From Vitis vinifera (lineage: Eukaryota > Streptophyta > Magnoliopsida > Vitales > Vitaceae), in assembly GCF_030704535.1 (NCBI RefSeq), contig NC_081813.1:6161001-6225000 (forward strand): a DNA stretch of 64,000 nt. The letters run 5' to 3'. The notes beneath the pieces are model-generated. The model saw only the letters and a list, made by a program, of their open reading frames with translations, was not told the origin of the DNA and ran no database searches. A program made the translations under genes and the position numbers. Shown in pieces: positions 1 through 64,000 of this stretch; position 1 is the stretch's first letter; the number at the start of each line of letters is the position of its first letter.

Positions 1-2700
1 ATATTTTTATTTTAACATTAATAAAGTCAATAATCATTTTTAAATAAATCTTGTGAGTTGTATGAATTGAGGTTTTTTTTGTATATTTACATTAATAAAA
101 AAAAAATCGTTTCTTTTGAATTATTATTGTGAGACCACATACATTGGGCTGTTTTGTCTTGTGGCATCAATGAAATAAGGAAAATCATTTACTTAACAAG
201 GTTCATTTTTTATTATTAATTTTTCCCTTTATCCATGTATCAACTTTCCATATGTTCATACTTCTTCATTTTGTGTCTGATTTATTATTTAATTAATTCT
301 TTTAATTTCAATCATTCTACTAAAAATAATATAAAAAGCCACTGACGGAGTTAGAAAATTGAGCAGTCAAGATGTTGGTATTTATTGGATTGTAGGTAAA
401 TAAGAAACAAATTACCTTTGTGGGCTACTAGTAGTGATTGAATTCATGTTTTGTCTAAAGAAAGGAATCAAATTTCTCTTTCTGCAAAAATTTTAGGAGA
501 GCACTTGCCCTAGTCATGGGAAACCTTTAACTGGGGCACCTTAGCTAAGGTCCCATTTGGTGCCCCATCTCTCTTCATCAGACACAACCTTTAATAATTG
601 TAATGGGTACTAACTAGATGATTCCACCAAATAATTTTTCATACATATTATCAGCTCACTTTTTTATTTAAATCAAATAATAAGTGATTCTATTTAAAAA
701 CATTTCTAATATAACCATTATTAACAAAATAAACCATAAGTGTTTGAATCAAAATTAGTCTTAAATAGACTCCTATGAAGAAGTTGTCTTCAAGTACTAA
801 TAACTCCTATGAACATACTTGTAATTTGAAAACCTTAAAGAGTCATGAATGAGTTAAATTGAGAAGATTAAGAGTGTATTTGGGAGCAACAAATCTCAAC
901 TTTCTTAGCATTAAAGTCTTACTGGGTAAACTTAAGGCCATGCTACCACAGAGAGGCAAGGGATTTGGCCCCAAAATGTACGATTTTTCTTTGTTATATC
1001 AATACAAACAACCATCTGTCCATTAATTTTAATTTAAGTGAAATCATTTTACTCCAGAAATCAGAAGTTGCAATGGAAGGCGTTCATTATTTTGGGTTGG
1101 GCAAAAGGTGCTTACTGGGGGTAGTGGACAATAAAGAAGCGAATAGAGGTGGTAGGGGCCTGTCATCCAGCTGGATTCTCAAATGCAAAAATGGAGATTC
1201 GTTTGTCCCAACTCACAAGCGACAAGTCAAAGTCACGAGGATTGGCAATGGCAGCTGATGTGACTCATGAGAAATGGCAGAGCGCGTCATCGGATGCTCA
1301 CTGTCACACTGTTCCCCACTCATGTCCCAATGCTCACTGCCAGTTGGATCCTCCACGCTTCCCGATATTTTTTCAATATTGGCCCCCCAGGCCCTTCCAG
1401 CCTGTCACCTTCCCTATCTTCTCCGAAGTCTCTCTGTGCCTTTTTTGCTTTTCCCATTCCATGACCTTCACTCTTCTCCACCACTGCGGCTCCACAGTAC
1501 TCCTTGTCAGGCCTAATATGAACTCAAAAGTTTGCATTAGGTTCTAATTTTAAAATTTTGAGGAAGTGAAAATTTTTCTACTTTCTTAAAATTTAGAAAT
1601 TTTAAAAAGTGTTTTTAAATATAGAATATACCTATTATAAATAATTCTTATATTTTATATACTTACTTATTTAACTAAAAATTAGTCATGATATATTCTA
1701 CTTAGTAATACTTGTGTTACCAATAACAAAGAATTCAATTTTTTACCATGTTCATATAATATATATTTCAATTTATATTTTGTCATTTCAAAATTTAAAT
1801 ATGGAAGAAAAAAAAAAGTTATATTGAAATTGAAAATAATTAATAAAAATTTTAAGTTAATAGAAAATGAATTTAAATTTTTAATAAATATAACTTAGCA
1901 TTTTATTTATTTTCAATTAATTAATTTGACATAATATAAATAAATTCTTATACCAGATTGGCAAGCATTACTATACCACATCATAAGCTTAGTACAACAA
2001 AGATACCAAATATTTCCTATAAATAATTTGGTGCATTATCAAGAAATTTTCGATTTGGCCATCAGGTGTAATAGTAATAATTTACCTTTTTTATTTTTTC
2101 TATTATTTTCTTTTTAGCTTTTAGGTGATTATGTATGTATACATAATTCTTATATTTTTATTTTAAAATTTCCAAATTGGACTAGGTACTAAATTACAAA
2201 TGCAAAACATTTTTACTCATGATAATTTTTATTTATCTTTTTTCCTTTAAACTAAGGGTGTAACATCTTACCCATGTAAGATTTTTTCCAAAAGAAATAA
2301 TTAAAAATCATGATTAAAAATAAAGTAAATAATAGCTTCTTTTTATTTAATACTTGAATTAAGTAATTTATTACCAATTTTATAGTTATAAAAAATAAAT
2401 AAAGGTATGAAATTAAAGCAGACCCGATAGGAAATCTTAACCACGTAAACAGTTTCATCTGAACTTCTCCACTAATTTGGTAATTATATCATAAACTGTG
2501 AACTTCTTTACCGAGTCTACCCATATGCATCGTAAATCTATGATAGTCAAGGTGGTAAATAATTTAGCCAATTAAAAAAATTAACTATTTAAAAAAGAAA
2601 ACTTACAAGTTTCACTTAAATAATTAAAAATGACAACTAAGGTTTGCTAAGGTCCCATGTACCCTTAAACAAAACTATAACTTTAATAATTCACTCTCAA
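1..2700. other. AT-rich upstream spacer
   Basis: No gene is supported here. Short overlapping open frames between 965 and 1547 show no recognisable domain and I left them out. A small hairpin-forming stretch lies at 533-566: GGGGCACC at 533-540 pairs with GGTGCCCC at 559-566 around the palindrome CCTTAGCTAAGG. The phrase GCTAAGGTCCCAT from this site recurs near 2647, so the two sites may share a decayed repeat. The rest is low-complexity A/T sequence. Confidence 0.6.
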
Positions 2701-2715
2701 CTTGGTGCATTCCCG

Positions 2716-2721
2716 TTGACC
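2716..2721 (+). promoter_or_regulatory. W-box-like TTGACC upstream of the CNL gene
   Basis: TTGACC lies about 135 bp before the start codon of the resistance gene and just ahead of a long pyrimidine-rich leader (about 2728-2850). TTGAC[C/T] is the core bound by WRKY factors, which is common at defence genes. One hexamer is weak evidence, and I see no clear TATA box at a fixed distance. Confidence 0.3.
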
Positions 2722-2854
2722 GCTTTCTAATCCTTCCCCTTCCCTCTCTTCTCCTCCTTAATTTCCCAATAGCTGCAGACACAAGTCATTCCTTTTCTCC
2801 TTCCAATTTGTCTTTCTTCTTTCTGATCTTCTCCTTAGAATTTCTCATACATCA

Positions 2855-5551
2855 ATGGGAAACGTTTGCTCAGTCTCCATTTCCACCGAGGACATCGCTG
2901 GCCGCTGCTGTGATTGCACTGCTGCTCGAGCAAATTACATATGCAAGCTTCAAGAAAATCGGGTTACTTTGAGAACAGAGCTTCAAAAGTTAAGGGAGTT
3001 GAGGAACGATGTGAAGAGGAAGGTGGATGTGGCTGAGAGGCAACAAATGAAGCGTCTGGATCAAGTGCAAGGCTGGCTTTCCAGGGTGGAAGATATGGAA
3101 ACTGAAGTCACTCAACTGATTGGAGATGGTGCAGAGAACATTGAGGAGAAACGATTTTGTGGTAGCTGCTATCCCAAGCATTGCATCTCCAGCTACACGT
3201 TGGGAAAGAAAGTGGTCAGGAAGCTACAACAAGTGGCTGCCCTAATGAGCGACGGTCGTTTTGAGGTGGTGGCTGATATTGTACCTCCAGCTGCTGTGGA
3301 GGAAATCCCCAGCGGAACCACTGTGGGATTGGAATCAACATTTGACAGAGTTTGGAGGTGTCTCGGAGAAGAACATGTGGGGATGATCGGCTTATATGGG
3401 TTGGGGGGCGTTGGGAAGACCACCCTCTTGACCCAAATCAACAATCATTTCCTTAAAACATCCCACAATTTTGATGTCGTAATTTGGGTAGTGGTTTCCA
3501 AAACTCCGAATCTAGACGAGGTTCAGAACGAGATTTGGGAGAAGGTGGGATTCTGTGATGATAAATGGAAAAGCAAAAGCCGCCATTTGAAAGCCAAAGA
3601 CATCTGGAAAGCCTTGAACGAAAAGAGGTTTGTGATGTTGTTGGATGACCTGTGGGAACAAATGAATCTGTTAGAAGTGGGAATTCCACCTCCCCACCAA
3701 CAAAATAAGTCCAAGTTAATATTCACCACTCGATCTCTGGACTTGTGCGGCCAAATGGGAGCTCAAAAGAAAATCGAAGTAAAATCTTTAGCATGGAAGG
3801 ATTCGTGGGATTTGTTTCAAAAATATGTGGGAGAGGACACCCTTAATTCTGATCCAGAAATCCCTGAGCAAGCTGAAATTGTTGCACGAGAGTGTTGCGG
3901 TTTGCCACTGGTGATAATTACCATAGGGCGAGCTATGGCTTCTAAAGTGACACCCCAAGATTGGAAGCATGCAATTAGAGTACTACAAACATCTGCATCA
4001 AAATTTCCAGGTATGGGGGACCCAGTGTACCCACGTTTGAAATACAGCTATGATAGTTTGCCCACCAAAATAGTTCAATCTTGCTTCTTATATTGTTCTT
4101 TATTCCCAGAAGATTTTTCCATAGATAAAGAAGCTTTGATATGGAAATGGATTTGTGAAGGATTTTTAGATGAATATGATGACATGGATGGAGCCAAAAA
4201 TCAGGGATTCAACATTATCAGTACCCTCATTCATGCATGTCTACTTGAGGAACCTTTAGATACTAATTCTGTAAAATTGCATGATGTGATACGTGATATG
4301 GCCTTGTGGATAACTGGTGAAATGGGGGAGATGAAGGGCAAGTTTTTGGTACAAACAAGGGCCGATTTAACCCAAGCCCCTGAGTTTGTCAAATGGACGA
4401 CGGCGGAAAGGATTTCACTGATGCACAACCGAATTGAGAAGTTAGCAGGATCGCCCACATGCCCCAATCTCTCGACACTTCTTCTGGATTTGAATAGGGA
4501 TTTGCGGATGATAAGCAATGGTTTTTTTCAATTTATGCCCAATCTAAGAGTGTTGAGCTTAAATGGCACCAATATAACTGACTTACCACCAGATATTTCT
4601 AATTTGGTTTCATTGCAATATCTTGATTTATCCTCGACAAGGATATTGAGGTTTCCAGTTGGGATGAAGAATCTCGTAAAATTGAAGAGATTGGGGTTGG
4701 CCTGTACATTTGAACTGTCTTCAATTCCACGAGGACTAATATCAAGTCTTTCAATGCTGCAAACAATCAACTTGTACCGTTGTGGATTTGAACCAGATGG
4801 TAATGAGTCATTGGTAGAGGAATTGGAGAGTTTAAAATACTTGATCAATTTACGTATCACCATAGTAAGTGCCTGTGTGTTCGAGAGATTTTTAAGTTCC
4901 AGAAAGTTACGGAGTTGCACTCATGGAATCTGCCTCACGAGTTTCAAAGGTTCAATCTCACTTAATGTATCATCTCTTGAAAATATAAAGCATCTCAATT
5001 CGTTTTGGATGGAATTTTGTGATACTTTGATCAAGTTTGATTGGGCAGAGAAAGGAAAGGAAACAGTGGAGTATAGCAATCTTAACCCAAAGGTCAAATG
5101 CTTCGATGGCCTTGAGACTGTGACCATCTTAAGATGCCGGATGTTGAAGAATCTGACATGGCTTATTTTTGCCCCAAACCTCAAATATCTTGATATACTA
5201 TATTGTGAACAAATGGAAGAAGTGATAGGAAAAGGTGAAGAGGATGGAGGAAATCTGAGCCCATTCACAAATCTCATACAAGTACAATTACTTTATCTAC
5301 CACAACTGAAGAGTATGTACTGGAATCCCCCGCCCTTTCTTCACCTGGAGAGAATTTTAGTAGTTGGCTGTCCGAAGCTGAAGAAGCTGCCACTCAACTC
5401 CAACAGTGCCAGGGAACGTAGAGTTATGATTGAAGGAGAGGAAGAGTGGTGGAATGAGTTAGAATGGGAGGATGAAGCTACTCTAAATACTTTCCTTCCC
5501 AATTTCCAAGCATTAGATAAGAACAAGGGGGTAAGGTATGATTCCAATTAA
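2855..5551 (+). CDS. CC-NBS-LRR disease resistance protein (RPS5-like CNL)
   Basis: Uninterrupted 898-residue frame. CNL proteins are intracellular immune receptors that sense pathogen effectors. Domains in order: an N-terminal MGNVC motif (Gly2 and Cys5 fit N-myristoylation and palmitoylation, as known for RPS5, suggesting plasma-membrane attachment); coiled coil about 25-90; P-loop GLGGVGKTT at 182-190; kinase-2 MLLDDLWE at 261-268; RNBS-B IFTTRS near 289-294; GLPL at 349-352; RNBS-D CFLYCSLFPEDF near 410-421; an MHD-position motif reading LHD at 475-477; then leucine-rich repeats from about 515 to 870. The length is normal for the family. The ATG sits after a pyrimidine-rich leader and gives the expected start. 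An intron may replace the last six codons (see 5531-5623). Two decayed paralogues of its 5' end follow on the same strand. All NB motifs are present, so the gene looks functional; the effector it might detect cannot be told. Confidence 0.93.
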   Translation: MGNVCSVSISTEDIAGRCCDCTAARANYICKLQENRVTLRTELQKLRELRNDVKRKVDVAERQQMKRLDQVQGWLSRVEDMETEVTQLIGDGAENIEEKRFCGSCYPKHCISSYTLGKKVVRKLQQVAALMSDGRFEVVADIVPPAAVEEIPSGTTVGLESTFDRVWRCLGEEHVGMIGLYGLGGVGKTTLLTQINNHFLKTSHNFDVVIWVVVSKTPNLDEVQNEIWEKVGFCDDKWKSKSRHLKAKDIWKALNEKRFVMLLDDLWEQMNLLEVGIPPPHQQNKSKLIFTTRSLDLCGQMGAQKKIEVKSLAWKDSWDLFQKYVGEDTLNSDPEIPEQAEIVARECCGLPLVIITIGRAMASKVTPQDWKHAIRVLQTSASKFPGMGDPVYPRLKYSYDSLPTKIVQSCFLYCSLFPEDFSIDKEALIWKWICEGFLDEYDDMDGAKNQGFNIISTLIHACLLEEPLDTNSVKLHDVIRDMALWITGEMGEMKGKFLVQTRADLTQAPEFVKWTTAERISLMHNRIEKLAGSPTCPNLSTLLLDLNRDLRMISNGFFQFMPNLRVLSLNGTNITDLPPDISNLVSLQYLDLSSTRILRFPVGMKNLVKLKRLGLACTFELSSIPRGLISSLSMLQTINLYRCGFEPDGNESLVEELESLKYLINLRITIVSACVFERFLSSRKLRSCTHGICLTSFKGSISLNVSSLENIKHLNSFWMEFCDTLIKFDWAEKGKETVEYSNLNPKVKCFDGLETVTILRCRMLKNLTWLIFAPNLKYLDILYCEQMEEVIGKGEEDGGNLSPFTNLIQVQLLYLPQLKSMYWNPPPFLHLERILVVGCPKLKKLPLNSNSARERRVMIEGEEEWWNELEWEDEATLNTFLPNFQALDKNKGVRYDSN

Positions 5552-5623
5552 AATCGAACCAAATATGATTGGAATGTGTATTATTCTCAATTCATTATAT
5601 AATTAGTTGTTATTCATTTGCAG
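5531..5623 (+). other. Possible 3' intron giving an alternative CNL C-terminus
   Basis: A donor-like GTAAGG starts at 5531, exactly on a codon boundary, and an acceptor TTGCAG ends at 5623. Removing these 93 bases would replace the last six residues (VRYDSN) by four (DLKE), with a new stop at 5636-5638. Retaining the intron gives the 898-residue form. Only transcript data can decide between them. Confidence 0.5.
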
Positions 5624-5639
5624 GATTTGAAGGAATGAC

Positions 5640-6378
5640 AAATATTTGGGTGTTTGTTGTGGATGTGAGGTAGGCCCTGGATGTTCATAACTTGATACTA
5701 ATGGTTTTAATATTCCTTTTTTCCAAGACTTTTTCTTTTCTTCTTTTTTTTTTTTCTTTTTTTGGCTAGTTAATATTTATGAAATTCATTGAGATTATTG
5801 TTTCAAAGTTTTTTTTTTCAAGCTTAATGTTAGTACGAGGGTAATCTCTAGTTCTGCCATATACTTCTTCTCTCTTAAATTTTATTTTTATTTTTTAACA
5901 TGCATGTTTACTTAAAGTTCCGAATCCAATTATGATGAGAAAATATAAATTTTAAAACCATTTCCATACTCATATTTTGATATCTATTATATCCTTTAAA
6001 ATAAAATAATCCTACACTTTCATATCAATCAAATCTATGCTCTACAAAACTACCAAGTTGATTGCAAAAATATGATACACTCAGTTTAATTCTGAAATAT
6101 GTTTTTGGTTTTTTTGCTTTCTATTTCACTCCACTTTTGGCTTCTCAAGTTTCAAATTAGAGGTCAAAGAGAAAAATATAAATGTATAATTTAGTGTGAT
6201 TGGAAAGATTTCTTATTTTTTGTTTTTTAAATAATAATAACTTTTATATAAATATAAAAACTTTCAAAAATTCCTATTAAAAATCTAATGATTTTGAAAA
6301 CCATTTTAAGAAATTGAGGTATTAAAAAGTTTTACTTTCTCAAGTTTTAAAATTTTTAAAATTAATTTTTACATAAAT
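5640..6378. other. AT-rich 3' flank of the CNL gene
   Basis: It contains T-rich runs and no coding frame. It probably includes the 3' untranslated region of the CNL gene in its first few hundred bases. I see nothing else. Confidence 0.5.
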
Positions 6379-6767
6379 ATTTGGATACACTTTCTATTTT
6401 TTACTTTCAAATATAGAAAACTTCTATATAAAAAGGTCAAAACTCTTATATAAAAAGTATAAACTTATCTTATGTCTTTAAAATTTATTTTTAAAAATTT
6501 TAAAATTTGAGTTAGTAAAAAAATTTTAATATCTCAATTTTTTAAAATTAGTTTTTAAAAACCATCACAATTTTAATGTAAGCCTTTAAAAGTTCTTGTA
6601 TTTTATATTCAAAATTATATTATTTTTTATTTTAAAAAAAACATAAAGTATATTCAAAATCAAGTATATACTTTTTATACAAGATTCTATGAATTTTATA
6701 TAGAAATTTTATTACTTTCCACTTTGGAAAACAAAAAAACAAGAAGTATATTCAAACAAAAACCTTA
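6379..6767. mobile_element. MITE-like element, TTTGGATACACTTT family (copy 1)
   Basis: The left end reads ATTTGGATACACTTT and the right end AAGTATATTCAAACAAAAACC, which are inverted relatives of each other. The interior shares phrases with the copy at 9073-9357, such as AATTTGAG.TAGTAAA and AAGTTCTTGTAT. There is no coding sequence. The ends are eroded, so boundaries are approximate and I found no target duplication. Confidence 0.5.
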
Positions 6768-7172
6768 GTTAGTAATGCAAAATATTCCAAAAATCGAGGA
6801 AAAATAAATCCACAAAAAAAGTATATTATTTAATTAGTAACAATAACATATCTCAGGGAAAAAACAGAACTTAAACAAAAATTCCCTATTGAGGTTTGAT
6901 GATGGGATCATTTTGTTCAATTTTTATTATTGTTGACAAGTATGAATATCTTCTGAAACCAATCACAATGGATAGCAACATTAATAAATAAAGCGCTCTG
7001 AGAATTAGTAGTTACACTTCTTTCCATGCAACTAAAAAATATATGTTTGTTTTTCTTTGATCAACAAAATGGTGGAAGTTGCGAAATAACTTGGGTTTGA
7101 TTTAGGAGTACACTCTCCTTTAAATTTAATTGTCATTCTTCTTCTTATTCTCCTTGAAATATTTCACATACT
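6768..7172. other. Spacer before the first CNL relic
   Basis: AT-rich sequence without a gene. The last 40 bases, TTCTTATTCTCCTTGAAAT and onward, resemble the leader just before the start of the intact CNL gene, so the duplicated unit includes some 5' flank. Confidence 0.5.
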
Positions 7173-7692
7173 AATGGGGAATGTATACTCAAACTTAATC
7201 TCAATTGAGGACATGTTAGACATTGTCGTGACAGCATTACTACCCAAGAAAATTATATATCAAAGCTTGAAGAAAATCAATTGAGATTTGAGAAGTTTTG
7301 TTGTATGTGCTTGCTAAGTCATACATGTGGAAGCCAAGTTATATGCAAGAAAATCAACCGTTGTTTGTTTTGTTTGAATGTTGCCTTTTGTTTTGAAGTT
7401 ATTATTTTTGTTGTCAAAGATGCAAGATTGTGTAAGTCATTGATTTTATTTATTTGCTAGTTTGTTCCTTATTATTAAGGGATTTTAATGTTAGAATTAT
7501 CTATATTTAAGTCTTTATTTTGATGGAATAAGATATAAAATTAATATCTTCTTAGGAGGAATTGACCTCCCAAAATGTTAGCTAACTTTTTTTTCATCTT
7601 TTGATTTTTTTTATCTTTTTCTTGAGTCACATGTGAGCATTAAGAAAGCTGAGGAATGATTTAAAAAGGAAGATGGATCTAGTTGGATCTTA
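7173..7692 (+). pseudogene. Relic of a CNL gene 5' end (copy 2)
   Basis: ATGGGGAATGTATACTCA at 7173 matches the start of the intact gene at 2855, and similarity continues through ATTGAGGACAT and on to AAGCTTGAAGAAAATCAA (equivalent to KLQEN), where a TGA interrupts. After about 340 unrelated bases the coiled-coil part resumes at about 7636 with AAGCTGAGGAATGATTTAAA, equivalent to the LRELRNDVKRKVD segment. No NBS or LRR remains. It is a dead copy broken by an insertion or rearrangement, useful as a trace of tandem duplication of the resistance locus. Confidence 0.75.
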
Positions 7693-7718
7693 GAGGGTCT
7701 AGGGTTTAGGCTTTTGCC

Positions 7719-8945
7719 TGTAACATTTCTGAGAAAATAAAGGTTGTGCTTAAATAAGAAAAACACCCAAGAGTGGGGGTGAATTGGGTTTTTCAAAAAC
7801 TTTTTCGACATAACAAATTCAAGCACAATATAATAAAAAAAAATAAAGATATAGAGTTAAAGAATTCAAACTCAGATTTTATAGTGGTTCGACACTTCCT
7901 TGCCTACGTCCACTCTCCTCAATCTCCTAACCAAGTGAGGGTTCCACTAACTTGAAACTTCAACCAAACTTCCAATCTTTTTACACTTGGATTTCGACTC
8001 TAATGGGCTCTTACACAATTTCTTCAAGATTCAAACCTCTTGAAGGCTTTAACACTCAATTTTTACAAGAATGAATTCGTTAACCTAACTTAAATACAAA
8101 ACAAAGCTAGAATGACTCATAAGGATGCACTAAAAGATATGCAAGTGAGGATTTAATGCACTAAGAAAGAAATGAGAGCTTTTAAGCCAAGAACAAGTGG
8201 GTAAACAATTAATTGCAAGTGTTCTCTATGTCATAAATGAAGTGGAGCTTTCAATTTATAGGTTTCTAACCTCGGGAGCTAAGAAAAGCAAAAGGCAGTC
8301 TCGACCGGTCAAGCTAGGGGTCGACCGGTTCACTAGCCATTGGAGCATTTAATGCTTTGGTAGGTTACTGTTGCCTCGACCGGACCTCTACCGAGGTCGA
8401 TCGGGAAAGAGGAAACCTCAATCGGGAAGAGGAAACTACTGGATGAAAGAGAGTGTTTTTGGCACTCCTCGACCGGACCTCGACTGAACAGGGGCAACCA
8501 ATCGACTGGTTCTCCAACCAATTGAGCCGGTTGGCCATAGCCTCAACCGATTCAATCTTTTGGCCTTGAAAACCTATCTTTTTCAATTCCTTTCTTTTCT
8601 AACACTTAGGCAAGGTTTTTAGTAAATTAATATGTCAATTTTGAAACGTTTTGTCTAAGATACATTTGATAAAACTCAGGTTTTAATAAAATCGAAATTT
8701 TAAAAAATAAATCGAGTTTTCAAATATGCATAAAAATGTATGAAAAATCTAAGTGCACTCATGCATTCATTTTACATTTGTTTCCTATGATCAAAAGTCT
8801 TCCAAAAGTCTCAATCTTGTATCCATTTGGTCCTTTGATGAATTTTCGAATTTATACCTGAGATTATTTACCATTCAAACCAATTAGTCACTAAACCATA
8901 ATTTGTTATCATCAAAACCTGATCAGGAAAACTCTTGGGCTAACA
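7719..8945. mobile_element. LTR-like repeat, TGTAACA...GCTAACA ends
   Basis: The segment starts TGTAACA and ends GCTAACA, giving the TG...CA ends and short inverted termini expected of an LTR. On the minus strand it would begin TGTTAGCCCAAGAG. Inside are phrases common in dispersed plant LTRs (CACCCAAGAGTGGGGGTG; TAGTGGTTCGACAC...CCTACGTCCAC) and a GC-richer patch with four TCGACCGG copies (8301, 8321, 8376, 8469). There is no protein frame. I could not find matching 5-bp flanks, so the exact ends and the solo-LTR interpretation are uncertain. It directly follows the CNL relic. Confidence 0.5.
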
Positions 8946-9072
8946 ATCTCTACAAAAAAGCTTTTATGATAACTCATTTAATGTTTAAATATGGAATAAA
9001 AAATTATTTTTGATAGTATTTTTTTTGTCATGAATTATTACATATTAAAAAATAAGTATTTTAAAACTTCAG

Positions 9073-9357
9073 GCTTTATTTAGATACACTTTTTTTTTAA
9101 TCAGAAACCTTTATCTATAAAGGATAAACTCTAATATAAAAGGTATAGACTTCTCTCATGACCTTAATAATTACTTTTAAAAAAATTAAAATTTGAGATA
9201 GTAAACTGTTTTTAATACCTTAATATTTTTTATTCGGTTTTTAAAAATCATTATATTTTCAATCTAAACTTTTAAGAGTTCTTGTATATTATATAAAAGT
9301 TACTATTATTTTTTGTTTTTAAAAAACATAAAATAAAAAGTATATCCAAACAAACCC
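9073..9357. mobile_element. MITE-like element, TTTGGATACACTTT family (copy 2)
   Basis: The left end GGCTTTATTTAGATACACTT is the imperfect inverse of the right end AAGTATATCCAAACAAACCC, and TTA follows the right end. The length of about 285 bp, AT-rich interior and lack of coding sequence fit a Harbinger-like MITE. A third, partial relative lies near 30128-30260. Confidence 0.55.
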
Positions 9358-10821
9358 TTACTAAGTTGCTCTCAAGCATTACATAATGTTTTTAATGCTC
9401 TCAAGGTTACCTTCAAATGTCTTCTTACAATAAAAATCTTTAAATTTATGAAAGTTATAAGGCAAAATCATTGTATATTGTTCAATTAAAAGAATTGAAA
9501 TTCATTAAAATGTATGGGCTTAATGTTGTGCCTCCATTAGGAATTGGTTTTAGTTGTTTGCCTAAGCCCCACTGTCTAGGACAAGGTTGGAAAAAACACA
9601 AAATAAAAAATTTTGGATCAAGACGAACATTCAAACATCCTTGTGGGCATTAAAATGTTGAGACTTTTAAATTAGTTTCCTACTTTGTTTTTAACTCAAA
9701 AATCTTATTTTTGAAATGTTCTAAAATTGAGAAACTCTCCATAATTGTTTATTATGGTTTTCTAGTATGAAAGAGTTTGTTTTATTGAAATTTTGTGAAC
9801 TTCCAAGAACTTTAGAGGATATAATCATCCTTAAAGTTTGTACTCGAAACTTTTAAGATCTTTCTTGAAATGACCTTTTGGCTATAATAGAGGTCAAAGG
9901 CTAACGATGCAAAACTTCAATAAGGGCTTCAAGAGATCCACTAAGGAGCACAAGGATATTGCATGAAGAACATGAAAAAAGAATGTATATACTAATGATA
10001 TAAGTCTCTACGGAGTAGATACATTCGATCAAATAAAATTGTGTATCATTTTGAATTATTTAACGATTAAGAAAACGCTCGTGGTTTTTTACATCTAGGC
10101 TACTAGTTGGTTTTTCTATATTATATCATGTATTTATTATGTGAGAAATTTATTTACCTACTTTCATATTTGAATAAAAAAAAATTTCTTATAGAAAATG
10201 ATGGTTTTCTCCTAAACTTTTCCTATTTCCCAATCTATGTTTTATACAACTTTAACAAGAGAAAGGTCCAATTCATTTTGACGTAGTTACCATGACGGTA
10301 ATAAATATCACAACCAATTATTAAGAAAAATCATTTTATTAAAAATATACTAATTTAATATATATATATATATATATATATATGACACCTTAAAGAAGTG
10401 TAATTTTTCTTGATAAAACTCTAAAAATGATAATATCTTTATTTTTCAAGCATCTAATTATTTAGAAGAATGACCAATACTAAAACTAAAAATTTCTAAC
10501 TTTGTTATAATTATAATTAATAAAATTTCTAGAAAAAAAAAACAAAAATAAGAAGAGAATGGTGTTGGAATTTAAATAAATAAAAAATTAAGACAAAGTA
10601 CAAAAATCACTCATATAATTTCACTTATCACAATTTGGTGTTTTAAACTTTTTTCTTTTTATAATATCAATCATAAATTATATCCAAATGTCAAATAGAC
10701 TCTTTTACTAATGAGCAAATAAGTATAGGTATGAGTTTTTATATCATATATTTGGATATTTTCAATTTATATACATACCTTTCATAAGGCTTTTTTTTTT
10801 TTAATCCAATTTTTTTCTTTA
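9358..10821. other. AT-rich spacer with (TA)n
   Basis: No gene is supported. A (TA)n microsatellite occupies 10358-10383. A 60-codon open frame near 9471 has no recognisable domain. The remainder is low-complexity sequence. Confidence 0.5.
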
Positions 10822-11147
10822 GGCTATGTTTGGTTCCCGGAAAATTTGAAGGAAAATGCTAGGGAAAGAAAATACAAAGGAAAAGTAGAAGGAAAGAAAA
10901 AGTGAAGGAAAATAAAAAAATAGATTAAAAGTTGATAAATTATTTTTTTTGTTACTTCAAACTCATTTTATTTATTTTAACTCATCAATATAAAGATTAA
11001 ATAATTTAAAAATACATAAGTTTTTAATTAATTTTAATTATATTTGATTTTCTTTGATATTTTTCATAAGACAACCAAACATGAGAAAATCATTTTCCTT
11101 AGCATTTTTTTTCTTTCCTTTGTACTTTCCGGGAACCAAACATAGCC
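10822..11147. mobile_element. Harbinger-like MITE with TTA target duplication
   Basis: The 22-base ends are perfect inverted repeats: GGCTATGTTTGGTTCCCGG... at 10822 and its complement ...CCGGGAACCAAACATAGCC ending at 11147. The element is 326 bp and flanked by TTA on both sides (10819-10821 and 11148-11150), the target duplication of PIF/Harbinger-type MITEs. The interior is AT-rich and non-coding. The perfect ends suggest a fairly recent insertion. Confidence 0.88.
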
Positions 11148-12804
11148 TTATAGAAAATCTTAATCAAAAGCCTAACCTTGGGCATAATTTTAGATTGTTA
11201 TTACTTTAAAAAAAAAATAGAGACTAAATTGAGATAAGGGGTAGAAATAAAAAATAAAAATAAATGATTTATGTAATTTACTCTTAAAATATAGAGTAAG
11301 CATCAAATGGCTTCAAGCAATATTTTCACCTAAACTTTCATGTTATAGCCCCATCTATATATCTTCTAAGGTAGACAATTCTAATATATAGTTGTACTAG
11401 AGCTTTCCATTTGATTTTGAATAAATTAACATTATGTAGTAAATATCCAATTAACCTTTAAAAAAATTGTAATAAAGCTCAAAAAACTATCATATATTCA
11501 TTTCTTCAAGCAACTAATTATTCGGAATGACATTAATACTAAAACTAAAAATTTCTAATTGTGTTCCAATTGAAATTATTGTTGTTTCTAAAATTGATGC
11601 TATAAAGTAAATAGGACAAAAATGAGGTAGAAAAGGAGGCTAAAATGTGAAGAGAATGGAGTTGGAATAAAAAAAGAAAGATGGAGCATTTATAGCCTAG
11701 AATTCAAAAATGGGTTAAAAAAAAGATGGAAGATTTATAGCCTAGAATTCTTGTGTGGTCCATCTTCCTTTTGAAAATATTCATTAAACTAATCATTTTT
11801 ATCACATCAACTTTCGTTCATGATACATGCATATATACATTACATACATACATACATATATACATACATACATACCATTAAAAAAAAAAAATTACTTTTG
11901 TGATAAACTTGTTAAAAGTGGTTCTTCTATGATCTCTATCTTTCCTGTTAAAGTGAACTTTACCCTTTACCAATTGTAGGATGATCTGTTGAGGTTGTGG
12001 AGTTATTTTCGGGTCTCTTTGAATGCTTACCACCAATGTGGTAAATATCATACCTAATTCCAAATACATAAATTAATTAGTAAACCTAATATTCCCACGA
12101 CTCTACAATTATAGACCTCCAAGATGCTAACACCTTAAAAATATAATTTCTCGTATTGAATCTCTAAATATCATAATATATTTATATTTAAACTAGAAAA
12201 TCCTTATCCTATTCCAGTTATAATTATTGTCATTACTTATGTCACAGCAAAATAAAGTGTAGGATAAAATGGAATACAAAGAAGGTGGTTACACAAAAAG
12301 GCACAAGTTGAAGGAATATGGTGGAGCATCTTTGACCTATCGCCCTTGTGTGTTCCATTTTCCTTGGTTATATTTGATTCCTAAAAAATATAATAATAAT
12401 TTTTAATATTTTGTTTATCATGAAAATGGAAAGAAAATATATACATTTTCAAATTATTCAATGAAGAAAAAAAAAAAGTAAAATGAGTTTAAAAAACCAT
12501 ATAAAAATAAATAAATTTATTCTCTTAAAAATAAATTTTATGTACAAAATACATCTATAAAAGTACTAATGGACGAAATTTGAAATCTATAATGACTTAA
12601 TACATTTACATGGAAGGAGAGTGAACAAAATTAACCCCCCAAAAAAACTAAACATTGGGTTAATAAGTACATTTCATTATGATGGTTTCTAATTTGAGTG
12701 GTAACCCATACTCTAATCATTTCCATTTCTACTTTCCTCATCAATATCCAAATCTAATACTCTCCTTTAGAATTCATCTTTATTTCTCTTTACTGCATAC
12801 ACCA
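11148..12804. other. AT-rich spacer with (ACAT)n
   Basis: No gene is supported. An interrupted (ACAT)n/(ATAC)n microsatellite lies at 11823-11875. The last 50 bases before 12805 resemble the 5' leader of the intact CNL gene (TCTCCTTTAGAATTCAT against TCTCCTTAGAATTTCTC). Confidence 0.5.
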
Positions 12805-12890
12805 ATGGGAAACATGTGCTCAGTTACAATCTCCATTGTGTAAAGACATTATTTGAACTGATACTCACACTCAAGCTACAATTTTCTGGT
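12805..12890 (+). pseudogene. Relic of a CNL gene 5' end (copy 3)
   Basis: ATGGGAAACATGTGCTCAGT matches the first codons of the CNL gene at 2855 (MGN.CSV.IS). A TAA stop follows at codon 13. Weak similarity to the next 50 bases persists (CACTCAAGCTACAATT against the GCTCGAGCAAATTACAT region), then is lost. No other part of a resistance gene follows. Together with 7173 this gives three CNL starts in 10 kb on one strand. Confidence 0.65.
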
Positions 12891-14936
12891 TTTATTCCGA
12901 TTATAACCATTGCAAATGTTAGTGTTTCAGAAAAATAAATGGTAAGAGTAAATGAGTTGGAAGGGAGAAAATTCCATCACAATGAAGGGTATTGCTCAAA
13001 TTACACCAGGAAAATATGCTGGCTAAGTTTATTCTACCCACAACATAAAAACCAATATCTAAGGCATTTTCAAGAGACTAAAACTCATATACTCCACAGA
13101 TGGAATCATATTGTAATTCCATTCCCCATTGCTAACTCACAATCAGGGCATTCACTACGCTATATTTGCTCTTGTAGCCCCCATTAGGATCGTAGACAGC
13201 ACTACCTGCCTACGCCCAATGCTCAATAGTTGGCCAAGGAACAAAACATGACCCACACAAATTTATAACACAACCACAGGATTCTCATCTCCCCAGGCAT
13301 TCCTAGTACTGTTTACATTGTACTTCCTGTTAGAGAAGAACTCCACACATCATCTCTGGGTACTAAAGCTTTTCAACTCTTGAAAAGCTGCCTCAAAATC
13401 TCCATCACCTCATTTGAGGCTTTGAACTTTCTGGGATATTCAAATTCATCAACAATATAGTTGCACTGTCAATATCAAAGGCTCCTTTTGGTGCCAATAC
13501 AGCACTAGTCAGATATTGAAACAGCACATTCATACACATATCTAGGTCTTATGGGAATGGAATACAAGTTACCTTCAGTAAGGTTTTTCCTTGCACGCTT
13601 ACACATTTTCTATCTCACCTGTTATTGAAAGATCCATGGCATCTCAACTGGTTACAAACCTTAACAATCCAAACCTGCATTCAAATGATCCAAGCCTGTC
13701 ATGTAACATCCAAGCTCAAAAGTCAAGCTTAAGTTAATAATCAAGCTAGTTAATTCACACAAAAGAGCTGGTCAGCACACCAACTCAAGAACAATGATAA
13801 GCAACTGCCATTTACCATCCTGACAGAAGCTTGATATCTTACATGGAGGACTTACAAGGTGGGTAAGCATTTGTTAGTTGACACTAATCAATCCTCTGAT
13901 ACAGAAGATTGACATCTCATATGGAGGGCATAAGGTGAACCCCTAGGATCCTGTTGTGCAAGTTGGACTACACTCCAATCAAGAGCTAAGATTTTACTAC
14001 ACCAACTTAGGTTATCCTGATCACATCTTAGTGGAGGAAGTGTTGTTGATTTCCATTTACATAACTTTGATTTAGTAGGTTTGGTCTACTTGGGGTGTAA
14101 TATATATTACACAATGGGAAGAGGGACTGGGATGAGGTAGTAAAAACAGGACACAACTTGTGGAGAAGGGTCCAAAAGTGGAACCCCTTTTTAAGGCTTT
14201 TAATCCTCTGCATCTCTGCTGAAATACTATAACCCAGTTTACTGGTACACAAGTGTTACCAAAAACCACCATTTCTGGTGCCTTATTCCTCCTACCCTTC
14301 ATTGAGGGAAGTCTAACCCAGCAGACATATGCAACCTAGATGGTTGATTTTCTAGCTTCCATTAATGGGGAGATTTTCACGCAACATTCATTGACCATGC
14401 TAAGTGGGTAAAAATGAGAAATTAAGAGGCAAACTACATGATGAATTAGTCATACAGAACATGAGTCCAGGGATATTCTCAAATATTCTAGGTTCTTTTA
14501 GATCATGGAAACTACTTGAGAAAGGAAAAAAGGAAAAGAAAAAATTATCTCATATTCTCTTGTTTGGTTTGCCAAGGAAAATTTTGTTTTCCCTTTTGCA
14601 TTCTTATTTTCTTATTCTCATACTTCCCCTTAAACTTTCCATGATCCAGACAGAAGTTTGACATATTTAATAAGCTACCTGACAAGTATTTCCTTTCCAC
14701 AATTGTTTATTCAACCAATAATCCACTTCTTCCATTACTTGATTCTCAATCTAGTTTCCCTTACACTAACCCTCAAGAAACAAAATAACACATGAATAGG
14801 GGTTATTTTTCAATATAAAAATTCCCTACCAAGATATCAAATGTCTATGAATTGAAATTTTAGAACAATAACAACATGTTCCAAATCACCAGTGAAGATC
14901 CATGATAAGATAAATTAGTTACATTCGCATGATTCT
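12891..14936. other. Spacer, probable 3' flank of the racemase gene
   Basis: Less AT-rich than the neighbouring DNA, but without a supported frame. It may hold the 3' untranslated region, and possibly a tiny last exon, of the minus-strand racemase gene ending at 14937. A 76-bp imperfect tandem duplication is visible: GAAGCTTGATATCTTACATG at 13826 recurs as GAAGATTGACATCTCATATG at 13903. Confidence 0.45.
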
Positions 14937-15218
14937 TTACGTACCTTTTTCAACAGACTGAGCCCAGTGAATGGTTGATCTGGCCAAAGCATCCATTGGA
15001 TCAACACATTTCTTAAGGAGAGGATCATCCCGAGGCAAAAGATCATGCATGTCATCAGAGGCAAGGATGACAGTGTTCACAGCCCTCACCAGAAGAACTT
15101 GCAGTGCAATTCTTAGCAGATTCCTAGCCCCTTCCATGTCCTTTCGGTTAAAAGCTTCGATTGCAGGAATTACAGTGTGTTCCATTGTTGCTTTATCTGG
15201 AAGAACAACCTCAAACCC
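14937..15218 (-). CDS. Asp/Glu racemase family protein, exon 2 (C-terminal part)
   Basis: This exon begins after the acceptor ATGCATGCAG and reads GFEVVLPDK..., joining in phase 0 to exon 1 at 26677 to give QEKLQRE-GFEVVLPDK, a continuous racemase-family fold. It contributes 93 residues ending SVEKGT before a TAA at 14937. A strong donor, AAAAAG followed by GTACGT at 14944, means the gene might instead continue into a short further exon that I could not identify; total length without it is 335 residues, close to what I expect for plant members. Where bacterial racemases carry the second catalytic cysteine (GCTE-type motif) this protein reads ILASDDMHDLLP, without cysteine. Confidence 0.82.
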   Translation of the reverse strand, partial: GFEVVLPDKATMEHTVIPAIEAFNRKDMEGARNLLRIALQVLLVRAVNTVILASDDMHDLLPRDDPLLKKCVDPMDALARSTIHWAQSVEKGT

Positions 15219-15614
15219 CTGCATGCATAGAATTTAGAGAGGAAGCAATCAATATATTTACAAATGACAGAAATCAAAAATGCGCTAAAAGGAATATAGT
15301 GACTTGATGTGGTAACTAAAGGCAGTGTATGCGAAACAGGATCAGGAGAATGAGGCTGTAATGACATTCAGAATTCCAAATCCTACTATTATGTAATAAT
15401 ATAATATATTAATTTAATCATTATTTTATCCATCATTAGTAGGTAGGTACTAGGTCTGCCCAAAACCACAACACTGTCGCATTCGGCAAAACATTTTGAA
15501 ATCAGCATATGAGCTGTCTTAATTTCAGTAAACAGTTATAATCAGAAATACCAAAAAGGAAACAGAATAAAAGTAAAATGGTATTTCTGGTGGTTTTAGA
15601 CAAGCTGTCATGAC

Positions 15615-16520
15615 GAAGACAAGATGGAGTTTAGCCAAAAGTGGATGTTGCTTTTGTTGTATCAGAGATTCAACATTCTTTTGCTAAAGGCTGTCAAATT
15701 TTGGATGCAACTTTGAAAGCCAATGAAGCCATAAATTCTAGCTTGAAGAGTTCAAGAGGAGGGGTGGTTCATAAGTTGGATATTCAGACGGCCAACAATC
15801 ATGTTATTTGGCCATGAGTGAATTCGTCGGATACAATTCTCCATATCTACTATAACAATTTCTCTGTTAGTAAATGGCCCTCCTTTTGGTTTCTTTCAAA
15901 AGTCCAAGCAGGTTGAGACAAGGGGACCCCCTAATTTCCTTATTTGTTTGTTCTAATCATGGGGATGGAGACTTTTACCTATTTTGTTACCAAGGTGACA
16001 AGAGGGGGGGGGCTTCCTTTATGACTGTAAAGTAAGGGAAGGGGAAGAAAAGGTAGGACGTCTCCCATTTACTCATAAGTTGCCCTTTTTTTGTGATGTG
16101 TCCACTGATCATGGACTCTGTTTTGATCTGAAGTCATCTCAAGATTGAGAATAAACTCAATGAAAAGTGAAATAGTTCCCAATATCAAGGAATGAACCTC
16201 TTTGCTAGGTTATGGGGTGGGTAAGTTACCATCCTATCTTGGTCTTCCTAGTTGCTCCCTTCAAGTCTTATAAGGAGAGGCTCCTTAAAAGGTTAGCCTC
16301 ATGAAAGCACTAATATTTATCTACAGGAGAAGATCAACCCTTCTATAGAGCACTTTATCCAATTTATCCATTTACTGTTTGTCACTGTTTGTTATCTGAA
16401 AAGGAGTTCATTCGAGGTTAAAACAGATTAAGAAAGAGTTCTTGTGGCAAGGCAATTTTTTAGAGAAGAAACCCCATTTAGTAAACTGGTATACTGTGTG
16501 TATAAATGATAAAATTAAAA
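15615..16520 (+). pseudogene. L1-type LINE reverse transcriptase fragment 1
   Basis: Broken reverse-transcriptase coding sequence. In pieces one reads an equivalent of ILDATLKANEAINSSLKS followed by KLDI (plant LINE: KLDIEKAYDHVNW), then an RQGDPLSP-equivalent eroded to ETRGPP, and near 16440 KEFLWQGNFLEKKPHLVNW. There are many stops and frameshifts. It lies antisense in the racemase intron and is non-functional. Confidence 0.75.
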
Positions 16521-17035
16521 ATAAAAACATAAAGGCCTTGACAATCTTTTTGTTCATAAATATATGATTTATATTATTAAAATTTAAAATAACTATAAAA
16601 AGGAAAATCTATATAAATAATTTAAAATAACCAAAATAACATTTTTTTTTTAAGTGAAGCCACTTTTAACTCTTCTAACTTTCACAAATATCAATAAAAA
16701 ATAAATAAAGATATAACCATTTTTACTTTTTAATTAAAAGAATTTCAGAATATCAATCTTCAGACCTAGGGCAGGTGCAAAACAATGCCATTTATGGTCA
16801 AAATGATAATTGATATCATTTATGGTTAAAATAACATTGTTTGGAAGTAAAAGATAAAATAAATTAAAATAATAAATAATTCAATGAACCGGACCTGACT
16901 GATTCATCTACTCTGCTGGTCCAGTTGTTGGGTCAAATGATTCATGATAGGCCGAACTTTAAGCAGGACCAAACCTTGATCCAAACTAAAAAGGACCCAG
17001 TGTGGTCCATCAACTCCAGTTTTCAAACCACGGTT
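16521..17035. other. Intronic AT-rich segment between LINE pieces
   Basis: No coding or repeat signature that I recognise. It is intronic to the minus-strand racemase gene. A local duplication of TTTATGGTCAAAATGATA-like text occurs near 16790-16835. Confidence 0.4.
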
Positions 17036-17039
17036 TTAA

Positions 17040-19055
17040 ACAAGGCTCCATTGGGTAAGTAGAGCTGCAGATTTGCAATCTTGTTTAAAACTGGTTTTAG
17101 GCAAAAGAGGATAAGATGGATTAAATGTTGTATTTCCACGCCCACCTTCTCTGTTTTCATTAATAGCACTCCGTCTGGTTTTTTCCAAAGTTCTAGGGGA
17201 TTGAACCAAGGGGATCCTCTTTCCCCTTACTTGTCCATTTTGACTATGGAAGCTCTCAATCACATGTTGACAAGGGCCAAGAGTGGGGGCTTCATTACAA
17301 GTTTTAAGTTGGGTAGAAGGGATGGGGAGGGGTTGGAAGTGTCTCATCAGTTGTTTGCCGACGGTACTTTGATTTTCTGTGATGCCAATCCTAATCAATT
17401 TGAAATTTTTGAGTTAAGTGTTTATGTGGTTGAGGTAATCTCTGACCTAAAAATTAATCTGGAGAAGAGCAAGATTATTCCTATTGGGGGAGTAGCTAAT
17501 GTCGAGGACTTAGTCTTGGTGTTAGGCTACAAAATAGGGAAGTGGCCCACTTCCTATTTGGATTTTCCCTTGGGAGCCCTCTTTAAGCCTTCTAGGGTGT
17601 GGGATGTAGTGAAGGAGAGATTTAGGAAAAGACTAGCCATGTGGAAGAGGCAATTTGTTTCCAAGGGTGGGAAATTCACACTTGTCAAAAGCATTGTATC
17701 AAGCCCTCTGATTTATTTCATGTCCTTGTTTGTCATCCCAAGTAAGGTCAATTTAAGACTTGAGAAGATCCAAATAGACTTTCTACGGGGAGATGGAGCT
17801 TTAGAGAAAAGGCCTCATTTGTTTAATTGGAATCTAGTGCACTTGGGAAAGAAGGATGGGGGTCTCAAAATATGCAACCTTTATGTCCTTAACAAAGCTT
17901 TGCTTGGTAAGTGGAATTGGAAATTTGTTACAGAAAGTGATCCCTTATGGAAACAAATTATAATACGGAAGTCCGGAGACGAGGACGAGGGATGGTGTTC
18001 AAGAGGGGTGAGAGGTGGCTATACAGTGGGTGTGTGAAAATTAAGTCATCAAACATGAATTAGAGGCAATAAAAAGTATGTCTCACTTTTTACTTGGGAA
18101 CGGGAAAAAGGTTATATTCTAGAAAGACTTGTGGTGCGAGGATCAAACTTTGGAAGAAGTCTTTCCAAATTTATTTTCTATAGCCTCCAACAATGAGGGA
18201 TGGGTGGCAGATGCTTGGGAGCTAGAAGGGGAAGGGGGTGGTAGGAGCTCATTTTTCAAGGCAATTTAACAATTGGGAAATGGTCGAAGTGGAGAGTTTC
18301 TTTTGGAAATAACATTCGAATGAAAAGGGAAGTGGAGGACAAACTGAGGTGGAATGAATCCAAATGCAACAAGTTTTCAATTAGATCTCTCTATTCTTCC
18401 CTATCTAGGGGGGCATAGTGTGCCTTTTCCAATTAGTAATTTATGGAGGGCTTAGGCACCTTTGAAGGTTAGCTTTTTCACCTAGGAAGCATCTTGAGAT
18501 AGAATCCTTACTCTCGACCAGCTCAAAAGGAGGGGATCGACTTTCCCAAGTAGATGTTACTTGTGCAAAGGTGCAAAGGAAACAACAAACCACTCGCTTC
18601 TTCATTGCTCCAAAGTAAGAATGATGTGGCATCTGATTTTCTCTCTTTTTGGAGTGGAGTGAGTTATGCATTCTTCAATTAAAGGGCACTTGTTGGGTTG
18701 GCATGGCTCTTTTGTGGGGAAAAAACAGAAAAAAAAAGGGGTGAAAGGTTGCTCCCTTATATTTGATATGGACCCTTTGGAAGGAGAGAAACAAAACGGC
18801 ATTTAACGATGTTGAGCAATTCAACCAAACATTTAAATCCGTTTTTTTTTTTTTTTTGTATACTTTTGGGACCTAGGCTAGGGTGTATATAGAGGATCAC
18901 ACAATATCATTATTAGATTTCATAGATTGATTAAGCTTAAAGTAAAGAAAGGAGTCTTTTTGTTCCTTTCCCTAGGTTGTGTACTTTTCTACACCTCTTT
19001 TAGGCACCTTTAATACATGTTTTTCCCATTTGCCTATCAATAAAAAAAATAGATA
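17040..19055 (+). pseudogene. L1-type LINE fragment 2 (RT and zf-RVT regions, with 3' tail)
   Basis: The open part at 17081-18037 (318 residues) carries the C-terminal half of a non-LTR reverse transcriptase: RGLNQGDPLSPYLSI, then the catalytic YADD-type box altered to FADG (HQLFADGTLIF), then the thumb region with PHLFNW and GKKDGGLKI. After stops, a zf-RVT-like segment follows near 18480-18620 (LKRRGSTFPSRCYLC...LHC). The 3' end is the typical LINE tail CCTATCAATAAAAAAA near 19035-19052. It is truncated at the 5' end and dead; the changed FADG alone would disable catalysis. Confidence 0.82.
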
Positions 19056-19143
19056 AATTTGGTGAGGAGGGAGGATGGTGGCACCATGGAAAGCTATTAG
19101 GAAATGATGGAAGGTGTTTCAAACAAGAAGTGCCTTTGAGGTG
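19056..19143 (+). pseudogene. LINE fragment 3, left part (split by copia)
   Basis: A short piece of LINE coding sequence between the reverse transcriptase and zf-RVT domains. It is interrupted at AGGTG by the copia element and resumes at 24094 (KVGDGRCVRLWHDLW...). The order of domains shows that this is a different copy from fragment 2. Confidence 0.6.
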
Positions 19144-19307
19144 TGTTGAGAGAGAGAGAGAGAGAGGAGAAAAACCTTATTCATTCATTGTAATCTCTAC
19201 TTACAATTGAGAGATATATATATACAAGGCTAGGAGTCCTAACTACCATACATGTGACCTATATTAACAAGGAAAGATAGTATACTATACATACATTATA
19301 TTCAACA
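19144..19307 (-). repeat. Copia 3' LTR
   Basis: A 164-bp repeat with TG...CA ends. Base-by-base reading finds it the same as the copy at 23930-24093. Flanked outside by AGGTG. Confidence 0.95.
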
Positions 19308-19318
19308 CTCCCCCTCAA
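19308..19318 (-). other. Copia polypurine tract
   Basis: On the minus strand TTGAGGGGGAG lies immediately before the 3' LTR. It primes plus-strand synthesis in LTR elements. It overlaps the TGA stop of gag-pol (19315-19317). Confidence 0.85.
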
Positions 19319-22300
19319 GCTGGAGCATATACGTCATATGCACCAAGCTTGTTACAAATATATTTAATCCTAGGACCTCTGAGAGATTTAGTGAAGATGT
19401 CTGCTAGTTGATCATTTGAATTGACAAAACTTGTAGCAACACATCCTGATGCGATCTTCTCTCTAATGAAATGACAGTCAACTTCAATATGCTTGGTCCT
19501 TTCATGAAAGACTGGATTGGATGCAATATGTAATGCGGCCTGGTTATCACAGATGAGTTTCATCTGTTCATCCTTTCCAAATCTCAACTCCTGAAGAAGA
19601 TGTCTCAACCATATGAGTTCACATGTTGCCAAAGCCATAGCTCGATACTCGGCTTCAGCGCTAGATCTGGCCACTACATCTTGTTTCTTACTCTTCCAAG
19701 ATATTAGATTACCTCCAATAAAAACACAGTACCCTGAAGTGGAACGTCTATCTGTGGGTGAGCCAGCCCAATCTGCATCTGTGTAACCAACAACTTGAGT
19801 ATGACCTCTGTTCTCGTACAATACACCTTGGCCTGGTGTACTTTTGATATATCGAAGGATACGGATTACGGCATCCCAATGGCTATCACATGGTGACTGT
19901 AGGAATTGACTAACAACACTCACAGGAAAAGAAATGTCTGGACGAGTAATGGTGAGATAGTTCAATTTACCTACGAGCCGTCGATATCTCCCGGGGTCTC
20001 CTAAAGGCTCCCCCTGTCCTGGTACAAGTTTGACATTCGGATCCATAGGTGTGTCTACCGGTTTGCAGTCTAACATACCGGTTTCTTCCAGGATGTCTAA
20101 AGCATATTTCCTTTGGGAAAGGACCACACCAGAACTAGATTGAGCTATCTCAATTCCCAAGAAATACTTGAGTTTCCCCAAGTCTTTGGTCTGAAAGTGG
20201 GTAAAAAGATGTTGCTTTAGTTTTTGAATACCATCCTGATCACTGCCTGTAATGACGATGTCGTCCACATAAACAACCAGATAAATACACTGCCCCAAGG
20301 AGTTATGATGATAAAAAACTGAATGGTCTGCTGTACTGCGAAGCATGCCAAACTCTTGAACAACAGAACTAAAACGGCTAAACCATGCTCGAGGAGATTG
20401 TTTCAAGCCATATAGAGAACGGCGTAACCTGCACACTAAACCAGACTCCCCCTGAGCAACAAAACCAGGAGGTTGCTCCATATAAACTTCCTCGGCAAGA
20501 TCACCATGAAGGAAGGCATTTTTAATATCCAACTGATAAAGAGGCCAAGAACACATAGCAGCCATGGAGAGAAGCAAGCGGACAGAAGCAATCTTGGCAA
20601 CAGGAGAGAATGTGTCACCATAATCAGAACCATAAACTTGAGTATAGCCTTTAGCAACTAAACGGGCCTTAAGGCGATCAACCTGACCATCAGGACCAAC
20701 CTTAACTGCATAGACCCAACGACAACCAACTGTAGATTTACCAGAGGGTAAAACAACAAGATCCCAAGTGCCATTAGAGTGCAGAGCAGCCATTTCATCC
20801 ACCATTGCCTGTCGCCAGCCTGGATGGGAAAGAGCTTCATGGGTGCTCTTTGGAAGAGAAACAGAGGATATAGCAGAAACAAAAGCAGAATAGGGTGAAG
20901 ATAATCGATGATAACTCAAAAAATTGTAAATAGGATGAGGATTACGAGTAGAGCGAGTACCTTTCCGAACAACAATAGGTAAGTCATTAGGAGAAGGCAG
21001 AGCCGGGGCAGGTGAAGCCGAAGGGATAGGAAGTGAGTCAGCAGGTGCCTCAGGAAAAGGGAGAGGAGCAACGACACGAGGGCGACGATGATAAACCTGA
21101 AGTGGTCGAGGGGGCATAACATCAGGTGGGGAGACAATGGGAATGGGCAAGACTTCAGAAACAGGAAGAGACTCAGAAGTGGTGGAAAAGAATGGTGAGT
21201 CCTCAAAGAAGGTGACATCAGCGGAGATAAAGTACCGATGAGTCTCAAGGGAATAACAACGATAACCCTTCTGAAGTCTGGAATATCCCAAGAAAAGGCA
21301 CTTCATGGCTTTGGCGGAAAGCTTGTCCTGTCCAGGAGTGAGAATATGAACAAAGCAAGTACAACCAAAGACACGAGGAGGAAGGAAATAAAGTGGTTGG
21401 TCAGGGAAAAGAAGGGAGTGAGGAATCTGATCGTGTAAGACAGAGGAGGGCATACGATTAATCAAATAACAAGCGGTAAGAACAGCGTCCCCCCAAAAGC
21501 GAAAAGGAACATGACTATGGAGGAGGAGAGTACGAGCTGTCTCAACAAGATGTCGATTCTTGCGTTCAACTACCCCATTTTGTTGAGGAGTATGAGCACA
21601 AGAAGACTGATGAAGAATCCCATGATGAGACATAAACGAAATAAATTGGGCTGAAAAATATTCCCTGGCATTGTCACTGCGTAACACACGAATAGAAATA
21701 TTGAACTGGGTTTGGATTTCAGTATAAAATTTCTGGAAAATAGAGAATAACTCAGCTCGATTCTTCATTAAAAATAACCAAGTACATCGAGAATAGTCAT
21801 CAATGAAAGTGACAAAATACTGAAATCCTAAAGTAGACGCAGTCCGACAAGGACCCCAAACATCAGTGTGGACAAGCTCAAAAGGAGACTTTGCCCGATT
21901 ATTCAAACGCTTTGGGAACGAGACACGAGTATGTTTCCCAAGCTGACATGACTCACACGGAAGCGACGACAAAGTTGAAAAACGAGGAACCATCTTCTGG
22001 AACTTGGAGAGACTAGGGTGGCCCAGACGATTGTGAATGAGGAGAGGAGCATCAGTGGAAATGCAAACTGCAGGAGATGAATCTGAGGTGAGGTGATAGA
22101 GGCCTTGAGACTCACGTCCTATGCCAATCGTCTTCCCCGTACTCCGGTCCTGCAAGGTCACAAATTTATCAGAAAAAGTAATAGAGCAATTAAGAGTACG
22201 AGTGATTTTGCTGATGGAAATAAGATTAAAAGGACATTCAGGAGTATAAAGGACAGAAGTGAGAGGTAGAGAAGGCAGAGGAAGGGCCAAACCAATACCT

Positions 22301-23355
22301 TTAGCCACAGTTTGAGAACCATTAGCTAAGGTAACAGTAGGTAAATCAGAGGTAGTAGTAATAGAGGAGAAAAGATCCTTATTACCAGATAGGTGATCAG
22401 ATGCTCCAGAATCTAGAATCCAGGGTCCAAGAGAAGATGTGTGGGTAAGGCAGGCAGAGGCATTACCAGGCTGGGCAACAGAGGCAATAGATGCCTGAGA
22501 TGTCTGAGATGCGGAGGAGCTCGGAGGCTGAGACAGCGGAGAATCAGAGGACTGGGCCATATGGGCAGTGCGAGGAGGTCTTCCATGTAACTGATAGCAA
22601 CGATCGCGAGTGTGGCCAAGTTTATTGCAATAGGTGCAATGAGGACGTTGGCCTCTACCTCGGGTACCACTGCGTCCTCCTCGAGAGGTAGTTTGAGAAA
22701 CTAACATAGAAGAATCTGAAGCGCTATCAGATGGCAAAGTCTGAGTGGACGAGATACGGAGGAAGCGAGCAAACACATCATCCAAGGACGGAACTGATGA
22801 ACTACCAAGAATCTGATCACGAATAGGCTCAAGATCCGGACGGAGGCCAATAAGAGTAAGGACCATGAAGAACTTGTCAAGCTGTGTTTGTTGAGCCCCA
22901 ACATCAGGAGTAAGAGGCATCACAGTCAAGAACTGCTCCTTAAGAGAGGCAATCTGACCAATATAAGTAGATAGATCCAAGTCCTGTTGGCTGAGATGGA
23001 CAATAGCAGAAGCCACCTTATAAAGACGCTGGATATCATTCGTGTATAATCCTTTGGCCTGAGTCCAAAATTTAAAACAAGTTTTATAGGCCTGAAGATG
23101 AAGAAGAATCCGGGGATCAACCGATTGCCATAATACACTACACAACTGTGCATCTATCTTCCTCCACTGTACGCGGTCAACCTCAGGGATATCTGCCTCC
23201 TGGGTAACCAAATGATCCTCATATCCTTGACCCATAAACCAAAGTTCAACAGAGGCAGACCAGGAGAGATAATTCTCACTGCCAACCAATTTCTCTGAGG
23301 TAATCAGAGGAGATCCAGAGAGAACAGACGTAAAGATCTGATTTTTGGTGGTCAT
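19315..23355 (-). CDS. Copia gag-pol polyprotein
   Basis: A single frame of about 1346 residues from the ATG at 23355; an in-frame GTG two codons earlier is not needed. Numbered from that GTG, domains in copia order are: gag UBN2-like region (SENYLSWSASVELWF, near 28-42); zinc knuckle CTYCNKLGHTRDRC at 242-255; aspartic protease WILDSGASDH near 314-323; GAG-pre-integrase (HNRLGHPSL); integrase with the DDE residues in HTDVWGP, RSDNAREY and NGVVERKNR; reverse transcriptase with YVDDIVITGSD; RNase H with TDADWAGS, SSAEAEYRA and CDNQAAL. Copia order (integrase before RT) is clear. No stop or frameshift is present. It supplies all activities for retrotransposition in cytoplasmic particles. Confidence 0.96.
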   Translation of the reverse strand: MTTKNQIFTSVLSGSPLITSEKLVGSENYLSWSASVELWFMGQGYEDHLVTQEADIPEVDRVQWRKIDAQLCSVLWQSVDPRILLHLQAYKTCFKFWTQAKGLYTNDIQRLYKVASAIVHLSQQDLDLSTYIGQIASLKEQFLTVMPLTPDVGAQQTQLDKFFMVLTLIGLRPDLEPIRDQILGSSSVPSLDDVFARFLRISSTQTLPSDSASDSSMLVSQTTSRGGRSGTRGRGQRPHCTYCNKLGHTRDRCYQLHGRPPRTAHMAQSSDSPLSQPPSSSASQTSQASIASVAQPGNASACLTHTSSLGPWILDSGASDHLSGNKDLFSSITTTSDLPTVTLANGSQTVAKGIGLALPLPSLPLTSVLYTPECPFNLISISKITRTLNCSITFSDKFVTLQDRSTGKTIGIGRESQGLYHLTSDSSPAVCISTDAPLLIHNRLGHPSLSKFQKMVPRFSTLSSLPCESCQLGKHTRVSFPKRLNNRAKSPFELVHTDVWGPCRTASTLGFQYFVTFIDDYSRCTWLFLMKNRAELFSIFQKFYTEIQTQFNISIRVLRSDNAREYFSAQFISFMSHHGILHQSSCAHTPQQNGVVERKNRHLVETARTLLLHSHVPFRFWGDAVLTACYLINRMPSSVLHDQIPHSLLFPDQPLYFLPPRVFGCTCFVHILTPGQDKLSAKAMKCLFLGYSRLQKGYRCYSLETHRYFISADVTFFEDSPFFSTTSESLPVSEVLPIPIVSPPDVMPPRPLQVYHRRPRVVAPLPFPEAPADSLPIPSASPAPALPSPNDLPIVVRKGTRSTRNPHPIYNFLSYHRLSSPYSAFVSAISSVSLPKSTHEALSHPGWRQAMVDEMAALHSNGTWDLVVLPSGKSTVGCRWVYAVKVGPDGQVDRLKARLVAKGYTQVYGSDYGDTFSPVAKIASVRLLLSMAAMCSWPLYQLDIKNAFLHGDLAEEVYMEQPPGFVAQGESGLVCRLRRSLYGLKQSPRAWFSRFSSVVQEFGMLRSTADHSVFYHHNSLGQCIYLVVYVDDIVITGSDQDGIQKLKQHLFTHFQTKDLGKLKYFLGIEIAQSSSGVVLSQRKYALDILEETGMLDCKPVDTPMDPNVKLVPGQGEPLGDPGRYRRLVGKLNYLTITRPDISFPVSVVSQFLQSPCDSHWDAVIRILRYIKSTPGQGVLYENRGHTQVVGYTDADWAGSPTDRRSTSGYCVFIGGNLISWKSKKQDVVARSSAEAEYRAMALATCELIWLRHLLQELRFGKDEQMKLICDNQAALHIASNPVFHERTKHIEVDCHFIREKIASGCVATSFVNSNDQLADIFTKSLRGPRIKYICNKLGAYDVYAPA

Positions 23356-23917
23356 ATTCACGTATTTGGATCGAAGAGAGCCCTAAGATGGGTTCAGATT
23401 TCGGCGGAGAGAGAAAAACAGTGAAACCACGGCTGTGAGAGGTGCAATCAATGGAGAAAAAAAGGTCGTGACGTGCCTGGAGAGGAAGAGAAGCAGCACC
23501 CAAGCCTCGGGGATGGAGGGGGAGCCCTGTCGGAGGTGGCCGGAATGGCAAGAAGGCCAAAAACAGGGAAAAAATGGAGATGCAGGGCTCGGGGAGGACT
23601 GCCGGAGGGCTAGAAGGCCAAGACGGCGCCGAACGAGCCTGGAGAGGTGTCGGAAGTGGCCGGAAAGTGGGCCACGCGCCGTCACGCGCCGGCGCGTGGG
23701 TGACAGGCCGGAGGAGAAGGGCGGCGCGTGGGGGCGCGTGAGATGCCGGTTGCCGGTGGGGTTTCCACTGGCGTGTAGATCAGCCTCCGGCGGTTCGGAA
23801 TATGTGGTCGTTTCCCGGAAAAAAGGTCGCCGGAAAATGTCGCCGGAAAAGGTTGCCGGCGTGATGGAGATCCGACGGCGATGAGGTTGAAAAAAAAAAA
23901 TTAGGTTTTCTCCTTTG
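23356..23917 (-). other. Copia untranslated leader
   Basis: About 560 bases between primer site and gag, rich in CCGG/GCCGGC words (CCGGCAACCTTTTCCGGCGA) and much more GC-rich than its surroundings. Open frames seen here on both strands are composition artefacts. The leader of the relative at 61123 keeps the same CCGGCAAC-TTTTCCGG phrases. Confidence 0.75.
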
Positions 23918-23929
23918 GCTCTGATACCA
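23918..23929 (-). other. Copia primer binding site (initiator Met tRNA)
   Basis: TGGTATCAGAGC on the minus strand, directly adjacent to the 5' LTR and complementary to the 3' end of plant initiator methionine tRNA. It is the start point of minus-strand DNA synthesis. Confidence 0.93.
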
Positions 23930-24093
23930 TGTTGAGAGAGAGAGAGAGAGAGGAGAAAAACCTTATTCATTCATTGTAATCTCTACTTACAATTGAGAGA
24001 TATATATATACAAGGCTAGGAGTCCTAACTACCATACATGTGACCTATATTAACAAGGAAAGATAGTATACTATACATACATTATATTCAACA
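23930..24093 (-). repeat. Copia 5' LTR
   Basis: A 164-bp LTR identical to 19144-19307. It would carry the element's promoter; a (TA)n-rich GAGATATATATATACA stretch inside may act as the TATA region. Confidence 0.95.
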
Positions 24094-24340
24094 AGGTGGG
24101 TGATGGGAGGTGCGTAAGACTTTGGCATGATTTATGGTGTGGTGGAGTTGTTCTAAGAGAATCTTTTCCCACATTATTATCCATTGCAAGTTCAAAAGAT
24201 GTTTGGGTTGCCAACGTTTGAGAAGTGGTAAGAGATGGTAAATATTGGAATACTTGTTTTTCAAGGAATTTCCATGATCTGAGTTGACTATCATGGAGCC
24301 TTTTCTTTAACAAATTCAAAAAGTGACGGTAACAAGGAAC
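24094..24340 (+). pseudogene. LINE fragment 3, right part
   Basis: This continues the LINE sequence cut at 19143: reading KVGDGRCVRLWHDLW, then FPTLLSIASSKDVWVANV, as in the linker between the RT and zf-RVT domains of plant L1 elements. It fades out near 24340. It is the insertion site of the copia, so it is older than the copia. Confidence 0.65.
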
Positions 24341-25848
24341 TATGAGGATAGGTCGATAAGGAAAGGCTCAAACACAGTTATACACATTAATGAACTTGCA
24401 TGATCTGGAGTTGACTTTGCATAAGCATCTAGCATTGATTTTCATAGTTCATTATATAATGTAATCATATATACAGTTATCCACATTAATGAAAAAGAGA
24501 ATAATAAAGAACTCTACTCTTTTTTATCATATACTAACTAAGCACATTATTCCATCTGCCCACCTCTGTGTAGGAATCAAACTTCCCATGTAGAACAATT
24601 TTTGCTCACAGAAGTAGATGTATTACATTTGTAAGACCTTTGTATGCCAGTACCTAGCATTTATAACGCAGAACAAGAAACTACAGAACACTTTTTCCTG
24701 AGGTGGTTCAAATTTACACCTGCATTAAATGGACTCCTCAAAATGGGACGGAAGTCGCATCAGACAGAACACATTATAAATAAGGTATGGGAGGAATAGT
24801 CACTACCAAACATGAATCCCATAGGCATGTCCTACAAAATAAGACATCAAATAGGTTTTACCCCAAACTTTGCAATGATAAAATCTTGACCATTCCATTT
24901 TTGGTTTTTTTTTTTTTGTGTGTGTGCATGAATAGACAAAATAAGCGATGTTTCACATAGGCCGCAATAGAAATTCTGCAATACAGAACTCAAGTTACAT
25001 GTTTATCTTTAACTCTAGCTTTGCCTAAAATGTTTAACACCTCCTTTAATAGAGAAGGAAAGGAAAGTCAGAAAAGCCAGAAGAAGTTTTTTCTTTTTTC
25101 ATTCTTTGGAACCCAATAAAACAAAAACCTTGATCTAGCTGTTCCTAGTACAATCATTTGGTCACATTAATGCGACCACATTATCTGGGAATCAAAACAA
25201 CATATAAGATACATGGATATTATTTTCCGTAAATTTCCTCAGTTTTCTTAGAAAACATATATTTATATAGGACTGTCTCCAATACAAATTGAATGAAACT
25301 TTTACATTTAGCATCATCATCCAATATTAATTCACCATAGCCCTAGACAGTCCTGCATGTTTTGTTTAACAGATTTTTATTAGTCGCCCATGGAAGAACC
25401 TACATGAGTCATTTAGGGGGGGTCCATCACAATAACACAAAACCCAATAAAATTAATGAAGTCCTAAAAGAACAGGTTCTCATATCCACTACTGATTCTA
25501 TTATCCATGAATGCAACAAGCAGAGAAGATAGTCTTTCAACTTAGGATCGGACAGTTGAGCTCCCTCAAAAACTCTACCAACAGTCTAAACATAAAGAGA
25601 TCATCCCATAAATCTTTCTTCTATTTTTCCTAACAAATTTATCATGCCATCTCAATAAGCCTCCATACCATCAGCAACAAAACCAAACAACTCCCAGTAC
25701 AAAAACCAAAACCAAAGATTTAAAAGTGCAAGACACCATCGTATACCCGAAACCTTTTTCCATGTTCAGAAAGAAAGCAAAACTCATCATCTAACATTGA
25801 GGTGCATATCATCCTAAATCTTTATGTGAATAACTCATGTATGGCTAA
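24341..25848. other. Intronic sequence of the racemase gene
   Basis: No coding frame or clear repeat. Moderately AT-rich, less degenerate than the spacers outside genes. I see nothing more specific. Confidence 0.4.
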
Positions 25849-26160
25849 TTTTTTTTTTTTTTTTTTTTTTGATAAGTAGACGCACAAAAAAAATATATTA
25901 AAAGAAAGGAGGTCTTAAGGCTGACCCAAAGCATACAGGGGGTATACAAGAGGGGCCAAAAAGCAAGAACAAAAAGAAGACAGGATACAAAAAATCACCA
26001 ACCCTCATCTAGAACCCAACCGATCAAAAAAGCTGACTAAAGGAAAAGGTCCTTCATCTACAATCGACTTAGTCCAAAACCAAAAATTACATACAAAATA
26101 CATCTGACAGTACGAACGATCATGCCCTACAAAATTAGTATAGAACTTCCAAACTTAGAA
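25849..26160 (-). mobile_element. Poly-T-led retroposon fragment (reverse-oriented LINE/SINE 3' end)
   Basis: A run of 22 T at 25849-25870 is followed by GATAAGTAGACGCAC, the look of the 3' end of a plant LINE or SINE inserted in reverse (minus strand ends ...CTTATC then poly-A). About 280 bases after it are of different texture from the intron, with no open frame. The family is not identified and the right boundary is a guess. Confidence 0.4.
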
Positions 26161-26217
26161 ATCAAAACCTAAGGACCATGAGGGTATAGCATAGTAGCAC
26201 ATTTTACCACTAACATA

Positions 26218-26298
26218 TTATGTGTGTGTATAAAATAAGAGTACTTGTAAAAAGCGATTATGTGTGTGTATAAAATAAAAGAGTACTTGTAAAATAAA
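26218..26298. repeat. 41-bp tandem duplication
   Basis: TTATGTGTGTGTATAAAATA with GAGTACTTGTAAAA occurs twice in direct succession with small differences. It is a local duplication inside the racemase intron. Confidence 0.7.
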
Positions 26299-26676
26299 AT
26301 GAAGCAATTGCTTTTGGGGGCTGGTTAGGTTGGCCAGTTATGTTTTCTAGCTTCATCTATGCATACTTTATTAGCAGTAACACCTGCTCCTATAACTTCA
26401 TTTGTATCTTATAATAGCATTTTGGACCTGATCTAAATAGTAAAATGAAATTTGCAGGCAACTTCACTAGCATCTTTTACAATTGATTTCTCTATCAAGG
26501 CATTAAGAAACCCAGAGCTGTAAAAGGTGATTATCCCGCTTTCAAGTTATGACCTGCTTTCTCAATGAGCAAAAATAAAATTCTCAGAGTATTCACATTT
26601 CAGAGCATATCCTGAGCATATTTGTGGGGCAAGAAATCTGAATTGAAGCAGTACGTCAGTTACTAAATGAAATTAC

Positions 26677-27402
26677 CTCTCTCTGGAGTTTCTCCTGATA
26701 AAATCCCGCTGTCAAAGTTGCATTTGTGGCAAGAACCCCAATCCGTAAAGGACTCCCAGCTTCAAGTGGCTTCAACTTTGCATTCTTGAGCTCCCTAGCA
26801 ACACACTCACCCATATGAAGGAAAGGAACAGAAGATCCCCTAGAAATCTCATCATGCCAAGAATGTGAAATATGGCAAGGCATTACTATGCATTGAACTC
26901 CTGAACGCTCAAGAAAAGCCCTCTTACTTTGCAGATTCCCCACGATTGGTGTATGATCCATTCTGCTACTTTCTCTTTTAGTACTCAGTAGAGGAAAATG
27001 ACTTCTTTCATGGGATAAAAGTTGCTTGTTTAACACTGGATCAGAACACAGAACAAAAGGAAGACTATCTCCTCCATCTTTCGAGCTCCATTGAACTAGT
27101 TTCTTCAAGAAATTTAGAGTTGAATCAACCGATACCCCTCCAATAATACCAACAGTTGTTGCTTGATTGATGAACAAACTAGCAGAATCACTGTTTGTTG
27201 AAGCTGCATCTGAACCAGAACTATTCTTTGATTCAGGCAAATTGCCACTCTCATCAGTTTGTAAGAGAGTGGAAGATGGGGGTACCGCTAGAATTGGATT
27301 TTTCATTGTTCTATGGAGGATTCTATGCTTATGTACATTGCCCATCATATGTGATGGGTATTTCAATGAGTGGAAAGACATTGCCATGCTTCCATCAAAC
27401 AT
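26677..27402 (-). CDS. Asp/Glu racemase family protein, exon 1 (N-terminal part)
   Basis: 242 codons from the ATG at 27402; a GTG-led extension to 27426 is probably 5' UTR, since TTTTCAG at 27426 looks like an acceptor. The product belongs to the aspartate/glutamate/hydantoin racemase superfamily, whose members interconvert L- and D-amino acids or related acids using two cysteines. Residues 1-80 are Ser- and basic-rich and may be a plastid transit peptide (inference). The fold starts at TVGIIGGVSVDSTLNFLKKL (83-102). The first catalytic region is CIVMPCHISHSW, with Cys176 in the MPC motif; HMGECV and RIGVLATNATLTAGFY follow, as in plant homologues. The exon ends GAG before GTAATT and joins exon 2 at 15218 in phase 0. 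The second catalytic Cys seems absent (exon 2), so racemase activity is not assured. Confidence 0.88.
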
Positions 27403-28235
27403 CTCGTTAAGTGAAAAACCCACCACTGAAAATCCTCACAACTTTGTATGGGTTTTCAAACTTCACAGCCTATGAATTAAAAGCTGCCATTAAAACCCCA
27501 AAATGAAACCACGGCCACAAATCCCCCACTCTCCACTGAAACCCACCACTCAAAACTGGAAGCATTCAAAAATTTTCAAATTTCAGCATACAATACCAAA
27601 AGATTTTAAATTAGAAACCCAAAAAAAATGATCGGCCTCTAAAAAGAAAAAGCGAAAACATTAAAAAAATTTCTAGTTCCTTCCCTAAAACCCCAAAGTC
27701 AATCTGGGATTCTAAATTAGATACCCTAGAATTCAATACCCACCCTTAAAGTGAGCAAATATCCAAATCAGCTCCAAAACCCCAACTTCATCTGGAGCTC
27801 TAAATCAGAGACCCTAAAAGCAAAATCCCACCTCCCAAAACCAGCAAATTTTTGGAAATTTTGGGATTCTGAATCACGGACCCCACAAAAACAAAAACCC
27901 ACCTCCAGAAACCCAAACCGTTTAGTTGGCTTTCTGAATACCCGGTTCCTCCAGAGACGGCATGGCTAAGCATGGCGATTCAAGAATTCTCTCTATATTT
28001 CAGACCCAAAAGCAAAACCCACCCCTAAACCCCTTAAAAGCATCAAAATCTAAATTCTCACTAACAAGTGGGATTGATTAAAGAAAGGGAAGAACATACA
28101 AGGTAACCTAAACTGTATTCACATATATGAACCAATTCATTGGATTCGGTAAGAGTCTTTGTCGCATTTTCCCTCCTTTCTCACCTTTTTTCACCACATG
28201 TAAGTTGGGAGTTTTCAGTTTTGATAATTGTACAG
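27403..28235. other. 5' region of the racemase gene
   Basis: This is the promoter and 5' UTR side of the minus-strand gene. The sequence is C/A-rich on the + strand with many AAACCC/CCAAAA words and no convincing frame. A 5' UTR intron is possible because of the acceptor-like TTTTCAG at 27426, but the donor cannot be fixed. Confidence 0.4.
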
Positions 28236-29230
28236 TGAATTTAAAATTAATTTTTTAAAATACAATACATTCAAAAAAAATTTCATATCTATAGTACTTT
28301 TTATCACCTTACATCATTTTTATATCAATGATACATGTTCAAAAAAATTGAATTTACATCAAAATTATTTCTTCAAAAGACATATTTTACAATTCTATAA
28401 AATCGAATTTATATTAAAAATATCTATTAAAAAAATATTTTTCATGATTTTTATATCAGTTATATAGTGAAAATTTTGAATTTATATTAAAGACATCTCC
28501 TTAAAAGACATATTCTATAATTTTACAAAATTAAATTTATATTAAAGGTGTCTCTTCAATATATACTTCTAATAATTCTCATATTAGTCATTCATTAAAA
28601 TAATTGAATATATATAAAAGGTATCAAAGACATCTTCCATAATTCTATAAAATTAAATTTACATTTTAAAAGTTTTCCTTCACAAGACTTTTAGTATAAA
28701 TTTAATTTTTTTGATAGGTGACTAATATAAAAATTATGGAAGGTGTTTTTTCAAAAGATACATTTAGTATAAATTCAATTTTGTGGAATTGTAAAAACGT
28801 CTTCAATGTAAATTCAAATTTTTTTCACTATTCGGCTGATATGAAAATTGTGAAAAACTTTTAGTATAAATTTAATTTTATGGTATTATGGAAAGGATAT
28901 TTCTTTAGTATAAATTCAATTTTTTTTTTTTTAACATGTATGACTAATAAAAAAAAAGTTATGAAAAAGTGTCTTTTGAAGAAGTACCTTAATAAATTCA
29001 ATTTTATGAAATTATGAAAAAGTATCTTTTGAATTAGAATAAATTCTTATAGAATTATGAAAAAATGTCTTTTGAAGAAATATATTTAATATAAATTTAA
29101 TTTTATAAAATTATGGAAACTGTCTCTCAAGAAACACCTTTAGTGTAAATTCAAATTTTATTTTTTTTAACATGTATAGTTGATATAAAAAATATGAAAG
29201 ATGTCTCTTCAAGAAACATCTTTCAAAGTA
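28236..29230. repeat. Long imperfect inverted repeat (foldback) built of short repeated units
   Basis: The left arm (about 28260-28685) repeats units such as AAATTGAATTTACAT.AAA with TCTTCAAAAGACAT; the right arm (about 28690-29225) repeats the reverse complement, e.g. GTCTTTTGAAGAA with TTTAGTATAAATTCAATTT. The outer segment at about 28310-28350, ending ATACATGTTCAAAAAAATTG, matches the complement of TTTTAACATGTATAGTTGAT near 29165. Arms of about 450-500 bp meet with almost no spacer near 28685. A transcript would fold into a long hairpin. No terminal duplication or protein frame was found. It could be a foldback transposon or an inverted array formed by duplication. Confidence 0.7.
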
Positions 29231-30289
29231 ACAAAAAATACGATAGATTTATTAATAGTTTTATAACTACCATATTTTAAGAAATTTGTTTTCAAACTAC
29301 CATTTTTTAAGAATTATTTTTTAAACTAGGTGTAGAAGTTAAAAAAAGCCCATGTAAGTTGTGACTTCTAACACCATTGAAAAATAAATAAATAAAAATT
29401 AAATAAAACGGAAAGTTTGACAAACAACTATGTCCGCTGTTTATTATATCTTCTTTATTTTCATACACTTCACGTTCCACATGAAGAATGATTTTTTCAA
29501 GAAAGAAATTACTATTAGGCTATGTTTCCTACAAATACTATGAAAATATGAAAGAAAATAATTTTTTGAATTTAATTTATTTTTTTCTTTCTTTTAATTA
29601 TTTCTTTATATTTTCTTTCAAATTTTTCAAAAATCAAATATAACTATAATACAATAATATGCATACCTTTCAAATTACTATTATTATGAATTACATTTCT
29701 AAACATCCTTAAAAACGTCTAGAACTATATTTTCTCGGGTGTTTAAAATTATATTGTCAAACATATTTTTGACGTCTAGCCTTAAAAGTAAAGACACTAT
29801 AAAATAAATAAAAAAGTATTTCATTTTCCTTCCATTTTTTTTTAAATTTCTCATTTGTAAAACACTTCTAAATCATTTCTAGGTTTTTTATTATGTTTAT
29901 AATAAATTCTTAATCACAATTTACAAAAATCATTAGCCCTAAAATATGTTATGTGATATTTTATGGATATTTGTTTTTTTTCTCAAGTGATATGATTTAG
30001 AATTGTATTGTTTATATTCTCTTTGCTTCTCTTGGCTTTGTTAACATATAGTTGCAACATTAAATTCTTAAATTTTAAGTCATTTCAAAACATAAGTAAT
30101 ATAAAATAATAATAATAGTAACTCAAGTGTATGTTTGGATACACTTTTTGTGTTTTATTTTTAAAAGAAAAAAAATTTCTATATCAGAATAAAACATCTT
30201 ATTCAAAAATGTAAACTTACTATATATCTCTAAAAATAACTTTCATAAATTTTAAAATTTGAAGTAATAAAAATCACGTAAGAAAGGGC
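29231..30289. other. AT-rich spacer
   Basis: No gene. A fragment starting GGCTATGTTTCCTACAAATA near 29519 resembles MITE ends, and GTATGTTTGGATACACTTTTT near 30131 is a partial copy of the TTTGGATACACTTT family. Otherwise nothing is seen. Confidence 0.45.
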
Positions 30290-31990
30290 ATTATGAGAGA
30301 AATTATCGAAAGCATAAAGGAAAAAAAAATTCTAATTCTAGTGATACAACAGTTGCAAAAGAAAATTCAAATGTTGCAAATGTCCTTCATTTATTGTTAG
30401 TAACGTAGATAATAAGTGCCTCCCAATAGGAATTGCTTTAGTACCAACTAACTTATTGATGGTGGAAAGGTTCTTATGGAACCAATGTGACTTGTAAGGT
30501 TGTTAGAATGGACACAATTTCAATTAAGAAGCATGATAACATAATAAAAACATAAATTAATTTAAGGTATATTTTAAAGTTGAAGAAAATTTTTATTTCT
30601 ATGGGTGCATCTTATTCCAATGGATGCACATATAAAGTGGAAGGTAGAGTTATGAGAACCTCAAAGGATTCTCTTGTTGTGATGAAAAAACAAAAAATTA
30701 ATGATCTTCGTACATTGCAAGGGAGCATGGTTACATTATGCAACTATAGTTTGAACCTTGGAATCAATTTTAAAAACTATCACATAATGGCATATGCAGC
30801 TTGGGCAAATAAGTGAGAAATGGTTGACAATTTTGAGTAAATGAGGTTTATTTGGTGGACAAAAATTGGAGAATTGAAATTTTGTGAGCATTGTGTGTTT
30901 GAGAAATAATGTAGAGTTAAATGTAGCTATTCAAAAAACTAAAGGTACTTTGGAGTATGTCCGTTTAGATCTTAATCTAAAAAGTCCCTCTCAAAGGATA
31001 TTATACAGTGGTGGAAGATGTATGTTGATTTTCATTGATGATTACTCTAGAAAAGATTGTGTGTATATCTTGAAATATAAGAATGATATCTTCAAAAAGC
31101 TCAAGAAACGGAAAGTTGTGATTGAAAAGCATATAAGAAAAACAAATCAAATGTTTAGGAATTGACAATGACATAGAATTCTATAGGAAAAGGTTTAATG
31201 AGTTTTGTAAGAATAAAGGTATTGTTAGACACTGCATAATTAGACATACTTCAAAGTAGAATGGTATTACAGAATATATGAACAAAACTCTTTTAGAAAG
31301 ATCATGATGTATGCGCCTTTTTTTTTAATGCAATCAAAAGAGATTTAAGGTGAAACAATTAATTCAACTTGTTATCTTATAAATAGATTTCTTTCAATTT
31401 CTATTAACCATAGAACTATTTGCATAGATATGGTATGGTTCTCATGCTTATTGTGTAAATTAAGAATTTTTAGTTGTCATATTTATGTTCATGTAAACGA
31501 AGGTAAGTCAGAACCAAAGACAAGGAAATGCATATTTTTATAATATAGATGGTGCAAAAGAGTATAAGTTATGGTGCTCAAATTCAAAATCCACCAATTT
31601 TTTTATTAATAGGGATGTGACTTTTGATGAGTTTGCAATGTTGTTATATGAGAAACAATTTGATATAAAAACAACCTCGATGTGAGAGAAAAGGTAAAAT
31701 TTGAGTCTAAAACATTAGAAACAATAGAAATGTAGCTTTAGTAAAGTTAAATAAAAAAGGGTGCATTATATTGATAATACAAAAATATATTGCTTGAACA
31801 ATAATATAGTTTGACCAAAAACAAAACGAGGAGGTAAATTAAATCGCCTCAAAGCTATACTAGTGATGATTTTGTTACCTATGCACTTAGTGTAACAAAT
31901 ATTAATGAAAAGATTAATGAAGTGGAAAGTCCAATGAATATGACTTCTAAATTTGTTCCTATATTTAAGTTTGAGTGTAGAGCAAACCGA
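30290..31990 (+). pseudogene. Decayed Ty1/copia (Tnt1-like) pol fragment
   Basis: Broken translation shows copia domains in order: GAG-pre-integrase text (ISMGASYSNGCTYKVEG then LVVMKKQKINDLRTLQGS, near 30592-30750), KFCEHCVFEK near 30880, integrase FIDDYSRKDCVYILKYKN near 31028-31085, then TDN-equivalent and NKGIVRH text near 31160-31240, and a TRKCIFL segment near 31520. Stops and frameshifts are frequent. No protease or complete reverse transcriptase remains and I see no LTR pair. It is a different lineage from the copia at 19144. Confidence 0.8.
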
Positions 31991-32890
31991 TGTAGAACAC
32001 TTACAAGTTTATTTAAACATTAGGAGTTAGGATAAAGATGGTTAGAAATGGTCTCAAATTCTCATTTTTAAGTTAATTTGTAAGTCTTTAATAGTTTTGT
32101 ATTAGAATATATTTATATAAAGGACTTTCCTATTATTATAAATAAAATATTTTATTGTAAAATTTTCTTTTAGGAAGGTGTATTTTGACAATTATGTAAT
32201 TAGTTTCTATATTGGAAAAATAGAGAAAGATATTTTCACAAATATCCAAAGGTTTTTTAATTGTTTTTTTTTTTTTGTGATAATTAAGACTTTAAGATTT
32301 GAGGCTCTCCAATGATGATTTTCTGAAACAATAGTTGAAAGTTCTTAATCTTTACTAGTCTTTATATCAAATCAAAGTACTTGTACTTTTTGAATTTTTA
32401 AAACTTCACAATTGTTGTTGCACAACCCTTTTACATTTTTTGTTTTTTTAAGATTAGAGTTAGGATGATTGTGAAGGAAGAGAGCTTATCCTTTTCGTCC
32501 TTTATCGACCCCTTTTTATAGATCGGACTAGTTTGGAACAAGTGGGTCAATAACCTAGATAAGTCCCGTCATGACTCATGATGTCAAATTTTTTTCATTG
32601 ATTTTGATGCTAGAAAGTAAAATAAAGCAAAAGGGAAAGAAAAATAATTGCTTTTAGGGAAAAAAAAAATTACTCAAGACAAAAGTACTAAATATGAATG
32701 TCAATTTTTTTAAAATCTGTAATTCTTATAAGAGATTTTATTTTATTGAATTATTTATTATTTATATCTTCCCATTACAATCTCGACAAATTTTATTGCT
32801 TGAAACCATTCCCTTCTCATAACTTTTGTTTTTCTCTCCAAAATCATTCCAAATCATTTTCTAAATTTTTGAACTTCTCGGAATGCCAAA
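31991..32890. other. AT-rich spacer
   Basis: No gene or clear repeat is supported. The first part may still be copia 3' remnant. Confidence 0.4.
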
Positions 32891-33205
32891 AGTTATGTTT
32901 GATTTATGGAAAAAGTGAAAATATATATATATATATATATATATGAGGAAACAAAATAAAATAAAATGAATGAAAAAGTGAAAATAAATAAAAATAAATA
33001 AATTCAAAATCAATAATTATTTTTATAGATTACTTGTCATTTCGTATTTTATATAAAGATTAAATAATTTTAAAATATATAACAAAATTAATTAATTTTA
33101 ATTGTATTTTATTTTTTTAAATAATTTTCACAATACAATCAAACCTCATTTTCCTTACCATTTTATTTCTTTCCTTAATACTTTTCCGAAACAAAACATA
33201 ACCTT
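32891..33205. mobile_element. Eroded MITE related to the element at 10822
   Basis: The left end AGTTATGTTTGATTTATGGA and right end TTCCGAAACAAAACATAACC are imperfect inverse copies, and the interior shares AAAAAGTGAA... wording with 10822-11147. The length of about 315 bp is similar. TTA follows the right end, but the left flank no longer matches. An (AT)n run at 32921-32944 has expanded inside it. Confidence 0.5.
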
Positions 33206-33413
33206 ATTCTTCTCAAAAGTCACTCTCAACCGAGTTCTTTCCCTTCAACTCAGCTGATTATTTTACCAAAAGGGAAGATCAGAAACATCCAGCTATGTCA
33301 CTATTTTCAACTCAAAAACTTTTGGTACAATGAGTTAATTGTATAGAGATCATTATACATACAGCAAGGCACAGACTAAAATTGGCAATCAACTAAGAAT
33401 GTTACACCCAAGT

Positions 33414-34826
33414 TCATTTTCTCTTGGATTTTGAAGAGCTCCATGGAGGTTTTGCAGCACGCCGAGCTCTGCAACTTCGCATCAGCCTCCTTACATCCCT
33501 TCTTATTGAGGAGAAGGCGCAAACCACAGCAATTGACATTGCTGGGTACATGTAAACAGATTTCAAGGGACTTGTATTTGCAGGCTTTCTGAGAATAGCT
33601 TCCTTGACAAGGCCCCATATGATTATAAGCATCCCAAATAGACTTACTCTACCATACTTCAACAGACCCAAAAAGGCTCCTGCTACAGAGAAGTAGCTTC
33701 CTGCAAGAACCTGTTCAAATAACCAGAAAAAAAAGAAAAAAGATTAGGTTACTAATTGACATATTCTTCAGAACGATAGAATTCAGTTCAGTACAATAAT
33801 GGCGCTCTTAAACCTAGAATGGGTTGTTAGAGTACATGAAATACATTGTAGGTCCAGATCCTATAAGTTTAAGCTTTCAAAAAATTGGTTGTTCAATATG
33901 GGTCACCCAAATGATGGCTCTTAGAACCATCCACGATGTATGACGTAGAATGACACAAAGTTTGGCCTACTCTCACCCAACACCAATTGGTTTATAGACA
34001 GATGATCAAAGCTCGATTCAAGAAATAGTGTCAAAGCCAAAAGTCATGGTTCGAGTCACGGGAGCCTCATGTTAGGGGAGGGATTGTTGGGGTCCACTCT
34101 AAAGCCCTCACCCAAATGATAGCTCTTAAAACAGCTTGAGAGGTGTGATGTCTCCAATGAGATGATCAAAACCCGATTTAAAACAGTTGAAATGTGCATT
34201 TAGGGAAAGACAAAAGGCCTTTTAGGACTACAAGAAAAATATTTATAAAGCTCCATGGTATTGCAAAAGGGTTTAAAGAAGTGCTAGTCCAAGCATACCA
34301 ACCTCTAGGTACTGGAGATCAGTTGTGACAGGGGCTTCTTTCACATTGATTAAGTTATAGTCATTGAGCAAGTTATTATAGCTTGGGATTGACGCGTTCT
34401 TGATTATGGCATTTGCAATGGCTCCAGGGTACAGGAGGGTCTTAACAACAACTGCAGGGAAGATCTCGCTTGCAATCAACTGAGAGGATGTCAGTTCTAT
34501 TGGTGTTGTACATATTCCAGTTCTGCAGGGGACCCTGTACAGAAAATTGAACAAAGCTAAGCTCTTCTGATCCTTAATGCTAACAAAATAGTTCATTTCT
34601 ATATATGTTGTTGTATTTTGATAAAACTCTAGAGAGGGCATATAAATAGAAGAACATATGACAAGTAATAGACACTATCCTCTTCACTAAGGTCACTAAG
34701 GAAGTCCTCTTTACATCATTAAGCTATCATGTAACAGCAGGCTCCTTCTTGTGTAGATATTGTCTACTCTAAGCCCAATCAGTCCTCACAGTTTTGACAC
34801 GCATTTACATAGTTAAGGCATTCCAC

Positions 34827-34871
<45 letters not shown>

Positions 34872-36411
34872 CTATATAGATACAATATCCTTGTTATTTC
34901 TCACAAGATTTCAAGGCCACTATCTCTCACACTGTGTTGGGGGATCAACTCTACTACCATTTGTAATGGTCCATTCCTATATAGTTGTTATCCACTCTAA
35001 ACCCAATGAGCCCTCGTACACTTTAAACAGTCTACACGGTTACAAGAAATCCACTACATATATTATGATATCTCACATCAAATAAGAGAAAAAGTTCTTG
35101 AAGTAATATACGTATGCCTTCCTCTTAACCTTATAGACACGTTTTAAAACCGTGAGGACCCCTTTAAGCCTAAAACAAATTATATCTATATAATTGGAAG
35201 TAGGTCATTATAAATGATATCAGAGCCAATCTTTGACCCTAGTGTGGGGGTTTGTTTGACTTTGCAATCCTGTGGGATACAACGAGGATATTGTGTTGAG
35301 AGGCAATTGTAATATCCCACATCAAACAAGGGAAAAGGTTTTTGGGGTATGTATGGACTTTTTTTAACCTTGTAGACACATTTTAAAGTTATGAGAGGGT
35401 TCCTTTAGGCCTAAAGCGAACAATATCTACATGGTTAGGGGTGTGGGTCATTACACACATTGTGTCATGAATTTATTTCCCTATCCAATGTAAGATATGA
35501 CATATCAACCAAAACATTAGAATAAAAAAGCATGGAATCCAAAATTTTTGGGGAATGATAGGCATAATGCTGCTATAGCATTTGTTTAGCTGCTTGTAAC
35601 ATGATAGTTTGGATAATACTAGTGCATGAAGACTACTAGTATCTTGGAAATTACATATATTTTGGTTAATACCACTAGTTTTAGGTGCTTGAAGAATCAT
35701 CCAATCTTAGAAATTTAGACACTTGCACAAGTCTAGCTTGCTGGGTTTCCATATATCCCAGTTATGATCAAGGATTAATCATTCAACAATCTATAATTGG
35801 AGTCCCTTACATCGTACCAAATGCTGCCTAAATAAACCTCTAAAGTGGGTATTAAGAAGAAATGAAACTCAGAATCTGGAAAATGTGAAGAACAAAAAAT
35901 TTATTTTTTTCTTTTCAAAACATACCCATAATTCAAGAATTAAAAGCCTGGAAAGAAACAGAAACCTAAAAGGGGTCTGTGCTCATAGAAAAAAGCTAGT
36001 TTGTGGGCACTCACAAGATCAATTATTAAAATGACATTACATGTGATAACTGAACAATCAAAGGGAAAACCAAACCCACGAATATGATACAGAACAACAA
36101 GATTGAAACAAAAGAATGGAAACGGAAAAATTGGGGGTAGAAAATGCTACTAAATTCCAAGAAACAAGAAACCCAGATACTGGAACAGAAAGCATGCTTT
36201 GCTTTTGTTATTTTTGTTCTTTGTTCTTATGTTTTCTCCTCTTGAATGTTACATCAAATTGATGAATCATCAGCATTATTGAAGGCAAAGAGAGAATAAG
36301 ATAAAAGAAGGGCATTCACCTGAAAAGAGGAATTTGAAAGATGATGAGGTTGAAATAAATGAGAGAAGCAATGGAAGAAATGGAGCTTGCCCATTTCTTT
36401 GAAGAAGCCAT
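33414..36411 (-). CDS. Small plant membrane protein of unknown function (three exons)
   Basis: Exons on the minus strand: 36411-36320, 34534-34303 and 33710-33414. Donors are AG before GTGAAT and GAG before GTTGGT; acceptors are TGTACAG and TTGAACAG. Phases agree and the joined product has 206 residues. The start ATG gives MASSKKWASSISSIASLIYF, a hydrophobic signal or anchor segment. The middle (CRTGICTTPIELTSSQLIASE) carries two cysteines, a further moderately hydrophobic stretch follows, then two likely membrane segments (SLFGMLIIIWGLV and YMYPAMSIAVVCAF). The C-terminus is strongly basic (SKSKRK). I recall similar uncharacterised plant transmembrane proteins but cannot name a function. An alternative second splice (GTTG before GTATGC, to TTGCAG) would drop two residues. 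TRIM elements lie in both introns. Confidence 0.72.
33847..34190. mobile_element. TRIM-like repeat cluster in intron 2 of the membrane-protein gene
   Basis: Two imperfect direct repeats share TCACCCAAATGATGGCTCTT (33903) and TCACCCAAATGATAGCTCTT (34109), each followed by a GATGATCAAA.C.CGATT phrase. Between them AGTGTCAAAGCC at 34028 resembles a degraded initiator-Met primer site, and GGGGAGGGA precedes TGTTGGGG at 34085 like a polypurine tract before an LTR. The first 50 bases (ATCCTATAAGTTTAAGCTTT) are related to the LTR of the TRIM at 57505. Ends are uncertain. Confidence 0.45.
34830..34866. repeat. (TA)n microsatellite
   Basis: About 18 uninterrupted TA units within intron 1 of the membrane-protein gene; likely variable in length. 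Confidence 0.95.
35064..35455 (+). mobile_element. TRIM (terminal-repeat retrotransposon in miniature) in intron 1
   Basis: Two direct repeats of about 148 bp (35064-35212 and 35308-35455) share ATATC.CACATCAAA.AAG, AACCTT.TAGACAC.TTTTAAA and a GGTCATTA end. Two bases after the left repeat, TGATATCAGAGCC (35215-35227) matches the initiator-Met primer site with one early difference. The internal part is only about 95 bp and has no coding sequence. The structure is that of a TRIM; I found no clear target duplication, and the repeats differ at many positions, so the insertion is old. Confidence 0.75.
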
Positions 36412-36712
36412 TCCCTTGAAATTTTTGAATGCTCCTTTTGGTAGAGACCTTGCACAAATGGGACGGGAGAGAAGCCATGGCAGTTGGTGCACGTGGTATA
36501 GACCCCATTTCGACACTTGTGCATAACGCTTCCCGAATAAAATATTGTCCTACGGCTTTGTTTCCCTCCCATTGAACCCTTTGGTGAAGGTTCTTTGATT
36601 ATATTTCCTCTAACCTGAAAAATTTTCCATAGCTTATAATTGGCATAACATCAATGGCAGTCACACTCCTATTCACAAGCTAGAAACGGTGTAGATAATA
36701 GCCCTAGAGCTT

Positions 36713-36960
36713 GTTTGGTTATGAAAAAAATGGTGTTTTAAGATAATATCTTCTCAATTATTTTTAAAGCGTTATCTTAAAAATAATTATATAAATGTAA
36801 AAAATATCACATATAAAAGTTATTTTTAAAGCATATTTAAAAATATAAAAAATAAATTAAAAATATTTTAAATTCTCAAATAGAAATTTATTTTATAAAA
36901 CATCGTAAAACAATTTTTAAAAATCAAAATTACTTTAAAAATTGTTACCAAATAAAATCT
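36713..36960. mobile_element. MITE-like element, TTGTTTGGTAA family
   Basis: The left end AGCTTGTTTGGTTATGA is the imperfect inverse of the right end TTGTTACCAAATAAAATCT. The interior (AAATAGAAATTTATTTTATAA, AACATCGTAAAACAATTTTT) recurs, inverted, in the segment after 43846 and near 51180-51290. It is AT-rich and non-coding, about 250 bp. Confidence 0.5.
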
Positions 36961-37340
36961 TAAATATTTATTTGATAACTGTGTTTGAAAATAGTTTTCC
37001 ATTTTTCAGAATAAAAAAGGTAAAAAATACGTTTGACAACCTGAAACTGTTTTCTATTTTCTATTTTCAAAAACAGAAAATAAAATACTTTCAAAAATCA
37101 TATTTTAATAGTCTTTACTATTTTTTAAGAGTTTTTTAAAAAAAATAATTATACAAACATATATAATAATTAAAATAAAATTGTAAACATAAAAATTATT
37201 TTTTAAAACATATTTAAAAATATTAAAAACGGGTTAAAAGCATTTCATATTTTCAAATGGATTTTTATTTTACAAAACATTATAAAATGGTTTTCAAAAA
37301 CAATTTTTAAAAACTATTTTAAAAACAGTTTTTTTTTTTT
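36961..37340. mobile_element. Second TTTGATAACTG-type element, partial
   Basis: It begins ATTTATTTGATAACTGTGTTTG directly after the previous element and ends in TTTTAAAAACAG followed by a poly-T run. It shares the interior AACATTATAAAATGGTTTTCA and is related to the ends of 41341-43842. The right end seems lost. Confidence 0.35.
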
Positions 37341-39800
37341 TTTTTAAGAAAAGCATTAAAGAAGTGTACCATAAACTTGGGAAGAAAAAAATAAATAAAA
37401 GCAAGCAATGAAAGATTTTATTATATTGTCACATGATCAACCAACCAAATACTAATATCAACCAAATATTATATTAGCACATGACAAATAAATGTTTATT
37501 CCATCACTAATCTCAAGGAGAATTTCAAAATTTGGAGAGAAGGAAGATGAATAAACAATTGACTTAATAAATACCAAAAATATATATACAAGATGTTGGA
37601 ATCCTATGCTTTTACCACTTAGCATGATTAGATTGCATCCACATGGGCTTTGTTTCATTGGAAAAAATTTTTTAAATATTTTTAAAAACCCTATTATAAA
37701 ATTCAGGCCTAAACATTTATAAAAATACCATGAAAACCATAACCACTCACAACATAGAAAATTATATTAAAACAAATTCCAATGATTTATTAGACAAAGA
37801 TCATGGAAGGAATCAAGCATCATTTCATTTGTTCCAAAAGGTTGTGGGTTAACCTTTGATATTGAAAACGAAAATGTTGTCCCATGAAAGCTATATTTTA
37901 TCAAATTATTATTTTTTTAAGGGAAAATAAATAAATAAAAATTTATTAAATTTTTATAAAGTAAATTTATTTATTAATAACAAATAAATAAATAATATTT
38001 TTAATATGACTCGACGAATGTGTGATTCTACAAAATATACTAATACTCAAAAATTCATTACTCAAAAATAATGAGAAAAGTTATAATAATGAAATTCTCA
38101 AAAATTATCTTTTAATTACGACACTCTCCCTAAAAATATCTTAAAAACATAAAAATGTTAAAAATATGAGACAAATTTGTATATCAATTTTTTTTTTATT
38201 TGGTAAGCTTTTCATATTTTATTATATGAAAAAAAAACAAAAAAAAAACTGGGCTTGAGACAAAGGAGCATCATGTTGTAGTCGTAAGACTGTAACTATG
38301 CAGCAACTTTGGCAGAAAAATAAAATAAAATAAATCCCTCTTGATGGGACGAATCGTGACTCGGTGGATCCCCCATGCCACAAAGCTTTCAAATGCATGG
38401 ATGAAAATATCCGAGGCCTTTCGGACAAAATAGGTCCTTTTTCAATTGTAAACTACAAGACAGAGAAAGGGAAATTGATGAATATCATTTAGAAACAAGT
38501 TCAAACACTTCCTTCCATGTTACACAATCCCACAATTGCCTTCCAAATTTGGGTGAACCTCACTCATATTCCCATAAAACCCCCCAAAAGCCAATTATAT
38601 TTATCTTTAGGGTTTTATAATAACCCAAAAAAAAAAATATATATCAATCAACTCCCGTCATATATACATTTTAATCATTAAATTTATATCAAAATTGATT
38701 TTATTTATTTTATATCTAATTCTTTTTTTTATTTTTTTTATTCTCGTTATCTATACCCTTATCTAATATTCTATATTTTAGCATGTATTTTGTACAATGG
38801 AAATGAACAATTCCATGAATACCTCTTGGACACCATTAATAAACTTTGCTACAACATCCTTATTCACAGGTTACTAGGCTATAACTTGGGTAGGTTAATC
38901 AATAACTAACTCAATCTCAATTTAAATTAAAAAATAATCAATCCAAATTTAACCCAACTGGACCTCTAACCCAAAATACTAAATTAAAATCTAACTCAAT
39001 CTTATTTTTCTAAACTTCAATTAAACTCAAATTAGTCGATTTAAATTTGGATTGATCGGATTAAACTCATATTGATTGAGTTAGTCAAGTTGATTTGATT
39101 GCATGATTTAAAATGCATCCATAATAATTTTTTTCTTTTTTTAAAAAATTGTAATAATATTTATACTAAAATTTAAATAGTAAATGACACAAAATTTCAA
39201 GAGATAACAATAGAAAGATACAAATAAACTTATATATCTTTTTAAAAAAAATGAAAAAGTATATGATATAATTATAATAAATATTTTTTCCTTTAAAATC
39301 TAAAAAAAAAATATTTCTTTAAAAGATATTAACATTATAAAATATTAAATCGAGTTCAGATTAAATTCAGATTATTCAAACCTTGGTTTAAGTCCAATCC
39401 AAATTAAACTCAATTGAGAAAACTTAATTCAAGTTCAACCGATTATTGAAAATATTTATCCAAATCCACTCCCTTACTCAAGCCGAGGATATGGATGATA
39501 TCGGCATCAACTATTTTTCCTCCCACAAAGTAATTAGTCATTATAAGCTTCCATTTTGCCTTAATTCGAGCAAGTGGACAATTTGAAGTACAATGAAATA
39601 CAAGTGAGCATTATTTTATTGGGTGAAGTATAATGAGCATCTTGCACCAAGGGCCCTACCATACTCAAAAGTCAGGGAATAAATAGACCCTAAAAATCAT
39701 TAGCAGAAAGAGTAATCCTAATGGAGCAGAGAGCTTGGCCTTTGGGCACCTCCAAGAACCGTCCTTTATGAAAATTGGCAACAGAAAAGGTACAATGCAA
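37341..39800. other. AT-rich spacer
   Basis: No gene is supported. A slightly more GC-rich patch near 38240-38430 gives short frames without recognisable content. Near 38950-39130 and 39340-39460 short words such as GATTGAGTTAGTC/TTAAACTCAATTGAG recur. I see nothing further. Confidence 0.45.
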
Positions 39801-39822
39801 GAACAATAAAAATTGACAGGCT

Positions 39823-39870
39823 CCCATGTGGCCCACATGGGCCCACATGTATAAATGTATGACATGTGGG
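39823..39870 (+). promoter_or_regulatory. F-box gene core promoter: nested inverted repeats around a TATA box
   Basis: A TATA box TATAAAT lies at 39850-39856, about 140 bp before the F-box start codon. CCCACATGT (39842-39850) and ACATGTGGG (39862-39870) form a perfect 9-bp inverted repeat around it. Just upstream CCCATGTG (39823-39830) pairs with CACATGGG (39834-39841). TGGGCCC at 39838-39844 contains the TGGGCC word of site II/TCP-type elements. The motif function is inferred from sequence only. Confidence 0.6.
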
Positions 39871-39996
39871 TCGCTCATCCCTATGCTCAATGGTCCTCCT
39901 CCTCCCCCTCCAATAATTCGTGCCCAATAATTGAAATTGAAATCTCAATATATAGTTTCAACACCCACTTGTTTCAAAAGAGAAACCTTCACCATT

Positions 39997-41106
39997 ATGT
40001 GGAGCAACCTCCCCTTCGACCTCCTAGCAAACATCTTCTCCTTCCTCCCGGCGGACTCCTTGGCACTCGCCAGCTCAGTCTGCAAGCACTGGCACACATG
40101 CGTTACTGCTTACCCGGCCACGGCCGCTGGGGCTCGCAATCCGCCGTGGTTCGTGGCCTTGCCTGTGCGGAACCGTGGTCACACTTGCTACACGCATAAC
40201 CCAATTATTGATACTTGGCATGGGCTTTTTCTAGGCTTCCTTCCTCATGCTATTCGCCCGGTTGCCTCCATTGGAGGGCTTGTTTTATTAAGGTCCACTA
40301 CTTCTACTACTCTTCAGTTAGCGATTTGCAATTTGTTCACCAAGCGATATTGGAGCCTCCCAATGTTGAACATTGCCCGGACCAACCCGGCGGTGGGGGT
40401 TGTTTTCGGGTTGGACGAGAGTCCAGATGTCCGATTTTCGAGCTTTAGGGTGTATGTGGCTGGGGGGATGTCGGAGGCGCCAAGTGGGGGTGCGGCGTAC
40501 GAACCGACATTGGAAATGTACGACTCGTGGCAAGACAGATGGGATATCATGGGCAGAATGCCGGTGGAGTTTGCGGTGAGGCTCACAGTGTGGAGTCCCA
40601 ATGAGAGCGTGTACTCAGGCGGGGTCCTATATTGGATGACCTCCGCCCGGGCATATAGTGTGATGGGGCTCGACATTGAGTCGAACAGCTGGCGGGAGCT
40701 GAGCGTGCCGATGGCGGAGCGGCTAGAATTTGCGGCACTAGTGCGGTGGAACGGCAGGCCGACGCTAGTGGGTGGCACGTGCAACGAAGGCGCATGCATA
40801 TGGGAGCTTGGCGAGGGGGATACATGGGGGTTGGTTGAAAAGATCCCAATTGAACTCGGCATGAGATTATTAGGGGTTAAGGGAAGTTGGGAAAGTACTA
40901 AATGTGTGGGAAGTGATGGGGCCTTGTGCTTGTACAGGGACTTAGGGTCAGGAATGGTAGTTTGGAGGGAGGTAGAGAAGGGTAGATGGGAATGGCTCTG
41001 GGTTGAAGGGTGCTGCTCGGTAGGAGGAAAACAAGTCCAAAATATCCCAATTAAGGGACTGCTTCTTCACCCAAATCTTGCTACCTCAGGCTTTCCAGAT
41101 AAATGA
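39997..41106 (+). CDS. F-box protein, kelch-like C-terminal region
   Basis: An intronless frame of 369 residues from ATG at 39997; an upstream in-frame TTG at 39931 is not a credible start. Residues 1-43 form the F-box (MWSNLPFDLLANIFSFLPAD...VCKHWHTC), which binds SKP1 and recruits substrates to an SCF ubiquitin ligase. The remaining part resembles F-box/kelch proteins: paired blades such as VYVAGGM...EMYDSWQDRWDIMGRMP (about 155-190), LDIESNSWRELSVPMAE (about 225-241) and ...GEGDTWGLVEKIP. Plant F-box/kelch proteins of the At5g43190 kind have this size and start, but I am not certain of the subgroup. The substrate is unknown. The gene is markedly GC-richer than its surroundings. A TATA box with inverted repeats lies upstream. 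Confidence 0.9.
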   Translation: MWSNLPFDLLANIFSFLPADSLALASSVCKHWHTCVTAYPATAAGARNPPWFVALPVRNRGHTCYTHNPIIDTWHGLFLGFLPHAIRPVASIGGLVLLRSTTSTTLQLAICNLFTKRYWSLPMLNIARTNPAVGVVFGLDESPDVRFSSFRVYVAGGMSEAPSGGAAYEPTLEMYDSWQDRWDIMGRMPVEFAVRLTVWSPNESVYSGGVLYWMTSARAYSVMGLDIESNSWRELSVPMAERLEFAALVRWNGRPTLVGGTCNEGACIWELGEGDTWGLVEKIPIELGMRLLGVKGSWESTKCVGSDGALCLYRDLGSGMVVWREVEKGRWEWLWVEGCCSVGGKQVQNIPIKGLLLHPNLATSGFPDK

Positions 41107-41340
41107 CTCAATTTTTTTGTGCATAGTAATTCTTTAGTTTGCCAGATGTTGATGTATCATTCCCTCTATGTAACTTAATACTTTTTTCACACTAGTATGG
41201 AGAAAAGGGTCATTGATGATGAAGTGTATTGGCAAAGGATTTGAGTGAAAGTGAGACAATTTTAGTAACCTTTTAATATTAGGCTCTGGTTGTGCCATTA
41301 CATCTTTCAGGGGGTGAGAGAGAGGAATGACAAAAACTAA
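41107..41340 (+). other. 3' flank of the F-box gene
   Basis: Probable 3' untranslated region, up to the Harbinger-like element whose TAA target copy is 41338-41340. No other feature is seen. Confidence 0.5.
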
Positions 41341-42494
41341 GGGCCTGTTTGTTTAGTGTTTTCAAGAACAGTTTTCTGTTCTTGAAAACAAAAAACACCA
41401 AAAACTCGTTTGGTTGAGAGAGTGATTTTTGTTTTTGTTGTTTCCCGTGTTCTCAAAATGACACTGTTTAGAGAACAACAAAATCTTGTTTTCCCCGTTT
41501 TTTTACTGTTCACAGAACAAAATTAAACCAAAAAAAACAATCTGTTTCCCGTGTTTTTTTTTTCTTCCCGTTTTCATCTCTTCTCCAGCACAGTGGCTCG
41601 CCTCTTCTTGTTTCTCAGTTTTGATTCAAGGTTCGTGAAATTTAAATCCAATCGCACAATAGCAAAGAGACCCCTAAAACGGATCCAGAAAACGCAGGGA
41701 TTTTTGGTTTTCCTTGGGGTTTTTGCTTGGATTTTCTCGGAAATCAAACGAGGATGAATTTTCCCGGAAATCGAATGGGGGATGGATTTTCTTGGGAATC
41801 AAACGGGGGTTGCAAAAAAAAAATAATAATAATAACATGATTAGATTAGTACCTGTAAGGATTGAGAGTGGCAGAGGAAAATATGGCCTTTTAGGGATTC
41901 TCTCAGCTGGAGGGCAACTTCAGAAAAGGGCTTCCTTCAGAAAAGGGCTTCTTGATGCCCGATCAGAGAAGGGTGGCATTTTGAATTTTATATTTAGTAG
42001 AGACAAAAAAAAAAAAACAAATCATGAGAACAATTTTATCTCAATTTAATAGAAAATGCTATAATTTTTAATAAAGTTAAAGATTAAATAAAAAAATATT
42101 AATAAAAATGATTTTATTATGTTTGATTTATTTTAAAAAAATATAAAAAATATTTTTATTTATAAATTAATAAAATAAATAATTTTTTTAATTTAAATGA
42201 ACTATATATCTAAAAATTATTTATAAATTTATAATATAAAATTACTTGAAGAAAATATTTTATTAATTAGAAAAAAAAAAATCTTTCAAACGTGTTTTTT
42301 ATTTTATTTGTTCTAAATTTTTTTTTATTAACTCAACCAAACATGTTTTTTTGTTTTTGAGAACAAAAACCGTTTTTCAAAATTCAGTTCCCAAACATAA
42401 TTTTTTTTAAAAAAACACCAAAAACTGTTCTTAAAAATTGTTCTCAAAAACTGTTTTCCAGAACAGTTTTCAAAAACAGCAACCAAACAAGCCC
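41341..42494. mobile_element. Harbinger-like element 1 (TAA target duplication)
   Basis: 1154 bp. The left end GGGCCTGTTTGTTTAGTGTT continues into TTCAAGAACAGTTTTCTG; the right end is its imperfect inverse, GTTTTCAAAAACAGC and CAAACAAGCCC. TAA lies on both sides (41338-41340 and 42495-42497). The interior has a GC-richer left part with short frames (41551-42049) and an AT-rich right part; no transposase is recognisable. It is a non-autonomous element, directly joined to element 2. Confidence 0.75.
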
Positions 42495-42497
42495 TAA

Positions 42498-43842
42498 GGG
42501 TCTGTTTAGAAAGTGTTCTTGAAAACTGTTTTTTGTTTTCTAGAAGAAGAACACTTAAAACCTGTTCGGTAAGGAAGGATGTTTCTGTTCTTCGTGTTTT
42601 GCATGTTCTCAAAACCCTATTTTCTGATAACAACTTCAAGTTGTTTTCCCTGTTTTATTGCACCATCTAGAGGAAAAAAGAGGTGGTTGTTCTCCGTGTT
42701 TTCAAAAGGGTGTTCTCCTTGTTCTTGTGTCTCCCATTCTTAGGTTGATGTTGCTAGGTCTGAAAACGTGTTAGCCTTAACCCTCTAAAATCAAACCCAA
42801 TTTGCTAGTTCTGAGAGCAGAGAAAGAGTAATTTAGAGGCTTTCCCATTGAATTTTTCACCCCTCGGCGACAGCTACAGTAGCCACGACCACCGCAATCA
42901 CGTGGCCTTGCTCGGCGGCAGTAGCAGCGGAGACATCATCATTCACTGGTGCAACACCACCGCTACCGCCATCGCCGACGCTAACGGAAGCTGCAACCTT
43001 TCACTAGGTTTGTGGCGATGCGGTTTCTTGGTTCGTGGGTTCCCGGAAGATCCATCTCCGTTTCTCTCTTTTCTGTGCAAAACCCAGCAAACACCACTAT
43101 TGCATCCATCTACCCACCAATTCAAACAGATCAAAAAACAGAATAAATTCAAAATTTTCAACAAGAAAAAATCTCAAACCTTTTCTTCATCTTCCTCCTG
43201 GTCATGTTCCTCTCTTCTTCTGCCACCTCTCTTATCAGTCTCTTTGGTAGGAGATCTGAAAGCTCTTTTCACAACAATCAACCATAACCTAGCCGCATTT
43301 ACAGGAGCCCTGCTAAACCGAACTCCACAAAACAAGAAGCAGGAGTATAATTTCAATGATGTTTTGACCGAAAACATGTATTAGTATAATCCATTTATAA
43401 TTAAAATAAATATTTTAAAAATGATTAAGAAGTTTATCATTTGTGTGAATAATAATATTATTGAAATTTAACATAATCATACATGTTTACAAAGTAATTA
43501 TCTAAAAAAAATTATAATCAATGTAAAAATTTTAAAATGAAATTAATTTTTAATTCGAATGAAGTATAAATTAAAAAATTATTTATATATTTATAATATT
43601 AAGTTAACGAAAGAAAACACTTATTAATAAATAAATAAAAAGCAACTCCAAACATGTTTTTTTTTTGTACTTATTTTTAAAAAAAAATATTAATTCAACT
43701 AAACATGTTTTTTGTTTTTGAGAACAAAAACCGTTTTCTAGAATTCAGTTTTTTTTTTTTTTTTTTTTTCTGAAAACACAAAAAACTATGATTAAAAACC
43801 GTTTTTCATAACAGTTTTCAAAAACAGCAACCAAACATGCCC
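42498..43842. mobile_element. Harbinger-like element 2, abutting element 1
   Basis: 1345 bp. It starts GGGTCTGTTTAGAAAGTGTT and ends CAGCAACCAAACATGCCC, with TAA at 42495-42497 (shared with element 1) and 43843-43845. The right 150 bases are closely similar to those of element 1. The interior (about 42830-43340) is GC-rich and contains a 178-codon open frame at 42848-43384 without a recognisable domain, possibly captured host DNA. The TAA shared by both elements suggests that one inserted at the edge of the other. Confidence 0.72.
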
Positions 43843-43845
43843 TAA

Positions 43846-44215
43846 GCCATTGTTTGGTAATTGTTTTTTTAAAACAAGTTCTAAAAAATAACTTTTGAGA
43901 ATAGTTTTTTAAAATTATTCTCTAATGTTTTGTAAAATAAAAATCTATTTTAAAATATTTTTGACTTATTTTTAATATTTTAAATATATTCAAAAATAAT
44001 TTTTTTTATACAGTGCCTTATTTTTAACTATATTATATATTTGTATAACTATTTTCTAAAACAGTCTTCATAAAACAAATAAAAATAACAAAAAACAACT
44101 AAAAGATGTTATATGAAAACACCTGTTTCTTTGTTCTTAAGAGTATAATATAAGAAACAATTTCTAATTATCAAACATGTTTTCTTGTTTTTTTTTTTTT
44201 TCATGGAGAATATCA
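43846..44215. mobile_element. MITE-like element, TTGTTTGGTAA family, partial
   Basis: It starts GCCATTGTTTGGTAATTG immediately after the TAA that follows element 2. The interior (ATGTTTTGTAAAATAAAAATC) is the inverse of that in 36713-36960. The right end is unclear, perhaps near ATTATCAAACATGTTTTCTTG at about 44177. Confidence 0.4.
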
Positions 44216-46138
44216 AACCCTAATATATTGTACTCACCGCGTATATATTATAAAATAATAAATGGTATATTTATTATTATTTAAAAAATTAGGTAAATTT
44301 TAATGTTGATTATCAAATTAAATAATTAAAATATTAAGAACATTGAAACAAAGTTTAATTTTATAAAAGAAATATAGGGAAAAAAAATTAAAGAAACTTT
44401 TGAAAGAAAAACTCTCTAGAAATTTTCATTAATTTTAATAAAATTTTAGCAAAAAACACTTTAAAATTTTTCAATGTAAGTGGTTGACAAAAGCTTGACA
44501 AATATTCCTTCTATGATTTGCTAGATGATGGGGACATTGTCCAATTTATGTGGAGGGGAAGTTGGTCATAACTTCTAAAATTTAACTTTTTACCACATGC
44601 ATTGAAATTTATCAATTCATACAAGAATCATCATAGTTTGATTGAGCACATATAACAAGATTTTGATTGATTTGCATCAAGTATTTTAAATTATTTTGAT
44701 CCACATAACTCTATGGTAACCACATTCGTAAGATAAAAATTCAGTCATTTTCGGACTACTAAACTACTCAAATAATAAAATGTTATTATGTCCATAACAA
44801 GAGAGTAAGTCACTTGTAGTCACTGTCAAGTTTAAATCTTATGTCCCAAACTATGTTTTACATCTTAAGATTCCATTTTTCTTATTATGCTTGCAGACAA
44901 ATACTCGTTTATATTCAACAAGCTTTAAATCTTGATTTTGCTAGCGAGTTTAATATTTCTAGATTTCTTATAAAAAAAAAAGAGTTTCAAGAATGGATCA
45001 ACTTTAAACTTATCAAAAAGAAAAAGGAAAAAGGAAGAGATAACTTTAAATTATTTAATTAAACTAATTGTTTTTATTACAACTATAGAAATTATTCTGA
45101 AATTTCCTTTTTTTTTTTTTTTTTTTTTAAATGGTATCTATCCAATGGTTTTGAAACTGAGTTGGATCGATTGAACCATTTCACATCTTTGGCTCATATA
45201 AATAATTGGGCAATTTTTTGCTTTGAGGCAATAAGTTGGATTAGAGAACGAACAAACCAAGCAAACTGAACTAATAGCTTAGGATATGTTTGACAACTGT
45301 TTTCGAGAACAATTTTCTATTCTCTAAAACAAAAAATAAGAAAACATGTTTAATAATTATAAAACTATTTTCTATTTTTTGTTTTTAAGAACAAAAAATA
45401 AGATATTTTTAAAAAAACATATTTTAATTGTTTAAAAAAAATAGGGAAAATCATGCTTCCAACCCATTTGAACTTGATAATTGATGTAAGATTCTCCTAT
45501 CACCTATAATTGATTAGAAAGATATGAGAGAGTAATAGGCAAAAATACCTCTTTGACTCATTTTTGTCTCCATTCCACTACTCTTCACATGCCACTATCA
45601 ACAAATTCATCCTTATTTAACTATTTTTGGATTTTTCGTTGTTTTTAAACTCTTTTATAAATAATTAAAAAATCAACATTATTTTCTATTTTTTAAATTA
45701 TAAATAAGAAAAAAATTTATTAATCATTCAAAAACTATTTTGGAAAATAATTTCTAAAAAATGATTAATTTAAATAAATAAAAATTAGCTTTTACATTTT
45801 AGAAGTAAATAATTTAATGATTAAAACACTATTTAAAATAAATATATTCACTATTTTCTTTCATTTTATACTAAAAAGTATTTTAAATTTTATTTATTTC
45901 TTTTTTTACTATTATAAAATAAAAAGTTTAAATTTTCTTTTAATTTTCTTCCTTCCTTATTTTAATAACTTTTTGAATATGATTTTTAGTAATAAGTTAT
46001 ATGAAATGTTACAAATTTGTTTGCTAAGAATAATTTTTTTTAATTATTTGAATTAATTAAAAATTTATCAAAATAAGAAAAAAAAAAGGATAGATAGAGA
46101 GTTCTTATTTTAAATATCCAATTAAAATGTTTTCGCAT
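44216..46138. other. AT-rich spacer with MITE-like debris
   Basis: No gene is supported. GGATATGTTTGACAACTGTTTTCGA at about 45283 resembles the ends of the elements at 41341-43842. A poly-T run lies at 45105-45128. The rest is low-complexity sequence. Confidence 0.45.
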
Positions 46139-46888
46139 GACCAAACCATTGAAAACATGGTTAACACACGTAAGTGGATACATAACTTAAGAAGGATATG
46201 AAATTTGTGCCACTGTACAAGGGTATTACATTAATTGTATAATGGAAATGTACTAAGTGTATAAAGATGTACAAGACTACCCTTTGTGAAAGAATTTAAT
46301 CGATTCTGAACCACTCTTTTTTATTTTCCTTGTCACCCACATACACTCTTGTCATACAGTTTATTTAACTCTTACATGAAAATTCCAATACTTTCCCCAG
46401 TAATGATATTTAGAGAAAAAAAATTTGACCCTAAGTCATCCAATATTTTCTCAATCAAACCATTGAAAACATGATTAACACACCTACATGAATATATAAC
46501 TTAGAAGATATATGAAATTTGTCACTATACAAGGGTATTACATTAACTGTACAAGGATATACAAGACTACCCTTTGTGAAATATTTCAATTGATTTTGAA
46601 CCATATCTTTATTTTCCTTATTACCCAAGGATTGTACACTCATGTTATGTACTTTATTTAACTCTCACATGGAAATTTCAATGTTTTCCCCAATAATGAT
46701 GTTTGAGAAAAAAAAAAAATAACTCTAAGTCATTCACCTTTTTCTTGACCAAACCATTGAAAACATGATTAATACACCTACATGGACACATAACTTATAA
46801 GAGATATGGAATTTGCACCACTATACAAGAGTATGTAAACTGTACAAAGAAAATGTGTCAAGTGTACAAGGGTGTATAAAGCTCGTAA
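46139..46888. repeat. About 300-bp tandem repeat, 2.5 copies
   Basis: Copies start with GACCAAACCATTGAAAACATG at 46139, a variant at 46453 and again at 46747. Units of 314 and 294 bp share CATAACTTA.AAG, GTACAAGACTACCCTTTGTG and CCCCA.TAATGAT.TTTGAGA; the third copy stops after about 140 bp. There is no coding frame. Confidence 0.85.
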
Positions 46889-47478
46889 TAGGTTTTGTAT
46901 GATTTTTAAACAACTTGAGTTTAACATTATGACGATAAACGATAATTTCTTTTTTTTAAAAAAACTAAATTATGTCATTAAAACATTTCCTATCAAAATT
47001 AACACATAGTAAATAAAATTAAAATTATTATGTTTGAACTGTTCATTACAAGTAAACTAAATAAAATATATATTTTTACTATTTTGCCCTTATAAGCATA
47101 ATTTCATTATTATCAGTAAAGATTAAAAAATCATATTTAAATGGAATTAAAAATAAACAAAAATTATTTTTGAAACATTTTTATTTTTTAAAATCATTAA
47201 TTTAAATTATGAAATTAGTTTTAAAATTAAAAATATTTGTTGTAATTATAGTTTTAAAGATTTCATGGTTTTTATCTTATTATTTTTAAAAAATTGTTTT
47301 AATAAGAGAATATTTATTTTAATGGTTTTAAATATTTAAATATTTATTTTAAAATATTTAAAATTAATGTGAGGAACAATTAGGTAATTTTGGAAGGGAG
47401 AAATTTTGAATATCTTGAAGTGCATGTAAGTGTTTACATTATTTCCAAAATAATATGAGAAATAATAAACACTATGAG
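46889..47478. other. AT-rich spacer
   Basis: No feature recognised beyond A/T-rich low complexity. Confidence 0.5.
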
Positions 47479-47794
47479 TCTAATTTGCAAGTTAGAAAAT
47501 AATAATAATAATAATATTTTATGAGGTATTTAATAATTGTTTAATATATTGACAAATAATGTACAACATATTTATTATTTTGTAAGTAAGAAACAAAAAA
47601 ATATTTTCTAAGGTATTTAAAAATATTTATTATATATTTTTAAAAGTTTGAAAAAAAAATGATGATGTTTAATTTACAAGTTAGAACAAATGAAAAATAC
47701 TAATATTTTATAAGGTGTTTAAAAATTGTTTAATATATATGAGAAATAATGTAAGTTTGAAATAAAGAATAATATTTATTATATATTATGTAAG
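47479..47794. repeat. About 190-bp tandem duplication, split by a solo LTR
   Basis: GTCTAATTTGCAAGTTAG at 47479 recurs as GTTTAATTTACAAGTTAG at 47668; both are followed by AATATTTTAT.AGGT.TTTAA and TTGTTTAATATAT. The second unit is interrupted at 47794 by the solo LTR and resumes at 50735 with AAATATTTATTATATGTTAT. Confidence 0.7.
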
Positions 47795-48670
47795 TGCAGA
47801 CCCCCAACTGGGGACATTGGCTGGTTTTTATTTTTATTCATTTTTTTTTCTTCTTCTTCTTTTTCTGCTTTCTTTATCCACCCGAGGACGGCTGGAAGTG
47901 AAAGGAGGGAAAAGGAGCTATCCTTAGGCGGCTGTAGGGGACAGGGGGCGAGCAGTATTTGGGCAGTTGAAGAGGACGAGAAGTAAGCGGAAAAAAAGGA
48001 AGAGAGCTGGGCGAGGGGATTTGAAGGGGAGTGGTATGTTTGGAGGGAGAGGAATATAGCTAGACGGTTTTCATTAGTTTCATGGGCATTGGAGGTGGAT
48101 TTTAAGGCGTCTGAAGCTGAACAGGGCTTTAGGGGAGAAGGGTATTCTCAGGTATGAATGTAACAGGTTCATTATTAGATTTAGATCCTTGCTATCCCTC
48201 TGCATTTTTTTCTTGTTGATATTTTGGATATTTGTTGTTTTGCTTGGGGTGGATTGTTGCTTGTTGAGATATAACCTTGAATTCATGTTTGCCATCATCC
48301 ATCTTAATATGCTCTGTTTCTATTGTGATTGCGGAATGCCCGAGAAACCCCTCCAATATTTACACTTGATGCTGCTTTTCTCACCTAATGAGAAGATTCA
48401 CTGATGATTCATGATGTGAAACTTCCTTTGAGAACCTTACTATTTGTTTTATGTTATGCTCTGTTCCATGCTTTTTTCTTCTTTGTTTTGGCTACTCTTT
48501 GTCCTTGGATCGTGTTCAATGCATAGATGGTGGGAGAGGAGCAATTCTTGACTTGAGGAGAGCTTCCCAGAAAAACGGGCAGAGAAAACTTTTCGGGGAT
48601 GGTCCGAAACAGAGAAGAAAGGAGAAATGAGTTTTTCTGGCGCTTAAGAGGATTCCGAAAATTTTTTGAA

Positions 48671-48825
48671 GCTGGCTGGTGCTGGCTGGTGCTGGTGCTG
48701 ACTGGTGCTGGCTGCTGGCTAGTGCTGGTGCTGGCTGGTGCTGGCTAGTGCTGGTGCTGGCTGGTGCTGGCTGGTGCTGGCTGGTGTTGGTGCTGGCTGG
48801 TGCTGGCTGGTGCCGGCTGGTGTCG
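48671..48825 (+). repeat. GCTGGCTGGTGCTGGT minisatellite in the solo LTR
   Basis: Irregular repeats of GCTGGTGCTG and GCTGGCTGGT. Predicted peptides such as repeated AGAGWCWLV or STSQHQPAPA are artefacts of the repeat. Confidence 0.9.
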
Positions 48826-48982
48826 CCGCTGCCGCCGCGGGGAGGTGGTGATCGTGCTGAAGCCAAGCGGGAGGGGAAGCTAGGAAGAAGATGAAGATTT
48901 GGTTTGGGCTTGAGATAAGGCACTAGGCCCAATTTTGTGTTGGTTTTGGCCTTGGGCTTGGGCTTATGGACTTGGGTTTATG

Positions 48983-49203
48983 ATATTATCACTATTATCA
49001 TTATTATTATTATTACTATTCTTATTATTATTACCATAGTCATTATTATTATTAATTCAATTTTCCAAATATTATTATTATTATTATTATTGTTATTATT
49101 GTTATTATTGTTATTATTATTATTGTGATTGTCATTATTATCATTATTATTATTATCATTGAAAATCTATATTCTCGCAATTTAATCTCCTAAAGTTCAT
49201 CTC

Positions 49204-49247
<44 letters not shown>

Positions 49248-49377
49248 TCAAACTCTCAAAATCTTATTATTATTGTTATTATTAATTCAAATTTTCAAAA
49301 TCTTATTGTTATTATTATTAATTCAAACTTTCAAAACCTTATTATTATTATTATCATTAATTAGAACTCTCGAAATC

Positions 49378-49412
<35 letters not shown>

Positions 49413-49645
49413 TCAAACTCTTAAAATCTTATTATTATTATTAATTCAGACTCTCAAAATCTTATTATTATTATTATTATTAACTCACACTTTCAAAACC
49501 TTATTATTATTATTATTATTATTATTAATTCAAACTTTCGAAATCTTATTATTACTATTATTATTATTATTATTATTATTATCATTAATTAGAACTCTCG
49601 AAATCTTATTATTATTATTATTATTATTAATTCAAACTCTCAAAA

Positions 49646-49688
<43 letters not shown>

Positions 49689-49905
49689 TCAAACTCTCAA
49701 AATCTTATTATTATTATTATTATTAATTCAAACTTTCAAAATCTTATCGTTATTATTATTATTATTATTAATTCATACTTTCAAAACCTTATTATTATTA
49801 CTATTAATTCAAACTTTCAAAATCTTATTGTTATTATTATTATTATTATTATCATTAATTCAAACTTTCAAAATCTTATTATTACTATTATTACAAATTC
49901 AACTT
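48983..49905 (+). repeat. Compound (ATT)n array with a 20-30 bp spacer motif
   Basis: Long TTA/ATT runs are interrupted at fairly regular distance by ATTCAAACTTTCAAAATC or the variant ATTAGAACTCTCGAAATC, about 15 times. It looks like a microsatellite that spread by duplication of run plus spacer. The 219-codon leucine-rich open frame at 49273-49932 follows from the repeat and is not a gene. Confidence 0.92.
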
Positions 49906-50734
49906 TCAAAAGTCTATGGTCTCGCAGTTTAATTTCCTAAAGTCCGTTTCTCATTTTCTTTAACAAATTTCAATTTAATTACCGGATCTCTAATATTTTA
50001 AATTTAATTCCAAATACTCAAATTTTCAAATAAGCTCCAAAGAATCCAATTTTCACTCAAACAGTTTTAATTCTACTTCGGTTCTCAAATAAACCTTCTG
50101 TTTTTCTTGGTTCTACATAAGCATGAATGGAATTTGTGAGACTAATTCGTGCAAGATAGATCGGGCTTTGGTGGGGGCCCGACACATATGATTTTATGAT
50201 CGATTGATTGATTGACTGATTTAATTGTCATGCGTGATTGATTTGTTCTGCTTTGTGATATGTATATATTCATCCTATATAGATTTACTAACCCCCCTCT
50301 TGATAGCGCATATTGGTTCACCACCCAGGTATGTATTTTCTCGCATCATGGTCACTCCTTGTGCTTGTTTTAATTCTCATACGTGCATGATCGATTCGAG
50401 TATTCATTGTTTTTCTCATCAATTGCCACATCAGCTTCATTTTATTAGTAGAGACCCTACTTTAGGGACTTAGAGGGGTGCTATGGTTTTTACCGTACCT
50501 TCCCGATAAGTAACCTGACCCCCGAGCTTGATTCGATTTTTCGTAAGATCACCTTTTTCAAAATAAGGAGTCGCACTTAGGGTTTTCTTTATTATTTTGT
50601 TTACCCTTTTAAAAATAAAACAAAAATAAGTGGCAACTCCAAATCATTTTCTTAAACAATAAAAATCATTTTTCAAATTAAAATCGAGCTCGCCATCGAG
50701 TGGGAAACGCATGAGCCGAAATGCGGGATCCACA

Positions 50735-52419
50735 GTAAGTTTTCAAGATATTTTAAAAATATTTATTATATGTTATATAAGTTTTTTTTAAAAAAAAAAA
50801 AAATTGTTAAATGTTATTTACATCAAAAATGTAGTTGGCAATAATAAATTTTAACCATTTATCTCTCATGTTTAATTTATCTAAGAAAAATGATTGACAA
50901 ATCATTCAACTTGATCCCTCTAATAAAAAGATGAAAGAAGGTGAAATGGTGAAAGAGAGAATGAGAAAGGTAGATGATCGGTTAGTTTTTCCATTTAACA
51001 GCCAAGAGCATTTTAGGAATTTTTTAAAGTCTCAATTTCTACTCTTAAATATGAGCAAGAGGAGGACCTTGGGCTAATCATTAGGCTCAACTATCCCTAA
51101 AACACAATTATCCCCAAAAAAATAATAAAAAAATAAAGTAGTAGATATAAAAATTATTTTTAAAATATTAAAAATAAGATAAAAATATTTTAGGCTTCCA
51201 AACAGATTTTTTTATATTATAAAATATTAAAGAATAATTTTCAAAAATTATTCTCAAAAATTATTTTCGAAAACAATTACCAAACAAGACCTTAACCTCT
51301 TTGTGATTGTGCCATGCTTGAGGGCAATGACCAAGTCACCACTAGGTCAAATTCATTATTATTATTTTAATTGCTTACATGAAATATATTTCACTATTTC
51401 CATACACATTTGTATCACAACCATATAATAAAATGATAAAATTATAAAGCTAATAAAATTCGAACAAAAAAAATGACAAAATATAGAGTTAATGGAATAT
51501 AAATAAAATAAATAATAAAATTTTATTATACTCTTTGCTATATGACATATTTTAAAATAACTAAATATTAATACTAAATTTAATAAAATAAAAAATATTA
51601 AAATATTCACATTTTACTGTTATCATGATTTAATATAATAATATCAAGGACAAAAAGATTAATATATATATATATATAAAATGAGATTAAAATATAAAAT
51701 AATATGACAGATAAAATATCAAACCTGGCAAGAACTTATTGGATGCTTGAGTGGGATGCTTGAGCGGGATCCTTCGCCGTGACCTTGTTCCCAACACGCT
51801 ACCATCTTGGAGTTGAAGTTGACATTTGGGCATCAAAATCATTGTTCTTAAATTAATAATTCCTTGAGCCACAGGTGACCTATCAAAATCATTTGGGGGT
51901 GCTTGATTGGACGAAGTCAGGCCGGGCATCTTAGACCCGGTTCGGTCACTGTTTTCAATAACAGTTTTTTGTTTTTTATAAAAAAAAAAAAAAAAAAAAA
52001 ACACGAAGCCATTTTCTATTTTTTCTATAAAAAAATGATTTTAGAAAATACTTTTCACTTGTTTTTAAAAATTATTTTTAAAAAAAATTATGTAAATATA
52101 TATAATAATTAAAAATAAAAATTTGAACATATGTTTAAAACATATTAAAATAATTCAAAAATATTTTAGATTTTCAAATAAATTTTGATTGTATCAAACA
52201 TCATAAACTAGTCTTCAAAAATCATTCTTAAAAATTAATTTTTACAATTATTTAAAAAAGAAAACAGTTAGGCCTTTAGTGTCCATCCTCTTTTGCCCTT
52301 ATATCCCATGTGAATTTGTATCATTATTGGTCAGTCATGTATAGCTACATCCTCACCATGTGACATAGTCATTTTCCATCATCCTCCCTGTTGACTATTC
52401 TACGTTCATCGTTGCTCAG
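50735..52419. other. AT-rich spacer with MITE-like pieces
   Basis: No gene is supported. A TTGTTTGGTAA-family right end lies at about 51130-51292 (...AATTACCAAACAAGACC). Another pair of ends is ACTGTTTTCAATAACAG at about 51946 and GAAAACAGTTAGGCC near 52260. (TA)n lies at 51662-51678 and an A run near 51979-52000. Confidence 0.45.
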
Positions 52420-53579
52420 TTGTTTTCATTTACTGGGTCTTTGTTTCAGTGTCAGTCTTAATAGAATACAGGAAGCTGCTGTATCCGGTTGAATACTGTC
52501 TTCACTGTGAGTTTCATGAATTCCACCTCAATCCTCCAAGGTGAGAATTTATTCAACTTGCTTCTAGCATTGAATCGATGGGTGGTTTTTTCTTTTCAGA
52601 AATCATAGGCATCCTGATATGGGTGTTGAATGTTTTGTAGTTTGGTAGGTCCATAAGAGCGTTTTTGAAGGGTTTAGGGAGACTTGAGCTTTGATTCTTT
52701 GGCCAAAAAAGAGTCTTTAACCCTTTTGAAGCAGTCGATTTGATATTATGTTAGGTTAGTTTTTACTTTTAAATCATCGATTGCATGATATAGAAACTGG
52801 GTTCTTGGATTATGTTTGAATAATGAGAGTTTTGAAGCATTTGAGGGGTTTGTTCTTAATTGCTATCAAGCAAGCAAGAAGAAGTGGGTATTTTACCTTT
52901 CAGAAAATTTTTCCTGATACAGAAACTGATTTCTTGAGTTTCTCCTCTCTTTTTTTTTGTTTTTTAGGTATTGATACAGTTCAAGCATTTTGAAGAATTG
53001 GGTTTTGATTGTTATGGAATTCATTGAAGAGATCAATGGGGTTTGATGAGTTTTCTTATGCAAAGTGGGTCACCATGAGTTGGAGTTGGTGGGAAATGAA
53101 TTCAACGAAATATGCTAGAACTTGGCCTGTGTTGAAAATGGTATATTTTGATAGCCATTTTGAAGTTCTGGATTGGATTTTCTGGATAAACTCTCAGAGC
53201 TTACTGGGATTTTGCGGATGTGCTTAGTCTTAATCTTTCTGTTCATTTGAGCAAATTGGTGTTTTTTCATCATGGATTCTCTGAAGGCATTAATGGGTGT
53301 CTTGCACTGTGGAGAGAACTCATTAAAATTTGATTGATATTAACTGGATCTTATTGTTGCACTCATGACAGTCTGTTGAAGGTGAGTCCAATTGGTTTAC
53401 TCCTATGTGAAGGTTAGATTGTTACTATTAACGTCTATACAATGTATTTTATCTATGTTTCGCTCTGATAAATTAAGGGTTTTCATCCAATTCTTGGTGT
53501 CCCTAGTTTTATGGTCTGGGTACAACTACTTGATTGAAGAAATTTGGAAAATACTGGTAGTGTATTTTCTTGGGTAAGA
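52420..53579 (+). other. 5' flank and probable leader of the NB-ARM gene
   Basis: Texture changes at about 52300 from extreme A/T to mixed sequence. Possible 5' UTR exon and intron signals, such as CTCCAAG before GTGAGA near 52540, are present but cannot be proven. No upstream coding exon was recognised. Confidence 0.4.
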
Positions 53580-56500
53580 ATGGATGCTTTGCAGGTCATT
53601 GCTTCAGCTACACAGATTGTTTCGGGTATGGTAGGGGCCATCAGTGCATTAGAACAAGCCTCCAGAAATCTTGATGAGGCTCCAAAGAGAGTTCGAAGCT
53701 TAGAGGATTTTGTATGTGATCTAGAGAACTTGACACAAAGAATTAAGCAAAAGCATGCCTACAAGCTTCATAACCCCCAGTTAGAATACCAAATTCAAAG
53801 CTTGAACAGCCTGATTGAACGGCTGCATCCAAATATCAGGAAGGCAAGAAGGATTGTGTCCAAAAGTAGGGCTAAGAACTTGGCTAAGGTGGTATGGACT
53901 TCAGTTGCAGGAGACCCCCTTGAGAAGCTAGTAAATTCAATCCGGGACGACTTGAATTGGTGGCTTGAATCTCAAAGATTGGCTGGAAGTGTTGAGAAAG
54001 TAATAGAATCAACTGCTAGAACTATTCCAGTACGGCTGAAAATAAAGCCTGAACAAGGCTACCCAATTTCTAGTAAGTGTAACTTTGTGAGAACTTTACT
54101 AGAACAAGACAGCTCTCACCGGGTCATTCTAATTGTTGGGTTATCTGGTATTGGAAAGTTGTGCTTGGCTCGTCAAGTAGCTGCCGATCCTCCGATGAAG
54201 TTTGTGGATGGAGCAGTTGAACTTGGATTTGGACAATGGTGCAGCAGAGCTGCTTGTAATGAAAGTAAGGACAAATACCAGAGGCGCTTGGCAAGAAAAA
54301 TTTGTAAATTTCTGGTCCAAATAGGATTCTGGAAGAAGATTAGGGATGAGAATAGTGGAGATCTTGAGTATATGTGTTGCTTGCTTCAAGAAGCCTTGTA
54401 TGGGAAAAGCATTCTAATCCTTCTTGATGATGTGTGGGAGCAAGACATAGTTGAGCGGTTTGCAAAGCTGTATGATAACAATTGCAGTTACTTGGTAACA
54501 ACAAGAAATGAAGCTGTATATGAGATTACAGAGGCCCAGAAGGTAGAGTTAAACAAAGATGACATAAAGGAAATAAGCAAGGCTATTCTTCTCTACCACA
54601 GCCACCTTAGTGAGGAAGAGGTCCCGGTATGGGTTTTTCTATTTATGCTTTGGAATTTATGATATTGATGTGTGAAGCAATAAACTGATTATCTCTTAAT
54701 TTTTTGTTGTCAACACATTAAAGCCTATGGATTTTACAGGATTTGTAATAGGCACCTTCTAGGATTCTCTCATGAGATTTATCAGGCATCCTGACATTTC
54801 CCCATTTTTTATTAAGCCATTTGGCCTGTGGTTTTTGGCACCCACTTGCTAAGTACTTAGGAAGACAAATTTTTTGCCTCAAATACCTTTTGACAAAATG
54901 AAGAAAAGCCTATTACAAACTAATTCTGGGGTTCAACTGTATGACTCAATACCAACAATCAGATTGTCTGCCTGTGTTCAGCTTCCAGTTTTGATAATTT
55001 TCCCTTCTTTGATGTTCAAAGGCCAGAAACCTAAAGTTTAAAAGCACCGATCCTAGCATTTACCTAGTCTAGTTCATCCAGATTCAAATGAAGTCTGTTC
55101 TCTATTTCTTGATAGTTTATGCTCTGTTTAATCTCATTATTCATTTGTTCTGCTTGGTTCATTTCTGATATGTTCTTATATGCTCAATAGGGTGTGGCAG
55201 AAAGCTTGCTTGAACGTTGCGGCCATCACCCACTTACAGTAGCTGTCATGGGTAAGGCTCTCAGGAAAGAAATAAGAGCTGAGAAATGGGAAAAGGCCAT
55301 CATCAACCTATCCACCTATGCCACTTGTGCACCAGGTCCCATCTCATATGTGAATGAGAAGGAAGCTGAGAACACACTGACCATTTTTCGGTCATTTGAG
55401 TTTAGTCTTGAAGCAATGCCTGAAGACTCCAGAAGACTCTTTATAGCTCTTGCAGCCCTTTCATGGGCAGAACCTGTACCAGAAGCTTGTCTAGAATCTG
55501 TTTGGTCAGTTGTTGGGCAGGACAACCTGTTTCCTCTGGTTGTCTGCAAGCTTGTTGAGGGATCCCTACTGATGAAAACCGACTCATTTCCCTTGTACCA
55601 GGTTCATGACATGGTATCATTATACCTTGATTGCAGGACACATGATTCAGTTAAGATTCTACTCTCTGAATCTAGCCCAGAAAGGATTGCATTTATCAGC
55701 CCCTGGCTGTTGACTTTTGGAAAAGAAACTGTGAAACAAATTGCTGAGCAGAGAACAGAGTTTTGTCTGAGCGGTTTGGAAGAAAAACAGGCAGCTATCA
55801 CCTTAGAAGCCATTATCCAGGCTTTGATGGCTAGCGAATCCATTTCTGAACTTGAAGCTAGTAGAGCAAGCTTTAGTAGTATATTGGGACCTAGGATTGA
55901 GAACTTGATTTCATCCAACTCACAGGACCTAATTGCAGTGACTGCAGAAGCTGTCACAATAATATTCAGTAAAAGTGATTATCAGAAGTATTTTCCATCC
56001 CTTGAAACTACTGGTGCAGTTGAAAAGCTGGCAAGTATATTAGAGAACTGTGAGGATCTGATGATCCAGACTAACATCTCAATTGTCCTTGCAAAACTTG
56101 CAGAATTTGGAAGCCTGGATACAGTTGATAAGGTCCTTCAGAGCATTCTCATTAACCAGCTGGCTGATTTACTTTCTCCCAACAATGAGGAATGGCATGA
56201 GAGTGTGTTTACTACATTGATGTCATTGATAAAAGCAGGAAAGTTGAACGCCATTGAAAGGATGTATGCCCTTGAGATTGATAAGAGTCTGATTAAACTT
56301 CTTGAGAGTGGATCTGAAGTTGCACAACACCATGCTATTGTCACATTGAAGGCATTTTATGAGGTGGGAGGCCCTCCTGCAAATGGGTCTCTTCAACCCG
56401 GTAATCTAAACCTCTTACCCTGGCAAGCAAGGCTTAGTTTGGAAAGGTTCGTTTTGTCAGATATAAGTATTCCCCTTGCACCAAAGCCACAGACTTTTGA

Positions 56501-57284
56501 ATATCTCATTCACAAGCTGCTTGACCATGATATCAAGCAGGTACTGGAGGCAATGCAAGATCTCATACCAATTGTTGAGAAAGCAGGAGATTCAAGGATT
56601 AGAAAAATGATTTTACAGAGTCCCCTCATCAAAAGATTATCAGAACTCTTGCAGTATGGGCACTCGGAACAAAACACTATAAGATCTGAATCTGCCTTTT
56701 TATTAACTAAGCTAGCTTGCTCTGGTGGAGAACCCTGCATCAAGAAATTTCTTGAGCATGATATTATTCCTGAGCTGGTCAAGTTGATGCATTGCAATGC
56801 CCCAGAGCTGCAGGATTCATCCTACACAGCTTTACACCAGATGCTTTTTGGCAATGGTGGGGTACTCATTATCAACCAGATGCTTCAGACGGGTCTCATT
56901 GAGAGGTTGGCTCATTCGCTTGAGGGAAAATCGATGAAGACACGGGAAGTGAACATGCATTGCATTTTGGATATAGTCGAGTTGGGAAGCAAAGCCTGCT
57001 TAGAGCGAATGCTTTCTTTGCAAGTGGTGGAGAAGCTTGTGAGGATTGAAAAGGCCAATGGGGGCTCGGGCGAAACCCTGGTTGGATTTCTCAGAGGAAT
57101 AGATAAGTGCAAGCATCTTTTAACAGCAGAGCGTAGGGTGATGAAGCAACAAGTGGTCAGGAAGGTGAGGGCAGCTCTGAAAGGCCATAAATTTGGAGTT
57201 CAGATTTTAGCAGCTCTAGATGCCTGTGTTACTGAGGGATCAAAAGGTGCCGGTAGTAGTTCTACTGGTCGACAAAGAAAATAG
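53580..57284 (+). CDS. NB-ARC protein with armadillo-like repeats (RLS1-type NB-ARM)
   Basis: Exons are 53580-54626 and 55191-57284 (donor CCG before GTATGG, acceptor CTCAATAG, phase 0); the product has 1046 residues. Start MDALQVIASATQ; an upstream in-frame TTG is ignored. Residues 1-150 form a helical N-terminal region. The NB-ARC follows: P-loop GLSGIGKL at 187-194, where the usual Thr/Ser after Lys is Leu; kinase-2 ILLDDVWE at 280-287; LVTTRN at 305-310; CGHHPL for GLPL at 359-364; VHD for MHD at 487-489. From about 530 to the end there are helical armadillo/HEAT-like repeats (for example PELVKLMHCNAPELQDSSYTAL) instead of LRRs. Rice RLS1, an NB-ARM protein tied to chloroplast breakdown in leaf senescence, is the nearest described type that I know. 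A role in senescence or defence signalling is inference. A TRIM lies 215 bp after the stop. Confidence 0.9.
54627..55190 (+). other. Intron of the NB-ARM gene
   Basis: 564 bases from GTATGG to CTCAATAG. Splicing joins EEEVP to GVAESLLERCGHHPL, restoring the NB-ARC between RNBS-C and GLPL positions. The intron is T-rich with no repeat noticed. Confidence 0.85.
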
Positions 57285-57504
57285 TAGTTTGGCTTTCTAT
57301 GTATTGTAAAGGAGGAGAGTTTGCAATTTTTGCTAGCTGTTCAACTCATGCCTTCAACAATGTATAACATTGAGGTCACATGTCATTCAAAAAATGAATA
57401 CAATTTTGAAATACATGATCATTCAGTTTCATTTGTACGGTATGCTTCTGTCTAATAATAGAGAGTTTGTCCCTAAAATCATGATCTCTTTTCTAAGCAG
57501 TTAT

Positions 57505-57842
57505 TTTTAAGGAACATGATATTCATATTGAACCCAAATCCTACAAGCATAAGCTTTTAGGAAAATTGATAGTTCAACATGGTACCAGATCTTGTTTTGG
57601 CAAGAAGCCTTGTGTTCGAGTTGTCTATCCGCAATTTGCATATTTGTTTCACTATTTGCACATTTGTAAGTCCAAAAAGAGTTATTTGCATTTGTTTGCC
57701 TACAGGCATATCTGTCTCTCTCACCTATCTATCTCTCCACGTGCAGGTATGGGGCCGCACATGAGGGAGGGTGTTAAGGAGTATGTCATATTAACTCCAA
57801 ATCATGCAAGCTTAAGCTTTTAGAAAAATTGGTAGTTCAATA
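57505..57842 (+). mobile_element. TRIM with 5-bp target duplication, 3' of the NB-ARM gene
   Basis: 338 bp. Direct terminal repeats 57505-57579 and 57772-57842 share TTAAGGA, CCAAATC.T.CAAGC and TAAGCTTTTAG.AAAATTG. Directly after the left repeat TGGTACCAGATC (57580-57591) resembles the initiator-Met primer site; GAGGGAGGG directly precedes the right repeat as polypurine tract. GTTAT flanks both ends (57500-57504 and 57843-57847). No coding sequence. It probably lies in or just past the 3' UTR of the NB-ARM gene and could supply a transcript end. Confidence 0.85.
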
Positions 57843-57847
57843 GTTAT

Positions 57848-58129
57848 CAATGTTGGATTGGAATTATAGACTGTTATCTTGAAGGTTAGCTGAGGACTAA
57901 ATATTTTGTAGATTCTGTTTGTTTTGAGGAAAGATGGGTAGTTGAAGCTTTAGGAATTCACTTGTGCAAACTAGGAAGTTGTCTAGTGACTGTTTCTCCC
58001 TATCAGAATTGGCAGATTTCCAAGAAGCCACTTATTCTATTAAAACAGCAAGTCGGTATCTGAACCTGATACAAAAACCATCTTTGTTGGATAATCCAAT
58101 GAGAACCTGAATTCAGAGGAGGTTGGACC
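57848..58129. other. Spacer between TRIM and LINE
   Basis: No feature recognised. It may contain more of the LINE 5' side in decayed form. Confidence 0.4.
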
Positions 58130-59207
58130 ACAAGAAAGGTGAGGGATTCCTATGAGTTAAGCCTTTGGAAAGACATTAGAAAAGGATGGGAAGAGTTCTT
58201 TCTTAGAACTAGTATATGTATTGGAAATGGTAGACGTACAAGATTTTGGTGGGACAGTTGGGTTGGGGAGTCTAAGTTGAAAGATGTTTACCCTACACTT
58301 TTTAGGCTACTTCCCACAAAAATGCTACAATGGCAAACTTATGAGGGAGGGAAGGGGGTGGAGGTGGTTGTTGGGAGGTTCATTTTAGAAGACCTTTCCA
58401 AGATCGGGAGTTAGAGGAGGTGACTCATTTTTTGGAACACATTTCTTCGTTAAAAGTGCAAGAAGGGGATGACACTTTAATATGGAAAGTTGATGGGAGG
58501 GGAAAGTATAGTGTCGAGTCTTATCATAATTCTCTAAGGGCTGAGAACAATTGATTATTCCCAGCTAAAGAGATTTGGTGATCATGTACTCCTCTTAGAA
58601 CTCGTTGTTTTGCCTAGGAAGCAGTTTGGAGGAAGATATTAACTGTAAACATGTTAATGAAGAAAGGATGGTCCATGGTTAATAGATGTAGTCTTTATAA
58701 AGATACCGAAGAATCAGTTGATCATATTTTGATTCATTATGATAAGACAAGGGAGCTTTGGACATTGTTGTTAACAATTTTTGGTTTGGTTTGGGTGTTC
58801 CTGACTTCAGTGAGAAATCTTATCCTAGGATGGAAATTCAAGGGGTTAGGGAAGAAGAAAAGAGCAATTTGGCAGTTGCCTCCAATTTGTCTATTTTGGT
58901 GTATTTGGGGAGAGCACAACCGAAGGACCTTCGAAGATGAAGAATTATCATACCAAAGTTTGAGGGATCTCTTTATACGTTTGCTTGTAGAGTGGTCCCA
59001 ACAGTTTTTGGATTCAAAAAATCCCTCTTATCTGAATTTTTTGGATGCTCTTTACTATGGCTAGCCTTGCTCTTTTTTAGGTTTTTTTTTTCTTTTATGG
59101 TGCTTGGTTTGGTTTTCTTTGTGTGTATTGCCTATATATGTCAGGTGTGGCCCCTGTTTTTGGCATCTCTTAATACAAGCCTTTGTCTATCAAGAAAAAA
59201 AAAAAGA
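58130..59207 (+). pseudogene. 5'-truncated L1-type LINE (zf-RVT end and tail)
   Basis: Reads GNGRRTRFWWDSWVGES (58226-58276) and, after stops, KKGWSMVNRCSLYKDTEESVDHILIHYDKTRELWTLL (58657-58767), the zf-RVT region that ends plant L1 ORF2; the zinc-finger pattern is degraded (CSLY for CxxC). A stretch LFWCIWGEHNRRTFEDE follows, then a long 3' UTR and the tail TGTCTATCAAGAAAAAAAAAAA near 59188-59206. No reverse transcriptase is left. It is a dead, 5'-truncated copy. Confidence 0.8.
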
Positions 59208-60279
59208 AGGGGCAGACACATCTTAATCTGATGTTTGATAAAAACAGAATTCGTTGTCGTTTTGTTTTATGTAGATCAAGATATATAAGAACACAGGTGT
59301 AACTCATGACAATCACAGAAGACTTCCACTAACTTCAGATCACCATTTTGAAATTGACTGGTATATATTCATATCCACTGGAATTCAATCAGATTAGGAA
59401 TCAAACAAACCTTTATATATCATTTTTGTCTCACTACCTAGCCATTATTCAGTTACTCAAACTTTTAACACATTTGGGCTTGGATAGTGTCGTTCATTCT
59501 GTTCAACCTCCAAATCCATGTGGCAGTTGTATGCTGACATGAGAACAATAAAATTTAATAATGTTGAGTAATTACTCTTTTTTCTAACATGGTCAGAAAA
59601 TCCCAGAACAATACCAACTTATTGAAAACTAAAGCTAGTAATCAACAAACAACAGACACATCTGGAATTTAGTGTCCTGGGGGCATTTGAGTTTTGACTA
59701 TAGAAACTGTAAAGTACAAATTTTTCTATTCAGCATCAGCCCTTTTTACCTCAAATGAATGCCCTAAGGTTGTAGCATCATGTTTGCATTTATTTTCTTA
59801 GCTCTTTGTAACCTATTTTGCAGTATCAACCCTATGATTTTGCTTCAACAACAGGATTGTATATGATGCAAAACACCAATTCAACAGATAAGAAGAATAT
59901 ACATTAGAAATATTGACAAAAAACACAAAGATTTGCACATGATTTAAGGGTACAAAAGCTTCCAGAAGTTGCATTTTCATTAGATTTTCACACATCTTTG
60001 CCTACAATATAGCATAAAAAGAGCATTTGTTTCTAAGTTTTACATCTATGGATCACTGGAATCAGAAATTTACATATGCCAGACAAGTAGTTTAGTGAGG
60101 CTATTCTCCATTTGCAAGTAACAACACTTGATTTTTCATAGAGATTATCAATATAATAACCTCACTATGTGTACCTTACGAGGCCAGCAAGCAATTGCCA
60201 TCAATGTGATTCTGAATTCTTGCTAGTCTAAAAAAGATAATCCCTCAAAACAACTGAAGGAGAGATTTCAACTGTTAGG
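59208..60279. other. Spacer, 3' side of PSF1
   Basis: No coding frame is supported. The part next to 60279 is expected to be the 3' UTR of the minus-strand PSF1 gene. Otherwise nothing is seen. Confidence 0.45.
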
Positions 60280-60543
60280 TCAGTCTGTGAGCTCCTCCAT
60301 CAAGCCCTGTTGACCTCAGACCAGAATAAAAATGTAAGAACTTTTGAGGCCCATGTAATATGCAATGGAAGTTAATTGGTTAGCAAGACATCCTACCTGA
60401 GAGATGAACTGCTCAGCATCAATCCGCTTAAGAAAGTGCATTGAGTGGCAAGCAAGGTTGGCTGACTGATCACTAAGCAACACCTCACCAATGTCATCAA
60501 GGACTCTCACCTGGATGTAGGGATCTTTGGGCGGCACCATATC
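60280..60543 (-). CDS. PSF1: DNA replication complex GINS subunit PSF1, last two exons (partial gene)
   Basis: Minus-strand exons 60543-60397 (49 codons: DMVPPKDPYIQVRVLDD...AEQFISQ) and 60306-60280 (GLMEELTD, then TGA). Signals: acceptor TTTTCCAG, donor CTCAG before GTAGGA, intron 60307-60396, acceptor GTCAACAG, phase 0. The text matches the C-terminal B-domain of PSF1 (PPK..YI.VR.L.D.GE......F.K....E.FI.QG...EL). PSF1 forms GINS with SLD5, PSF2 and PSF3 and is part of the CMG replicative helicase at forks in the nucleus. The N-terminal exons are not between here and the window end, because a copia element starts at 60950; they are expected beyond 64000 if the gene is whole. Whether the gene is intact cannot be told. 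Confidence 0.87.
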
Positions 60544-60949
60544 CTGGAAAACACAATATAAGGTACTTAAAAAAGTTACTAGTTTGGTTTGGGATGGTCA
60601 ATCATGTTTTTTCACTGTGTGAACACATGCACTTGCATATATAAATAACTATGGGAATTTCGAGAAGTGGCATGTTTGTATCTAGTTTTTCCATGAAGCA
60701 CAAGTGAGTGGGTTTCTTACATATGACTAAATCATTCACAACTGAGAAAGCATATAAAAGATATCACCATTAATGCTCAAGTATTAGTAGAATGTCTCAA
60801 ATTAATCTAATAATTAATGTATTCCTTTTACAAAACAATGTATCACCCATTGTTTCAGTAAATTTCATTATAAACTTGCCAATTTATTATCATATTTACC
60901 AATTTCTAATATTTTAAATTATTCTTCACTCAAACTCCCCTACCTAACC
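60544..60949 (-). other. PSF1 intron sequence before the copia
   Basis: AT-rich intronic sequence between the PSF1 exon acceptor and the LTR at 60950. Nothing else is seen. Confidence 0.55.
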
Positions 60950-61110
60950 TGTTAGATAGTGTACAATTATTTCAATTATTTACTTTTTCTTTTTTTTCCT
61001 TTATTGTGAGTCCCACTAATATGTATATATATATATCCAAGTCCAATGTGTATTAATAACAGTTTTTCAATAACAAAAATTAGGGATTCTCCATTTTCTT
61101 TCTTTTCACA
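60950..61110 (+). repeat. Probable 5' LTR of the second copia
   Basis: TGTTAGATAGTG...TTTCTTTTCACA, 161 bp with TG...CA ends, close to the 164 bp of the intact relative, and with a TATATATATATA run in a similar place. The primer site follows directly. The second LTR is outside the window, so the left end is inferred. Confidence 0.6.
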
Positions 61111-61122
61111 TAGTATCAGAGC
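61111..61122 (+). other. Primer binding site of the second copia
   Basis: TAGTATCAGAGC, one base different from the initiator-Met site TGGTATCAGAGC, directly after the LTR-like segment. Confidence 0.75.
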
Positions 61123-61444
61123 CTAGGGAGAAAAAAAAAAACCTAATTATTTTCGATTTATCCGTGAATCAATTTTAGGAAACCTTTCAATGACCGTGTT
61201 TCATTCCGGTCACCTTTTCCATCTCCTAAAGCTTTCCGATCAACCGTATCGTCGTCAAAAAACCCTCACCGCCGGCAACTTTTCCGGAGAAGTCATTTTC
61301 CGACATCGACCATGCCATCAGGTGCGCAAGGAGGAGATCTTCAAATTTTGTCAAAGCACCGGAGGGAGATTCTTAACCACGTGTCGTCCACGTGCGTTTC
61401 TTCTCCGACGGCCTGAATCTCACACGCCGGCGTGTGAACTTTGA

Positions 61445-61700
61445 TGCCAACAATGTTAGTTCAAGAACACAAAGATAAAACAATCACACATACGGTACAC
61501 GAGGTTTTAACGTAGTTCGGCCAACCATGTCTACGTCCACGAATAAGAGAAAATGATTCCACTATACAATAGAGAATATTATAGAGGACAGAACCAGATA
61601 CAACTATTGGGTTTCCGAAACATCCCATGTTTCCCCACTCCTTGTATCCACCTCTAGCCTCGCCTAATGCCGTCTAGCTACCCTTCATCTGTGCTTGTGC
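61445..61700. mobile_element. Foreign insert in the copia leader
   Basis: Between leader parts related to the intact element (CCGGCAACTTTTCCGG near 61274; GGGCTCTCTTCGATCCAAA near 61925) lies unrelated sequence starting near TGTTAGTTCAAGAACAC and containing TTTTAACGTAGTTCGGCC and CTACGTCCACG, phrases common in other plant LTR elements. Its exact ends are not resolved. Confidence 0.4.
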
Positions 61701-61969
61701 CATCCGAGCCCTGCAAGTGCATTTTTTAGGGTTTTTTGTCTCCGTCGACCCTCTAAATAGCCTTTCCGATGACTTCCTCTCCACCCCGAGCCCTGCACGT
61801 GTCTTAGGAAGTGTTCTTCCACCCTTCCAGTAGTGCCACATTTGTTTTTCTTTACTATTTGGTCTCTCACAACCGCGGATCCTTGGTTTTTTCTTCTTTC
61901 AGCAGCGATCTGAAGCCGTATTAGGGCTCTCTTCGATCCAAACATATTTCGTTCTCCAGATAAGTAGAT

Positions 61970-64000
61970 ATGGCTACTAAAAGTTCCATTTTTTCCTCTG
62001 TCACATCTAGATCTCTTATGATTACTTCGGAGAATTTGGTTAGTAGTGAAAATTATTTGTCCTGGTCTGCCTCTGTGGAGCTTTGGTTCATGGGTCAAGG
62101 TTATGAGGATCACCTTGTTACACAGGAGGCGGATATCCCTGAGGTTGACAGAGTATAATGAAGGAAGATAGATGCATAGTTATGTAGTGTGTTATGGCAA
62201 TCAATTGATCCTAAGATTCTGCTTCATCTTCGAGCCTACAAAACATGTTTTAAATTTTGGAATCAGGCGAAAGGGCTATACACGAATGATATCCAATGTC
62301 TTTATAAGGTGGCTTCTTCTATTGTTAATGCTAGACAACAAGACATGGATTTATCTACTTATATTGGCTAGATTGCCTCTCTTAAAGAGGAATTCTTGAC
62401 CGTGATGCCTCTTACTACTGATGTTGCGGATCAACGAACACAGATTGACAAGTTCTTCATGGTTCTTACGCTTATTGGCCTCCGTCCAGATCTTGAGACC
62501 GTCCGCGATCAGATTCTTGGCAGTTCCTTCATTCCATCCTTGGATGATGTGTTTGCTCGCCTCCTCCGTATCTCCTCCACTCAGACTTTGCCATCTAATA
62601 ACACTTCAGATTCTTTTGTGTTAGTTTCTCAAACTAACTCTCAAGGAGGACGCAGTGGTAACTGAGGTAGAGGCCAACGTCCTCATTGCACCTATTGCAA
62701 TAAGCTTGGCCACACTCGTGATCGATGTTATCAGTCACATGGGCGGCCTCCCCGCACTGCCCACGTGGCCCAGTCATCTGATCCTCAGCCACCTCAGCCA
62801 CCTCAGCCTTCCAATTCCTCCACATCTCAGGGTATTTCCCTCACTGACAATGAGCATGATGACTATCTCCGCTATCAGGCCACTAAGTCAGCTTCTGTTG
62901 CTTCTGTTGCCCAGACTGGTAATGCTTCTGCTTGTCTTACCCACACATCTTCTCTTGGACCTTGGATTCTAGATTCTGGCTCTTCTGATCACACATCTAG
63001 TAATAAGGATCTTTTCTCTTTTAATAATACTACCTCTGCCTTACCTACTATTACTTTAGCTAATGGTTCCCAAACTATGGCTAAAGGTTTTGGTTTAACT
63101 CATCCTCTCTCTTCTGTCCTTTATGCCCCTGAGTGTTCTTTTAATCTTATTTCCATCAGTCAAATAACTCGCACTCTTAACTGTTCTATCACTTTCTCTG
63201 ATAAATTTGTGACCTTGCAGGACCGGAGTACGGGGAAGTCGATTAGCATAGGACGTGAGTCTCAAGGCCTCTATCACCTCACCTCGCCTTCAATTCCTGT
63301 AGTTTGCATTTCCACTGATGCTCCCCTCCTCATCCATAGTCACTTATGCCACCCTAGTCTATCCAAGTTCCAGAAAATGGTCCCTCATTTTTCATTTTTG
63401 TAGTCACTTGCGTGTGAGTCCTGTCAACTTGAGAAACATACTCGTGTCTTGTTCCTAAAACGTTTGAATAATCAGGCAAAGTATCCTTTTGAACTTGTCC
63501 ACATTGATGTTTAGGGTCCTTGTCGGACCGCGTCTACTTTAAGATTTCAGTATTTTGTCACTTTCATTGATGACTATTCTCGATGTACTTCGTTATTTTT
63601 AATAAAAAATCGAGCTGAGTTATTCTCTATTTTTCAGAAATTTTATGCTGAAATCCAAACTCAGTTCAATATTTCTATTCGTGTGTTACACAATGACAAT
63701 GCCAGGGAATATTTTTCTGCACCATTTACTTCATTTATGTCCCAACATGGGATCCTTCATCAGTCTTCTTGTGCTCATACTCCTCAACAAAATGGGGTAG
63801 CTGAATGTAAGAATCGACATCTTATTGAAACGGCTCGTACTCTCCTTCTTCATGGTAATGTTCCTTTTCGTTTTTGAGGGGACGCTGTTCTTACAGCATG
63901 TTATTTGATTAGTTGTATGCCCTCATCTGTATTACACAATTAGATTCCTCATTCTCTTTTTTTCCTTGACCAATCACTTTATTTCATTCCTCCTCGTGTT
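61970..64000 (+). pseudogene. Decayed copia gag-pol (gag to integrase)
   Basis: It starts ATGGCTACTAAAAGTTCC. It keeps gag, zinc knuckle, protease (DSGSSDH; near 62970), pre-integrase and integrase up to HTPQQNGV near 63777-63800. In-frame stops occur at 62156, 62369, 62663, 63401, 63512, 63875 and near 63943; several correspond to CAG, CGA or TGG codons of the intact copy changed by C-to-T or G-to-A. It retains about 20 residues between zinc knuckle and protease (near ISLTDNEHDDYLRYQ) that the intact copy lacks. Confidence 0.88.

Follow-up and report, generated by a model that had tools for sequence, protein, structure and literature searches.

According to a 2025 study of ferns, CC-NB-ARM proteins form a conserved cluster in the genomes of plants, and the rice member of this cluster, RLS1, could regulate immunity (PMC12512272). 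A review gives RLS1 as encoding an NB protein with a C-terminal armadillo (ARM) domain and records rapid leaf senescence in the rls1 mutant (PMC5751288). To go by a title cited in the fern study, an activated form of RLS1 acts together with RMC in cell death (PMC12512272), and a paper on nematode resistance employs RLS1 as a cell-death comparison in N. benthamiana (PMC10250356). An earlier, sequence-only reading of the Vitis vinifera DNA considered here called plant NB-ARM proteins a small, little-studied group; that description suits the flowering plants, but the architecture itself is established, as RefPlantNLR counts ARM among the repeat types of NLRs and reports that, in Selaginella, ARM-type repeats are the predominant kind of integrated NLR domain (PMC8559963). 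As to the nucleotide-binding pocket, the NLRexpress paper writes the P-loop consensus of plants as GbGGbGKTT, a motif that it terms highly invariant (PMC9519389).

The window, i.e., the whole stretch of DNA that was analysed, is 64,000 nt long and corresponds to positions 6,161,001-6,225,000 of the forward strand of contig NC_081813.1 in the V. vinifera assembly GCF_030704535.1; all other positions given here are those of the window. Within it, 53580-57284 is, according to the predicted gene model, an intact two-exon plant gene on the forward strand. Coding exon 1 (53580-54626, 1047 bases, residues 1-349) runs as an open frame from an ATG at 53580 to a GT donor at 54627, and contains a putative N-terminal helical domain, the P-loop, kinase-2 and the TTR motif. 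A predicted phase-0 GT-AG intron follows (54627-55190, forward strand), with GTATGG as donor, AATAG as acceptor and both of its flanks in frame; it refines the sequence-only reading, from whose account an intron was absent. Alignments to the PDB sequences of Apaf-1 and NRC4 continue over the exon junction at residue 349/350. Coding exon 2 (55191-57284, forward strand, 2094 bases) provides residues 350-1046 and the stop, and holds the end of the NB-ARC, the winged-helix region with VHD and the armadillo half; at this base composition, the probability that its run of 697 stop-free codons would arise by chance from any one start point is about 3e-24. The product is thus predicted to be 1046 aa long with zero internal stops, the TAG stop ending at 57284, and the idea of a pseudogene was set aside because the frame is intact. 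A search against NCBIfam gave no relevant match.

Mobile elements and other frames are found on both sides of the NB-ARM gene. A 1355-codon, apparently uninterrupted frame at 19318-23382 on the reverse strand encodes integrase and RVT_2 domains of the Copia retrotransposon type, and a second Copia-type element lies toward the window end (62666-63874, forward strand), the Pfam scan of it covering 62666-63400. A LINE-like RVT_1 reverse transcriptase fragment occupies 17063-18034 (forward strand), and frames located approximately 0.8 kb beyond the stop codon of the NB-ARM gene (58103-59061, forward strand) resemble, on visual inspection, remnants of LINE reverse transcriptases. Approximately 3.6 kb upstream of the gene is a long low-complexity leucine-run frame made of simple AT-rich triplet repeats (49186-49937, forward strand). 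Additionally, an Asp/Glu/hydantoin racemase domain is encoded by an open frame at 26659-27435 (reverse strand; 55.5 bits), and a gene at 39931-41103 (forward strand) encodes an F-box protein that is weakly matched by Kelch. An Rfam scan of the whole window matched 0 of 4227 families.

The NB-ARC domain that the sequence-only reading had recognized by its motifs was recovered by profile search, with PF00931 matching at 6e-22 and 78.5 bits, well over the Pfam cut-off of 23.5; the domain spans residues 171-392 (54090-55319, forward strand) and is split by the intron. The pocket motifs of such domains are listed in PMC9519389. All of the motifs that the reading had held to be placeable were located in the predicted protein, i.e., the P-loop GLSGIGKL (54138-54161, forward strand; residues 187-194), the kinase-2 or Walker B motif LLDDVW (54420-54437, forward strand; residues 281-286), VTTR (residues 306-309), GHHPL (residues 360-364) and the MHD-equivalent VHD (55602-55610, forward strand; residues 487-489), this last being placed by motif alone. 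The best PDB match of the domain is Apaf-1 (2.5e-8), and the next in kind is NRC4 (8.6e-8). The window also contains an intact-looking, single-exon CC-NB-LRR gene (2762-5548, forward strand), approximately 48 kb from the NB-ARM gene, which served as an internal control; its product has the P-loop GGVGKTTLL, an LHD and LRRs, is matched in Pfam by NB-ARC at 234.6 bits as well as by winged-helix and LRR domains, and matches plant NLRs in the PDB at 4.2e-112 and about 1e-31. Judged against this control, the NB-ARC of the NB-ARM protein is divergent in sequence, and no Pfam winged-helix family matched the NB-ARM protein, though one matched the control.

The P-loop departs from the canonical Walker A pattern GxxxxGK[ST] in carrying a leucine, Leu194, after the lysine. 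The codon is TTG (54159-54161), and the substitution is real in the V. vinifera sequence. Of the four PDB alignments printed, three are to Apaf-1 chains, in which Ser follows the P-loop lysine, and one is to NRC4, in which Thr does, in line with the earlier claim that Leu here takes the place of the usual Ser or Thr. Since the P-loop lies mid-way in an exon of 1047 bases, an alternative P-loop exon is unlikely, and a splicing artefact was set aside on the same ground, i.e., that the motif is well inside exon 1. In P-loop NTPases, the Ser or Thr following the lysine helps to bind the Mg-nucleotide. Because the lysine, the Walker B acids, the TTR arginine, the GHHPL proline and the VHD histidine are all kept, the effect of Leu194 may be to weaken hydrolysis and the Mg-dependent contacts to phosphate more than to abolish nucleotide binding, although this is among the weaker steps of the argument. 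Among the NB-ARM papers listed, titles and abstract openings mention no P-loop variant, though one may nonetheless have been published.

Turning to the C-terminal half, a putative armadillo-like solenoid extends over residues ~580-973 (55881-57062, forward strand), with its best stretch at residues ~786-928 and with matches to importin-alpha and designed ARM proteins. The Pfam Arm family PF00514 falls just short of its cut-off of 20.6 when the whole protein is searched (19.8 bits) and passes it when the C-terminal half (residues 487-1046) is searched alone (23.5 bits); the match lies at residues 864-890, and a further match, to ARM_ARMC5 at residues ~620-735, is below the Pfam cut-off. Within the PDB, the best match of the C half is the designed ARM protein 4rzp (1.4e-11), followed by importin-alpha chains, starting from 1.3e-5. 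With a three-repeat stretch of designed ARM, the score was 39.8 bits for the real C half as compared to 0.1 for the N half and no more than 7.4 for any of 500 shuffles. A profile built from a single designed ARM repeat of 42 residues does not discriminate, as it gives the C half 2.7 bits vs 7.9 for the best shuffle (500 shuffles made, 225 with any score). The helical hydrophobic moment of the C half, 1.036, is greater than that of all 300 shuffles (mean 0.861, maximum 0.971). ARM repeats in the C-terminal half are hence supported by the sequence, with their number and boundaries approximate.

The N-terminal domain (53580-54089, forward strand; residues 1-170) looks helical-bundle-like, but no Pfam family reaches its cut-off there. 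Residues 1-174 draw 13 weak Pfam matches, many of them to helical or coiled proteins and all below cut-offs, including Flagellin_N (E 0.0039), HeLo (0.026, the strongest among bundle-type families), PigL_N (0.079) and DUF7792 (0.13), as compared to one match for the reversed sequence and 2, 0 and 0 for three shuffles. HeLo was not accepted as the identity of the domain, as PF14479 scored 14.8 bits against a cut-off of 23.2 and PF17111 12.8 against 27.2, and a PDB search with the domain gave nothing below E 0.17. Asp2 is the sole charged residue among residues 1-24, and the 19-residue window at 6-24 ranks second in the protein for mean hydropathy (1.66); that the first helix could insert into a membrane is speculation.

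When these parts are set beside the known systems, the nearest named case is rice RLS1 (LOC_Os02g10900), as the sequence-only reading had proposed; like RLS1, the Vitis protein would have a resistance-type NB domain and, C-terminal to it, an ARM domain (PMC5751288), an arrangement called CC-NB-ARM in PMC12512272, and the kinship is one of architecture only. Two features of the class, an NB-ARC and C-terminal armadillo repeats, were found in the predicted protein, and the C-terminal LRRs of a canonical CC-NB-LRR protein were not. With Apaf-1 and NLRs of the NRC/ZAR1 type, the protein shares the NB-ARC, aligned over residues 183-476 for Apaf-1 and 169-388 for NRC4; however, Apaf-1 and the plant NLRs have GKS or GKT where the Vitis protein has GKL, and plant NLRs join an LRR tail to a canonical CC N-terminus, whereas the tail here is of ARM type. 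Apaf-1, for its part, has a WD40 tail and a CARD at its N-terminus. Importin-alpha and designed ARM proteins match residues ~580-973 through their ARM repeats but are without an NB-ARC, and the likeness to them is one of fold class, weak in the case of importin-alpha (from 1.3e-5). Exon 2 was compared with a prokaryote genome collection and exon 1 with viral contigs, both lacking plants by design, and neither the 12 pattern matches in the former nor the 21 in the latter were confirmed. The combination of NB-ARC and ARM, as predicted here, is already known, and Leu194 is the unusual part.

We consider the gene most probably to encode a STAND-type CC-NB-ARM switch of the RLS1 kind, at a probability of about 0.6, with the N-terminal bundle as output, the NB-ARC as switch and an ARM solenoid substituting for the LRRs. 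The further proposals of the sequence-only reading, that nucleotide may be bound yet not hydrolysed normally and that the ARM part may take over from the LRR as a sensing or scaffold surface, are conjectures. At rest, the protein would hold ADP and be closed by the ARM half and by the VHD contact; a change at the ARM surface would then open it, and the opened form might signal towards cell death or senescence, outputs that have been reported for rice RLS1. Speaking for such a switch are the intact 1046-aa frame, the NB-ARC, the ARM matches with their controls and the retention of the other pocket motifs, and speaking against it are the departure from the Walker A consensus, the divergence of the NB-ARC and the failure of the one-repeat ARM profile against shuffles.

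The presence of an NB-ARC would also suit an ordinary CC-NB-LRR gene with a misread tail. However, no LRR family in Pfam matched the whole protein (E up to 1) or the C half (E up to 10), and the LRR-type pattern LxxLxLxx[NCTS] occurs once in the C half, more rarely than in shuffles of it (3.6, sd 1.7), as compared to 12 times in the control NLR frame (residues 531-929). With the C half matching ARM proteins instead, i.e., Pfam Arm when searched alone, 4rzp and importin-alpha, a misread LRR tail has a negligible chance of being correct, and the earlier view of that half as ARM-like rather than LRR holds. The leading rival to a nucleotide switch concerns Leu194 itself, which might be a recent Ser-to-Leu change specific to a lineage or accession, neutral or mildly damaging and devoid of class-wide meaning. 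A lineage-specific change is possible because a single C-to-T substitution would turn TCG, the sole Ser or Thr codon one step away, into TTG; TCG also contains a CpG, a dinucleotide that mutates readily where methylated, and the frame is otherwise intact. We rate this explanation a serious contender, at somewhat less than even odds.

An unlikely, though not far-fetched, alternative is that the P-loop is truly degenerate and that the protein acts as a scaffold or helper without a nucleotide cycle, its NB-ARC being structural. There are precedents for a role being kept despite a non-functional P-loop, namely ADR1-L2, which can serve as a helper when its P-loop is not intact, rice Pb1, which is without a P-loop, and similar NLRs, degenerate P-loops also being described among Arabidopsis NLRs (PMC3478704, PMC3636237). 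Yet these sources concern NB-LRR proteins in the cases of ADR1-L2 and Pb1, unlike NB-ARM, the P-loop of ADR1-L2 was altered by experiment, and ADR1-L2 has P-loop-dependent functions as well. Furthermore, the retention here of every other named pocket motif, including the P-loop lysine and VHD, is unlike the decay of an unused site. Less probable still is a class-wide reading, whereby RLS1-like NB-ARMs would be a conserved plant class lacking the Mg-coordinating Ser/Thr, in which nucleotide would be held via the lysine, Walker B and VHD, cycling would be slow or nil, the ARM half would act as the gate in place of LRRs and the output would pass through a HeLo-like N-terminal bundle, the nearly uncharged first helix of which could insert in the membrane.

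NB-ARM proteins constitute a plant switch class outside of the LRR paradigm, with one characterized named case, RLS1. If Leu194 is private to this Vitis genome, then its interest would be small. If, on the other hand, the leucine is conserved, then the gene would offer a natural P-loop, lacking Ser/Thr but accompanied by the other pocket motifs, with which to ask whether hydrolysis, apart from nucleotide binding, is needed for the NB-ARC switch.
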